Positions 1-64,000 of a DNA stretch of 64,000 nucleotides are shown piece by piece. The stretch covers positions 16,584,760 through 16,648,759 of the forward strand of contig OZ005689.1 of assembly GCA_963930775.1 (NCBI GenBank), in the 5' to 3' direction. Origin of the DNA: Cliona cf. orientalis (lineage: Eukaryota > Porifera > Demospongiae > Clionaida > Clionaidae). Every line of letters starts with the position of its first letter. Position 1 is the first letter of the stretch. The position numbers and the translations under genes were made by a program. The notes beneath the pieces were generated by a model, which saw nothing but the letters and a program-made list of their open reading frames with translations, did no database searches and was not told where the DNA came from.

Positions 1-344
1 TTTCTTTTGCATGCACTAGATCTGCTGATCTGGCATGCACATCTATTGCGTAATCGCAAGCAATCAACATTTATTTAGTATTATCAGCATTATCGTGATT
101 GCTCTAGATCTATAGGCAATAGCGCCTATAGCTGGCATTGTTAGGCTAGTTACGGCTATTACCACGAATGCCGTACTGAAAACTAAACACCAAGCCAAAG
201 CACAGCACTCTCACTGGCTCCTTTTACATATGTTTATTAGGTGAATGTACAGCTTCTTTAGTTGGTTCTTTGTGTCCATATTATTTTGATTGAACTGTGT
301 AATTAGTACATGTATATCTTTCTCTCCCTCTCTTCTATTTGCAG

Positions 345-3300
345 ACCCTCCCATTTCTCCCCGTGGTTTGGATCTTGTAATCATTACAAGTCCCAGCCCC
401 ACCTTGCGGCTAGTCTGGGAGCGGCCGCTCAATGTCGATCCTCAAGTAGACATAGTGTACACTGTCGAGATCAACAGCACTTTGCCTGATGGAATCAACT
501 ATGGCCCATTTGAGAATATTTCACAAACTTATCTCCCTATTGATTTTCCTGAAGCTCTCCACTCCAACAGGAGCTGTCAGATGTACAGGTTTTTTGTGAG
601 TGCAAGGAATGGAGCTGGTCCCAGTCTGCCTTCCAGCTATATAGAGACTCTACCCATTAGTAAGTCACTTATGTACATGTCATAATGAGCGGCCATAGGC
701 ATAATAATATTATACTACAAGTTTGCTGGCTCTTACCCGGGAAAAAAATTGCACCCATTTAAGTTTATTAAGAAGCTGATCTAGTTTGAGCTGTATAGAA
801 GTAAATGTGAAGTTTTCTGCCCCTGAGGTTAATACCCCTTCCTAAAACTGTACATACTGGAGCATATCTGGTTTCTTTCTCCTTAATTGATAATCATTAT
901 TCTCTGGTGTGTATGCATAACTGGTGTGCATCTACACATGTACATGTACAACACATGTATAATTCATGATTCCCACTCATCATGTATAGCTACTGATGTG
1001 ACTAATATCAGCCAAACTCTCCGAGTGGATTCAGTTGATCTCCAAGATGGCAGACAAGTGGAAGTTACCATGTCTTTTAAGGTACACACACGTACTCATT
1101 AATTTTAGTCATGTGCTGTTGGCTGTTGCCTGGCAACCTGGGTAAATTGTTGGCTACTGAAAGAGTGTGGGTGATTATTGGGTGGGCCAGTGACAAGGGT
1201 CTTGGGGTAGCAAAAGTTAATAGATTTGGACCTTAATTTCTGTGCATTTGACCATGCATGACAACCAATGTCATGTAACACTGTGTCCTATTCGGGGCAA
1301 GTATTTTATTTCATAGCATTATTGATACCTACCTAAAGAGCATAGCACTGCACCTGGTTACATTTGATGTGGTTTTAAGTGTGGCCTTTAAATATCCTTT
1401 AATGTGTAAATGCTATATGTATTGCTACACTGTTTCTGTGCAGAGTCTGAGGCCATGCAGTGAGAACTTCCCAATTGAAAACTACACCATCAACATCAAC
1501 AACTTGTGGGAATTCCCCATCCCTTCCTCTGACCTACCCCAACCTGGCAATGCTATCACTCAGAAGATCAGTGACAGTGGCATTCAACCAGACATGGTCT
1601 ACTCCCTCAGTGTCACCGCTTGCAGCAACTTCAGTTGTAAACAGTCAGACCCAATCCCTTTCTGTGAGTCAACACATACGTGTAGTCTTGTACTGGCCTG
1701 GAAAGCATTTACTACGTATGACTTTCTTGTGATGTTTTTGTGAGAGCACATGTACTCCATGTAATACACGTACTGCATGTGTGTTACATGTATCTACCAT
1801 AATATTATGCATGAATGGTTTCACTCATGTGGGATAGATACACTGTAAATGTACAAGTACATTGTCACAAGCTACACCTGTAGCTAGTCTCTGTAGTTGC
1901 AGGTTATGTGGAGTTAGGAGGTTCATTGAAAGTACATGTAATTGAACTATAAATACCGTACTTAATCTAATATTACGTATGGAAAAAAAATAATTTCAAT
2001 TTTGAAAAACGTGCGATTTTCTGGTAAAGGTCGTCAATCGCTCCATATATATACGTTATGAGAATTTGTAAAATGCTAATTTCTTATGTTAGATTGGATC
2101 ATACGTTGTATTCGATTAACTACGGTATCATAAAGAGCTGAGGCAATGAACAGCCACACGTACTAAGTATTGTATTTAAAATTATTGTTACTCATTCGTC
2201 ACTGTACTTAGCAACATCATGTGCTACATACCTGGTTGCTGTAAAAATGTATGGCATGAAGGCAACCACTTTTTGTATTTACTTACATACTGTTTGATAA
2301 GTTTCGATAGCACATAACAGAACTTTCACTACTAGTTAGTTATTTTTCAGTTTCAGTGTTTTTATATAGCACCATTATTTCACTGTTCTGCAGCGACCAG
2401 TGACCTCCAGTCAGCACTGGTGGTATTTTTTGAGAACAATATCTACCTAATGTGTGTACTGGCGAGGAATTCCCCAGCTCAGGGATGCTCCATCAGACTC
2501 ACTCTAGCAACCAACATCAATGGCACTCAGCCGGATGCCACCTTTGACCTCTTGCGATCTACGGCGCTGACTAGTACTGATGATATCATCTTGAGCAACT
2601 GTACCATGTCAGCTAATCGGAAGGAAGCGTATGATGAGGAGCGTGTTGTGGGTGTGGCCATCAGAGAGGATGGGGTCCAAGCCAGTGTGGCTGTACCGGT
2701 GACCCTCAGCGAGGAGGGTAGCGCTGACAACTTCACTCGAGTCACCAACTGCACATTCCCACAGCAAGGTCAGAGCATACACATGTACATGTACATGTAC
2801 ATGTACATGTACATGTACATGTATATGTATTCCCTGTATGTACTGTAGTGCATGTACACAAGTGCTGTAGTAGAGCTACAGTCATATGAAGTATTGATCT
2901 CTCCCCCTCCCTCAAATACCTTCCCAGCCCTCTATATAATACCTGAGCAGGGAGAGGATTTGCTGCATGATGATTATTCCCTCCCTATGGAATTGTAATT
3001 GTCATTACCTTACGTATCAAGTACATGTCCAAAGTGTAGTGATATTATGTTACAGTAATCTATAATATTATGTACATGTTGCTTATGATTACATGAGTAA
3101 AAACTCGATCTAAACTGATTTTTTTTGGATTTTTGTTGCATAATTATAATAACATGAGTATATATTAGAGCCATGATCCCCACTTAGTCCCCAGTACTAT
3201 TTGTTTTTTGTTGTTTTTCTCTCTAGGTGGTGGTGATAACAGAGCTCTCACGATTACTCTGGCCGTAGTTCTCCCAATACTGTTCATATTAGTGACCTCT

Positions 3301-4985
3301 GCCCTCATAGCAACAATAGTATTTGTTACCTTCTCCATCAGACAGAAGCGCAAGTATAAGGTGTGTTCATTCGTATACATGCATGTACATGTACATAAAA
3401 ATTAAACTTTGAAGTAGAGTGTGTTTGTGAACATTTCTATTCAGATTGTTTGATCATCTCATTGTATATTTTAGTGTACTCTTTAGTGTGGATAGATGTG
3501 GTATATCATGTTTTTTCTTCCTCTTATAGAAGAGGCCCTCTGTTACGACTGACCATGTGGATGACGACACTGTGGTCTATGACATCAGGTTCAGACATGA
3601 TGAAATTACCAAATTACTCAAGGTACTATACATATATAATATATATTATATATATATACCGTAAAGTCTGGTTAATAAGCGCACATGCTTATTAAGCGCA
3701 TATTTTTAATAAACGCATGCTTCCTTCCTGTTATTAAGTATTATCTAATAAGCGCATGCGCCCAATAAAAGACGACAGTAATAGTCATCGTTCGATCAAG
3801 AGTGTTCCATGCTCTACATGGCTAGAACTAATTTACCAACCTATTTTTGGATTGCCAGCTGCATGAGATCGGCTATACTCAACACTTCGATGCTCCACTG
3901 AGACGGGTTCGGACTCTTGACCTCTGCCTTGACCGACGAGCGCCAAAGAAATCGGCTATTTTTCCACAGTTTTCTTCCAGCGATGGCTTCCGATTATACT
4001 CCCATGAACTATTACAGAGCTTAGTCCAAGAAATGCTGTGTTCATAACTTGCTAGCTTTATCATTGAGCGCTCGAACGTGCTGGCAATGGGCGGGGCCAA
4101 ATCTTCACTCTCTATCAAGCACACGTCGTCTAATAGGCGCATATTTCCTCACCACCGAGAGTGATAAGCGCATGCGCTTATTAACCAGACTTTATGGTAT
4201 ATAAGTACTTGTACCATGGTTGTAACATTCTGACCAACTACCTCTGAGGCTATGAAATTTTACATGATCATGCCTGCTAGGGTAGTTATAGCATCTTTTG
4301 TTAGTGAAAGAGATAAAGTACAGAGCTCTAGTGCTATGCAGAGTACTGTATGCAGATGATTAGTGGGCAGGTCTCACTGCGTTAATTGAATGGGTGGAGC
4401 GAATGATTGCCAAGTCAACAGTAGTAAAAACTGAGCTGCACTCTGACTACCTTGAGTTGAAATCAAGACAGCGATGATATGGCCGGCCTTTTGTATGCAG
4501 CGATGATAGTATTGTGGTTCTGAATGTCAAGGAAGAAGCTCGAGTTGGACAGAAAACGGCGTCGGCTCACTATGCATCGATGTCCAGCGTCGACTCGATC
4601 AATGATGATGGTTTGAACTGTTGCTAGGTACGCGCTCGAGCCTTTTATGGCCGGCGCTGTAGTTGCTAGGCTGCAGATACATTGTCAGGACCACGTAGCC
4701 CATGGTACAAGTCGGTTACATCACTCAGTTTGGTCTCTGCACGATTTACACAGCCTCATGCCTCCGGCCCTCGGTGTATAAATTCCGTAGAGACCTCCAC
4801 CTTGTGATGTAACCTATACATGTACGTCGTGGAAGTAGTGGTTATTGATAACATCTATAGCAGAATCTGATGCAGTTAAGCATTAGTAAGTGTACTATAG
4901 TACACATCAGTATTTGCATAGCTACAAAATTTGTCAAAGAAGAGAGAGGTAAACAATGAAACCTCAAACTCTGAGGTTAACTTAA

Positions 4986-5038
<53 letters not shown>

Positions 5039-7125
5039 AGGGAGGGAGTGTTACACTTGTTATGTTTGCATCTATATTATTCTGCTAATACCCACAGCCT
5101 GAAGGTTCCAAAGTGAAGAGGTCATCCAGTGCTCCAGTGAATGGTCTGCTTGCTACGACCACTGGTAGTACAGGGGCTAAGAAGTCACCCTCCACCTCCT
5201 CATCATCCAACAATGATGAAGTGAGTAAAACTATCGGCCATGACCTACATGTATAGTGTTTGTATCATGTCCTGTTATTGTGTCCTATCATGCATGTACA
5301 TGTAGGTATTTGGTGATCAAGGTGCACCTCCTCGAGATGGGAGGGCAGGGCGTGTGCCTTATATCAGGAGTGTCAGCGATAACTATAAGGTATGTAAATG
5401 CATGGTTCATGCAACTACACAATGTATAACACAAACGTAATGTAATATGTATGCAGTGAAACACATGCGCTCACACACACAGATTCACACAAATAGTCGT
5501 ACGTGACCCTACATGCATAAAACAAAACAATATGTTGTGATGCACTGAAAACTGATTTGAGTTAAGGCCACCATTACCAACTGCAACCTTAGAACTATTG
5601 CTATGAAGCCTCTGTCCCATGAAGTCATGGGGATATGAGGCTAAGTACATGTATACACCAGATCGCCTGTACTAAATAAGTGCAGCAGATATCATTATCG
5701 ACTTTTCAGTGGAAGCAATGACAAGATGAGCGTTTCTAGAGATCTTTAGTATCCAAAATAACTAAAAAAAAAAGCAAGACTTTATGTGTAGCTGCCTCAC
5801 TTCACTAACTGCAAAGTCTCCATATCATGGGCACTCTTACGTATCTAGTTGCCTGACTTCTTCAAGCTTTAAGTGTAGCGTTTTAGAAGCTACCATAATT
5901 ATATTCCATGTATAGTGGGGAAACTTTCACAGATTTGCAGTTCGAGAGACAATCACAATGTTTTCTCCATGAAGTTTAGGTACACCCCACCCACCTATAC
6001 ATTTGATTTTGTATCCACAAAGTTTTCTCCATGAAAGCATCATTTCCTACTGATCCGCGAAACTTCTCCAGCGAATGTTTTCCACTATACAGTACCATAT
6101 AATACAGTACTGTATAGTGGGAAACATTCGCAGCAAAAAAGTTTCACGGATCAGTAGGAAGGGAGAATTTTGTGGAGAAAACTTTCATGGAATGCTAAAT
6201 TGATCGAATAGGTGGGTGGGGCATCCCCAAATTTTGTGGAGAAATCTTTCACAGATGGCTCTGAAACCGCGAAATTCATGAACGTTTCTCCCTCAAAAGT
6301 TTCACACTATACAGTATGAAGCAGATTTATTGTGCAGAGGAATGATTCCTCTATCAATCCATACCAAAAAGTGAAAAAGGATCACCTTGGGTATCTATTT
6401 CGGCCTGTATCTCAGATTGATGTCAAGTTCATCATGCTTGGTTTTCTCATGGAGGATCGCATTATTATTAATTATAGTGCCAAAAATAATAGTGACCATT
6501 GTTCACATTGATAAGGACCACAATGCTACAAAGTTTGCATTTGATCAGCCACCACATATTCTGCTTATGCCGTCCATTGCTTCAGCTATACTCTAGCTCA
6601 TAAGGGTCATCAAGTCATAAACTGCTCTATTATGATCTTACCTAGCAGACCGTGCAGGTGTATACATTAGAGAGCTCCGTGAATCTTAATTATTGTATTC
6701 TGTAGGTGATTCACAATCCGTACGAGGTGGAAATGCCAGATAAACGTTCTCTCCGCCTGAGATTCAACCGACCTGGCTTGAGGCAGTACTATGCTGCCAA
6801 GCGCTCGATGTCCGAGGGTGGCTCTGGGTCTGGATTAGCTGGAGGTGGAGCTGACTCTGTCTACCCCCATGTGTCATCGCGCCTTAAGATGTCAGAGGAG
6901 GTACAAAGCCTGTTATCGGATTCTGAGGATAATATCGAGCCTGGCAATTTGGGCACTGTTCATGAAGAATCTGAGCCCACTTCACCTAATGGGGATGCTG
7001 AGACAGAGTCACTACTAGTACCTCCAGGAAGGAGTGACTCTGGAAATAAGTCAGTTCATTCGCTGAACTCACCAGGAATTTCTTTTCGAGCAAATGATAG
7101 TGGTGGAAGCGTTACGGGGCTGTAA
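345..7125 (+). CDS. FN3-domain single-pass receptor, 3' part (9 exons in window)
   Basis: Exons: 345-659, 990-1081, 1444-1663, 2394-2768, 3227-3360, 3530-3622, 5098-5220, 5306-5389, 6706-7125. All have AG/GT borders and phases that agree (1,1,0,1,1,0,0,0,0), giving about 618 residues. The first exon opens in phase 1, so N-terminal exons lie left of the window. Exon 1 is one FN3 domain and exons 2-3 a second. Exon 4 is a membrane-proximal module with several N-glycosylation sequons. Exon 5 carries a transmembrane helix (ITLAVVLPILFILVTS onward) followed by basic RQKRKYK. The tail is Ser/Gly-rich with tyrosine motifs VVYDI, NPYEV and VYPHV. It is clearly paralogous to the receptor at 16990-24039, which shows the probable missing 5' design (signal peptide, Ig domain). 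Likely a cell-surface adhesion or recognition receptor; the ligand is unknown. Confidence 0.85.
2779..2825. repeat. (ACATGT)n microsatellite
   Basis: Tandem ACATGT just after the splice donor at 2768/2769. It reads as Met-Tyr repeats in frame but is intronic. The same hexamer is scattered throughout the window. Confidence 0.9.
3659..4197. mobile_element. Tc1/mariner-type MITE, TA target
   Basis: About 539 bp in a receptor intron. The ends are near-perfect inverted repeats of about 26 bp (left CCGTAAAGTCTGGTTAATAA, right its complement with one C/T change), flanked by TA on both sides. Subterminal GCGCATGCGC and TTAATAAGCGCA motifs recur. There is no transposase, so it is non-autonomous. Confidence 0.8.
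4990..5037 (+). repeat. (AG)n / poly-G microsatellite
   Basis: About 38 bases of AG dinucleotides running into a G tract, intronic, about 60 bases before the exon at 5098. Confidence 0.9.
5911..6090. mobile_element. MITE copy 1, TATAGTGGGGAAA ends
   Basis: Begins TATAGTGGGGAAAC and ends TTTTCCACTATA. The interior holds CCCACCCACCTAT and ACTGATCCGCGAAAC. It lies 22 bp from an inverted second copy. Confidence 0.75.
6113..6311. mobile_element. MITE copy 2, inverted relative to copy 1
   Basis: Begins TATAGTGGGAAACATTCGC and ends GTTTCACACTATA. The interior repeats copy 1 in opposite orientation (GTTTCACGGATCAGTAGGAA, ATAGGTGGGTGGGG). The two copies form an imperfect palindrome of about 400 bp in the receptor intron, with CAGTA-like sequence at the flanks. 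Confidence 0.75.
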
Positions 7126-7543
7126 CGAGATGTATTATTATTAATTTTTCTCTCCAAATTATAATACATGACAATGATAATAATTATTATCATAATAATT
7201 ATTATTATTTTTGTGTAGATCTTGTATTATTTTTGTAAGCTGATGATCTTGCATGACATTATCATTGTGAAGCTGTTGAAGACAATTTCAAAAGAGAAGA
7301 GTGCCCCACATTATTCAAATTTTGAGCACTAGATCTATCTCACAAGCTCAAGACTAATGAATTCGAATGCACAGGAGTGTAGAATCCTGACCGCTATAAT
7401 ATACATGCATGCATATGGCTTACTGTGTATAATATCACTATGCATAATAATACCCCATAACAACGGTCCAGATCCGGGGTGGGGTCTGGGAAGTTATACG
7501 CTTGGTACGACCCTTTCCTAATGTTGGAATTAGAAATTGAATT
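7126..7543. other. Intergenic gap, receptor to CRAL-TRIO gene
   Basis: 418 bases between same-strand genes. It holds an AT-rich palindromic ATAATTATTAT tract (about 7175-7215), and otherwise presumably the 3'UTR of the receptor and the 5'UTR and promoter of the next gene. I see no clear TATA box or poly(A) signal. Confidence 0.5.
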
Positions 7544-10500
7544 ATGGCTGCTGGAGGCACTATGTTGAGTGGTGCTACGCTCGAAAAGGCAGTGAAGGAG
7601 CTGAACGAGCCAGAATACGATGGACAACGACTGCAGCTAATCAGTGAGCTCCGTCGCCGTCTAAAGTTGTGGGAACCGAAAGAAAAACACGAGGAAGGGG
7701 TCACCCTGAGCAGACTGGACGATGATAAGTTCCTCCTTCGATTCTTACGCGCTAAAAAGTTCGATTTAAACAGAGCTGAACAGTTGTACATCAACTATCA
7801 CGTTTTTCGCCACAAGTACGCTGGTATACTAGGCGATATCAGCCCCCAAGCTGCCGATGGAGTGTTTGAAACTGGGATCGTGACCGTACTACCGCAGAGG
7901 ACCAAGGATGGGTGCCGTGTCGTAGTGCTGAGACCGTGCAAGTGGGACGTGGAGATTATGCCTCCTGGGCAGATCATGAAGACAGCTTTAGTTGTGTTGG
8001 ACAAGCTGTTGGAGGAAGAGGAGACACAGGTGCACGGGGTGACATTGTTTGAAAACCTTGATGGATTCTCCCTAACTCAAGCTATCCACTTGGCAAGGAG
8101 CGATCATATTAGGAAAGGGCTGGTCATGGAACTGCTACAGGTATGTGAGAGTGGTGCCAGGAAGGATGAATGCTAGGGTTTTCATTTTGAGTTAGTGACA
8201 CACGACTTGCGATAACTTTGTTCCCAGACCCTTCAAGAGGAGGAGGAGAAAGGACCTGGTACACATTGCATGCACATACACCGGGAGACCCCAGAAAAAT
8301 GCGGGATAATCGGATACTGTCGTATACTCTCCATTTATCGTCCATAGAACTCTACGTCATGCAGAACCCTTGAACGATCACTATGGTAACATGACCGGTC
8401 ACTATGGAGACCTCCGTGCATGCGTGTGCAGTGTGTACCAGGCCCTTTCTCCTCTTGAAGGGCCTGGGAACAAGGCTATATAGTCTTGCAAGTACTATTA
8501 TAGTTTAGGGAAGTGGTAAAGGGTCAACAATTTCAATGTTCTATTGTGAAGTTTAGTGGGTGGGCTTATCTCAGGGATACTTTCCTATAAAGCCATGACT
8601 TGTATTTATTTGTTTCCCGTCTTCTGATTTGTCAGGGTATTATTATACCATATTATACAATGAAAAATATTTTTCAGTGCAACATTTTCCTTATATAATC
8701 TGTGCATGACCTTACCTGGACAGCATATAAGATGTGCTGTGTTACAAGTTCAGAAGGCTCACTATTGGTCATATGCACGGACAAGGGTGACCAAAGAGAC
8801 GCATTCTTGAATGACGCAAAGTGCTGCATGTTTTGCTCAGCAGGCCACCGAGCCTCAAGCGAAGCAAGAGGCAAGGTCTCTTCCTTGTCATGCCTGTTGA
8901 TAGTCTAGTGGTAGATTGTATCAACAGTAGGTACGGTGTGCATGTGCAGATGAATGTAGCACGAACTTTGAATCTATTATCGTGTAGACCTGTTACCTCT
9001 AGGATTGAATTCAAATAGGGTGGTTGAATGTTAACATTACTATCATTGAATATTATTATGGGATATTACATTGGCCATGAAGAGGGAATGATTTGATGTT
9101 GCAGGCTTACTTTTGCAATGTGCACTTGGATAGTCACTGTGTATGCACATGTATGTGTACATGTACATGTGCTGTGTACACCACATTTCAACCACTAGTA
9201 GTGTGTCTCTGAGCTGATTGTGGGAAGCCAAAGATACCCACAACACAGACTTGGGAGCTACTACTGTACTGCAAACCACTGTTGCAGCTGTCAGCATTTT
9301 TGCAAATCAGCCACTCACAAACAGTGTGGGGCGCCCCTTTTCAAGTATGGTAGCGGAAACACTGCACAACCCTTGATGCAACCCAACAGGCTCAGCAGCT
9401 GCTTCGTAAGAAGTGTGCAATGGTGACATTCTCACTCTGCTCAAACATTGACGCATATGCAGCTCCTCCATGCATGTGTATCCATGCATAGAATAATGTA
9501 GTATGTACATGCATAGGATACCTGTTAATTTTTTGCGGGTACTAATGTTTGATATCTCAACAGATTTAATTTAGCACAAAATGCATAAATTTCGTATTGT
9601 AGGAATACAGATACCCCAATGAGTGGCCTTTCTATCTATTATGGCCACTCATCTTATAGCCATAATGGCAATCATTAGTAATAATCGTTAATAATTATTT
9701 CCCATCCCACTACTTTGGTGCCCGCATCCTCACTTATTATTGGCAGTTTCATTTGGGGGTGTGGTCAGATTCTGTGCATGCAAAGTAGTGCTCAAAGTTA
9801 CTGAATTGTAATAGCAGCAGAATAATAACAACAACTAGAGCTCTCTCGAGCACAAAACCCTCGGCGTGCTGCATGGCATTAGCTACATGCTTCAACAGTT
9901 GCATGCAGAAAAGGGGGCAGCTAAAGAAAGGGCTGGGGCCAGGGCGAGACAGGGATGAGGCTAATGTTACTTGCACAGCTGTGTTATTCAAGATGGTTCA
10001 ACAGCTCATATAGCAGCAACAATTCCCTAGCGTGTTGGAACTCCACACTGTGGTGTTTACGTCAATTCAACCTTCCTCACTGTAGTCTAATCTCCAATTC
10101 TTGGGGACTTAGCTAGCTACATCTTAAATAGAAGGACTATGATACAAAGCTGCTTGGCACAAGCCTGACTGAAGTACACTGAGAAATATTGCATGTCCAA
10201 TATTATCGCACATTGAACTCACTTGGTTTCAAACACTAATTCCATGCATGCATACAAGCCAGAGAGTCAAAGGGTACCACAAGAATACAGGCAGCTAAGC
10301 CACTTAGAATCGAAAAGAAGCCACGATCGTCAAAAGCTCGCTGGTGGACTGAGGGGCGGGATTGATGCAACCGGACATATGCGCATGCGCTGAGGGTTAT
10401 AGACGTACATACCGTATATAGTGCGCAACCTATTTATACGTTAAGTCATGCAATCGCTAGCTCGAGCAAAGTCAAGAAGCTTAGAATCGGCAAATGACGC

Positions 10501-11987
10501 CAAAACTCGCGAACAAAGCGTTTTCGGAGAAATCCACACAAATCATGAATTGGGAACGCCATAAGGAACCTTGCAACACCGAAAATTGGACTCGCAAACG
10601 AGGTATGTAGCAGCTAGCGCGGTAACAGACAGACAGACAGACAAACCAACTACGCTGATATGCTATTTAGTACCCTCTTACATGTATCTTATGATTGTGA
10701 CGTACAAATACACATACATTCACTTACACAGGAAGCATTTCCAGCAAGGTTCAAGGGCATCCATCTGATCAACCAGCCTTGGTACGTCAGTATCCTACTC
10801 ACCGTCATCATGCCTTTCATGAAGCAAAAGTTCAGAGACAGAGTAAGCCATAGGATAGAGCCTTGAATATCTGGACCCCATAATATGTACTAGTCTCATC
10901 CTCAGACCCCACCCCCAAAAGGAGGAAAGGGTCTGGGGTGATTGGTGCCGATTTTTGGTTCTGCAAGCTCAGCAATCATGTGATTATTTGCATAGGTTTG
11001 TATGCGGTAACATGATGGTGCGCAAGACCAAAAATAGGCCTGCAATGTCCCCAGACCCTTCTCATGTGCATGGTCGGGTCTGGGAACAAGACTACAATGT
11101 CATATGTACATGTAGGTCACAGCATTAAGTCTTAATTAGATGTGCATGCCAAATCCAGTGTTTTGGTAGCCAAAGTAAACACCACATTCAAATCCAAGAT
11201 ATAGACCAATGCTCACTGGCCTGCAGGCATTATACGTGAGTATAATCTTAAAATACCGTAGTGTCCCAGGCTAGTGGGAAAGCGCTCGTGTACTGCATTT
11301 CAAGGGCCACGTACTGTAGCAGCTTCTAAACAAACGTATGGGGTTTTGAACCCTGGTAAGCGCCCATGTCAGGATTTCATTAAGAGGGGAACCGGGGAGG
11401 GGGGGGGGGTGCTCGCCCCCCCCCCTTGCCCCCCATTGTAAAGGTAGTATTATCACATGCATATTTGACTTAACGTGGATAATAATCATGATAACAAGTA
11501 ATAAGAGCATTCAAAATGCAGTGCCTGAGAGTGCACCAGAAGCAATCTCAGGATCAGGGAGTCCAAAGTGAAAAATTTCCTGGAGGAGCATGCCCCTAGA
11601 CCCCCTAGAAATTGTGTACTTACATACATGGAAAATAGTCTTCCCCCCCCCCCCTTGATCTCATACTAGCTTGCTGTGGCCTCCCCCCTTCGAAAATTTT
11701 CTAAATGAAGGCTTGCATGTGGGCCAAAATCGTTAGTAGTGTACCCAGGACACTATTATAATAATAATTATCCTTATGATGATAATTTGGCATTATAATC
11801 ATTAACCCTCGGCGCATGATAGTACAGTGAAGAATAATTTCTACAGATTCACCTGCATGGTGCCGACTTCAGTACTCTCCATGACTACCTCCCAGCAGAG
11901 CATCTCCCTGCAGAGTTCGGAGGTCAACTTCCCTCGCTGGACAGCTATAATGCAAGGTTGCTCTTTCAGGAACTCTCCCGTTCCTAA
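7544..11987 (+). CDS. CRAL-TRIO (Sec14-like) lipid-binding protein, 282 aa
   Basis: Exons 7544-8140, 10732-10842 and 11847-11987, all joined in phase 0. The N-terminal CRAL-TRIO-N helices contain DDDKFLLRFLRAKKFD (residues about 65-80), and the lipid-binding domain fills the rest. Across the exon 1/2 junction the protein reads LLQEAFPARFKGIHLINQPW, the family's usual core. The last exon has the diagnostic LPAEFGGQLPSL near the C-terminus. Length and layout match clavesin / alpha-tocopherol-transfer-protein / retinal-binding relatives, which carry hydrophobic ligands or phosphoinositides between cytosolic membranes. ATG 7544 is the first in-frame start, and the protein starts at a normal distance before the domain. 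Which subfamily and ligand cannot be told by eye. Confidence 0.9.
8213..8478. mobile_element. Hairpin element of the TAGYCTCG/CTGGGAACAAGG family
   Basis: Long inverted arms: left TTGTTCCCAGACCCTTCAAG, right CTTGAAGGGCCTGGGAACAA, continuing inward through GAGGAGAAAGG and GGTACACA. It lies in intron 1 of the CRAL-TRIO gene. A near 9-bp flank match (GACTTGCGA / GTCTTGCAA) is offset by 4 bases, so the target duplication is doubtful. Confidence 0.65.
10891..11094. mobile_element. Hairpin element, same family, intron 2 of CRAL-TRIO gene
   Basis: Begins TAGTCTCATCCTCAGACCCC and ends GGGTCTGGGAACAAGACTA. The internal arms AAAGGGTCTGGGG / CCCCAGACCCTT make it fold back. No clean target duplication. 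Confidence 0.6.
11391..11434. repeat. Poly-G / poly-C foldback tract
   Basis: A G run, a short TGCTCG spacer, then a C run, with CTTGCCCCCC following. One of several homopolymer G/C tracts in the window (also 24337-24406, 48340-48366, 50520-50541, 50753-50806). Intronic. Confidence 0.7.
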
Positions 11988-12126
11988 TAACTATAATAAA
12001 TTATTATTTTTTACCGTCATAATATTATTACTCTTTTGTACGTCAATATTAATTTCACTCCATTTTTTGTGCAATTACTGAGTCCTGTATTGCACCGAAT
12101 TTCAATAATAATAATATTTATTTAAA

Positions 12127-12189
12127 CTTCTTTATCACCTGCCCATAGCTGACGTGTGTCCACGGCTTGAGAACACGGAATTTACTGCA
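12127..12189 (+). pseudogene. 63-bp fragment of the downstream unknown gene
   Basis: Nearly identical (one difference seen) to 13070-13132 inside the intronless gene at 12956-14233, starting at CTTCTTTATCACCTGCCC and ending at TTTACTGCA. Homology stops abruptly on both sides in AT-rich DNA. Too short to code for anything. Confidence 0.8.
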
Positions 12190-12451
12190 TAATAGTTATT
12201 TATGATTGCACAGCAGAGCATTTTAATTAATTATTTTGCAGGAAATCTATGACATTGTATCTCCCTACATTACTTCCTATATTATAACTGGCAATTTAAT
12301 TAATTATAAGGGCACCTATAAACATTACTGTAACGTGGCATGGCTGATCACTAACGCTGGAGTAGATCTTTGAATAGTATAGTGTAATATTGTACCCCGC
12401 TTTTCCCATGGATGGTCACATAATAATAATTATAATATTATAATAAAAATA

Positions 12452-12678
12452 CCGTATCCGATCTAATTAACGCGCCATGAAAGAATATAATTACAAGTGC
12501 TGGGTGGTGCGCCATTAGAGCGTGAAAATTATATCCTTCGCGACCAGGTACGGCACAAAATTTGCACACAAAAGTATAGGGACGCGTGGGTGGGCGCATT
12601 TAAATGGAGCGTGAAAATTGCACTTCAGGCCGAGGTGGCGCATCTATTAGAGAGGCACGTTAATTAGATCGGATAGGT
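12452..12678. mobile_element. Tc1/mariner-type MITE, TA target
   Basis: Ends CCGTATCCGATCTAATTAAC and its inverted complement CGTTAATTAGATCGGATAGG, flanked by TA. It shares the CCGTA terminus with the element at 3659-4197. About 227 bp, no coding capacity. It lies about 280 bp before the unknown gene's start. Confidence 0.8.
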
Positions 12679-12955
12679 AACGAACAATAGTCACACAATA
12701 CTATTATCATGATCATGAAGTATTAATTACTCAATTCCACCACATGTGCACCGCCTTGCAACATCAAAGTCTTGCATACCAGTAATACCGGATTGTTTGG
12801 TATATACATAGATAATATACACCTTGACCATCTATGGTATATAGGTAAAGGAGTTAGCGCGTGGGCGCGCGCATGCGCACAGTCGAGTGTGCAAACGTGA
12901 GAGGTCAAGGGTCGAGTATATTATGCCAACGGTGCAATTTTTTTTACAACCAACT

Positions 12956-14233
12956 ATGGCTGTCGTGGAGTCTCTCGCTCAGCAGTGCCATACTTACATT
13001 ATGATGCACCTAGAGGAGTTTCCAGTCCGCGGTCATCTCTCTCTACTGCCACTATCCACGCGGAAAGAGCTTCTTTATCACCTGCCCATAGCTGACGTGT
13101 GTCCACGGCTTGAAAACACGGAATTTACTGCAGGAATAGATATGGCAGCCTTCTGGAATTCTGTGTGGGAGCATAAATCAGTGTATATAGCAGAATCAGC
13201 GTACGAAAAGGAAGATGTCAAACGCTATGTGCAGGACAAGTGGGATGACATGGAATATGCGAGGGAAACAGTTTATGGCATAGTCGCCTCATGTGTTATG
13301 GGTCACATTACTGATATAAAATTTCGACCTGTTTTCCCGGCAGTGCATCCGAACTGTGCAGAGCATGAAGATTTCTCGTGGGGCATGCCAGTTGTTATGT
13401 TCCTATACACTCTCAGAACATCATGTGTGCATGGCTCCTGCCAGCCTCCATTTCCACCACGCTACAAACACTATAGTAATAAGAGCGAAAAGGATCTGAC
13501 AATATACGAAGTGGTGAAGTGCTTCAGTCATAGTAAGGGTGAGTTCCCCAGGATTTTTCCTGAACTTGAGTTATTACATATCAATCTGGATAATGTATAC
13601 TTCCTTCGAAATGCTGTGTACCTGGGATTGACTGGCCATATTTTTGATGAGCAGGGTTTTGAGTTTCTCAAGGCAGTTCTTCAGGTGGCCACAAATTTGG
13701 AAGTACTCCTTTTGTGTCACTGGGGTGATGAAGATGAATGGGAAGTAGAATTCTTTGATAAATTTTGTGCTTCCTTGTCTACTAGTCAAGCCTTCTTGTC
13801 CAACTTTCGATGGGTTAAAATATTCTGTAATGTGTATCTCGGGGCAAAAGGGCTTGTGGTTTCTCAAAGGAATTTCAATCAGCTCATCACGGCTTACTTT
13901 GCAGCTCCCACTGATCATGTGCAGAAACTCCACATTAATCACACTAAGATCAAGTGTAGTGATATTTCATTTGAGCGTAGCCCCACAATTGAACACCGTT
14001 ATCGTTCTTTCAAGACCATCCAGATTAGTGACTGTCAGTTTGTCTCTAAGTATACAGCTACCCCCAAAGCTCTCTCTCACTGGCTGGGTGAAAGCATTAG
14101 CGAATTACCACATTCGGATCCTGAACCTGATACATGCTTCTTTAAGGTTGGGGGTGAGAGTGAAGCAGGCCTTTCTCGAAAGCGAAAGTATTCTGAACTA
14201 GAATCGGATGATCATGACCAGGCTGAGAGATGA
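12956..14233 (+). CDS. Intronless protein of unknown function, 425 aa
   Basis: A single open frame. I chose ATG 12956 (MAVVESLAQQCHTYIMMH) because the decayed tandem copy keeps an ATG at the same place (14888) but not at the upstream in-frame ATG 12923. The N-terminus reads LPLSTRKELLYHLPIADVC, which looks like a short F-box-like helical motif. The middle has leucine-spaced segments (LELLHINLDNVYFLRNAVYL; VLQVATNLEVLLL; HVQKLHINHTKIKCSD) reminiscent of irregular leucine-rich repeats. The C-terminus is a basic then acidic tail (SRKRKYSELESDDHDQ). There is no signal peptide or membrane helix. An F-box/LRR-like adaptor is my guess from pattern only. Confidence 0.6.
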   Translation: MAVVESLAQQCHTYIMMHLEEFPVRGHLSLLPLSTRKELLYHLPIADVCPRLENTEFTAGIDMAAFWNSVWEHKSVYIAESAYEKEDVKRYVQDKWDDMEYARETVYGIVASCVMGHITDIKFRPVFPAVHPNCAEHEDFSWGMPVVMFLYTLRTSCVHGSCQPPFPPRYKHYSNKSEKDLTIYEVVKCFSHSKGEFPRIFPELELLHINLDNVYFLRNAVYLGLTGHIFDEQGFEFLKAVLQVATNLEVLLLCHWGDEDEWEVEFFDKFCASLSTSQAFLSNFRWVKIFCNVYLGAKGLVVSQRNFNQLITAYFAAPTDHVQKLHINHTKIKCSDISFERSPTIEHRYRSFKTIQISDCQFVSKYTATPKALSHWLGESISELPHSDPEPDTCFFKVGGESEAGLSRKRKYSELESDDHDQAER

Positions 14234-14887
14234 ACATTATCATCATTTTTTGCAATCATCACCATGTACTATTTGCACATTCTCATCACAATACTAAGAT
14301 TATAGTTGTCCGTGCGTGCGTGCGTGCGTCTGTACGAGCGGGAGGTGACCGGAAGCGATTCGACCCAAGCTAAAACGTTTTATTTCTAGGCATCGCTGGA
14401 CTTGGGGCGATACAACAGATAGCCCACTGACACGGCTGGGTATGGCCCCAGCAGCGAGTAAAGTGAGCTGCTTCAAAAAAACGCTAGAACAAAATTAGAC
14501 TGAACTGTACTACTTACAATGGCGGCCTGCGGAATGCAAAGGGATGACCCTCTGGAGCCAATATGTTGCCCATAGGTGCTTTCCAGAAGGAGGCGCTTCT
14601 ATTCTAAGCATATTCTCCTCCGAGCCCTTGCGAGTGAAGCTGCTCATGCGCGCGCATGCCTATGTAGGTAAAGGTCGTCGATGGCACATGCACAATAATA
14701 TGCGCACAGAGATAAAGGAGTGAGCGAGCGAAGCGAACTCACTCCTTGTAATCATGAATTAGATACCTGGGGGAGGGGTCATTCCTATGTATTGTACGTG
14801 CACATGCGCATCGTCGGGTGATCCAGCATACATGAGAGGTCTAGGGTCGAATAATATTATTGTGTGTCAACTTCTTTTCAGCCAACC
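14234..14887. other. Spacer between unknown gene and its decayed copy
   Basis: No gene seen. It holds a GTGC microsatellite (14310-14328) and a short palindrome AAGGAGTGAG...CTCACTCCTT (about 14714-14746). The last part, before 14888, is diverged 5' flank shared with the functional copy. Confidence 0.6.
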
Positions 14888-16179
14888 ATGCCTTTCGTGG
14901 AGTCTCTCGCTCAGCAGTGCCATATTTACATTATGATGCACCTAGAGGAGTTTCCAATCCGCAGTCATCTCTCTGCTGCCACTATCCACACGGAAAGAGC
15001 TCCTCTATAACTTGCCCATAGCTGACGTGTGTCTACGACTTGAGAATATGGAATTTACTGAAGGAATAGATATGGCAGCCTTCTCGAATTCTGTGTGGGA
15101 CCATGATTCAGTGGGCATAGCAGAGTCAGTGCGTGATAAAGAAGATGTCAGACACTACTTACAGGACAAGTGGGATGATCTGGAATATGCTTGAGAAGCA
15201 GTTTATGGCATGGTCGCCACATGTACTATGGTCATACGACTGATATAGAACTTCGAGCTATTTTCCCGGCAGTGCATCCTAACTGTGATTCGAGCATAAA
15301 GACTCTTCATGCATGGGGCATGTTGACTGTTATGTTCCTATACACTCTCAGAACATCATGCATGCATGACCCCTGCCAGCCTCCATTTCTATCACGGTAC
15401 AAACATACTAGACAGCGAAAAAGGATCTGACAATGTACAAAGTCGTGAACTGCTTTAGTCATAGTAAGGGTGAGTTCCCCAGGATTTTTTCTAAAGTTCC
15501 ACTGTTACAGTACAATGTCAATCTGGATGGTGTATATATTCCTTCTTCGAAATGCTGTTTACTTGGGCATTAATGGCCACAGTGTTTTTCATGAACAGGG
15601 TAACAAAATTTAATTTCTCAAGGCAGTTCTTTAGGTAGCCACTAATTTGGAAGTGCTCCTTTTGGATCATTGGGGTGGCGAAGATGAATGGGAAATAGAA
15701 TTCTTTGACAAATTTTGTGCTTACTTGTCTACTAGTAAAGCCTTCTTGTCTAATTTTCGATGGGTCAAACTTTTCTCTTGTGTGGATCTCAGGTCAAAAG
15801 GGCTTGTGGTTTCTCGAAAGAATTTCAATCAGTTCATCACAGCTTACTTTGCAGCTCCCACTGATCATGTACAGAAACTCCACATTGCTTGCACCAAGAT
15901 CAAGTGTAGTGATGTTTCATTAAATTTTGAGTGTAGCTCCACGATTGAACAGCGTTATCGATCTTTCAAGACCATCAACATTAGTGGCTGTCAGTTTGTC
16001 TCCAAGTATAAAGCAACCCCTAAAGCTCTCTCTCACTGGCTGGACGAAAGCATCAGTGAAGTACCACAATTGGATCCTGAACCTGATACATGCTTCTTTA
16101 AGGTTGGGAAGTTGGCCTTTCTCGAAAGCGAAAGCATTCTGAACTAGAATCGGATGATCATGACCAGGCTGAGAGATGA
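14888..16179 (+). pseudogene. Decayed tandem copy of the 425-aa unknown gene
   Basis: Matches 12956-14233 from ATG through the terminal TGA and into the 3' flank (GAACATTGTCATCATTTTTTGCA). It is broken by several indels and stops: a shift near 14970, a stop after DDLEYA at 15192, a shift near 15290, further lesions at 15425-15620, and a premature end at 16145. The last 165 codons (15647-16147) stay open and conserved (SNFRWVKLFSCVDLRSKGLV). A host-gene duplicate that lost function after tandem duplication. Confidence 0.85.
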
Positions 16180-16415
16180 ACATTGTCATCATTTTTTGCA
16201 CTCACCACCATGTACTGTATTTATTCATATATCCTGATTCACCCTTGTATCCTAGGTAACAGGGGTGTTATAACTAAAATATTGACCTCCCCCAGGCAAT
16301 TATAATCCCCTGTGAACACCATAGTGCACTGCACTAAAAATATGCCAGCCAATGACTTCTACCAGATAAATGTAACCACTAAGAAACTGACCAATCAGGA
16401 TATATATCAGATGTC

Positions 16416-16516
16416 GCATGGTAGGCACGTGTATTATGGATTATAAAGCCCCTCCCCCTCGGGCTGCGCCCTCGGGGTCATGGGCTTTATAATCCATAAT
16501 ACACTCCCTACCATGC
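16416..16516. repeat. Long-armed palindrome
   Basis: Left arm GCATGGTAGGCACGTGTATT onward; right arm ends AATACACTCCCTACCATGC. The arms are about 37 bp with a GC-rich loop that itself contains CCTCGGGCTGCGCCCTCGGGG. Probably a small foldback transposon. Confidence 0.7.
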
Positions 16517-16563
16517 AATATCTATTACAAAATTAATACATATTCTCATGAATTACGTATAAT

Positions 16564-16727
16564 ACAAGTATGTTTAATGTCACAATCATGGGATAATGTG
16601 GCTAGCATGCATGATATCATCTGCTGAACACAGAGACATAGTTTATGCACAAACCATAGATCTACCCAGTAAATGATCATGCATGCTAGCCACATTATCC
16701 CATGATTGTAACATTAAACATACTTGT
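16564..16727. mobile_element. Snapback element, arms about 50 bp
   Basis: Left ACAAGTATGTTTAATGTCAC continues through AATCATGGGATAATGTGGCT; the right arm is its near-perfect inverse ending AACATTAAACATACTTGT. The loop is about 60 bp. No coding capacity. Confidence 0.75.
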
Positions 16728-16989
16728 TAATAATAATATTATTAATTATTATAGATGTATCCTGGATTAATCGATTCCACACAAGAACTTATTGATACCA
16801 TATTAATACCTTGTTCTCATAATACAAAGGCATAATAATTATTATGCAAGTATATGGACGTGATTATATCATGTTAATAGATGGCATAAACAACAAAATG
16901 ATTGATAAAGATGCTATAGTATATATAGCTGACATGTGACAAGAAACAAAAGATAGTGAAACCATAATATTATTATGCTAGTATTAATT

Positions 16990-19900
16990 TCATACAAGTG
17001 TTCCTCCATGGGAAATCCCTGGGAGGTCTTCATCATCATCATCGTCATCATCATCCATCATTTCAGTGCTCTGGTGGAGTGAGAGGTGCTCAGGTGAGGG
17101 AGAGTGGAGATGCAGTGGACTAGTAGCCCTGGCTCCCCTCGTTCCATGAGCAGCTTCATTGATGTCTTCATACACAGGAGTGGGTAATGGTTCAGGAGTG
17201 TAGGGAGTGTCTGAGTTTATAGAGTCTGGCTCCACTACAGTAGAGAGTTCGGACAGATTGAGAGCTCCCTTTGGGGTTGCTTTAGTAGCTACTTCACTAA
17301 TGTCATCATAGATTTGCAACAATAACTTTGGATGGTCTGGTACAGACTGTGGGGAGGGGCTAGGACCCGGACCCCTATTGACGCTTTCCCCAGTCGGCTC
17401 ATCTCTCTCAAGTTTCTGCGGTATTGTACATCTGGGAAGTAGTGGAGGGGTAGCACCACTGGAAGATGCTGATTCCGTATCATTTTGTTGTTTGGGATAC
17501 CTGGGTGGTAGTGGAGGAGGGTTAGCACTGTTGGAGCCCATCTCCAATACAGGAAGCAGCTCTAAGGCATTGGAATATCCATTAATATTGGCGGGTTGAT
17601 GGGCAGATTTAGAGTGAAGTGCAGGTGGGTTTCTAGCTCCACAGATCTCACCAATATCCTGATAGACATGAGTTGGTTTTGTACTATTGTCTAGATTAGC
17701 GTGTTGTTGAGGAAGAATTTGTCTATCTTTAGCTTTTGAAGACAGCTCACTGATATCTTGGTAAACATGGCTTGGCATTGGAGGATTCTGTGACTTGGAG
17801 TGTGATTCCTGAGTTAAAAAGTTCTTGCTCACACCTTCCTTCGGCTGGCATCTAGTGCTATGGACCTCGTCGTATATGGGATGTTGTGCTGATTCAGCAT
17901 AATCAGGGTTGAAGGGTGGAGGGAGTGGTGGGGCATCTGGATCTGGACTTATTCCTTGATCATGAGATACTACGTCTTCATCAATGGCCGCCTCTACATC
18001 CAAATTTAAAGGGCTGTTCTGTTGTGGTACCTGCACACGTATGTATATGCGCACACACTCAATACACTAAAATACATAAAGGGAGGCTTTAAATATGTAA
18101 TATGATTATAATAGACACTGCTAAGGAGATTTCTACATGATCTAGGAGGCTGAAGGGCTCTATGTAGAATCCCGAACAAAACGAGGATTTTACTGAGCCC
18201 TAAATCACGAAAAACTGTCTAACAACTTTAAAGCTATAAATTGTTGTAAACAAGACAAATTTCAATATCCAGTATAAATCAAAACTAACTGATTATCTCG
18301 TGGGAAGAAGACTGTGCTGCTTCCATGCTATAGGTTGAAAACTAAAGCACCAACATGTGTAGATAACAAGCCTTCCCCACGGTCACCTGTGCAGCAGTCC
18401 AAGACATACATGTAACTACCTCAGAAATCCAATACTATACTGCGCATAAAATGTAAGTACCATATTTGCACATACGGCCCCGGCAACTGCTATGATCACT
18501 ACCGAGCAAAAGCTGTTGCAAAGCATATAATATTTTATTGCCCTGATCTAGGTTAGAACACTGCCTACGTTACAATAAATGGTCACCTTATATGACTATA
18601 GGAAGTTCAGATACTGCAGCATGCATGCACACAATCATCATAATGCAGGTGTCTTCTAGTTGGAGATACTGAGCCATAATTATGTTAGTCTCGTCTCCAT
18701 CAAAAGGAGGGAAAAGGGTATCTGGTGACTTGGGCCATTTTCTCGATTTGGCTAGTTCTGAATGCACGCATCGGTATGGGTGCACTTAAACAAAGCTCGG
18801 CCAATAAGGCTGCATAGGCGATTCAAATTTGTATAGTGGGCAATGGCCCGGCTATATTCCTATGGATAGCTAGTCATATGACTAGGTTAAAGCTGCAACC
18901 TAATTGGGATGCGCAAATTCTTCCGTGGGTCGTCAACTGGACCAAGCTTTTTGCCCAATGTCACCAGACCCTTTTCTCTCCTTGAGGCTGGGGTCTGGTG
19001 ACGAGAATCTAATTATGTGTCCACTGGCAACCTCTAGCTAGGGCAGATGGGTTTAGATCTAATTACAATAATTGCTAACTACCAAGAGGCAGCTGGAGCA
19101 ATTAAATTAGTAGTGTAATTGCACAATTGTTGGCACAAATGTTGTGATTATTAGGTGGACAGGAACTGCCAATTATCACTACTGAGTGACTATCACTGTA
19201 ATTGGAATTTTATGAGTACTCGTACTCCAATGTAGGCACACTGTTTGCCTGGAGTGTTTTGAACATTGTATGCGTTCACTTTGAAGCACACAACTACTAT
19301 GCAAATCCACCCACTACCATCCTCATGGGCCACTAGCACTGAACAATGAAACAGCATACCTCATCATGTGATGAAAGTGTCTTCAAGATGACATTCTCAT
19401 GGTCTTTCTCTATGTCTTTTGTGGTGCTTGGTTCTTGGTAAGTGCAGACCTCCTCAGCTCCATCACCAGAGACTCTAACTCCACCTGCTCCTTTAGACTG
19501 CTGGATAGAACAGATAGCCACATACAAATGCCTAGTCAGTGTATAAGCCCTTGGTTAAAGTTAGCACATCAGTGCCTACATGTACATAATAAGTACAAGC
19601 AGGGGGGCTCGCTTCGCTCGCCCCCTGCTGCACATGATTGTTGTATTTTGGCATTAGTTAGGAATCCACGAAGTAGCGGACATGTATGTACTCCTACTCT
19701 TACGAAGGCATGGCCGGCCACTGCTGGTTTAATCAACCAAGCGGCTGAGATCGCCCCTGTACAGTTCTAGAACATTCTATCGAGCATGCGCATGCACACA
19801 TACTGTGTCACTATAATATATTAGGTATAGGGTGCACGGCCACAGGCCAGAGTGCTAGTGTAATTGCAACCGTGCAGATTAGCAAAGTGGCTGAAGTCAC

Positions 19901-22900
19901 CTTTACCTATGTTCTGGAACATTCTATTGAGCATGCGCATTCATGGCATCCTGTTGGAGCACATGGCTAAATCAATCAACTCTCCAAAAAAGTCGTTAGC
20001 TTGCTCGTAGCTCCCCTCCCAAGACTTGAGAACGCGAGAAGCCAAAGTCAGAATCTACTGCCTCCGTGATGACCACTCGGACAATGTCTTCTCACAAATC
20101 GAGCTGCTTACCAAACTGCAGGTCACTGAATGTAAGTCTCCATTTGTTGCTTTGTTTTGTACAATCCGTCTGAAAAGCTAGTGTTTGTGCCTGTAGCTAG
20201 TGCCAAGGCTGACACTCGCAGAGATCGTCTTCTTGTAGCGTGTAGTGCTCGAAGGCTAGAGATATAGCATCTTATATCACGGGGTCAATTCACTTCCGCT
20301 GACCCTCCGTGACGGACGGACGGACGGACGGACGGACGGACGGACAACTATAATTTTAATATATGATTGTGAAGACTGTGGTCCATGACTGTCCATCTGC
20401 AAATGAATACTGAAGGTTTGCAAGCTACAAGCTTAAGGTAACTATCCAATCATTCTTCCGAGGATGCAATTCTACAGTACAGCGTCTAGTACAGGGGCAT
20501 ACCTTAGTTGTTTCCACATTACCCGGAATCCCCCTGGCTATGATTTTGGTATGATTTAGCTGCTTAGGAAACCCCTTGCATTGGTTCCAGATTCAATGTT
20601 TATGTACTAAAATATCTTGAAATTTAGCCTAGATCAAGCTATCCTTGTATCTCTTCACTAGAACCTTCGAGAACCTAGCAAACCTTTGCTAAAACGGTGA
20701 TCATTAATTAGAGGGTGTCACCCAAAATTGGGCGTGGTCGCCAAAGTTTTCGCACATGCTTTGTGCGCAATTATTTAGAAACTTCCTACATAAAATCCAT
20801 GGCCTGGGTACACCCTTGGATTTTGCACCCATAACAAGTCCAGTACATGTACCATGTATCTATCTCCATATGAAACGGTTCAATTGCTTAATTGTATAGG
20901 GCTAGCCTGCATAATGTAAGAGGAGGAACCTATTAATTATCAATATTTCCAGAGTATCTTTACTCAAATATTTCCCAGCCTTAAGCAATTACAGGTGGTT
21001 CACCACACAGGAATAGAATGGTAATGGATCTTTTACCACCATGTACCCACCCATGAAGAAAAAGTCTAAGGGCAGCCCTGACAATAGTAAAATAGCTCAT
21101 TGAAATAAATTATTACATGCTACTACCTTCTTGAGTTTATCAGGAACAGCATAGAGTGGCACACCCTTTTCATCTGGCACAGCTGCTGGGAAGGATAGCT
21201 CTGATGATTGAAGCTTGAGTTTCAATTGAAGCCTGTGAAATGACAAGTTCTTTTGGATATAGATCCATCTGATTTATATTAGCTTCCTAACCAAGAGGCT
21301 TCACATTACTTATTATCAGTTACAATAATAATATTACTATGTACATGTATTCGTGGATTAATTGTGATCAGTGATACACAATGATAAGCAAGACTTAGAG
21401 TTGGGAAACAGGCCTACAGTACTACAATACTGTAGTATTATCCCCTTGAAATGGAAATTAATATCAGCATGCTATAGTATCATCCCCTTGTTATAGCATA
21501 ATAATATTATTATTATATACATGTACTACTCACACAAAGATAACCACTGCTAGGGCAGATATAGCGGCAAGTAACACTATAATTGCAACCAGTATTCCTA
21601 TTATCAGTGCTTGCGTTGATCCTCCTACATAGTGCATGTTATGGTACACATATCAACATGGCAATCATATGCACACAACCACATAATAAGCCTTGTACTT
21701 ACTGTGCACTGGTGCTTCCTCGTTAGGTGAGCACTTGACTGGCATTATTGTGGTGTCCTCTCTCACCAGTGTGACAGGAAGTGCTATAGAGCCCAGTGAT
21801 CCATCAGCCTCAATATCAATGGCGTACGCTTCATCATAGCAGGATAGAGAATATGCCAGCTTGTGGTGAGCCACAGCCTTGCTGCTGCCATTGCTCTTCA
21901 TTGTCACGTTTACAGTAGTGTTGTCAAATTCTCCAAGCATTACCACCATACATCCTCCAGCGCTGGAGCCAAGCATGAAGTCACACTGGGTCCTGATTGT
22001 GTGATTGTCCTTTCCTCCCATTTGTGATACTTGAACTCTTTGCACATCAGTTGTGTCTATTGGAAATCAGTACCATAAGGCTTTTATGTAAGAAATTATA
22101 TATACTTACAGATCTCCCTAGCCTGGGTGGACACATTTCCAACAGAATTTTGAGCATACACAGTAAATATGTAAACCCCATCTTGAGATAAATCATCAAC
22201 AATAAGTGAGCCCACTGCCTCTGCAGATGTGGTTTGTTTACTTTCAAATTGGTGCAGTCTACTTTCCACCACTGCTGTGTAGTTCTCCACAGGGTAATCC
22301 TGGCAGTACTTGGCTGGCTGCAGTGGGCAATTAAACTATTAACACTCCAAAGTGTGGTATGTTTGTTGAGGGATGTAGCCATGACACTGTGGTTGGATGT
22401 TAATTGGATTTCAAGTACATGCCTTTCACATGCTCAAAACCAACTAGGACCCTAGTTTCAATAGGTGCACACACAGATCACTAGCTAAATGCATTTGGTA
22501 TTGTCTTGGAACCTTATCCACCACTTATAAAGGACCTACATTGTACAGCTAGAGTAATACCTACCTGATAAGAGATACTTAGAATGACTTTTTTCCCAGG
22601 TAACATTTTCAATGAGTAGTCCATGGAGGACTCCAACATGTCAATATCAGGTAGAGAAGGTAGCATAGTGCTAAGCACTGGGCTGGGTACACTGCAACCA
22701 GCTCCAGTGTAGGTGGCACCAACATCGTAGGTGGCAGTGATAGAGAAGTTGTAGATTTCACAAGGTGGGACACCTTCGGGAGCAGTGAACAGGTAGTAAG
22801 GTTCATATAACTGAAGCCTCTGTTCTTGAATACTAGGGCTCTTGACTGAGAGAGTGTATGCCTGTCTTGGTTCAGCATCCATTAGTGATGGAAGAGAACT

Positions 22901-24039
22901 CCAAGAGATGTTAGATGATTGAAAACTTTCTGTATCCACTGCTTCTAGCATCAACGGAGATGGATCTAAATACAACACAATATGACAAACTTGAGATTGC
23001 TAAAGATTACCGTACTGTTCAAGGACAGCACAGCAATACTAGGCAGTGTCTCTCTTGTACTACCCTTTAATAGCCTCATCTCCAGACCACTCCCATGTTA
23101 ATTTTCAATACTAGTTTTCTGTGTATATTAAACACTAAAAAATTAAATGTGGGAATGCCCTGGAATCAATTAAGGTAAATGCAATATGCATATAATTACT
23201 ACCTTAAATACTGTAAACTCAAAAGGAGGAAAGTTATGGATCACACCCCTAACTGTGGCAGTATAACTAATTTTGATGGCCCGGCAGGCAGCTCAATGGC
23301 CCTGGACTAAACCAATCAACTATAATTATTATACAAGATCTGCCACATAATCATAGTATTAAGGTGCAATTCTGCTCATACAGCCAGCTAGTTACAATAA
23401 TACTGAATCAGGACACTAAGCAATGATACAAGTATGGTATACATAAGCTGTATCAATGATAAGATAATTAGTTTAAATTTGCAGCTGTTCAAGTTGTACA
23501 TCTACAGCACAGTGACACCTGAAGTTAATTCTAGTAACATACCATAGATGAATAAAGTTGTTTCAAGTATATCTCGATCTTGGCCAATGCATTTTACCAC
23601 TGTCTGGTTGTTAAGTTGAGTCATATTGATCAGTAGCCTCAGACGAGTGGACGGATGATCACCGTCGATGCTTACTTCTTGCAACTCGTATAAACCATTC
23701 TGATTGAGGAACACCTTCTGCCCGCCAATTTCAGTGAACGTTTTAGGTGAAACACCGGGAGCTGGTACGTCGATCAACCAGTAAGGATGGCTTTGGTTTG
23801 TTGTGCAATTAATCAGCACTGTTGAATTCACAGGTATTGGTACGCTTGGAGTAGGCCATGAATGCCCTGGTACCCGCACTGCAATCGACAGCCACGCATT
23901 CAATTTTCATTCATTCATTAATTACTGTTTATAACTCACCTTCACAAAGAGAGCTGATCGAAGTTACACACACACAAATGACAATCACAATATTTAGGTG
24001 AAGAAGAAACATCATAATATTAATTCTTCCTTCAGCCAT
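16990..24039 (-). CDS. Ig/FN3 single-pass receptor with tyrosine-motif tail, 925 aa
   Basis: Nine exons (high to low): 23940-24039, 23543-23878, 22565-22965, 22110-22317, 21703-22056, 21534-21624, 21127-21232, 19360-19500, 16990-18030. Phases agree at every junction and the sum is 926 codons including TGA. Residues 1-32: signal peptide (FLLHLNIVIVICVCVTS). 34-145: Ig-like domain with Cys at INCT and VKCIG. 146-348: two FN3 domains. 349-466: membrane-proximal module. About 472-494: transmembrane helix IIGILVAIIVLLAAISALAV. The long tail has SH3-type proline motifs (PPPLPPRY, PPLLPR) and five tyrosine repeats: IYDEV, VYQDI, VYQDI, IYDDI, VYEDI. By family analogy the tail would be phosphorylated and recruit SH2/SH3 proteins. 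Paralogue of the receptor at 345-7125. It ends in an acidic Asp run before the C-terminus. Confidence 0.9.
18686..19009. mobile_element. Hairpin element with perfect 9-bp target duplication
   Basis: Begins TAGTCTCGTCTCCATC and ends TCTGGTGACGAGAATC, flanked on both sides by TAATTATGT (18677-18685 and 19010-19018). Internal complementary blocks are AAAAGGGTATCTGGTGAC and GTCACCAGACCCTTTT. It lies in the last intron of the minus-strand receptor. Confidence 0.8.
19598..19632. repeat. GC-rich hairpin
   Basis: GCAGGGGGCT-type stem pairing with CCCCCTGC around CGCTTCGCTCG, in a receptor intron. A similar CTCGC...GCGAG style hairpin occurs at 46673-46694. Confidence 0.6.
20312..20345 (+). repeat. 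(GGAC)n microsatellite
   Basis: Eight to nine GGAC units in a receptor intron, preceded by CCGCTGACCCTCCGTGAC. Confidence 0.85.
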
Positions 24040-24180
24040 TTCTTCTTATCACCTTGCACTGGCACTAACTGCATGCAGCTGTCTACGACTACGTTGAACG
24101 TAGTACATGTGGATTGAAAACATGGGAGTGGCCTGGGGACGTACGGGGATACCTGTACGTACTAGATCTAGACTGTGTAC

Positions 24181-24188
24181 TATATATA
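24181..24188 (-). promoter_or_regulatory. Possible TATA box of the Ig/FN3 receptor
   Basis: TATATATA about 140 bp upstream of the receptor ATG. Self-complementary, so orientation comes only from position. Weak. Confidence 0.3.
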
Positions 24189-24310
24189 CGGACCGGATGT
24201 TTGACGACCATTACCCATTCTAAGGGTAAAACTAGGTCTTCTAATAGTTGAGCCCAGGCTGCATGCTGATGAGCACGCAGTGACAAGTGGAAAGAAACTT
24301 GACTTGACAT

Positions 24311-24372
24311 GGGCGTAGACACAGTTTATAATGTGTGGGGGGGGGGGGGGGGGGGGGCTTCAGCCCCCGAAG

Positions 24373-24410
<38 letters not shown>

Positions 24411-24419
24411 TCTACACCC
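24311..24419. repeat. Poly-G/poly-C hairpin with GGGCGTAGACAC ends
   Basis: A 21-G run (24337-24357) and a 34-C run (24373-24406) separated by CTTCAGCCCCCGAAG, bounded by inverted GGGCGTAGACAC / GTGTCTACACCC. It would fold into a G:C stem or compete with quadruplex and i-motif. It lies about 270 bp upstream of the receptor start. Confidence 0.75.
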
Positions 24420-26117
24420 TTGCTTGAAAAGACTGCATAACTCTTAGTATCATAATATACGGCATGAGGCACCTATAGCCACAGGCTATAAAATTTATTG
24501 AATGGCAGTGCCACAATACTGACTTTGACATGTCACTCAGTGCCGGAGAACTGGCAGTGGACTCTGACAAGAGTAGCTAAATAACTCAGGAGATTGTTCT
24601 GGCACACATGCAATAGTCTCCCTTTTACCTGTACACGCTGGATGTATAATCATACATAATATTATGCTATTTGCAACAAAACAGCGATAAAATTGTTTTA
24701 CCAAAGTGTGTTAGTAGTCACGGTTTTATTCATCAAGGTTAGGCTGTCCTTGTCCCAGTAGCTAACTCAACTTCATGATAGTCAGTAAGGTTTGTACTCT
24801 TACTGAAAACCTCTATTAGCCTACTGTGAGCATAGATAGTAGAGGGGGGGGGGAGGCCCGGGAGATTGGAACATATATATAGCTAGCTAAGCATAGCTTT
24901 TGTGGCTGCTCAGTCAGGCTCAGTGAAGTTCACTGGAGTGACAGCATGTATGTAGATGATTGGTTCAAGGCTAGTCTGCATGGAGTACCAGCTCCTTTGC
25001 GAAGGGACTGGTACCCCAGACTAATTCAAGACTTGGCATCGCAGCAGTAGATTCAACTGAGGTATACCTACCTGGCGCAGTCACACAACAGGCTGGACCA
25101 GGACGGTAGGCTGTTGATTATAATAATAGGCGTGGGGCTATGTTCTACTGGATCCCATGATGCATCCTGTTTAAATGCACCTGTCAATGTATCGCCCCAC
25201 AGTGTGGGGGTGGACTGGTGGGGATTTGTCCACTTTTTCTCAATCCCACCCCTGGGCCTAGAAGCTCCTGTGGTCAAAAGACACCCCTCATGCAAGACAT
25301 GCAAGTTAATAAAAAAATTATCACAACTTGCGGCCACATTAGTGTTTAATAATATAACCAAGGTTACTACTTGAGGACTAACATCCGACAGTGACACTAT
25401 ATATAGCCTAGTATTAAAGGGTATTTTTAGTAGTACTATGCTGATTTCACTAATGCTGGGGCAGCTATTCCCCACCTAAATCCCTAATTAATTGGTAATG
25501 GTCGTCACCATCTGAGTCCACAATCCAGTCCAGAGTCCACGGTACAGGTTTTGAAGTATGCCCACATGCATGCAACCAGCTATGATAAAAGCCACCTGTG
25601 CAGCAACACTAATTTTGGTAGCACAATCAAGCTCGTATTTAGATGATGTTTCAAACAAGGCACTCCACCGTATCAAGTGTGCAGGTGATCGTAAAGGTAA
25701 CCATTGAGTTGGATGACTGTGATTGGCTATGATCTTCAGTCCAGAAAAAAGAGTAGATCTTTGTGCTGATTTACCTCTTATCCAACATTCTGGCTGGATG
25801 TGTTCGGACGGTCATGAAGTTGTGTCCTTAAACTCTATCTTCTAGAAAAATAAGGTTACAAAACCATACGCACTTTCATGCACCTTCCTTCTCTAGAAAA
25901 TATTACATATTTTTTCGCCAGGTATTGTTAACATGCATGCAGTGTATGAATATCAATTATAATGATGATCTTTATTTGCACACAATATCCTCACTCAAGA
26001 TCAGTAATAAACAACTGCACTATAGCAATGGTAGTACAAATGGTAGCTACTTCAAGAATTTACACCATCACAATTATAAAAAAGATTCAGTGAACTATCT
26101 GGTCCATTCAAAGCACA
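24420..26117. other. Intergenic stretch, receptor to PLAT-like gene
   Basis: No convincing gene. It contains a small hairpin transposon (24972-25023), a G run at about 24844, and from about 25830 the 3' flank of the minus-strand PLAT-like gene. That flank is duplicated beside the broken third copy (about 28690-29148). A plus-strand 86-codon open frame at 25114 shows no recognisable features. Confidence 0.5.
24972..25023. mobile_element. 52-bp hairpin element, imperfect 9-bp duplication
   Basis: TAGTCTGCATGGAGTACCAG pairs with CTGGTACCCCAGACTA across a short loop. The flanks GTTCAAGGC and ATTCAAGAC match at 7 of 9 positions. Confidence 0.6.
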
Positions 26118-26734
26118 TTAGGCAAGTGTGAGATCGAAACGCCTATACTGTGGAAGATCGTCACCATCAATCCAACGGAACACGTCAAGATCCTGTGTCA
26201 GGGCTTCAACTCCACCATCATCATCCTTCACCATCGTCACAATGGAATCGATATTCCATCCATCATTGCCATTTTCGACAATGGACACTCCATTAATTTC
26301 ATCAATGGTGATGCAGCCAACTGTAAAATGGAAGTCTGAAAAATCAATCTTCCACAAATCCCCTTTGTTCTTTTGCATGTCATCTCCTGGTCTGTCATAG
26401 AGCACCAAGCTTCGCACCTGTCCAGCAGCCTGGACTTCTACGATGTGGCTCGTGTCTGAACCAGCATCAGCCACACCAGAAGTAAACGCCATGACGTAGA
26501 GCCTAGTCAGACAAGCATCAGATTCTGTATAAATGGGCAAAGAAACAACCAATGTTGTAGACAATGTTGCAAAAGCTGCTCGTGTTTGGAGTAGCTACTC
26601 TTACCTTGTGAAATGGAATTCTTTTTCATTTTAGTGAAGTGAACGAGGTTTCGTTTCGGATCTTCCTCATGTGCAGGTAATGCTGCAGTTGATCCTAGAA
26701 CAGCAATGAACATGAATGCAAGTAAAAGCTTCAT
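26118..26734 (-). CDS. Small secreted PLAT-like protein, 178 aa
   Basis: Exon 1 is 26605-26734 and exon 2 is 26118-26524 (80-bp intron, phase 1). ATG 26734 starts a clear signal peptide, MKLLLAFMFIAVLGSTAALP, followed by a short linker. Exon 2 is a single beta-rich domain of about 130 residues (LTRLYVMAFTSGVADAGSDT ... KGDLWKIDFSDFHF ... GNDGWNIDSIVTMV) that reads like a PLAT/LH2 lipid- or protein-binding fold. No catalytic domain is attached. A stand-alone secreted PLAT protein is the best fit; the role is unknown. It is head-to-head with a near-identical gene at 27809, and its second exon is about 97% identical to that gene's. Confidence 0.8.
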
Positions 26735-26828
26735 TGTCAGCAATGGATAACTTTCTCGAGAATAGCTATAATAATATTATTCTAGCTGTCAGATCCTGAG
26801 AGATGGTAAGATCAGTGTACAAGTTCTG

Positions 26829-26836
26829 CTTATATA
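26829..26836 (-). promoter_or_regulatory. TATA box of minus-strand PLAT-like gene
   Basis: On the minus strand CCCTATATAAGCAGAAC, about 95 bp before the ATG. The divergent twin has GGCTATATAAGAACAGC at the matching position. Confidence 0.6.
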
Positions 26837-27731
26837 GGGCTGAATATGCTCGCTCATAACTATATTCACAATACTTAGTGTGTCAATAGTGCCCTCTATA
26901 GTGCATGCACACTAAAAATAATAATTATTATGTGTAGCATCACTGCTGAGTTGATTAGAATCAGTGTGCTTCATTAGAAAGCCTGTCCTATAAGGGCAAG
27001 TTTTCTTGTAACAACTTACACTATAGTAAATATAATAATATGACGTTTGTGCATGTTTAATACCCTACTGCAGTACTCAATAAACCCTGAGTGAGTGGCA
27101 GTGTACAATAATTATGATGTCTAAAATAATAAACATTGTCCGATAATCACATTATGCATTCACACTCACCACTACTCCGACTGGCACACCACCAATATAA
27201 AGCGAGCACTACAGTGACTACACTTCAATTTCTGTCTAATAATTGCTATACAATACTTGCATTGTCTTTATGTCTGATCCATGGCCACAGTCACACACAC
27301 GCATGCTCACTATTATATAGCAGTCCCCCTGACAAAAGAACAATACAATTATTCCATCTATCACACAGAATTCAAGTATCAATCTTTATAATAATTATGT
27401 CAGCGACCATGCACATGCAGCTGTATATAGTTCAGTTAACAATAATCGTGTGGTTTAGCTATAGCCGGGTCCTAGCTATCTGTTCAATTGAAAGCCTGGG
27501 ATCTATACGGACAATATTGCAACTCTGTTCACATAACCTTAGTAATTAGTTAGGGATTATTTTGCTGTGCGCTACTGCTACATTTGCGTACACACTGCAT
27601 GATATGATGAGTATGTATGAATGCGGCTACAAATCAGAAATCAGTCAATCGTGCTGTAATCATTGTACAGAGATTGCCACCATTTTACAATAATTATTAT
27701 TATGAATACATGCAGTTGTGCAGCCTTAGGC
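26837..27731. other. Intergenic region between the divergent PLAT-like pair
   Basis: About 0.9 kb between the two TATA boxes, AT-rich. The 137-codon frame at 27136-27549 (plus) lacks any domain or signal peptide and I treat it as chance. Confidence 0.45.
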
Positions 27732-27739
27732 TATATAAG
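27732..27739 (+). promoter_or_regulatory. TATA box of plus-strand PLAT-like gene
   Basis: GGCTATATAAGAACAGC, 77 bp before ATG 27809. Shared context with the twin gene supports it. Confidence 0.65.
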
Positions 27740-27808
27740 AACAGCTTATGCATTGACTAAACCATACTGTGGCTACTATCATCCTGAACCAGTTATCAAC
27801 CGCTGACA

Positions 27809-28413
27809 ATGAAGCTTCTACATACATTCATGTTCATTGCTGTTGTTCTAGGATCAACTGCAGCATTACCTGCACACGAGGAAGATCCAAAAGTAAACCT
27901 CGCTCACTTTGGTAAAGTTGTTTCACAAGGTAATTAAGGATAACACATGCAGCTATTGTAAGTTATAATATTATCATTAGTTGTTTCTCTCCCAATGTAT
28001 ACATGTATACAGATGCTTGTCTGACTAGGCTCTATGTCATGGCTTTTACTTCTGGTGTGGATGATGCTGGTTCAGACACGAGCCACATCGTAGAAGTCCA
28101 GGCTGCTGGACAGGTGCGAAGCGTGGTGCTCTATGACAGACCAGGAGATGACATGCAAAAGAACAAAGGGGATTTGTGGAAGATTGATTTTTCAGATTTC
28201 CATTTCACAGTTGGCTGCATCACCATTGATGAAATTAATGGAGTGTCCATTGTCGAAAATGGCAATGATGGATGGAATATCGATTCCATTGTGACGATGG
28301 TGAAGGATGATGATGGTGGAGTTGAAGCCCTGACACAGGATCTTGACGTGTTCTGTTGGATTGATGGTGACGATCTTCCACAGTATAGGCGTTTTGATCT
28401 CACACTCGCCTGA
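27809..28413 (+). CDS. Small secreted PLAT-like protein, 173 aa
   Basis: Exon 1 is 27809-27929 and exon 2 is 28013-28413 (83-bp intron, phase 1). The signal peptide is MKLLHTFMFIAVVLGSTAAL. The PLAT-like domain differs from the minus-strand twin at three residues only (Asp for Ala in SGVDDAG, Val for Leu in RSVVLY, Cys for Arg in DVFCWID). In contrast the signal-peptide exon, intron and 3'UTR have diverged much more. It probably has the same job as its twin. The new Cys in the domain is notable, as no partner Cys is obvious beyond those near DACL and VGC. Confidence 0.8.
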
Positions 28414-28535
28414 TACAAAAGCTACTTGAATGGATCGTTGAACATACCGCTGATTTATGTTTATAATTATGGTTTCTAAGTGACTAGCATTAAATTTTGT
28501 ACAACCATCTCTCTTGTTGCCAGAATTTTTGATAC

Positions 28536-28541
28536 AATAAA
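28536..28541 (+). terminator. Poly(A) signal AATAAA
   Basis: ACAATAAAAATTTG, 123 bp after the stop of the plus-strand PLAT-like gene. Confidence 0.6.
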
Positions 28542-29148
28542 AATTTGACTTGTCTTATTGGGCTCGGGATTTTATATACCTGATTAATTTGTCACTTCCT
28601 AGCAGGATTATTGGTGCATAGTTGTGACTTGTCTTAATCCCACTAGCATCATTGGCCCAGCACACCGCAACTTGCAAGAGACGTTTTGCCCTTTAAACTC
28701 TATCTTCTAGAGAAAAGCTTCAATGGCAATGAACTGCATAATGCTAATGAAGCTTCCAAGGGGTGTTATAAAATGTCACCATAGAAGGTAAGATGTTACT
28801 AGCAATACATGCATGCACCTTCATTCTCTTGAAAATACGTGATCGCAAAGGTCTTCTTGGCAGGCCATGTAGTGCATGGACATCAATAACTAAAATGATG
28901 ATCTTTATGCTCCACCTTTGCCACAAAGAGCAAAGTGGGTACAGCTACTACTAAGTTTGTAAATGGTGCCTTGGTCTACTCAAATAGCCCTATTCATTAC
29001 AACGCAATCGCATAATATCCTCACTCAAGATCAGTAATAAACATTAATCAACTGCATTTTGCAATGGTAGTACAAATGGCAGTTAAGAATTTACATCATC
29101 ATGATTATAAAAAAGATTCAGTGAACTGTCCAGTCCATTCAAAGCATA

Positions 29149-29366
29149 TTAGGCGAGTGTGAGATTGAAATTCCTGTACTGTGGAAGATCGTCACCATCA
29201 ATCCAACGGAACACATCAAGATCCTGTGTCAGGGCTTCAACTCCACCATCATCATCCTTCATCATCATCGCAATGGAATCGATATTCCATCCATCATTGC
29301 CATTTTTGACAATGGACACTCCATTAATTTCATCAATGGTAATGCTGAAAAATTGATCTTCCACTT
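29149..29366 (-). pseudogene. Truncated third PLAT-like copy
   Basis: Carries the C-terminal part of exon 2 (ITIDEINGVSIVKNGNDGWN to the stop) plus about 450 bp of the 3' flank, in the same order as the minus-strand gene. Upstream it lacks a stretch of about 22 bp around the VGC codons and then loses homology near 29370. No signal-peptide exon or promoter is left. Confidence 0.8.
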
Positions 29367-29370
29367 GCTT

Positions 29371-31192
29371 TCAGATCATCTGTTTCGTAGTGCTTGTGTT
29401 GAGAACGAGCTTCATTGTTTACCAAGTCATGATCGGATTTTGGAAAGCAAATAAAGTGTACATGTGCAATAAAGACATTCCCTGAGAAATTCAGTGTGCA
29501 CCCCATAGATATGACATGTTATTTTTACCACAGTACTTTAATTATGATTAATTTTAGCCTCATAGCTTTTCTGAAATTTTCACCACATAATGAGGTTTTA
29601 ATACAGGGCTTAGGCTGTTTATAATTGTCCATGCATGTGTTATATTCTATTACATTTCGTTTCGTAAGCAGTGACAATATTATTATTTTTCCGTGTGCCT
29701 ATTGAACTTGGAATCATGATGCAATGACTTTTTGTGGGTGTACTTGCTTGAATAGGCATGCATGATTATGACGCTACAAAAGGAAACTTCTTTCAGTCAC
29801 AAAGTTCAAATATCATAATATTTCAAGCCACCTGCTTGCAAGCATGCAGTGTGCATAGCTAGAACTCTGCTATATACAATAGTAGCTAATATAGCTATTA
29901 GAGTTTTGACTCGAAGAGAGACCCTATATGGTTGCCTTATAACATAACAGATCCTATGGGCTTCTCAGGAAGTTTCTATTCAACAGTGAAATGTAGCTAA
30001 ACCGGGCCTGGGGTATGGGATATCGCTGTACCATACTAAAGTTACAAGCCCAGCTGCATGCATGCATGTATTGTATTTAAATATTATTTAGACTGTGATT
30101 TCAATGATTGTGAATAGGAAGCTGGCATAACTAAAACTAGAATATTATTCTTGATTAGGAAAATTAATTTGCAAGTACCAGTATCCAACTATTGGGCCAG
30201 CGTATTGTCTTTTGGCACATTTAGCCACTCCTATCACTAGCTTCTGGATGACTGCTAAGTACAACCCATCTATTAAAGAAACTTTATCGTGGTTGAGTTT
30301 ATGGCACTGAAAGTAGTGACTCATAATACTGGCAGGCGATCCATAGTAATAGTGTTGACAAGATGAATTAAAAAAAATTACATTTTAGTAGGAGCCTGGA
30401 TATCCTATTTGTAACCTACGTAATAGACACATTGGGAAGTCTATAAAAATTTTATTATATAACCTTCCAATTACATATGCGCCATATATCATTTGCTTAA
30501 ATCGAGACATTTACTCACACATGCGCTATATGCAGCAGCACGAACTTTGAACCTATCATTTCCGAGCGAAGTGAGGTTCCCACTCGGGTCCTGCAGTTGC
30601 ACTTGCGTGGTTTCCCAAATTTCTAAAATCTCGCTCTCGGCCTCTAGAGCATCATAAGCCAGCCTTTGCAGTTCATCAACTATTGATCAGATTGATAACC
30701 TGCTACCGAGTGTACAAATCCATGCATGCAATGCTTTGCCTTGCCTAAGTGTATGTATACCCCATTTGCACCTCCCTCAAAGCTATATATAGCACTCCAC
30801 TGTTACACTTGTGGCCCCCATTTCATTACTACTCACAGATTGGCTGACAATCGGCCCACTCTTTGAACATGTCAAACTGACAACCTAGCTAAAAATTTGA
30901 CTTAATGTGTGGATGTAATGTTGCGTTCGTGGAATAATCGCACATGCATATCCTGTAGTCCCTTTGTTAGCTCTTTCACAAACATAGGGAGTAGATAAGC
31001 CATGTATTCAGCTCACAATGAGAGAATAAGGAAGTGGTGACTTCTTTGGGAGACACATTCATTTGGCATCCTTGCATGGGTGATCTCCCCCGTGCACAGC
31101 ACTGGAAAGGTTGCCCAGATAGTAGGAAATGGGGATTCATTTGTCTATTTAAAGCTGGTTATGTGCATGATATTGAGTGTTCAGTATTTCTC
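29371..31192. other. Intergenic stretch without recognisable gene
   Basis: AT-rich, with scattered GCATGCATGCATG strings. I find no open frame with a recognisable domain, and no clear inverted-repeat element. Confidence 0.45.
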
Positions 31193-31555
31193 ATGATGGC
31201 GACATCAGTCATTGGCACCCTCCCTGAATTCGATCCCGAAGACCAGGATGCTGCATCCTATTTGGAAAAAGTTGAGCTATTTTTTGAAGCGAACAACATT
31301 GCAGAAGAGAAAAAGGTACCAGTTTTTCTTACTGCTGTTGGGCAAAAAACATACAAGATCCTGCATCATCACTCTGCACCAAAACTACCAAGGAAAAAGA
31401 GTTTCGATGAAATAGCAACCCTTTTCAAGCAGCAGTTTCAGCATTCACCAGCTCACCATCAACCAGAGGAAGATTACCCTACACAAGTTACAGAAAATCA
31501 AACGAGTGTTAGCAATTCAACAGATTGTGCACAATCTCAGCCTTCAGGGAAAAAG
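31193..31555 (+). mobile_element. Ty3/Gypsy-type gag-like fragment (fossil), possibly exonised
   Basis: An open stretch from MMATSVIGTLPEFDPED through YLEKVELFFEANNI, the usual N-terminal gag pattern of Ty3/Gypsy LTR retrotransposons. No protease, reverse transcriptase, integrase or long terminal repeats are seen nearby, so only the gag part remains. It ends at a good splice donor (AAAAAG/GTGAAT, phase 0) that matches the phase of the next acceptor at 32293/32294. It may therefore serve as the first exon of the gene downstream. Confidence 0.6.
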
Positions 31556-32293
31556 GTGAATTATTCAGAAAAACTAGCTGACCCATAATATTATATACTC
31601 CCTCCATGCTGAAAATTTTGAAGCCATTCAGTCATTAAGATTTATGCATATACGATCTGCCCAATCAAAGGCTTACAATCAATGGTTTGGCTAAGTGTGC
31701 ATATTAATTTGATGCCTGCATGTGACTGCATATAGTGCATATAGTGTTAAGGATCCAGAGCCAGTCACTGTGATATTATCACCCAATTATACAATGTCAT
31801 GCCATTAGTGGTATCCTCAGGCAAGCATCCACATCAGAGAAAAAGGACATGGGGCTAATGTAGAAGCTTCAATGAATAGTGTATCTTAGCAAACATAAAT
31901 CCTCATGTCATTTCTGCAATACAATGGTAGCTGGCTGAACTTGGAAGAACTATTCTCTCATAAATTTCTTAGCTATAATATCAATAATTACGATAGAGAT
32001 ATAAGAAGATTTATTATTGGAAAGGTTATCAATAACAATAAAGGATAGGGGATGAATGTCGGTAAGCCATCCCCTCCTCCCATATATACACATCATACGG
32101 TAGACAAAGACTACAATTAACTGACATAGCATGCATAATATCAGATTCAATTACTCAAGGATTCCGCTATGTTTCCTTCCTCTGTGATCTCCCTGTGTGG
32201 ATAATTAGAAAAGCTACCAAATTTCTAGGAAAATCTCTCCCCTAGTCATAGCATAAACTATTTAATTACCCTTCACAATCATAAATTTTGCAG

Positions 32294-34089
32294 AAAGTCT
32301 ATAATGATGCTGACAATGAGTGGGAACTATCCCTAACCGATCAAGAAGAGGAATTGAAGGCTCTACAAGAGCTAGGGCTAGAAGTAGCAATAGATATCAC
32401 CGCAAAGCACCCGTGGGTCACCAAGTCAGCGTTTCAAGCCAAATCTGTCAACAGAAAGGACTTGGTGGTCATCAATGAGTCAAATACGTCTCATAGGTCA
32501 AGAGAGCAGGTAGAAACATATACAGCCATGCAGCAGGGTTTGGAGTCAAGCTTTAAACCAGATCCTACCACACCCATCAACGTCACAGTTGCAGCTGATT
32601 TCCACAGAAGCAGCAGTAGGTCAAAGACCATCAACAGCCAAACGATACTGACACGAACAGTCGCATTTCGTGCTAAAGATCCTTTAGGTAGGAGCGGTAA
32701 TGATTCAGTAGGCAAAGAAGATTTTGAAACAAACCTACATAACTGGCTGGTGGAAGAGAAATGCTACCCAGTAATGTGTGAAGTGCACACTGACAGCTTA
32801 AAATGTGGTTTATACTCTGAAACGACAAACCATCACTGCATTGATTATTTGATGGAGCTGGGTGGAGTGACACACTATGTGTCCTCAATCACACTTGGAG
32901 CAACCAGGTACCAAGTGGCCTTAAATTCCTCCCTTTTTACTTCTCTTTCATCATCTTCAGAGGCGAGTGCCCATACCTTTGCAGCCGCCTCAACCAAATC
33001 CAAAGTATCCAAGAAGGTCTTTCAATCTCACGCCAAGGAGCAGCACATAGGGAAAATCCCCGAAGGTAATAGTGATATTCTTCATTTTCGAACAAAAGGT
33101 GAAGCGGTAGTCATGTGCAGCTACAATTCGCTGGCCAATCTAGTGTCACACCCACAGCTGCGTAAATTCCTGGAGAGTGGAATCAATGAGTATATTGATT
33201 TGAAGACGAACGGAACTCGTAAGTTTGCCTTCATAATGTATATCAAATACTTTTGTATTATTGTGCAAAACATTTCGACACAGGTGGACCATATCACATC
33301 TGCACTGCTGAATTGTTTTACAGTGAGACAAAGCAAAAGACAAGGCTCTATTGGAAGATTGATTGGGAATCCTCTACCAATGCCAAGCAGTACAACATTG
33401 TATCCACAAAAAATCATATGAGTGCTTCAAATTTCTACCTAAAACCAATTGTTCACCGTGCAAGTGACAATTACTTTTGGATTGTCACTGATCCAGAAGA
33501 TCATGCAGGTTGAGTCAGGCCTGATTTACAAGAAGATCAAGAGCAGGATGAATCAAAGAAATCATTTGACCCAGAAGATCATGCAGGTCAAGTTAGGTCT
33601 GATTCACAAGAAGATCAAGAGCAGGGTGAATCAAGGAAACCATGTGACCCAGAAGATCAAGAGCAGGATAAATCTAAGAAACCATGTACGCAACAAAAGC
33701 TTTACTCAAATAAATGCAAGCCTCACTTGTCTGGAAACCATGAGCCCCAGAGATATGTCAGAGTAGACAAAGGAAATCTTGTGGTGGAGCTTAGCATCAA
33801 TCCTCGTTCGGCCAAGATGTCAACCTTTAAGCTTAAGAATCCGAGAGATGATCAGACTCAACCACTGCAGAAAAGCCAGTGGCTCCCTGAAGCACTACGT
33901 GGAAGTCAGCCATACATCATTGGTTGTGAGGGAAAGCCATTGCGAACTGGACTAAAGACAAAGAAGGTGTGCAGTGTGTACATGCTCGCAAAGGAAGGAG
34001 AAAAAGTCGGATACGGGAAAAAAGATGAGAATAAAGAGAATGTTGATTGGTATGGATTTTTTATACTAGAATGTGGACATAAAACATAG
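32294..34089 (+). CDS. MACPF-like gene, likely spliced to gag-like exon
   Basis: Exon 32294-33218 joins 33284 onward in phase 1. The large exon has Asp/Ser-rich strands, then a Cys, then YLMELGGVTHYVSSITLG. That resembles the Y/F-G-T-H-Y/F...G signature of MACPF domains, the fold of perforin-type and mpeg-type proteins. After the domain, DPEDHAG-type Gln/Glu/Asp-rich repeats (about 33486-33680) lead into a basic tail ending near 34089 (WYGFFILECGHK). Whether domain and tail make one product, or the gene is interrupted about once, I cannot settle. No signal peptide is seen; if the gag-like exon is used the N-terminus is cytosolic in type, unusual for MACPF proteins. The family call is from pattern only. 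Confidence 0.5.
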
Positions 34090-34342
34090 ATATTGCATAT
34101 AGCAACCTAAGGCTGATTTTGACACTACTTTAAGTTCTCTATAATTATTAATATCGTATTTGTGACTAGCTGTATGAAAAGGGATCCTTTGTATTTGTCG
34201 TATATAGCTTATCCAGCTGATAGCGTCTTTGACACTAATAATCTTCTATCTCATGAATTTTGTCCAAGTCTCTGTAGGTATGGCTTAGTAATTAACACAG
34301 AAGATCGCGAGTGAGATTGAGTGCATGTATATCGATTATCAT

Positions 34343-34502
34343 AGGCGTAGGAAGATGAATTGGTAAACGGGTGCTCTGATGCCTATGTGTACACTAAATC
34401 GATAACATAAAATACAATTTAGAGCAAAGCGTGACATTGTGTGTGTTCCACTCAGAAATTTCATGGGTGCACCAGCACCTGGTGCACCCATGCTTCCTAC
34501 GC
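34343..34502. repeat. Foldback segment with GCGTAGGAAG ends
   Basis: Inverted GCGTAGGAAG / CTTCCTACGC bracket about 160 bp. Its right part is a perfect 31-base hairpin (34462-34492, arms CATGGGTGCACCA). Probably a small non-autonomous element. Confidence 0.5.
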
Positions 34503-34611
34503 CAGTGATTGTATCGGTACATCATATGCCTACTAACTAGCACAACCATTGCAAGCGTAGGTGATAGAATGAACACCACCAGCCCAACGTTTTTCACATG
34601 AATGGGACGCA

Positions 34612-35591
34612 ATGAACCTTTGCAACCAGGTGTGGCACAACTACATCGTACTGCAGTCGGACATTACTGCCATTTCGACATGGGTGGCTGGCAACCACCT
34701 TCAACTTAACTCCAACAAATGCTGCTTCATGTTAATATCTCGTAAGCGTTTTCGTTCTATCCCACCATCAACTCTCTATATCGATTCGAACACTGCTCTA
34801 ATACAAGTTAAGTCTGTCAAGTATCTGGGTATCCAACTAACTTGTGATCTGTCGTGGTCATCTCATATCACCACCATCTGCTCAAAAGCTCGCAGACTCA
34901 TAGGTCTCTTGTATCGCCAGTTTCATCTCTGTGCGCCTGAAACTGCACTCAGACTGTACAAGACTTTTATTCGACCTCACCTCGAGTACGCGTCTGTCGT
35001 ATGGGACCCATACCTTGCCAAGGACATCCAGTCTCTCGAACAAACATAAAAATTTGCTCTGCACGTGTACTTCAGAGATTGGTCCTGCCCTTACCAAGAG
35101 CTATTAGTTCAAGCAGAAACCCCATCACTTGCTGAGCGTCACGAACGAGCAAAACTTTGCCATCTCTACAAAATCGTACATGGTTTGACAGATTGCCAGT
35201 CAGCTCCTGTCCAAGTCAAATCACCTGCCTACAACACTAGGCAGGTCACCGACTTCACACTAGAGAATATCAGAGCAAATACTTCTCAGTTTCTGTACTC
35301 TTTCTTTCCTCACTCCATCTCTTAATGGAATTCTCAATCTATAAATACTCAAACTGCCCTGTCATTTTACACATTTAAACAGTTGTTATAACCCAACTTA
35401 CCATTAATTTATGTTATTAATATAATTTTATTTACCTTACTAGTTATTTGTATGGTGTTATGCCAGTATTAGCCTTAGCTATTCATGTACACCACTGATG
35501 TATATTTGTCAAGCATCAGAAAATATTCATGATAGCTAGACAAAAAAAAATTAAACACTAAATAGTTACACACTAAGTAAAAAAAAAAAAG
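34612..35591 (+). mobile_element. 5'-truncated LINE (CR1/L2/Jockey-like reverse transcriptase end)
   Basis: 34612-35046 encodes the C-terminal third of a non-LTR reverse transcriptase: DITAISTWVAGNHLQLNSNK, VKYLGIQLTCDLSWSSHI, LRLYKTFIRPHLEYASVVWD. An in-frame stop after QSLEQT is followed by FALHV and the usual C-terminal domain (to about 35325). The YADD catalytic box would lie upstream and is missing. A poly(A) stretch at 35579-35591 is the likely 3' end. A dead insertion, typical of target-primed integration that stopped early. Confidence 0.8.
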
Positions 35592-35820
35592 ACAAATAAT
35601 TCATGGAGGGAATGGGAGCACTTGGGAACGTAATTTTTACATGGGCATGCAGAATGGGTCAAAAAAACGAGATTTGACATGAGAAAATTTTGATTCACGC
35701 CTTAGAATTAAAGTTATGGCCCTTTAAATAGACTATTATATTCGCTCGATCAGACGCCACTCGTAGAATAGTTGCCGCACCTCCCGGAGATTCTTTGCTG
35801 TAGGTTAGAATACAGCTAAG

Positions 35821-36182
35821 GCCATACCTATTTGATATAGTGTTGCTCGGACATGGATCAATGCAAACAAGGGTCAGTTGGTCGGGGAAAAAAATTAATT
35901 ACTTAATCATGACATTATCACCGTGCTTTACCAAGACTGATAGCCAAGTACATGAAGCATTTGCCATTTGCGCCCGGCTTGATCTCGCTCTACCTCACTG
36001 TCAATCCAAAACAGCTGTCACAGAGATCGCGCACACGAGGTTAGCTTAATTTAATTAGATGGCCTGGCCGGCCAAGCGCGCGGCATGCGCAACGTATGGA
36101 CACGCCCTTTTTTTGCAATATGAAAAGGACAGGTTGACTGGGTCTGTCAGGCCCGAGCAACAACGTATTGAATAGGTATGGC
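35821..36182. mobile_element. MITE with 5-bp duplication CTAAG
   Basis: Ends GCCATACCTATTTGATATAG and inverse ATACGTTGTTGCTCGGG-type complement ending AATAGGTATGGC, both followed by CTAAG (35816-35820 and 36183-36187). A second partial copy of its subterminal part lies at about 36992-37062 (ATTCAATACGTTGTTGCTCG). Confidence 0.75.
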
Positions 36183-36189
36183 CTAAGTT

Positions 36190-38006
36190 TCTGCCATCGT
36201 AATGAGTCGCGAGGCATGTTGACGTACTGCGTAGGGTGGCGTGGCTACTATTTCGTTCAGCACTTCACACCTAGATCATACTTGTAACAAAATTAGTATA
36301 GAACCCCTACAACTTTGTATCCTCGGTTTAGAACTCTTGCTGCGCTCGGGATTCCTACATAGAGCCCTTTGGTCTTCTAAACCTATAGCTTGAAGCATCC
36401 ATGGAAAGTGCAGTCTAGCAGTGTGGTTCAGTACACAACTCACAGTAAGCAACATCGCGCGTGCGCGTTTGCGATGCAATAACAGGTGTTTTTGAAGTTA
36501 AACGACGTTCTGACAACAGTTCTCCTACCACTTACTTCCATTGAGTAGAAAAGTTCATGGTATATAGAGCACACAAATGTCTCTTCACCACCTTTTGATT
36601 CTTTGATTATGGACTGATGAACCTGCTATGTGGCCTCGCCCCAAACCCTGATGTGATATCATGAATTGATAAACTAAACACCTTTATCTGATCGAACTCG
36701 GCTGGGTACTCTGTACTCTTCTGTAGCTGCCTGATTTGTATACTGTTGTTAGTTGAGCCAGATAAACAAGTGATCCTGCGAGAAACCCCATCTATTCCAC
36801 TGTGTACAACCACACGCCAACGAATGAGACTATGGTGTCCATCCTCTTTTTTGCAGAATACGTACGTCTGGAAATAATTCGGTACCATCTCACGAGTCTT
36901 CTTAAGAGATCAGTTCTAGACGCAAACGAACCGAAATACCCTTGCCTCGTAGATGTCCTAGAATCAACTGCTGACCACGATTGGGACGGTCAGATTGACC
37001 TATTCAATACGTTGTTGCTCGGGCCTGTCATGATTAAGTAATTAATTTTTTTCCCCGACGGTCAGATTGACAGTGCTGTCTAGTTTACCATCACTGATAT
37101 CACTATTTATACCAGCATCTTTATCTCGCCTCCAAATGGTAGATCGGCTGACTTGCAATGCGCCGCGTATCCACAACTTCTTAACAGTTCAACTGCATCA
37201 ACATTAACTATCAGTTTTGGCCTATATACCACGTGCACTGGAATAATCTTGCATACAAGGATACAGTGGAACTGGAGGAACAGGAAGGTGTTGGGATAGA
37301 TCTCGATGCATTAGGGTATACTCTGTTATAAAGGAGCTTCCAGATAGTACCTGCATGCATTCCACAATGACTAGCATCGTCTCAACTTGGTGACTCAGTT
37401 CAATGGGTGCCATAGATTGATAAGCTGAATATTATCATTGAACCTGTATGAGAAATTCTTGTCTAGATTCTAATTAATGTTAAAATGTATAGTATCTCAT
37501 CTGGCGATGATGATTCAGACAGCTGGCTTCGTGATGAAGGGAGAAGGTCAAAGGTCACAACGTAGTGGGTGGAGCCACAGGGTTACTTGCGCGCTTGATA
37601 TTATATTAGTACTCAGGTTGATCCGATCTGATAATCGCAATCGAATGGGTAAGCTTATAAGGTACGTACGGGCGCGGGTTCCCTGAATTTGCGCGGGATG
37701 TACTAAGATTTATTTTTAATGTTTACGTAATAAGTTTTACGTTTGAGCCCTACCGGCCACCATACAGTTCAGGTGGCCGATCCGATCCGATTATTAATCG
37801 CGATTGAATTTGATTTCATGGCCATGACCGATTCAATTATAACCATGTCTTATTACAGTATGGAAATTCTAATATTGGAAATGTCTGACAAATTATTGCA
37901 TTCTATCTTAATTTCATCAATAGTGTTGACAATAATAGATTATTTGTATATCACATGACGAACATAATTATAAGTTTGAATTTATTCATAATTTACTAAA
38001 GAATTA
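36190..38006. other. Intergenic stretch with repeat debris
   Basis: No gene recognised. It holds the partial MITE copy at about 36992-37062 and a short repeat related to CTCTATGTAGAATCCCGA (about 36344-36366, also 18153-18170 and 57485-57500). Two TCGATCCGATC-like blocks around 37619-37800 also recur. Confidence 0.45.
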
Positions 38007-39379
38007 GGGCAAGTGGATTTAGCGGAAACGGACGAAAACGGAAACGAAAACGAACGCGAAAACGAACACGGAAACGAAAACGAAAAAGGAAATGGTCGTC
38101 AAGAAGGTTACAAAATAATGTGGTATAGGTCGACGACCTTGTCAGCTTTATTAGTCCAGAGACTTGTCACAGGCTGCTCATTCGAGCTATATAATATCGT
38201 GGGCTAACATACGCTGAAAATTTGCCTGTCTGGAGTCTGGCAGGACCTTTCTGATCTTTGCATTTAGCCCGGCACAGGTAGCTAGCTTATGTAAATGCTT
38301 TCCAATATTGGGCTGAAAAAGTATGACTTGGCTATGCAGCTATCCTAAAACGGGGCCGTGTGATGTGGAGCACTTGGAGTCTCACATGCACGTTTGCCAA
38401 TCAGTACACTTTTTACCCTAGTCTCGCATTCCATTATCACCCCTATTTGCTAAACAGCACATGTAGTACTGCATGATCAGCTATATAATATTACAGAACC
38501 TTGACCCGATACATAAGATATAATATTATATTTGACCTATCTGGTAGTTCTCTACTGATCTATGCTACATGTATTTAGTTGAAGGTATCTACAAACTCTG
38601 GCCCTGGCCCTGATGACTGTAGGCCAGCCTGAGCCTCATCCCCAGGCCCTATATAGGCTCAGCTTAAAGCTAGGTAGTGGCCAATGACACCAGAGGCACC
38701 AACGACACCAGGAACACCAGGGGCACCGAATGGCACCAGAGACACCAAGGGCACCAATGACACCAGAGACATCAAGGGCACCTAAGGAACCAACAACAAT
38801 AGCTATATATTATTAACTACATAATTTTATGTGTGTAAATGCTGACTTTCCATATTTATGAACTACCAGTAACAACCCTAATTACAATAATTTGCATTAA
38901 ATTTTCAGTTTCAAGATACAACTTACATGAGTTCACTACCAGCATGTTACTATAGTACTTACCCACCCCTGGCTTATCAATTAATATGATTATTAAACAT
39001 CTGACAAATTATATAGACATTCAATTCACTGTCAGATAGCTACCAAATGCAAAGACCAGAAAGGTCCTGCCTAGCCTCGTACCCAGGCCCTTCTTGAAAG
39101 GCCTGGGAACGAGGCTAGGTCCTGCCAGACTCCAGACAGGCAAACTTTCAGCATATGTTGGCCCACGATATAATTTATGTAGCTAGCATGAGCAGCCTGC
39201 CTTGAGCCTGTGACAAGTCTCTGAATGCACCACACTATCTTGCATAATAAAGTAGGCTTACAAGATCGTCGACCTATACCACATTTGGAACCTTCTTGAC
39301 GACCATTTCCTTTTTCGTTTTCGTTTCCGCGTTCGTTTTCGTTTCCGTTTTCGTCCGTTTCCGCTAAATCCACTTGCCC
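38007..39379. mobile_element. Foldback Mutator-like element, 9-bp target duplication
   Basis: 1373 bp flanked by perfect AAAGAATTA repeats (37998-38006 and 39380-39388). The ends start GGGCAAGTGGATTTAGCGG. Inverted arms are about 280-330 bp, each containing a GAAAACGAAACG-type tandem array (38022-38095; mirrored 39302-39360). The centre has a GGCACCAA/GACACCAG minisatellite (about 38690-38790). Nine-base duplications and long arms point to the Mutator superfamily. No transposase, hence non-autonomous. Confidence 0.8.
39072..39117. mobile_element. 46-bp hairpin element with perfect 9-bp duplication
   Basis: TAGCCTCGTACCCAGGCC pairs with GGCCTGGGAACGAGGCTA across a 10-base loop. Flanked by GGTCCTGCC (39063-39071 and 39118-39126). 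Inserted in the right arm of the Mutator-like element; the left arm has the uninterrupted site once (GGCAGGACC near 38239-38247). Confidence 0.9.
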
Positions 39380-39486
39380 AAAGAATTACAAGGAAACTGG
39401 GGATTGCTATATAGTGAAGTGTTGATCAAGATCCAACGGGAAAAATGTCGGCTTCGTTGTTACTGAGTTCCTTAAAAAAGAATGTA

Positions 39487-42400
39487 TTACGATTTATCAT
39501 GCAACTTGGAGTACAGGTCTTTCAGTTTTATCTTTAGTTCGGTAGGTATCTTCATCGGCTGCTTTTTCTCCCAACTGAATGCCAATAGAATCTGCCGTTT
39601 TGTGACCTCTTCTTGGTGTAGCTCCATTTCTCCATTTTTCTTCACCTTTTCTATCTGCCATGCACTCCTATAAGATCCACACCACCATTGTATCTTTATT
39701 ATTGCCAACTGCACCTCCAGCACTTCACCAATTAAGGGTTCATTGAGCCAATAATGATCGCTAACAGCAACAAAATCGCCAGCTTTTAGTTCAGCAGAGT
39801 TAATGATCTTAAAGTTCAAAGTTTTCTCTGAGTCGCCTGAACTTTGCTTCTTCGCTGATGATTCAGATGTGTGTTGCTTTCCTTTATTTGGCTGCTTCCT
39901 ACCACTCTTGCCTACACGAACCTACAAATTGAATAATAATAGCTATAAATACACAGATAGCTATGGTAATTAACCTGATGGCAATAGAAGTTAGCGTCCA
40001 TTTAGCTAATTTAGTGAGTTTGAAATTTCAAAACATGACCGTTAATCTGAGTGCATGACCAGTTGGCTAATAATTAGATAGCTTCTATAGGCTAAGCAAT
40101 TAAGCTATTTTGAAATTTCAAAGCTCTCAAACGTTAAGCAAGCATGGGGCTGTAGCCAGCTAATAATTTTGAAATTTCAAAACTCTCAAAATCTTTAGAA
40201 AATGACTTAATAGGTCAAATACACATACCAACTATTGTAATTAAATTTTGGTTGCATATTTTTGGCTATTCAACTATCATTGTAATAGAACAACTAGCAG
40301 GCACCACTACCCTAGGCTATTCTAAATTGAGCACGACGAGTGCTAAATAATAGCTTCCGGTGACATTTACTCAGTGTTGCCAGGTTGCCAAAGTCCTAAA
40401 TCCAGCCGTCTCATGATGTCACACCCCTTCCAAATGTACGTCCTTGAAAGCCATACTGCAATGATTTGTCACCAGATATCGCATATCCACGGGCAGGTAC
40501 TTCAAGTACTTCTGTCAAGACAGGCAAGGTCAAATAAAATGATATTTCAATAATCATTCGAATAGCGAGAAATCTGTAGATAGCTATAGCTGGTGTGTTG
40601 ATATCCGTCCGTAGTCCAGTAAGGCTTGTTACGACGCAAATGCGATCTGACGCAAATGCGATCTATCAACACTTAGAAAAATTCGACAGGGAAAAAAAAT
40701 CAAAGTGTATGGCAAGATTCGAACCCGTTCTATTCCGTCCCATACATATAAGAGCCCAAGCACTCGGCCACCACCGTTGTTGCTGCCGGCAGCTGTTATT
40801 TCATCTAGTTTATAGACAAATCCTACACAACCCAGTCCCCTCTCACACTAACCTTGCTAATCATTCACAACTCAGCCCCAGACCTCCCAGCCCCTCCGAT
40901 ACTAACCCCGCTAACCATTCGCAACCCATCCCCTGACCTCCCAGCCCCTCCCATCCATATCGTCCAGCGATTGCGGCGGCGTACGTACTGGCGTATCGCG
41001 ACCGGGTCGGGATCGCATTTGCGTCGTACGTAACAAGGCTCGAAATATCCTTAAAATACGGATAAATCCATAGACCTGGCAACACTGTTTACTAGTAATT
41101 ATTACCCATACTTGCTTCCTGTATCTGTATACTGTGTATTGATACCTCAACAACAACAAAATGGCTTAGGGGGCTTGTCCAAAGTCCTTGCAGAAAAATT
41201 AACATCATTATGATGTTAACATTTTACCCCACCCCCCTCTTATCATCCCAGCAGTGTCAAAATTTGCACTTTAATGACTGCTATGTCAAGAACTACGGAG
41301 CTAAAAGTTGTACACATAGCTACAGGCAAGCAAGATACAGTCAAAAGAAGCATAGGTATGCAATGAATCCATGGAGATATAGCTAGCACCATAGAATACA
41401 TATGAATACCAAATATGTAGGCTAAATGGAGCAGAATCAGCTGAAATACTGTGAGGCATGTCTAGACTTACAGTTCAACCACAAGAATGCACAATAGCTA
41501 ACAATTAAAGCTCAAGTCTGCTGACAATGCAGTTGTAAAACGTCATGGACCAAGATCCCCTCCCCCTAACGTCATAATGATGTTAATTTTTCCACAAGGA
41601 TTTTGGACAAGCCCCCTTAATTTAAAATTATCATGGGCATCTAGAGTTTTACATTAATTTTATGAATTAAGCATACCACATGTGTTTTCTTTGTAGACTG
41701 ATGCAGCTGTTGTAGCTGTTCAGATGCATGCTCCACATTTAACTGCACACGAGGATGAGATTTAGTTATATCCAACAGCTCTTCTAATGGCCAGGTTGAA
41801 CAGGCACCGACAATGCAATTTAGGCTACTCTCAGTCTCTTCCAAAAATTGAAGCCACCACTGCCTATCACCCTCTGAAAGAGCATTATACTTGGGAATAT
41901 CGTGACGAAGCTGCTCAATGTCAATCTTTGCTCCACTCGGTTGCACAAGACCAGGAACACCTGCTGGAGTACCCTGTGTTGTAGATAATTATAGTATGTC
42001 AGTATTCTCTGCTATATAGGTACTATATATTCGTATGCATAATGGTACACACATATAGTAACCAGTGAGTGGGGACATTTGGATGAATAGCTCCCCCCGC
42101 CCCCACTCTCCCACACCAGATATATGATCCAGCTCAAGGCCAAAGAATGGTTCAAACTTTATGCTAAAATGGCCCTGACCTGCTCCCTTTAGCATTATTA
42201 TGAGTTTGGAAGTGTCCCAGCCCCTTATAGTCAAAGTCATCATGAATAGCCTTCAGTGCATGCACGAGGGTAACGATAGTTACTCTATGTGCCTATCTAT
42301 TATCGAGCTAGCTAATACTATTATGCAATTGGTATTAACGGCATTCTTGTGGTTTAGCAGGCCCAAATTTGCAACATACAGGCTATTGCTTCACTTCAGT

Positions 42401-45400
42401 AAAAAAGGTCTGTGATGCTTTATTGGATTATTGTACTCTGGACTTAAGAATGCACTAACCTTTAAAAGTACCTCACCAACTCCATCACTCGGTTCCCACC
42501 TATCTCCATTCCATTGCTTATAGTACATCTGAGAGTGACCATCTGACCCTCTAACAAACCGAAATATGTGAGGGTTGGAATGCCCTGTGATAGGTTCGAT
42601 GAACGGAGATAGCCATCCCTTTACGTTGAACATTTTTGGCAACAGAGACAGAGAACGGACATTGTAGTTAGCCTGTTTGCATCCTTCCATTAAGGCTGAA
42701 TAGTATGCATGTGATCAGTGGATATCAGATTTAAAGCTGTAGTAATCTGTTGTTAATTTGTGCTGGCTTAGGTACAGTATACGTAGTAAAATAACACTTA
42801 TGGAATTGTAATTATAGCATCTTTTAGAATATTCAGTGTTTCTGTTCTCTATTAATAATATTAATTCTATCTTCTCTCATGGCTACCATGTGCAGCACAT
42901 ACATGTAGCACATACATGTACAGTGACTGCAAGATTAGTAGGCTAAACATTAGCTAACCTGGCAGAGTTGGTGCATCATGCCGCTGTAACCACTTTCTTA
43001 TGTTTCCAAATAAAGCATCCACATCCTCATGAGTATGCCCTTTCATTAAGAAACCTAGTTGTATCTGCATATGTGTGCATGAGCATATGTGCATAATTAT
43101 GTGTACACAGTGTATGCATATGTGCATGCAAACAACAGCACATTACTGGTGTACATATTCACAGGTGTAGCGCATGCACACACTATAGTCAGACACCTTT
43201 CTCAAAAGACAATACATTATCTTGATAAGGTTAATTAAAGGTAGACAAAAGGATAACAAGGCATATTAAGATATGAGATTTACCGTCTTTTTGTTGATAA
43301 AATTGCCATGCACATGCTAAACTTGTGACGGGATTGTGTAATTAGTAACATGCTCTTTACATGTGCTACAGCCGCACATACATATTGTACCACATACCTC
43401 ATCAAATACCTCGAGCTCAACAAGAAGGAACAGGAACGCAAGTACGTATTGGTTCTTGTTTTCACGGCCACAATTGTCCATCTGAATAAATAGACGAGTA
43501 GGTAGCCTGCCTTCTTGGTTAACAATTTGCTTGAACCGTTCCTGCATGATAACAAAATGATATAAACAATGATGCACTCAGGTCAGAAATTTTGCAGCAT
43601 ATGTACCAAAAGGATGAGAAGTACAACATTCATAGTGAGATTGGGATCATGAGGCCACTGATGAAGATCAAAACAAGCTGCAGCCCAGTGACCATGAACC
43701 AAGACACCTGTTAGATGTGTTCTCAGTTGCCATAAATTGCAAGCAGATTTTTCGACCCTTTTTAGATGTGGTATATTAGTTTTGTTTTGGTCCATACCAT
43801 CAATGATCATCGATACGATGGATGGATCTGTCTCGGCCTTCTCACGTATGGAATGATAGCGTTTCCTTTGATCCCTGCATTAAAGTTTATGCAGTTATGC
43901 ACAATTATCATGAAGCTATAATATATAACCCTAGCTGTAGCTATTGCAATATGCTTACATCTGTAAATCATTATGATCTTTCAATATCTCATCCAGCTCC
44001 TTAAGTTTTTCTTCATTCATCGTCTTTTCTTTCTCACGCTTCACCATGGTGCATATATCGCATTTAGTGAATCGGTTTTCCTACAGTGGAGGTCATGGGC
44101 ATGTACTACTATCAGAATTATTACCTAATAGTATATAGCTAGTTACCTTGGGAATTGTTACTTGACTGAACTGCTCCTCCCAGAGTTTAAAAAAATGAGC
44201 TTTACTTATAATGGACACCTTTCCACGAGATTTCAGCTCTGACAGCATGCGTTGATACACAGAGACCTTGGTGAGGCTGCTGGGCAGATGTATGCCCATC
44301 TGATGAGGCATGTGGTCACCAATGAGGTTAAAGAAGTTATCCATCCACGCACTAGCTTCTGTAGTACGCTAAATAAAAAAAAAGTTTATATAAATGTAAT
44401 TATTAATAATCAGCCATATATACCTGTAGCGGTCGTCTTTGCACTTCATGGTTGATCTTTACCTGTCCCTGGAGAAAGCACTTTTTCATCTCATAAAAAA
44501 AGGACTGACTAATCCCAATTGTTGCAATCCATAATGACTGGCACACATGCTTTCCACACACAAGGTATGATGTTTCTGATTCTCCTGTTTTTATATCTTT
44601 TGAAGACTGCATGTTGAAGTAATCCAAGAGCCACTGTTGCCTCGCTTGCTTTGGCAGCTGGGAGTAGTGATTGTGGTAAATGAAGACATCGGTAGCATGA
44701 ACACCATGCTTTTGTGAAGCACAACATTCTTCGCAGCCATTCATTTTCCAAACAGACATCAGATCCCAACCAATCACTGTATGGGTAAATTGTACCAGTT
44801 TTATGAAGACTGTGCATGCTGTTCAGGGGAGGTGGAATGGGGGGGGGGAGGGGTACTGTATTAATATTATAGTATGATCATTGTATGTACCAGCTCATGG
44901 GTGTCTATTTGACTGACTTTGCTCCCCCAGACTTAGCTAACTACCCTCAGCCACCTCTGCTGTTGATATTAAAACAGTGTAGCTAAATATCATGTACCTG
45001 ATAAGTTTAGACCTGTAGCCAAGAGAGCTGAAGAGGATCCTACACTGCTGGTGGACACAGAGGCATCTGAGCCGAGAGACATGCAACATGGAAGCAAGGA
45101 TTGTTCACTGTCCATCTTTCTCCTTTTAGCTTCTGGCTCATCTAGGTTGATGAATATTAATCAAAGGTGAGATTAAAGTCAATAGGTAAGTTATTTAGCT
45201 ATATAGCATGCATGCGGCTGCCGATGATACAGCTAGTAAACCATGATAGCATATACATGTACCTACCTGCTGATATGGTGAAATTTATCATTCGAGGAGT
45301 ACGTTTGTAAGTCATGTTGCTTGTTGTAGCTATTGGATATTAAATAATCAGTAATAATTATTAATTTCGCTGGTAACTAATTGGATCTATCTAAGTGCAA

Positions 45401-45674
45401 ACTTACATGAGTTGCGTAGAGTTGTATGACATCCTGACAAGGGGACTGGCGTCGATTGTGCTTGGGCCTTTAACTGAGGAGTAATAATTGGCGATGGATT
45501 TATCAAAGAGCACACCCTGGATGCCGCGGGACTAAAGTTGACTTGCACGATACTGGATGCAGGACTGGCACCTTCGAAATCGACAACGTGAACACTCGAT
45601 TCCAGGCTGTCATGATCTATGTCACAGCTGTAGTCTAAGAGAATAACACTAGAATCTCCCGAGTAATTTTGCAT
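39487..45674 (-). CDS. Transposase-derived (DUF7869-like) protein, 885 aa, 12 exons
   Basis: Exons high to low: 45407-45674, 45267-45329, 44998-45141, 44424-44776, 44147-44368, 43959-44080, 43607-43874, 43398-43541, 42959-43064, 42460-42695, 41677-41973, 39487-39921. Phases agree throughout; 886 codons with TAA. The N-terminus is disordered. Residues about 160-275 hold Cys/His pairs (NGCEECCASQKH; ETSYLVCGKHVC). The core carries MIIDGMDQNKTNIPH, HLTGVLVHGHW, QMDNCGRENKNQY and GFLMKGHTHEDVDALFG. These are invariant blocks of a family I recall as DUF7869, whose spaced acidic residues look like an RNase-H-type DDE nuclease. The C-terminus has a Trp-rich small domain (KIQWWCGSYRSAWQIEKVKK). With no lesion across 12 exons and no terminal repeats, it looks domesticated rather than mobile. 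The cellular role is unknown. Confidence 0.8.
40621..41043. mobile_element. MITE with GACGCAAATGCGATC arms, intronic
   Basis: Left GGCTTGTTACGACGCAAATG and right inverse ATTTGCGTCGTACGTAACAA bracket about 420 bp. Inside are a tRNA-like block on the minus strand and a diverged tandem repeat of about 58 bp (CCAGACCTCCCAGCCCCTCC, twice). Confidence 0.6.
40704..40775 (-). repeat. tRNA-derived block with pol III boxes
   Basis: On the minus strand TGGCCGAGTGCTTGGG fits box A of Leu/Ser tRNAs and GGGTTCGAATC fits box B, about 45 bases apart, followed by a T8 run. The acceptor arms do not pair, so this is a SINE head or tRNA relic, not a working tRNA. Confidence 0.6.
41169..41616. mobile_element. 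PIF/Harbinger-type MITE, TTA target
   Basis: About 50-bp inverted ends (GGGGGCTTGTCCAAAGTCCT ... AGGATTTTGGACAAGCCCCC) including AATTAACATCATTATGATGT, flanked by TTA. A 3-bp TWA duplication is the Harbinger hallmark. It lies in the last intron of the DUF7869-like gene. Confidence 0.7.
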
Positions 45675-46075
45675 CGTTCTTGGCTCAGCATCTGCATGGA
45701 ACGTACTTCAGTGAACCTCGTCCCCCACGCGCTCTAATATTATGTATTATTATCTACCCTGCCCCATAATATCTATGCCCCTCCTCCTCTACAATCTATG
45801 GCTAATTGCTCTAGGGGCATGCAGCGCAGCTAGCATGCTAGCAGGAAGTGAATTCGGTATAATACATTAATGAATATTACTAGAAAGATGATAATCATCA
45901 TGCGGGGCGAGCCTTCGCTCATGGCACGATCAGGTGTTACTGTATTAAACATTTAAATTTTAAGTGACTGCAAACTCTACCACCCTTAGGCTACTGTATG
46001 CCATTTAGATGCCACTCTAGCACAGTAGCAGTGCCAATTAAAGCACACAGAACAGTAGTAGTTTCAGGCTCTTGT

Positions 46076-46147
46076 CTGAGATCATGGCACAATTCTTGCC
46101 TATCTAGCCGCGGTTACAGTTCAATTCTTTTTGTGCCATGATCTCAG
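46076..46147. repeat. Hairpin, CTGAGATCATGGCACAA arms
   Basis: Perfect 17-base inverted arms with CAATTCTT also repeated in the loop, within the divergent promoter region. Confidence 0.8.
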
Positions 46148-46309
46148 TACAGTAGTTGGTCAAGCATCCAAACTGGAGCAGTTAGCACAGGCTCTCTGTC
46201 TGATCACAGCATCATTCTTTATATACGTCATTTTAACTATCTCTTACTGCGAGTCTATGGCTCCAACTCAACATGAACAAGTGACTCTGGTCGTATGCTG
46301 CTCAATAGT

Positions 46310-46364
46310 TAGTCTCGTGGAGCCAGACCCCTATGCGCGGGGAGGGTCTGGCTCCGCGAGACTA
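46310..46364. mobile_element. 55-bp hairpin element, 9-bp duplication
   Basis: TAGTCTCGTGGAGCCAGACC pairs with GGTCTGGCTCCGCGAGACTA. Flanks CTCAATAGT and CTCGATAGT differ at one base. Confidence 0.8.
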
Positions 46365-46720
46365 CTCGATAGTGTGCTCAATGAAGCAGTCTTTGAGCCC
46401 ACGCTAGCGCACTGCAGTCAGTCAGCGCGAGCACCATGGCTAACGATTCTGGCGTGCCGAGCCTAGCTTCATTCCTCTGCATAAATGACGACCTTTAGAG
46501 AGGTCACGATCTAACATTAATACGCGCGCTAAATCATTCATAGTGATGATGTAATGCACAAGCATATTGCGCATGCGCTATGAGCACGTGGACGACGTAT
46601 CGCTACATACATACATAGATACATACATACATAGGTACAGCGAATTCGCCATATGTTACTCTTGTATTCGGGGCTCGCTCAGGCTCGCCCCGAATTATTA
46701 GACTTCCGGTGAGTCGAAGG

Positions 46721-46728
46721 TATATAAA
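46721..46728 (+). promoter_or_regulatory. TATA box of the ParB-like gene
   Basis: GGTATATAAAAATTTTC, 83 bp before ATG 46804. Confidence 0.6.
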
Positions 46729-46803
46729 AATTTTCAAATTTTGCTATATACGGCGACTGAAAATTCAAAGCGCTATAATATAGCTAAATACCTCTTGTGT
46801 GTG

Positions 46804-49800
46804 ATGATGGGGCCATCACCATGGCATCTGGAGCTCAATGAGGAAGATGGGAAACTCTACATCTTCAAGAATGGGAGCCGCATGAAAGCAGAAGGAAATT
46901 ACAAAGACGGTGACAGACCTTTCATCAGTAACGTGCTGAATGCCCGCCGACACTTATCGGACGATGGAAAGCTGTACATAGTGGTAAGCTTAATCCGTGT
47001 TCGCTATCTCATGCCTTGTAGCTATTCGTAGTATAGCGGCGCATTCTACTATAGCTAATCTTGAAAAATAATTCTTGCAAGTCAGTTTAAATTTGTTGTT
47101 TATATTTTTGCATACTCGCTCATTGCGATTGCAGTTTCAAGTCCCACGAGGTTCCCCACAACCAAAAGCTCTCCGCACTGATGCTTTTCGTTGGGATGCT
47201 AATGATATAACTAGGCTACTGCATAAGGGAGATTTCTGCGACCAATGGAATCAGCGCATTGCTACCAATATGAGCAGAGACGGTAAACTTGATGTTGATG
47301 CAGTTCTCAAAAAGTCCGGCAACGAGGATAAAGGTAAGGCTGACTATTATTTCTAGATGATATGCTATAGGCCTAATATAATAGTATGATAAACTAATTT
47401 CGTATGTGTCTAGCAGAGTTGAACTGAATTGTTACATCTCCGTTCCTATAATATTATTATAATTTTACTGGCAGTCTTCAAGTGTCATGTATTGTGCATA
47501 ATATTGTGTAGATGCTCAGCCAGAGGGATCTACAAGTAGAAAGAGACCCGCAGCAAGTGCTCAAGCTGGTGACGAATCTTCAAAACGTCAGAAGACTGCC
47601 ACGGTCTCGGGCAATGATGATTTAGACATGGACAAGATCATCAAAGATCACTATCTTGGTATGTGCTAGCTATGCCTGCATTATCATGCACCCAGTTCTA
47701 TGTACCATAGCTACTATATTATAGCTATAATAGCTAGCTACCGAAGTAATGGAACGATTTTCAAATTTATCCTTAGCTAACTACCACAATGTAATACACA
47801 CAGGCCAATTCACAGTTCCAGTGACGTGTCTGGTTGAGCCGCATCATTCCAGACTCATCAGGCAACCCTACGAACCCCATATCAAGGGTCTTAAAGAAGA
47901 GATGAGATTAAATCCTACCTGTGATGTGGCTCCAATTGTGGCACAGGTGCTTCTAAGAGAGGGTCAAAAATTTGATGAGGCTCATCCAGAAGCATTCAAA
48001 TATGAAACACTGGGGGGAAATCACACTCGTATTGCTCTGACACAATTACTCGAAGAAGATAAGGAATTGGCCTCTCTCCCTTATTATCGCGCCAGGCTTG
48101 TCAGCGTCTATGCCTGGTTGTCTACTGAACAAGCTCAACACTTGGCTTTGAGGCATAACAGGGCAACTGAGTACACAAACAAATTGACCACTCAGGACCA
48201 GGTTAGCATGCATGCAGCAGCTAACTATAATTATAATTATAATAATGCTAATGTCATATATACTGGAGCTATATTATACTTTAATAGCTATGTCAATAAT
48301 ACTAGTTTAAAATCAAGTTAATGGTGAAAGATGTCAGGAATTTGGGGGGGGGGGGGGGGGGGGGGGCACTAGTTATATAGTATGTGCAGAATTATAGTCC
48401 ATAACAAGTATATAGCTACCTTTCTCTGTACTTATTATTAATAATTTTAATCGCATCAAGATACAATGGATTCAGTCATGTATTATAGTACAATGTAGTG
48501 ATAGTAATATTATTAATATGTGGTACATAGCTAGCATGGCTTCGGTAGCTCTGGAGGGAGACTAGCTGTACTGTCCCTACTTTAGGCTGATTGGGGGGCA
48601 TACATCAGTTGCCCTCTGCTTCCGATACCTAAAGTAATATGTATACATAGCTAGCTGCCAATTTTCATATCTATATATATATATAGGTTCAGATATGTAG
48701 ACTTCGACTGTACAGTCTAGCTAAGAGGGACCTTTCAGAGGAACCACCAGAGAAGACAACTAAGTGGCGACAATCCTGAATGGAAACATTAATGATGACT
48801 GTAAGTGTAGATTATAAAATTAAATAAATCAACCCGAACTTAAATTTTTTACTGGCACAATCTTGGTGGTGGTGGTAAGAGGGGGAGAGAGAGGGAGGAA
48901 GATACACCTGACTGGCCTCTATGCAGATAAACTCCTGGTGCTCTGTATCACATGTATGGGGGTTATCTAGGATTATCAACGACTGTCCTGGGATGTCCCA
49001 GACCCCAACCCCTAACCTTAACCCTAACCCCACCCTCATCCCATACCCTAACACTAACCTGCAGCTGGGACATCCCAGGACACCTTGCTCTATTGCTAGT
49101 AACCCTTGTAAATTTTATCCGCATGATAAACTGGGCAGTAGTCTATGTCAAGTTCTATTAATTATAACTGATACTACGTAATAATACCATTATAAATATT
49201 AAAGGATATATATTATTATAGAAGAAGCAATTGGATGAGCGAATGATTTATTTCCTGGCTGGGCTCCCAAACACAGAGTACAAACTGTTACAACAAGTAT
49301 TTGCACTCTATGAAGATGGGAAGCTTGTTAAAGTTCCAAAAGCTAAATTGGGAATGATTGATACCAAGCTGGATTGTCGTGGGAGCAATTTTAAAGGTCT
49401 CAGAAATCTCGATATGCCAACCATAAATGATGTTCTCAACAAGATCATTAATAAGGAGATTGAATTTGCTTCTCTGGGCAGTATCTGCAAAGAGATAAAA
49501 AAAATCAGATCACTGAAGGATGAATTTGTTAGGCTGGTTGGTGCTTCATCGTGGGAGGCTGCTCAAGACTCTTATCCTGGGTACGCAAATGAAGGTATCT
49601 TTAAGAGAAAGTTTGAGGGAATCCCCTTTGCCAAGGACATGCCAGCTATGGTATCTTTCTGCCAAAAGGCTATGAGGTGAGTATTTTCTGTTTTCTTCTT
49701 GTTTGTTACCCTATTGTTAAATTAATGTATCAAAATTATTGTATTCCAGGACAACATCAGTTGTACCAAGGGATGCAGAGACACTAACCAATGTAGCCGC

Positions 49801-52659
49801 TTTCCAAAATGACTGCAATGACGATCCATTTTTTGCTGTGTTTCTCCCTCTCCCTGCAACTTCTCTCACCTACTGTGATGTAGAGAAGCTTATACCAAAT
49901 TTTTCCGGGTTCTCACTGGCTATGTTTCACCTTTCACCTTCAGCAGATATTGCCGAGGTAATAAATAATAATAGGTTATTGAATTACTCCTTATTATGTT
50001 AGCTTGGTGAAGACACATTGTATGACATTGTATACTATTTCAAGTTGTTATGCTGGTTACACTCCTATTATAGCAGTGCCACAGTGGTTACATGCTTGAC
50101 CGTGATGATATTCTGGGATAAAATTTAATATTATGTTGATTGCTTGTTTAATTACTTGTGCTGCACATTCGTAAACAATTCTGAGTAGACTAAAATTAAT
50201 AATATTCTTTGAGATCAGAATTATGGCTGTATTAGGCAATGGTCTAGGAAAAGCCAGGTCTTAATTTTATTATATTTTGCATGCATTAGGTTGAAGATGT
50301 GTCCAGGATGTGTAAAGCGGTAAATACAGCTGCACACAGGTCTGGCTTTACCTTGCTCATTACAATGAGCGAGAAGCACCTTGGAAAATGCATGGAGATG
50401 CTTGAAGAGGAGAATTATACTGTTCTCATTGGCTATATCAATACTGAAGAAGCAAAAGGCAAACATGGTAAGAGTGCAGTAATACAAGGGCGGAGAACAG
50501 GTAGCAAAAGTGTGTGTGTGGGGGGGGGGGGGGGGGGGGGGAGCTTAGACCTTTGATTGTGTACTGTGACCTAGGGGGCTCTGGGGGTAGGAAAATTTTG
50601 AAAATTTTGACTCTTTGAGTAGAGTGTTTCTGATGCATTCTGGCAGCAGTTTTTGGGCTAATTTAGTAGCTATTTTTACTCAAGCGCTCTTTTGCAAACA
50701 CCTAGAATTATGACAGCTGTAATTTTGTAGTATGGGTATGTGATAAAATGGGGGAAGGGGGGGGACTCAGCCCCCCTTGTTTCCAAAGTGGTGGGGGGGG
50801 GGGGGGCATTTCTTTGCCTCTGTAATATTATATAATCTATTCAATTTATGTATCACAGTTATAATATAGAGAATACTATAGTTTAACCAATAGCTACACC
50901 TATAAAAATTTAATATTTTACGCTAGCAACCTTATTCTTTACAGCAATGCTTTTGAAACCAGTCATCAAACCATTCATCTTGGCCTTCAACAACTTAGAG
51001 ACTATAAAGCCTCTACTTAATTTCAGTGCTGACAGAGGCAACCTATTCACTTGCCCTACGCTGGCAAATTTTACTGTGGAGATGGTGACAATGGTGGCCA
51101 CCAAAGGTGATCACGTTCTTCTCATCAACTGCTGTACAGGTGAATACAAATAACTATTACCCAACTTCTAGTATACGGCCACTACAAATTGGATCATAGT
51201 TTCCCGTCCACCACCTGCATGCCTTTTGAGCCACTGCCAACTTTTTCTATTATTGCATTTCTTTTCTATTAAAATAAAAACACTGATGACGTAATTGAAA
51301 TTTCAAAATCATTTACGGTCTTGTTCCATGTGTGCTTGAGTTGCAACCCGAGTTTGTGACTTTGCGATGGGTCATTATTACTTGCTTGTTCACTGCAGTT
51401 CTCGCTCTGCATGAGTAGCTTCATTCATAGCTCTAAGACTGTACTCGCCGTGTCAGCTAAAGATTGTGGGATTAGTTTGAGTCATGCATATACCCCGGCA
51501 GCCTTGCATTTGTGGTTTACCACATCCGGTAATAATGAATAACAAAAATTAACTGCCCGCCCTCGTGCTATTGAATCTACAGCCAGTACGGGAAACAACT
51601 ATGCAGTTTGTAGTGGCCTAATCAATTTCTTTTGTACCTCTCAGCTTTTCAACGTTGCATGCATAAGAAATTTTAGGGAGGCTGGCATAAATTTAATTTA
51701 TCATGTGTGTGCATGGTATCAGGTGGAACTAAGCTGAGAACTCTACTTGTAAATGATAAAATTAGAATTTCTCGTGCAATGTTGAAAAGAAGGAGCCTGC
51801 ATGTTGGGTTACATGTGCATATTATAATAATAATAAGCATAATCAAGTAGCATTAATTAATAAAGATCCATCAGCCCGAAGTCAATGTTTATAAGAATGT
51901 GTCTATAGCTAGGATCAATATTATTGATCCTCGCTATAATATTATATATCAAAATTAATTTTGCAGTTCAGTTACAGACATTCATTTTTGATGATTATGT
52001 AACGTTGCATAACTCAAGTACATACATACTATATATAGTAAACCATACATAGTAAACCTTTATAATAATAATATTATAGCTACCATATTATTATTATACA
52101 ATGAAGCTGGTAATCGTTTCATCATTAAGTATAGTATAGATGCCTATTACATAGAAATGAACAGCATAACTTAATCTCCTATAGATTTTCAATTTTTGAT
52201 GATCTTGAAATTTCAAAGGTCATACTTAGCCAACTTTTATGGATAATTACAATGTCATGCTATTTAAATATTCAATACCATAGTCCTGACAAATAAATAT
52301 TATCTCTGAAATTTCAATACAAGCAAACAATTGATTGAATTTTGAGGCAAATCTTTTTTGACAATTGAGATTAAACACCACACGCAGAATTATTGTAACA
52401 GTAAAATTCAAGGTATTGGAATTTCAAAACACTAACACTATTACTGTTTTACTAATTTTATCTCATGGCTATGGTTATAACACTGTGCATTCTTATTATT
52501 CTAGATGAGGTGGTTTCAGCGCTGAGAATGGAACGAAATGCATACGTTGTGGGAAAGGATGTGCAGCGAATGCAAAGCAAAGTCATGAAAGAGATGTCTA
52601 AAGATGAAGATGAGAATCAAGAAGAATCAAATGACATTAGTGAAAAGGATGATTGTTGA
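46804..52659 (+). CDS. ParB/sulfiredoxin-like plus degenerate methyltransferase-like protein
   Basis: Ten exons: 46804-46983, 47135-47333, 47512-47658, 47804-48201, 48687-48800, 49222-49676, 49750-49957, 50290-50467, 50945-51139, 52505-52659. All phases agree; 743 codons including the final stop. The N-terminus is unknown; residues about 140-150 look like a nuclear signal (SRKRPAA, SSKRQK). Exon 4 resembles a ParB/Srx domain: HIKGLKEEMRLNPTCDVAPI then YETLGGNHTRIALTQLL, in place of the G/N-H-R core. The C-terminal half, with LPLPATSLTYCD and SLAMFHLSPS, then KGDHVLLINCCTDEVVSALR and RNAYVVGKDVQRM, follows the order of a beta-class DNA N4/N6 methyltransferase. The SAM-binding motif is eroded. 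Exon 5 contains an in-frame TGA (48777-48779); skipping exon 5 keeps frame. It is a host gene, possibly a DNA-binding cofactor rather than an enzyme. Confidence 0.65.
48340..48366 (+). repeat. Poly-G tract
   Basis: An uninterrupted G run in an intron of the ParB-like gene. Confidence 0.8.
50520..50541 (+). repeat. Poly-G tract after GTGTGTG
   Basis: G run about 50 bp downstream of the donor of exon 8 of the ParB-like gene. A second G-rich block with TCAGCCCCCC lies at 50753-50806. Confidence 0.8.
51176..51618. mobile_element. MITE with GGCCACTACAAA arms, TA target
   Basis: Left GGCCACTACAAATTGGATCA and right inverse AACTATGCAGTTTGTAGTGGCC-type complement (about 30 bp arms), TA at both borders. 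In the last intron of the ParB-like gene. Confidence 0.7.
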
Positions 52660-52716
52660 ATTTTGCATGCATGTGTACTATTTGTTCAAATGTTTTTGAG
52701 ACTTTGATAAGAATGA

Positions 52717-52722
52717 AATAAA
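52717..52722 (+). terminator. Poly(A) signal AATAAA
   Basis: GAAATAAAAATGG, 58 bp after the ParB-like stop codon. Confidence 0.6.
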
Positions 52723-52729
52723 AATGGCA

Positions 52730-54312
52730 AGATTGACGAACAAAATACAGCCATAAATTAGAATTGGAAATTCCGCACTGTAATAAGAACTGGTTTTATA
52801 TGGGATGGCGAGTTGCACGATTTAGTACTCTATACCTATTTTCAACGGATTTATTGTGATTACGAGTCGCTTACATCTCAAGATCTGACGATTTTTGTGC
52901 CGACAGATAGACCCCCTGCGTGTCCGCTGTAGAGCACATACCCCACGTGCTATAGAGCCGCTGTACTCTGCCTCATAGACTCGACGATCCTTTCCAACAC
53001 TGAGCTCGACCATGCGCAGTTGCGCATTTATAGAAGAGTGGGTGTGGTCGATAAAGCTGAACATAAAACTAGAGCTCTTACCCCACGTGCCATGGCAATA
53101 TCACCCCTCTTCTCAATCTCTTGCTACTCACAAACTCTTCCATTTAGAGAAGCTCGAGCATGTGCAATAGACACGAAGTGGGCATGTCCGATATACCATT
53201 GCACAATATTATTTGCTTCCCACTTAGTACCTTATGAAGTCTAGGGCATACTTGTAGGATATCGTGGGATTTTGGATGAGGATGATTGGTTTGGTGACAT
53301 ATTAGATCTAGAGGTTTTATAAGTCGTAGGTCTTTTAGAGAGATTTTATGCATGGATCTCCTATCAAGAAACAAACATCAAACATGGACAAACCCTGGAG
53401 ACTAACCCTGATGGACAATTCCTGACACCCAATCCCTTTTCCATGCCAGAGATTTGAAAATATTAGTAGCTATATTAAATATTATGTAGAGTATCTGACG
53501 CATGAATCCAGCAAATACATTACAAGCTGAGTGCTACTTTCTCCGAGTACATTTACACTTCACTAAAGCTAGCCTTGTGCTATATATAGCACGCACACTG
53601 TGTGCCATGCCGTGACCAAACCGATGTTCAAAGGCTGTATGGCGCTGTTGAGTTGAAATTTGAGGTTGAGAGTCGGCCTCAGACTCCAACTCTGTGATTG
53701 AGGCGCTGTGGCTTACACTGTGGACGCACTATATTGACGACCTATTACCATATGAACCATTATGCAGCTTCTGGGCATGTAGTTTGCATAGTTGCCAAGT
53801 TTATAGGAGGAGAGACTGGGACAAAGTAGCAAACAGAATTAACGCATGCAAAGCGTGCGCGAAATTTTACAGACAATGCCCACTTTTGGGCGACCACACC
53901 CACTTTCAGGCAGTTATGTATTGCCATACTCACTAAACGTCAAGATATATGGACTGATATTCGTTTATGCTCATGCCACACCTCCATTTGTGCAATCGAG
54001 CTGGATTCCGGGACACAACCAGGACATAGGGCCAAATTCCGCGACTGTCCCGGCCAAACCGGGACACTTGGCAACTATGAGTTTGAGTTAGTCAAATCAT
54101 ATAATCTATGGACAAATCAATTGATCCTAGCTGCTCATAGGATAAAAATGCAAGCATGACAAAAATTATAAATACTACTACAAGCACAAGGATGTCTATG
54201 ATACGTACATTCTAGTTTACATCAGATGTCCTCCATGGCATGGATCTCCACGTGAGTGATTTCAGGCTGCATGTGTGTCAGTGTGTGCATGCACGTGTAC
54301 ATATTAGAGTCG
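52730..54312. other. Intergenic repeats, no gene recognised
   Basis: Contains one likely small element (53791-54078). Motif AGAGCACATACCCCACG (52932) recurs near 62696, so further diverged repeat sequence is present. Short open frames here have no features. Confidence 0.45.
53791..54078. mobile_element. MITE with CATAGTTGCCAAGT ends
   Basis: CATAGTTGCCAAGT (left) and ACTTGGCAACTATG (right). The interior has CCCGGCCAAACCGGGAC. About 290 bp, no coding capacity. Confidence 0.6.
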
Positions 54313-54929
54313 GTAGGGATGACCCGGATATGCCATAATTATTATGTAAATACCAAAATAGGTACATGTGTAACGAAATCTGTTTCGTATACTTTTTGGT
54401 ATTGTCATCAATCCCTACTTCATTGTTCAATTATTTGTTATTTCTGCTCTTTTTTATTGCAACTACAGTAAGTACAATTATAGAAGATGGGGGGTGAGTT
54501 TGCGCAAAAGTAGTAGCCATGCCCCTCGTTAACTCGATAAAGCATAGATGCCAAAGAAGGCTGTTTCAGGCGGCCAAGTAGCTATAAGATCGACTCTAGT
54601 AGCTATCATTTAATTATTTTATTGACTAACTTTGTCACTACTGAGCTGGCTGTTATGCTGACTGCTGAGGGCCGTGCCACGCCCGTATGTTGAGGCCTTG
54701 AGTCTCCATATCCCAGCGCAGCACTAGCACTAGCCTCTAGCTAGGTTTGCTATATCACGCTTGCACCGGCCTAGTTAGCTCGCACGGGAGAGCCTGGCGC
54801 TTATTTATGGCTAAGCTATAGGCGCTAGCTTGGCTAGGCTCAAGGTGCTAGCACTAGCTAGCTAGTGGCGGTTATCACGATCAAGAAGCTTACACCATTC
54901 GGCATGTTAACTGCCAATACCTGCTTCAA

Positions 54930-56070
54930 TCGTCCGGCAACCGATGCAATAGCTGTGCTACTTTTTGAGGCAACACACTTCGACAGGAACTTAACCGTGT
55001 GAAAGAGAGGGAGAATAAGGAAAACCTTGATCCAGCAAGCCCTTCTAGTTACGTCAACTACCGGTTCTTGACCACTCCTGAGAAAATGAGCGAATGCAAC
55101 GATTGCATAAGGCTGTGCATGCTAAAACAAAGTCACTAGTCACTAGAAGCTTTGTGTAAGGACATATCACGAATACTTCAAAACTGGAGTGTAAAGATGG
55201 ACAGTGACTAATTTCTTTCAATCATGAAGTCATACATAGCTGTAGTTAACGAACAATTTGGTAAAGAGTTGTTTCAAGCATTATTTTTGGCAGCAACAGT
55301 TGCAGGCATCCTTACTTGGAACTTCATGGTCGATGAGGTGGCACGTCACCCTGTCATGATCAAATGGTGCCTTCATCTTCATAGAAGTTCTAGTAAAGCA
55401 TATGGGATGGTGAGAAAGACCGGAGTGTTTCATCTGCCCTCTGGCAGAACACTAAGGGATTATACACACTTTGCTCCAGCCACATGCGGTTTCAATACCT
55501 CCTCGGACGAACAGCTACTGGAAGCTGCGAATAAGATGAAACCACATCACCTTTCAAAGTAAGTCATACTCCTTGTAGACGAAATGTATGTGAAAGAGGG
55601 TCTAGTGTTCAACAAAACGTCAAGTGCTCTGGTTGGATATGTCGATCTAGGAGACATCAATGGTTACTTGAGAGATTTCGAATGATAGATCACACGCGAG
55701 TCTAGCGGTATCAGTTCAAGACCAGTGGCAAAAACTGTTGCTGTGTTCATGGTTAGGGGCCTTTTCTCAAGTCTCTAGTTTCCCTATGTTGTTTTCCCAT
55801 CCTGCTCAATCAAGGGTAGTGATTTATTTCCTCTTCTCTGGGAGGCGATTGGTCGTCTCACTTGAAATGGCTTTCATGTTTTTGCCGTAACAGCTGATGG
55901 AGGCAAAAGCAACCGAAAGCTATGCCAGCTCCATTCAAAAGATTCCAAACCGGTCCACAAGGTACAGAATATCTTCAGTCCTGAAAATCACATAATCTAC
56001 TTTATCTGTGGTCCTCCATATTTGCTGAAAACAATCCGGAATTGTTTCGCTAGTGACAAGAGGAACCTGT
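54930..56070 (+). pseudogene. Decayed P-element/THAP9-like transposase
   Basis: Pieces in order: a coiled-coil leader with NYRFLTTPEK (about 55060); 55224-55562 with RHPVMIKWCLHLH and FHLPSGRTLRDYTHF; then in another frame LLVDEMYVKEGLVFNKTSSA (first catalytic Asp region); then VFAVTADGGKSNRKLCQLH and YFICGPPYLLKTIRNCF. These are recognisable landmarks of P-type transposases. Stops after PHHLSK (55560-55562) and in RDFE (about 55684-55686), and shifts between segments, show that it is dead. A splice-like donor follows at DKRNLW/GTAAGC. Confidence 0.7.
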
Positions 56071-56139
56071 GGGTAAGCATATTATGTAGCTATCAAATTG
56101 ATTGTGTACATGCACATATCATGTTCCAGCCATAGCTAG

Positions 56140-57076
56140 CTACTTGTTCTTGTGAGCCAACATCCTTCTAAGAGCTTTTGATTTCTGAGTTTCTTTCTTT
56201 ATTTCTTTCTTGTACATTTCTAGCATGGTTTTGGCGAATGAGAACCCTCTGATTGTAATCCATATGTTGACTATCTTCTCCAGTAATATATTTGCACAGT
56301 ACTGACTCATACTTGCCGAGCTGATGGACAATAAAACAGTACATCATCGTCCTTGATTGTATCTTCAGTAACAGCATCTCTGAATTTGTTGTTCATCATC
56401 TGTGTATTGCCAATATGGAAGTGTCGTCTGATGAGGTTTCAATTGAAACAAATACATGTAGTAGATAGGCATCATCTGTAATCCTGGTTAGTCCACCCCT
56501 GTCAATAGAACATAGCCACTCTTCTGATTCTGCTGGTTCTACATCATCATCTGTGATACACAACTCATCTAAGCCCAAGGTACATTATAAGTTCATTGTC
56601 TTGTGGGCTCTTGAGCTTCGCTAGCATTGACTTGATGAAATATCCACCCACATACCGAATTGCATTCTCTTCTTCATATGTTAGCAATGTGGATTGTGAG
56701 CTTGCGCTAGAATTGGTTACTGATAGCTTTTGCCTTATGATATGCTCTATTATATTCGCTGTAACGTGCTGGTAAAAGATAGGACAGGTAGGCATTTGCA
56801 GTGAATAAAGAAATGTTTCCCACTTGTCACAAAATTCCCTCAATGATCTTAAGCAATATGAAAGTTTGTCCACATCTTCTCTCTATTCATTGAAGTCCCA
56901 GATACATCTTCTACTATGCCTATAATAAGCCAACTCGAAAAATCAGTGAGAAGCTTGTTCTGGTCAGGTGAGTGATTAGACAGCAGTAGTTGAAGCAGAG
57001 TGTTTGCCAGAGTCAGACATCTTCTGTTGCCTTCTATGGCTAACTGAAGGCTCTCATCACCAACCAGTTGCGTCAA
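56140..57076 (-). pseudogene. Broken transposon-type protein with RGFSFA and IDRGGLTRI motifs
   Basis: Minus-strand frames in order: VGDESLQLAIEGNRRCLTLA; CLRSLREFCDKWETFLYSLQ ... NAIRYVGGYFIKSMLAKL; EEWLCSIDRGGLTRITDDAY; LLEKIVNIWITIRGFSFAKT ... KSKALRRMLAHKNK. Two shifts are clear (about 56860 and 56575), with another lesion at about 56390. I recognise the style from multi-copy metazoan transposon-related proteins but cannot name the family. It may be the second gene of the surrounding element or an independent insertion. Confidence 0.55.
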
Positions 57077-57079
57077 TGC

Positions 57080-58036
57080 TTTACGGAAAATTAAGATGCA
57101 GCACCTTGTGTGTGAAATGAAAATATGCTTATCCCATTGACCGAGCTAACAAGACTCTGACACTAGTGGCATACGCCATCAATCGGTATTGCATGGTACA
57201 ATGAATTTTCATCCATTAAATTTCACTCATCGCTCAGTAACCTACCCGCATCAGTGAAATCTGAAGCTGGGTCGCCAATACTTTCGCTTGATATTGCTCC
57301 AGTAGCCATTGTTCGCTTAGTGCATGCACACCTATTCTTTCCCGCGTAATGTGCGGTAACCCTTTTATCACGAAAATATGCGTAGTTGCAAACGTAAGGC
57401 GGGACACAGAGTGTACGGGTTAAATTTTTGTTCAAGAGTCTAATCCCGTATGTTTACTATTCTACTATCTATGCTGAAGGGCTTATATAGAATCCCGAGC
57501 GATCCATGAAATATGAAATCAAATTGGTGTGGCCTTATAATTATATGTCTACAGCGTACGCACAGTCAAGGTGCTGACTTGAACTTTTTAGTAGTTTCAA
57601 CCACTTCTGAAGTGTTTAAATTGGTTGAAATTAGCTTAATTGATAAGCATTTTAAACAATATTATATTATATTTGCGTAGTATGCATGCGCATTGCAATG
57701 GCAAGTATTAAAGGTGTATGGCCATACGTCCGGTTTGGGTGGCCATGGAGCCATGTTGGTTGAAATTTAGCTGATGACCAACTGCACATTGCCAGTTGTC
57801 AATGCGCGCGCCGTACACACCCACTATTATATAACTTTCAAGATAACGCGTGCCACTGCACTGCACGCTACTAAATGGAATGGTATTCACCAGTAGCAAT
57901 TTACTTTTCTGTGGTTATGAGCTAATTATTGTATAATTATAGATCTATGAGGTAATTATGAGAAAATTTAGGGCCTCTATGAAGCTGTTTGAAAATCGGT
58001 AAGAGTATATTATAGAGTATATAATGCATGTATCGT
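57080..58036. other. Low-information stretch
   Basis: No gene recognised. It contains the short GGGCTTATATAGAATCCCGAGC repeat (57480-57501) shared with 18150 and 36345. A minus-strand frame starting MATGAISSESIGDPASDF (57309 down) might be a 5' coding piece of the broken transposon gene. Confidence 0.35.
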
Positions 58037-58178
58037 TAGTCTCGCTAGCCACACCCTTCCCTAGGATTGGGGTGTGGCATGTGAGGCCAATAACCTGTGT
58101 GTTACAATGTACATGTACATGTACTTTCATTTTTGAATGTCTGGTTCTGGCATATACAATGGATTTGATGAATCAATC

Positions 58179-58239
58179 TAGCCTCGTCTCCAGGCTCCCT
58201 GATGTGTTGAAAAGATTGGGAAGCCTGGGGATGAGGCTA
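58179..58239. mobile_element. 61-bp hairpin element, TAGCCTCG family
   Basis: TAGCCTCGTCTCCAGGCT pairs with AGCCTGGGGATGAGGCTA. Flanks GAATCAATC / GAATACATG match at only 6 of 9. A more diverged relative lies at 58037-58089. Confidence 0.6.
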
Positions 58240-58631
58240 GAATACATGTAATTAATAATCTTGGTCTTATTTGATAGATAATTTCCTGGAGATTCTGATT
58301 TTGACACTTGAAATTTCACAAAGTTACCTGTTTTGAGATATTTGGGTATTTGTAATATATACATGTATGGCATATCCGTATCATCCCTACATGTATACAA
58401 CCCTTTCACCTCACTTGAAATAGATTTTTTAGACAAATAGCAAAAGGGCAGACTAATTGACCTCAAATATTTGTAGTAGTCTACACACTACACACTGTGC
58501 CTGCACTGTGTGCACCTGTTGCTGTACTCTACATGGTACTCTGCACTCGCGCGTGGTTTAAATTCAAAACTAGCTACTTGCAAGCTGAAGCTGTGTATTG
58601 AAAATATTTCAGGAGTTGGGGTCTGTTGAGC

Positions 58632-59605
58632 ATGGGGGAGCCTGGCCGTACCAAGGCCTATGCTGATGATCTCAGGTGGAGAATGGTGTGGCAAAGATTT
58701 GTCAACAATTACACCATCAAGAAGGTAGCAACTAACTTGTACATTGCTGAAGCTACAGTTTGGAGAATTGTTGACAGGTTTCAACGAACTGGAGATGTTA
58801 GTGCTAGTTTGGCCACACCACGAGAGCACTGCCTTAGTGACCATGATGAATTTCTTCTCATAGAGTTGGTCAGTGAAAATCCAGCAGTTCATTCACATGA
58901 AATTCAAATTCAGCTGCTTCAGACCACTGGCACAAATGCATCAGCTGCCACATTGTGTCGTACATTGCGTCGTCTAGGATTCACTAGGAAAAAGCTTAAA
59001 TTTGTTGCTTTACAACGCTCGGATATTCTAAGAGCAGAGTACCAATCTGAGGTATCACTTTTTGACCATAGCATGCTGATATTAATTTTGTTGATGAGAG
59101 TGGGTGTGATGCCAGATGTGCCAGCAGAAAATATGGGTATGCACTTCGTGGATTCCCTGCTAAGAGCTTCAGATTCCTCTCACGGGGAAAAAGGTTTTTA
59201 GCAATTGGAGCACTAACTAGCACATCCTACATTGTCGAGGGTACAGTCAATGGTGATGTCTTTTATGATTTTGTGCAATCTACACTGTTGCCACACCTTC
59301 AACCATTCAATGGCATCAACCCTAACTCAGTAGTGGTTTTGGACAACTGCTCCATTCACCATGTGGAGGAAGTAGTATCCCTAATTCAGTCTGTTGGAGC
59401 TCTTGTACTTTACCTTCCCCCCTACTCTCCAGACCTCATGCCCATTGAAGAGTGCTTCAACAAAGTCATTAAATTTTTGCGTGAGCATGATGCTTGCTTT
59501 CAAGCTGCTGATGACCCAATTATGATAATTAGAGCAGCATTTGCATCAGTATCACCAAGTGATTGTATTGCCTGGGCAACAGACTGTGGATATTTACCTG
59601 CCTAA
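58632..59605 (+). pseudogene. Tc1/IS630-type DD34E transposase, one frameshift
   Basis: The frame from ATG 58632 gives a paired-type helix-turn-helix half (YADDLRWRMVWQRFV, VATNLYIAEATVWRIVDRF, LCRTLRRLGFTRKKL). A single shift near 59085 leads into the catalytic half: VDESGCDAR, NSVVVLDNCSIHHVEEV, YLPPYSPDLMPIEECFNKV. Spacing between the second Asp and the Glu is 34 residues, the DD34E class. It ends at 59605. Apart from the shift it is nearly whole, suggesting recent activity in the lineage. Terminal repeats could not be placed. Confidence 0.8.
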
Positions 59606-59707
59606 TTTGACCACAATTATTTAAGAACAAACATTCAATATTGTGTGATGCATACCTAGCTATTATTAGGGTTTAATTCCAGTTTAATACACACTGTAGT
59701 CAAGCAG

Positions 59708-60691
59708 TCACAGTTGCTGCATTTTTTTCAAAATATCTGCTTTCTGTAAGTCACACTCATCCTTATTTATTGCTGTCAGCTCCAGTAGCTGGTGAAGCTG
59801 CTTGAGTTGATCTATATATTGTGACCGCAGCGATGCATACTTGCTCAGAGACACACCCATTTCATTTAGCGGTGCACGAGAAGATGTAGGAGGCGATTGA
59901 TTTCCAGATGGTGTAGGGGATCGTAGTGCACGTGCTAGTCCCCCTGCAACACTACTCAGGGCTTCAGTAAGGCTTGGGGTCTTCGTTTGAGACTTGCCAT
60001 TGTAGCCAAACATTGGATTCTGTGGGGGGTTTTCCCTATCTTTCCAAGTTCCCACCTGTAGCATGTTTGCCCATAGCCTTAACTGCTGAGCAGTATACTT
60101 GGATTCAAATTTTCCCTTCAGTTCCATGAATATTTCGTCTACTTCATCCCTAACAGACAGCCATCTTAGAGATTTCTGTGAATCCTGACCACATTTACGT
60201 TTTTTAGTAGTTGTTGCATTATATAGAAGGCTCCTCATTCTCATCTTGGCAATTTCCCACGCACCAAATGTTTAGCTCACATTGATCTTTGTAGCTTTCA
60301 TACATAATTTGCATGTCGGTACCACTCTTGATGTAAACTTTTGTCGCACCTCGACTAGGCTTATAGTAGCCAATATCAAATTCTGTAGAAGATGGTACTA
60401 ATTCCTCATAGCAACCAATAATGAACTTAGTTCCATGGGAACCTTGAATGTTCCAGCTTTCCGAAATTTTTCTACTCGGAACTCAGATTTCCTTTTGGGA
60501 TTGATTATCTTCAGTGTGTAGGTGTACATGTAGGTCATCTGAGCATTTTCAGGGAGCATTTCGGGTTGAAATCCAGCTAATTCACGAGTAGCACCTTCCT
60601 GGGGGGTAGGATTTTGGCGGGCCAGTGTTACAGTATCTGGTGGATACTCCTGGTATGATCCATAATACTCAGTGCTGATAATATGGAGCAC
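59708..60691 (-). pseudogene. Two-frame accessory protein, convergent with the DD34E transposase
   Basis: The upstream frame (60691 down to about 60250) has ATRELAGFQPEMLPE, FRKAGTFKVPMELSSL and VYIKSGTDMQIMYESYKDQC. One shift near 60245 leads to the second frame (60244-59708) with KKRKCGQDSQKS, SKYTAQQLRLWANMLQVGTW, a Ser/Pro linker and SKYASLRSQYIDQLKQLHQL. This pattern (Lys-rich linker, LRLWA block, short C-terminal coiled coil) recurs in transposon-linked genes of sponges and cnidarians as I remember them; no function is established. Confidence 0.5.
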
Positions 60692-61072
60692 TTGAATAGC
60701 TCCCTGGTGGCACTGGCCAAGTCATGCTGTCTCAAATAGTTCAAGTTCACGCATAGATGTTTTCTTCTTGCTATACTTAAGAGCGCACAAACTAGCCTTC
60801 TTTAGACACGGATAGCTAGCTAGCTATCCAACTGTAAAACAGCTGACCCAGAGGGCAAAGTTTGGCGCCAAAACTACAACGCAGGCATCAGCAGTACTGT
60901 ACTGTACAGAGTATAGTAGTACTGTGTACCAGCTCATGCTCAGCACATGCACAACTGCAACTAGACTACAACCTATGGTCAATTAATAGCTACAACCAAT
61001 GTTCAATTAGTGTAACTGTTCAGTGTTTGTCTGACTGGCTTCATCTCAAGTGGGGTGAAAAGGGTTGTACTT
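60692..61072. other. Short spacer without recognised gene
   Basis: Possibly the 5' flank of the accessory gene, with GTACTGTACTGTAC runs around 60895. Nothing else supportable. Confidence 0.4.
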
Positions 61073-61441
61073 ACAAGTATAAAAACAATTGAGTAAATTG
61101 ATGAAGTAGGGATAGCAGGGTCAAAAAGTACACGAACAAGATTTGTAGGGATAACCACATCCACTATACATCCCTACGCTTGTTTATCATGCACCTATTG
61201 ATTGTTTGTGCTATCCAAGCTTCTTGACTTATTACATGTGTGAGAAATTTTGTCCCCTATCACTGATGGCTCAGTTTTAATTCATTATTACTGGTTACTT
61301 TTGCTTCCCATGCATATAGCTACTCAAAAAGCAAGCGTAGGGATGTATAGTGGATGTGGTTATCCCTACAAATCTTGTTCGTGTACTTTTTGATCCTGCT
61401 ATCCCTACTTCATCCATCAATTTATTCAATTGTTTTTATAC
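61073..61441. repeat. Inverted repeat, arms about 110 bp
   Basis: Left arm 61073-61182 and right arm 61332-61441 are near-perfect inverses (GTAGGGATAACCACATCCAC, CACGAACAAGATTTGTAGGG, AAAACAATTGAGTAAATTGA). The loop is about 150 bp. The right arm also forms the left end of the element at 61341-62265. Confidence 0.8.
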
Positions 61442-62265
61442 TTGTTTCTATTCCTTTTTTATTGCTTTCAGTGTAATTCATCAATGCCATTTTACAAAGT
61501 TACATGGTTTGCTCATTCAACTCCAGTGTACTTCAGCAGCTAGGTGCCAAAGTTCGCGCATGCGCGGAAAAACAATAGCCACGCCCCTATGCCTAGGCAG
61601 GCTGACAAAGAAGCTGCCAAATTTGCGATGATACTCTTTCTGAGTTGACTGATTGCTGAGGGACAGACCGAGGAATGGCCGCTCCTCGAACCTTCTTATT
61701 CATGATCGAATCAGCGCAGCACTAGTGTTGTACACGCTAGCGCTCACACACACACTAGCCTCTTGATCAATTCTACTGGCCGGCCTGTAACGTTGCGCGC
61801 GCCGCTGACTACAGTCACGTGACTCTGCGGCAATCACCATGGCAACATATTCTGAGCATGCGCAAAATGGCGAATCGGATACATCCACTCACAGAATGCG
61901 CTGTACACGTCCACGATAAATCGCTGTCCTGATAACACAAAACTAGCGTGCCACAGACGTGCACGTTATAAATTGGAGTGGATTTATACTCAATCTAAGG
62001 TGAGAAGTCCAGGCAATATTGAGGTAGCCCGAGAAGAGAAGAAGACAAGAAGATTGAGATTTTTGCATTTTTTATGATTTCTTTATACAGCTGGTTCAGG
62101 CATACCCGATTGTTTCCATGGACGGTTTGGTGCTTGATAGATAGGTATTTTGGTGTAGATTGTGAATGTGAAAGTTTAAAATCTTAGCATTTTATTTGCT
62201 CTGAGTTATTTACTTTTTTGTACTGTATTACATACATGTATATGGCATATTCGGGCCATCCCTAC
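61341..62265. mobile_element. Non-autonomous relative of the 54313 element
   Basis: The left end aligns with 54313-54760 (GTAGGGATG; TATCCCTACTTCAT; TTTTTTATTGC; GCTGAGGG; AGCGCAGCACTAG). The right end GGCATATTCGGGCCATCCCTAC resembles the right end at 58390. About 0.9 kb, no transposase. Confidence 0.5.
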
Positions 62266-62267
62266 TT

Positions 62268-62322
62268 ATAGAGTCTACTGACTCTATGTTAGAGTCTGCC
62301 AACTCTATGATAGAGTCTACCA
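62268..62322 (+). repeat. Tandem repeat, about 20-bp unit x 2.7
   Basis: Unit TAGAGTCTACCAACTCTATG, itself palindromic (TAGAGT/ACTCTA), directly after the right end of the 61341-62265 element. Confidence 0.75.
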
Positions 62323-62429
62323 ACTCTATAATTACCACATATACCTTAGAATAGGATTGATTATAGCTGTACTGCATGGTCATTTCAACACACAGTGCTA
62401 TGACATTAGATATGATGTGATTGACTCAC

Positions 62430-62561
62430 AGCTCCAGTCTTGGCATTGACCACTTCAGTTGGAAAGGATGGAATAGTGGTTGGAATGAGTATTGGCTTAG
62501 TCATCCTCTCAGTCAGCATATCCAGCTCATCATCAGAGAATGTGACACTCATTGGCTTAAC
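62430..62561 (-). CDS. Possible isolated coding exon
   Basis: Minus strand: acceptor ATTATTAG / GTTAAGCC at 62561 and donor GGAGCT / GTGAGT at 62430, with 44 open codons between (VKPMSVTFSDDELDMLTERM onward). The composition looks coding (acidic, Met/Thr/Pro). No partner exons were identified on either side, so the gene is unknown. Confidence 0.3.
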
Positions 62562-62564
62562 CTA

Positions 62565-64000
62565 ATAATCATTGCAATGTCAAATTCTGTAGCTTAACGC
62601 AGTAAGACCTCCCCACTAATCATAGATATCTGCATACAGTACTCTGCATAGCACCAGAGCTCTGTACTTGATCTCTTTCACTAACTAGAGCTCTATAGAG
62701 CACATACCCCACGCGCACATTGCGCGATCTATAGATCTACTTTTGTTGCTGCTTGCCATACCCGCCAAACGTCTGCCACTAGCATTATTGACGACCATTA
62801 CCAGTCCATAATATTCAATGTTATGCGCATGAGCAGAAAGCACAAGGCCTGCATGCATAATGCATCGAGTGGGCACTACAGTGCCTCCAAGCTGCTCTCT
62901 TGTCTTTCAGCATAAATTTTCCCACTTTTCAGTATTTTGCATGCATTTTCAGTATTTTTCAAAGGGCTCCATATATGATGTATGTACTAAATTCTCCCAG
63001 TTTTCAGTATTTTTGAAATTTTATCAGTATTTATGGTCAGAATTCAGTAAAAATACTGATAAATCCGTATACTTGGAGGCACTGCACTATCAATAGGCGT
63101 GGTTACGAAGGCTAACAAAAAGGTATGGCAATTTTTCTGCTAACGAAAACAACAACAACGACGACGACACGACCGATTACTTTATAACCCCTTGCGCATG
63201 TGCGCGGGATAACAAACGATGCTGTAACTACCCTAGCAGGCATGATCATGTAAATTTCATAGCCTAATTGTGACAAATACTGAAATCTCATTGGTCCAAA
63301 CTAGGGTTTTAAATAGACTCATAGAACCCTTGTAAATCCTCATAGAACCCTTGTAAAAAGTGCATGTCTCAAGGCCATAGCTAGCTACATGTACATAGCA
63401 ACAAATTTCTAACCGTCATGGCAGCCTTGCTCAGGTAAGATATAGAGAAGAAACTAAACTACGTATACAGAGGCTTATTACATAGCTACACACTGCTTGC
63501 ATTGTCCTCAGTAGCAGCTGGCAGAATTAATAAGCGTGATTCTATTAAAAGCACACTTGAAAATCGATGGGAGTGGCTATCTGAGTTTAAAAGTTCAATA
63601 CCATAAAAATTTTAATTACAGCACGCCAAAATAATAATTCTAATCTTCCCGTGGCACTTATATTAGATTGCTTTAAGTAGCCAGTGGCGCTTTGATTAGG
63701 GCGGCGCTTACTAATTAGAACGAGCTAGCTGTGCTTAGAATCACGTACCTGTACCGGTACTTACCGGTATCATTTTACAGATATGCTGGGTGATTTTGAA
63801 GTCAGCTTCTATGCTCTGCCAGGGTACGTGGCTTTCATGTGTACCAAGCTATTTGGACTCCAACAGTCGGAGAAGTACTAGCAAGCACGGTAATCCTGAA
63901 GATGCTCATTACCACGTTCTGATTATAAACGCCAGTTTTAATATTTCTGACTGGAGGTTAGCGCTATAATTAGAACAGAAAAATAATGATACAATGCCAA
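62565..64000. other. Right-hand end of window, no gene established
   Basis: It holds the MITE at 62880-63083 and repeated TTGTAAA / CATAGAACCCTTG blocks (63320-63357). Also present are GGCGCTT-rich sequence resembling small terminal-repeat debris (63640-63720). Confidence 0.4.
62880..63083. mobile_element. MITE with CAGTGCCTCCAAG ends
   Basis: CAGTGCCTCCAAG at the left and CTTGGAGGCACTG at the right, flanked by CACTA on both sides (5 bp). The interior is rich in TTTTCAGTATTTT. The CAGTG terminus recalls hAT elements, but the duplication is 5 not 8 bp. Confidence 0.65.

What the first reader, a model, noticed from the sequence alone, without database searches (positions are those of the whole stretch)
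39063..39126. A 46-bp hairpin behaves as a complete mobile element, with its empty site preserved nearby
TAGCCTCG...CGAGGCTA (39072-39117) is flanked by perfect 9-bp repeats GGTCCTGCC and sits inside the right arm of a foldback transposon. The left arm of the same transposon (about 38235-38260) has the uninterrupted site with one copy of that 9-mer. This is internal proof of insertion with target duplication. At 46 bp it would be among the smallest DNA transposons, little more than two terminal repeats.
Basis: seen in the sequence. Interest (0 to 1): 0.82.

Follow-up and report, generated by a model that had tools for sequence, protein, structure and literature searches.

The report
Fused ends of a hairpin-tipped transposon
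The 46-base hairpin is a real insertion, but it looks like the two fused tips left behind when the middle of a larger DNA transposon was lost, rather than a tiny transposon that moves by itself.

Summary
A 46-bp hairpin (39072-39117) with exact 9-bp repeats GGTCCTGCC interrupts one arm of a foldback element; the other arm, and arms of some other copies, lack it. In a sample of 63 independent hairpins of 34-123 bp, 45 have flanks matching at 7-9 of 9 bases (mismatched flank pairs 0.1%) and two more have exact 10-bp repeats.

The same ends bound elements of about 250-650 bp and 6-9 kb. Three large ones have exact 9-bp repeats and DUF6589; the one read also has a helicase. That fits AcademH, reported to make 9-10 bp duplications (PMC10045372 passage). 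35 of 71 distinct hairpins are tiled by two ends of sampled longer relatives (shuffled centres 2.2%). Hairpins are mostly private: 64 distinct sequences in 66 insertions. The window's hairpin has 11 exact copies, all inside the same foldback arm, and one other site within 3 mismatches.

Best reading: fused ends left by internal deletion of a longer AcademH-type element, copied as a passenger. Self-mobility of 46 bp is not shown, nor excluded.

The parts
39072..39117 (.). 46-bp hairpin: two ends TAGCCTCGT(A/T)CCCAGGCC fused tail to tail
   Evidence: covered by a 22-base and a 28-base end of two different sampled longer relatives, overlapping by 4 bases
39063..39071 (.). target site duplication, copy 1, GGTCCTGCC
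39118..39126 (.). target site duplication, copy 2, GGTCCTGCC
38239..38247 (-). uninterrupted (empty) counterpart of the site in the left arm, one copy of the 9-mer
38007..39379 (.). foldback element (ends GGGCAAGTGG...) that hosts the hairpin in its right arm
   Evidence: arms 226 of 238 identical where aligned without gaps
37998..38006 (.). 9-bp target duplication AAAGAATTA of the foldback element, left copy
39380..39388 (.). 9-bp target duplication AAAGAATTA of the foldback element, right copy
58179..58239 (.). second hairpin of the family in the window, 61 bp; flanks GAATCAATC / GAATACATG match at 6 of 9

Best explanation
The hairpin is an end-fusion remnant of an AcademH-type DNA transposon. 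A longer element whose ends begin TAGYCTCGTNCCCAG and hold an inner palindrome inserted into the arm of a foldback element and duplicated 9 bp (shown: the repeats and the empty counterparts; inferred: that the inserted element was longer). Its interior was then lost, leaving about 22 bases of one end joined to about 28 of the other through a few shared bases (inferred from tiling). The likeliest route is abortive gap repair after excision, or slippage across the palindromic ends: both ends read TAGCC... inward and each carries an inner palindrome, so two short repair tracts can pair and close into a hairpin (inferred). The foldback element then copied the remnant as a passenger (shown: the same hairpin at the same place in 12 listed arms, 11 of them with the hairpin unchanged).
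For: Target duplication: 45 of 63 sampled insertions at 7-9 of 9, control 0.1%. Parent elements: C1:6148885-6155157 (6,273 bp, duplication GCTACATGC, helicase PF00270 E 9.6e-10, DUF6589 PF20231 E 9.1e-33); C18:7524697-7530842 (ATAGCAACA) and C8:4840854-4849773 (CCATGTGCC), each spanning DUF6589 matches. Private junctions: three hairpins made of the large element's end have arms of 52/52, 47/63 and 60/52, each with its own exact 9-bp duplication. Tiling: 35 of 71 distinct hairpins are covered by one sampled end plus another, shuffled-centre control 2.2%. Few repeats of a sequence: 64 distinct in 66 insertions; the two shared cores occur exactly at 2 and 3 places genome-wide; the window's hairpin within 3 mismatches has 11 foldback copies and one other site, which has its own 10-bp duplication. 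By contrast the interior of a 638-bp relative matched at 95-100% identity at each of the 40 best of 116 candidates (only the interior was compared). In the end pairs listed (26 facing pairs, counted by hand in the first 100 of 955 places), long forms cluster at 306-354 bp (10) and 632-648 bp (7), while the five short ones are 49, 50, 58, 60 and 64 bp.
Against: No site was seen in both the long and the short state; the 12 filled foldback arms all have the short form. 36 of 71 hairpins were not tiled, perhaps because only 10 long elements were sampled, and the two ends that tile a hairpin may come from different long elements. Two sequences recur at sites with different exact duplications, and one search lists three or four matches (85-96%) to another 46-bp hairpin without its host repeat, places only; both are what movement of hairpins would give. 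Three of six fused-end copies of the large element lack an exact duplication: 8, 5 and 0 of 9. Placement in AcademH rests on one passage and recall, not on a sequence comparison.
Confidence: 0.68

Rival explanations
1. The small hairpins themselves transpose, moved in trans by the AcademH-type transposase and helicase; differences in their centres arise afterwards or at each move.
For: Exact 9-bp duplications around elements as small as 34 bp (L018, GTGTAAATT); identical 54-bp and 58-bp hairpins each at two sites with different exact duplications; a 46-bp hairpin 3 mismatches from the window's, with its own 10-bp duplication (L093).
Against: Nearly every sampled sequence is private and the shared ones are few genome-wide; the window's hairpin is unchanged in 11 of 12 foldback copies, so centres are not hypervariable once in place; 34-60 bp leaves little room to bring two ends together in a transposase complex (general knowledge, not tested).
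Confidence: 0.2
2. A Mutator-like (MULE) element is the source: 9-bp duplications and foldback relatives are known in that superfamily (recalled).
For: 58 matches to the MULE domain in the genome; 9-bp duplications.
Against: In six of the 58 MULE loci (about 3.3 kb each) no terminal repeat with 9-bp duplication was found, and the only family hits, in L051 and L052, are a broken hairpin beside a MULE-like frame; repeats further out would have been missed. The ends do bound DUF6589 elements.
Confidence: 0.06
3. A palindrome artefact or recombination product with chance flanking repeats, not an insertion.
For: Hairpins can go with rearrangements, as in L033, where an inverted copy of the flank sits between a half and a whole hairpin.
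Against: Flank matches far above control; an empty counterpart with all 105 aligned bases but one identical, read in full.
Confidence: 0.01

Closest known systems
AcademH lineage of Academ DNA transposons
   Same: 9-bp (28 of 63) and sometimes 10-bp (2 of 63) duplications and a helicase in the large element; AcademH is said to make 9 or 10 bp duplications and to differ from AcademX by helicase against nuclease (PMC10045372, passage seen).
   Different: The defining paper (Kojima 2020) is not held, so ends and transposase were not compared; in L059 and L077-L079 helicase and DUF6589 frames lie on opposite strands.
Ds-type internal-deletion derivatives formed by abortive gap repair
   Same: Ends and target duplication kept, interior lost, different junction in each copy; the model is applied to PIF/Harbinger elements of Medicago in PMC2213677 (passages seen).
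   Different: Here the loss runs down to about 17-63 bases per end and yields hairpins, since the ends are inverted repeats with inner palindromes.
MITEs
   Same: Non-coding, inverted ends, target duplication; the 306-354 and 632-648 bp relatives look like ordinary MITEs.
   Different: The sampled hairpins do not form uniform high-copy families.

Membership tests
AcademH | 9- or 10-bp target duplication | tested here: met
   28 exact 9-bp and 2 exact 10-bp of 63 hairpins; three large elements exact 9-bp; a 387-bp relative exact 10-bp; expectation from a passage of PMC10045372
AcademH | encodes a helicase | tested here: met
   PF00270 over its cut-off in L059; PF00271 and RecQ_Zn_bind frames beside DUF6589 in L077-L079, whose ends were not seen
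AcademH | Academ transposase | not testable with these tools
   DUF6589 is the other conserved domain found; no Academ reference sequence on hand; PDB sequence search gave nothing significant
AcademH | terminal sequence of known AcademH elements | not testable with these tools
   paper not held
MITE (small hairpins as a family that spreads) | many near-identical copies at unrelated sites | tested here: not met
   64 distinct of 66; 57 groups at up to 3 mismatches; window hairpin: one other site outside the foldback
MITE (small hairpins as a family that spreads) | inverted ends and target duplication | tested here: met
Internal-deletion derivative (Ds type) | both ends derive from a longer element with the interior lost | tested here: met
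   35 of 71 tiled, control 2.2%, window hairpin among them; fused ends of the large element
Internal-deletion derivative (Ds type) | long form seen at the same site | tested here: inconclusive
   none among 12 filled foldback arms; no second individual available
Mutator-like (MULE) | ends flank a MULE transposase | tested here: inconclusive
   not seen in six of 58 MULE loci, each only about 3.3 kb

The most novel reading that the evidence does not exclude
Bare fused ends of 34-60 bp are still substrates: an AcademH-type transposase with its helicase moves them as extruded hairpins, in which the two ends already lie side by side. That would be among the smallest mobile DNA units known and a hairpin route to 9-bp duplications.
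Probability: 0.15. Interest if true: 0.78.

Novelty: new variant of a known kind. Interest (0 to 1): 0.42.

Why it matters
If right, it shows how a transposon with palindrome-bearing ends can shrink to two fused tips while keeping its target duplication, a DNA-transposon counterpart of a solo LTR. Such remnants can be mistaken for ultra-small transposons, and they mark past insertions of an AcademH-type family. It also ties DUF6589, a domain of unknown function, to elements with defined ends and target duplications.

Tried and rejected
MULE as parent: six of 58 loci showed no matching terminal repeats within about 3.3 kb. L057 (3,602 bp) and the end pair in L058 (3,909 bp apart) were examined as autonomous candidates: L057 has TAGTC ends and an 8 of 9 duplication but only short frames and one that looks like reverse transcriptase by eye (not searched); the two ends in L058 match at 2 of 9 and its right end belongs to an 89-bp hairpin. 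L019's 2.4-kb element is a TAGTC element with the foldback nested in it. A PDB sequence search with one DUF6589 stretch gave nothing significant. Paper searches on sponge MITEs and palindromes, Academ, abortive gap repair, smallest transposons and palindromic end fusions listed nothing that describes this family; titles and abstract starts only were seen, with passages from PMC10045372, PMC10799480, PMC10280926, PMC2213677 and PMC12628747. That says nothing of papers outside the library. The organism was not identified; a sponge was a guess of mine, untested.

Full report
What is there. The hairpin, its exact 9-bp flanking repeats and the empty left arm are as described. The foldback element spans 38007-39379 and has its own 9-bp duplication AAAGAATTA. 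The window lies in a 216.8-Mb assembly of 149 contigs; the species is not known to me.

The site in other copies of the foldback. A search with the filled right arm (171 bases) gave 70 matches from 40 scored candidates of 105; 12 places match across the hairpin, six of them identical over 171 bases and one over 160. Other places match on both sides but not across it. At C1:9509763-9509878 the two pieces (98% and 100%) overlap by 10 bases, as expected for an empty site (places only). At C8:3489820-3489936 the arm was read: all 105 aligned bases but one agree, the odd one being an extra base next to the 9-mer; it could be an old change or a trace of excision. In L019 the same hairpin sits at the same place with flanks GGCATGACC/GGCAGGACC while the opposite arm lacks it. 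So one insertion in an ancestor was later copied by the foldback element. The exact hairpin occurs 11 times in the genome, each inside one of the 12 filled arms; the twelfth (C4:4516478, L083) has changes; the only other site within 3 mismatches is C4:6187314, which is L093, with an exact 10-bp duplication of its own. A second host repeat carries another 46-bp hairpin in the same passenger fashion in many of its copies.

The family. The 18-base end TAGCCTCGTNCCCAGGCC occurs exactly 1072 + 1098 times, the reversed control 0; a sister end TAGTCTCGTGCCCAGCCYC 471 + 484 times, control 0. Of 63 sampled independent insertions, 28 have exact 9-bp repeats, 12 match at 8 and 5 at 7 of 9; 2 more have exact 10-bp repeats; mismatched pairs reach 7 in 0.1%. 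A slightly different sample, including six fused ends of the large element, gave 28, 12 and 5 of 66. The smallest is 34 bp with exact repeats GTGTAAATT.

Longer relatives. Similar ends bound elements of 252, 387, 470, 631 and 638 bp. L065, L067 and L075 have exact 9-bp duplications, L076 an exact 10-bp one, L066 none (4 of 9). In several of them each end contains an inner palindrome of the type CCAGGCC...GGCCTGG (by eye, ends printed). A 6,273-bp element (C1:6148885-6155157, duplication GCTACATGC) has helicase frames on one strand (PF00270 over its cut-off, PF00271 under it) and DUF6589 frames on the other. Searching with its first 315 bases found the left end at six further places, one of them matched over 285 bases; two, on C18 and C8, have the matching right end, DUF6589 matches between, and exact duplications ATAGCAACA and CCATGTGCC. 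DUF6589 matches 122 times in the genome, many frames holding stops, and the top three loci have RecQ-type helicase frames beside it.

From long to short. The search also hit pairs of the large element's ends facing each other with little or nothing between. Six were read: L104, L105 and L106 have exact 9-bp duplications, L108 matches at 8, L109 at 5 and L107 at 0 of 9. Their arms differ in length. Of 71 distinct hairpins, 35 are covered by one sampled long end plus another; with centres shuffled, 2.2% are. The window's hairpin is covered by 22 and 28 bases with 4 of overlap. Mismatches were tolerated and the two ends may come from different long elements, so the overlaps are not a clean measure of microhomology.

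Do the hairpins move? 66 independent insertions hold 64 distinct sequences; allowing three mismatches at equal length there are 57 groups, the largest of 3. The cores of the two shared sequences occur exactly at 2 places, and at 3 of which one is a doubled hairpin. This is what one expects if long forms spread and hairpins are made one at a time. It is not proof: no site was seen in both states, and the few recurring hairpins are open to the other reading.

Placement. 9- or 10-bp duplications together with a helicase match what a passage of PMC10045372 says of AcademH. The defining paper is cited there but not held, so this is a placement by two features; the transposase itself was not compared.

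Noticed in passing
window 38007-39379 and L019 4224-6005: The foldback element (ends GGGCAAGTGG, arms rich in ACGAAAACGG-like units) makes 9-bp duplications (AAAGAATTA; CCGCCGTCC in L019); its own transposase source was not sought.
   Followed up: partly
L019 3852-6273: Three-deep nesting: a TAGTCTCG element holds the foldback element, which holds the TAGCC hairpin.
   Followed up: yes
L033 150-253: Half a hairpin, an inverted copy of the right flank, then a whole hairpin: looks like template switching at the hairpin.
   Followed up: no
L011 4259-4355: A 97-bp doubled hairpin with exact 9-bp duplication.
   Followed up: no
L110 (C8:3489830-3489935): Empty right arm with one extra base beside the 9-mer; possible excision trace.
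   Followed up: partly
window 8435-8478: Looks like the right end of a longer relative (GTACCAGGCCC...GGGCCTGGGAACAAGGCTA); no matching left end was listed near it.
   Followed up: no
window 34612-35325: Open frames resembling part of a LINE-type reverse transcriptase (by eye, not searched).
   Followed up: no
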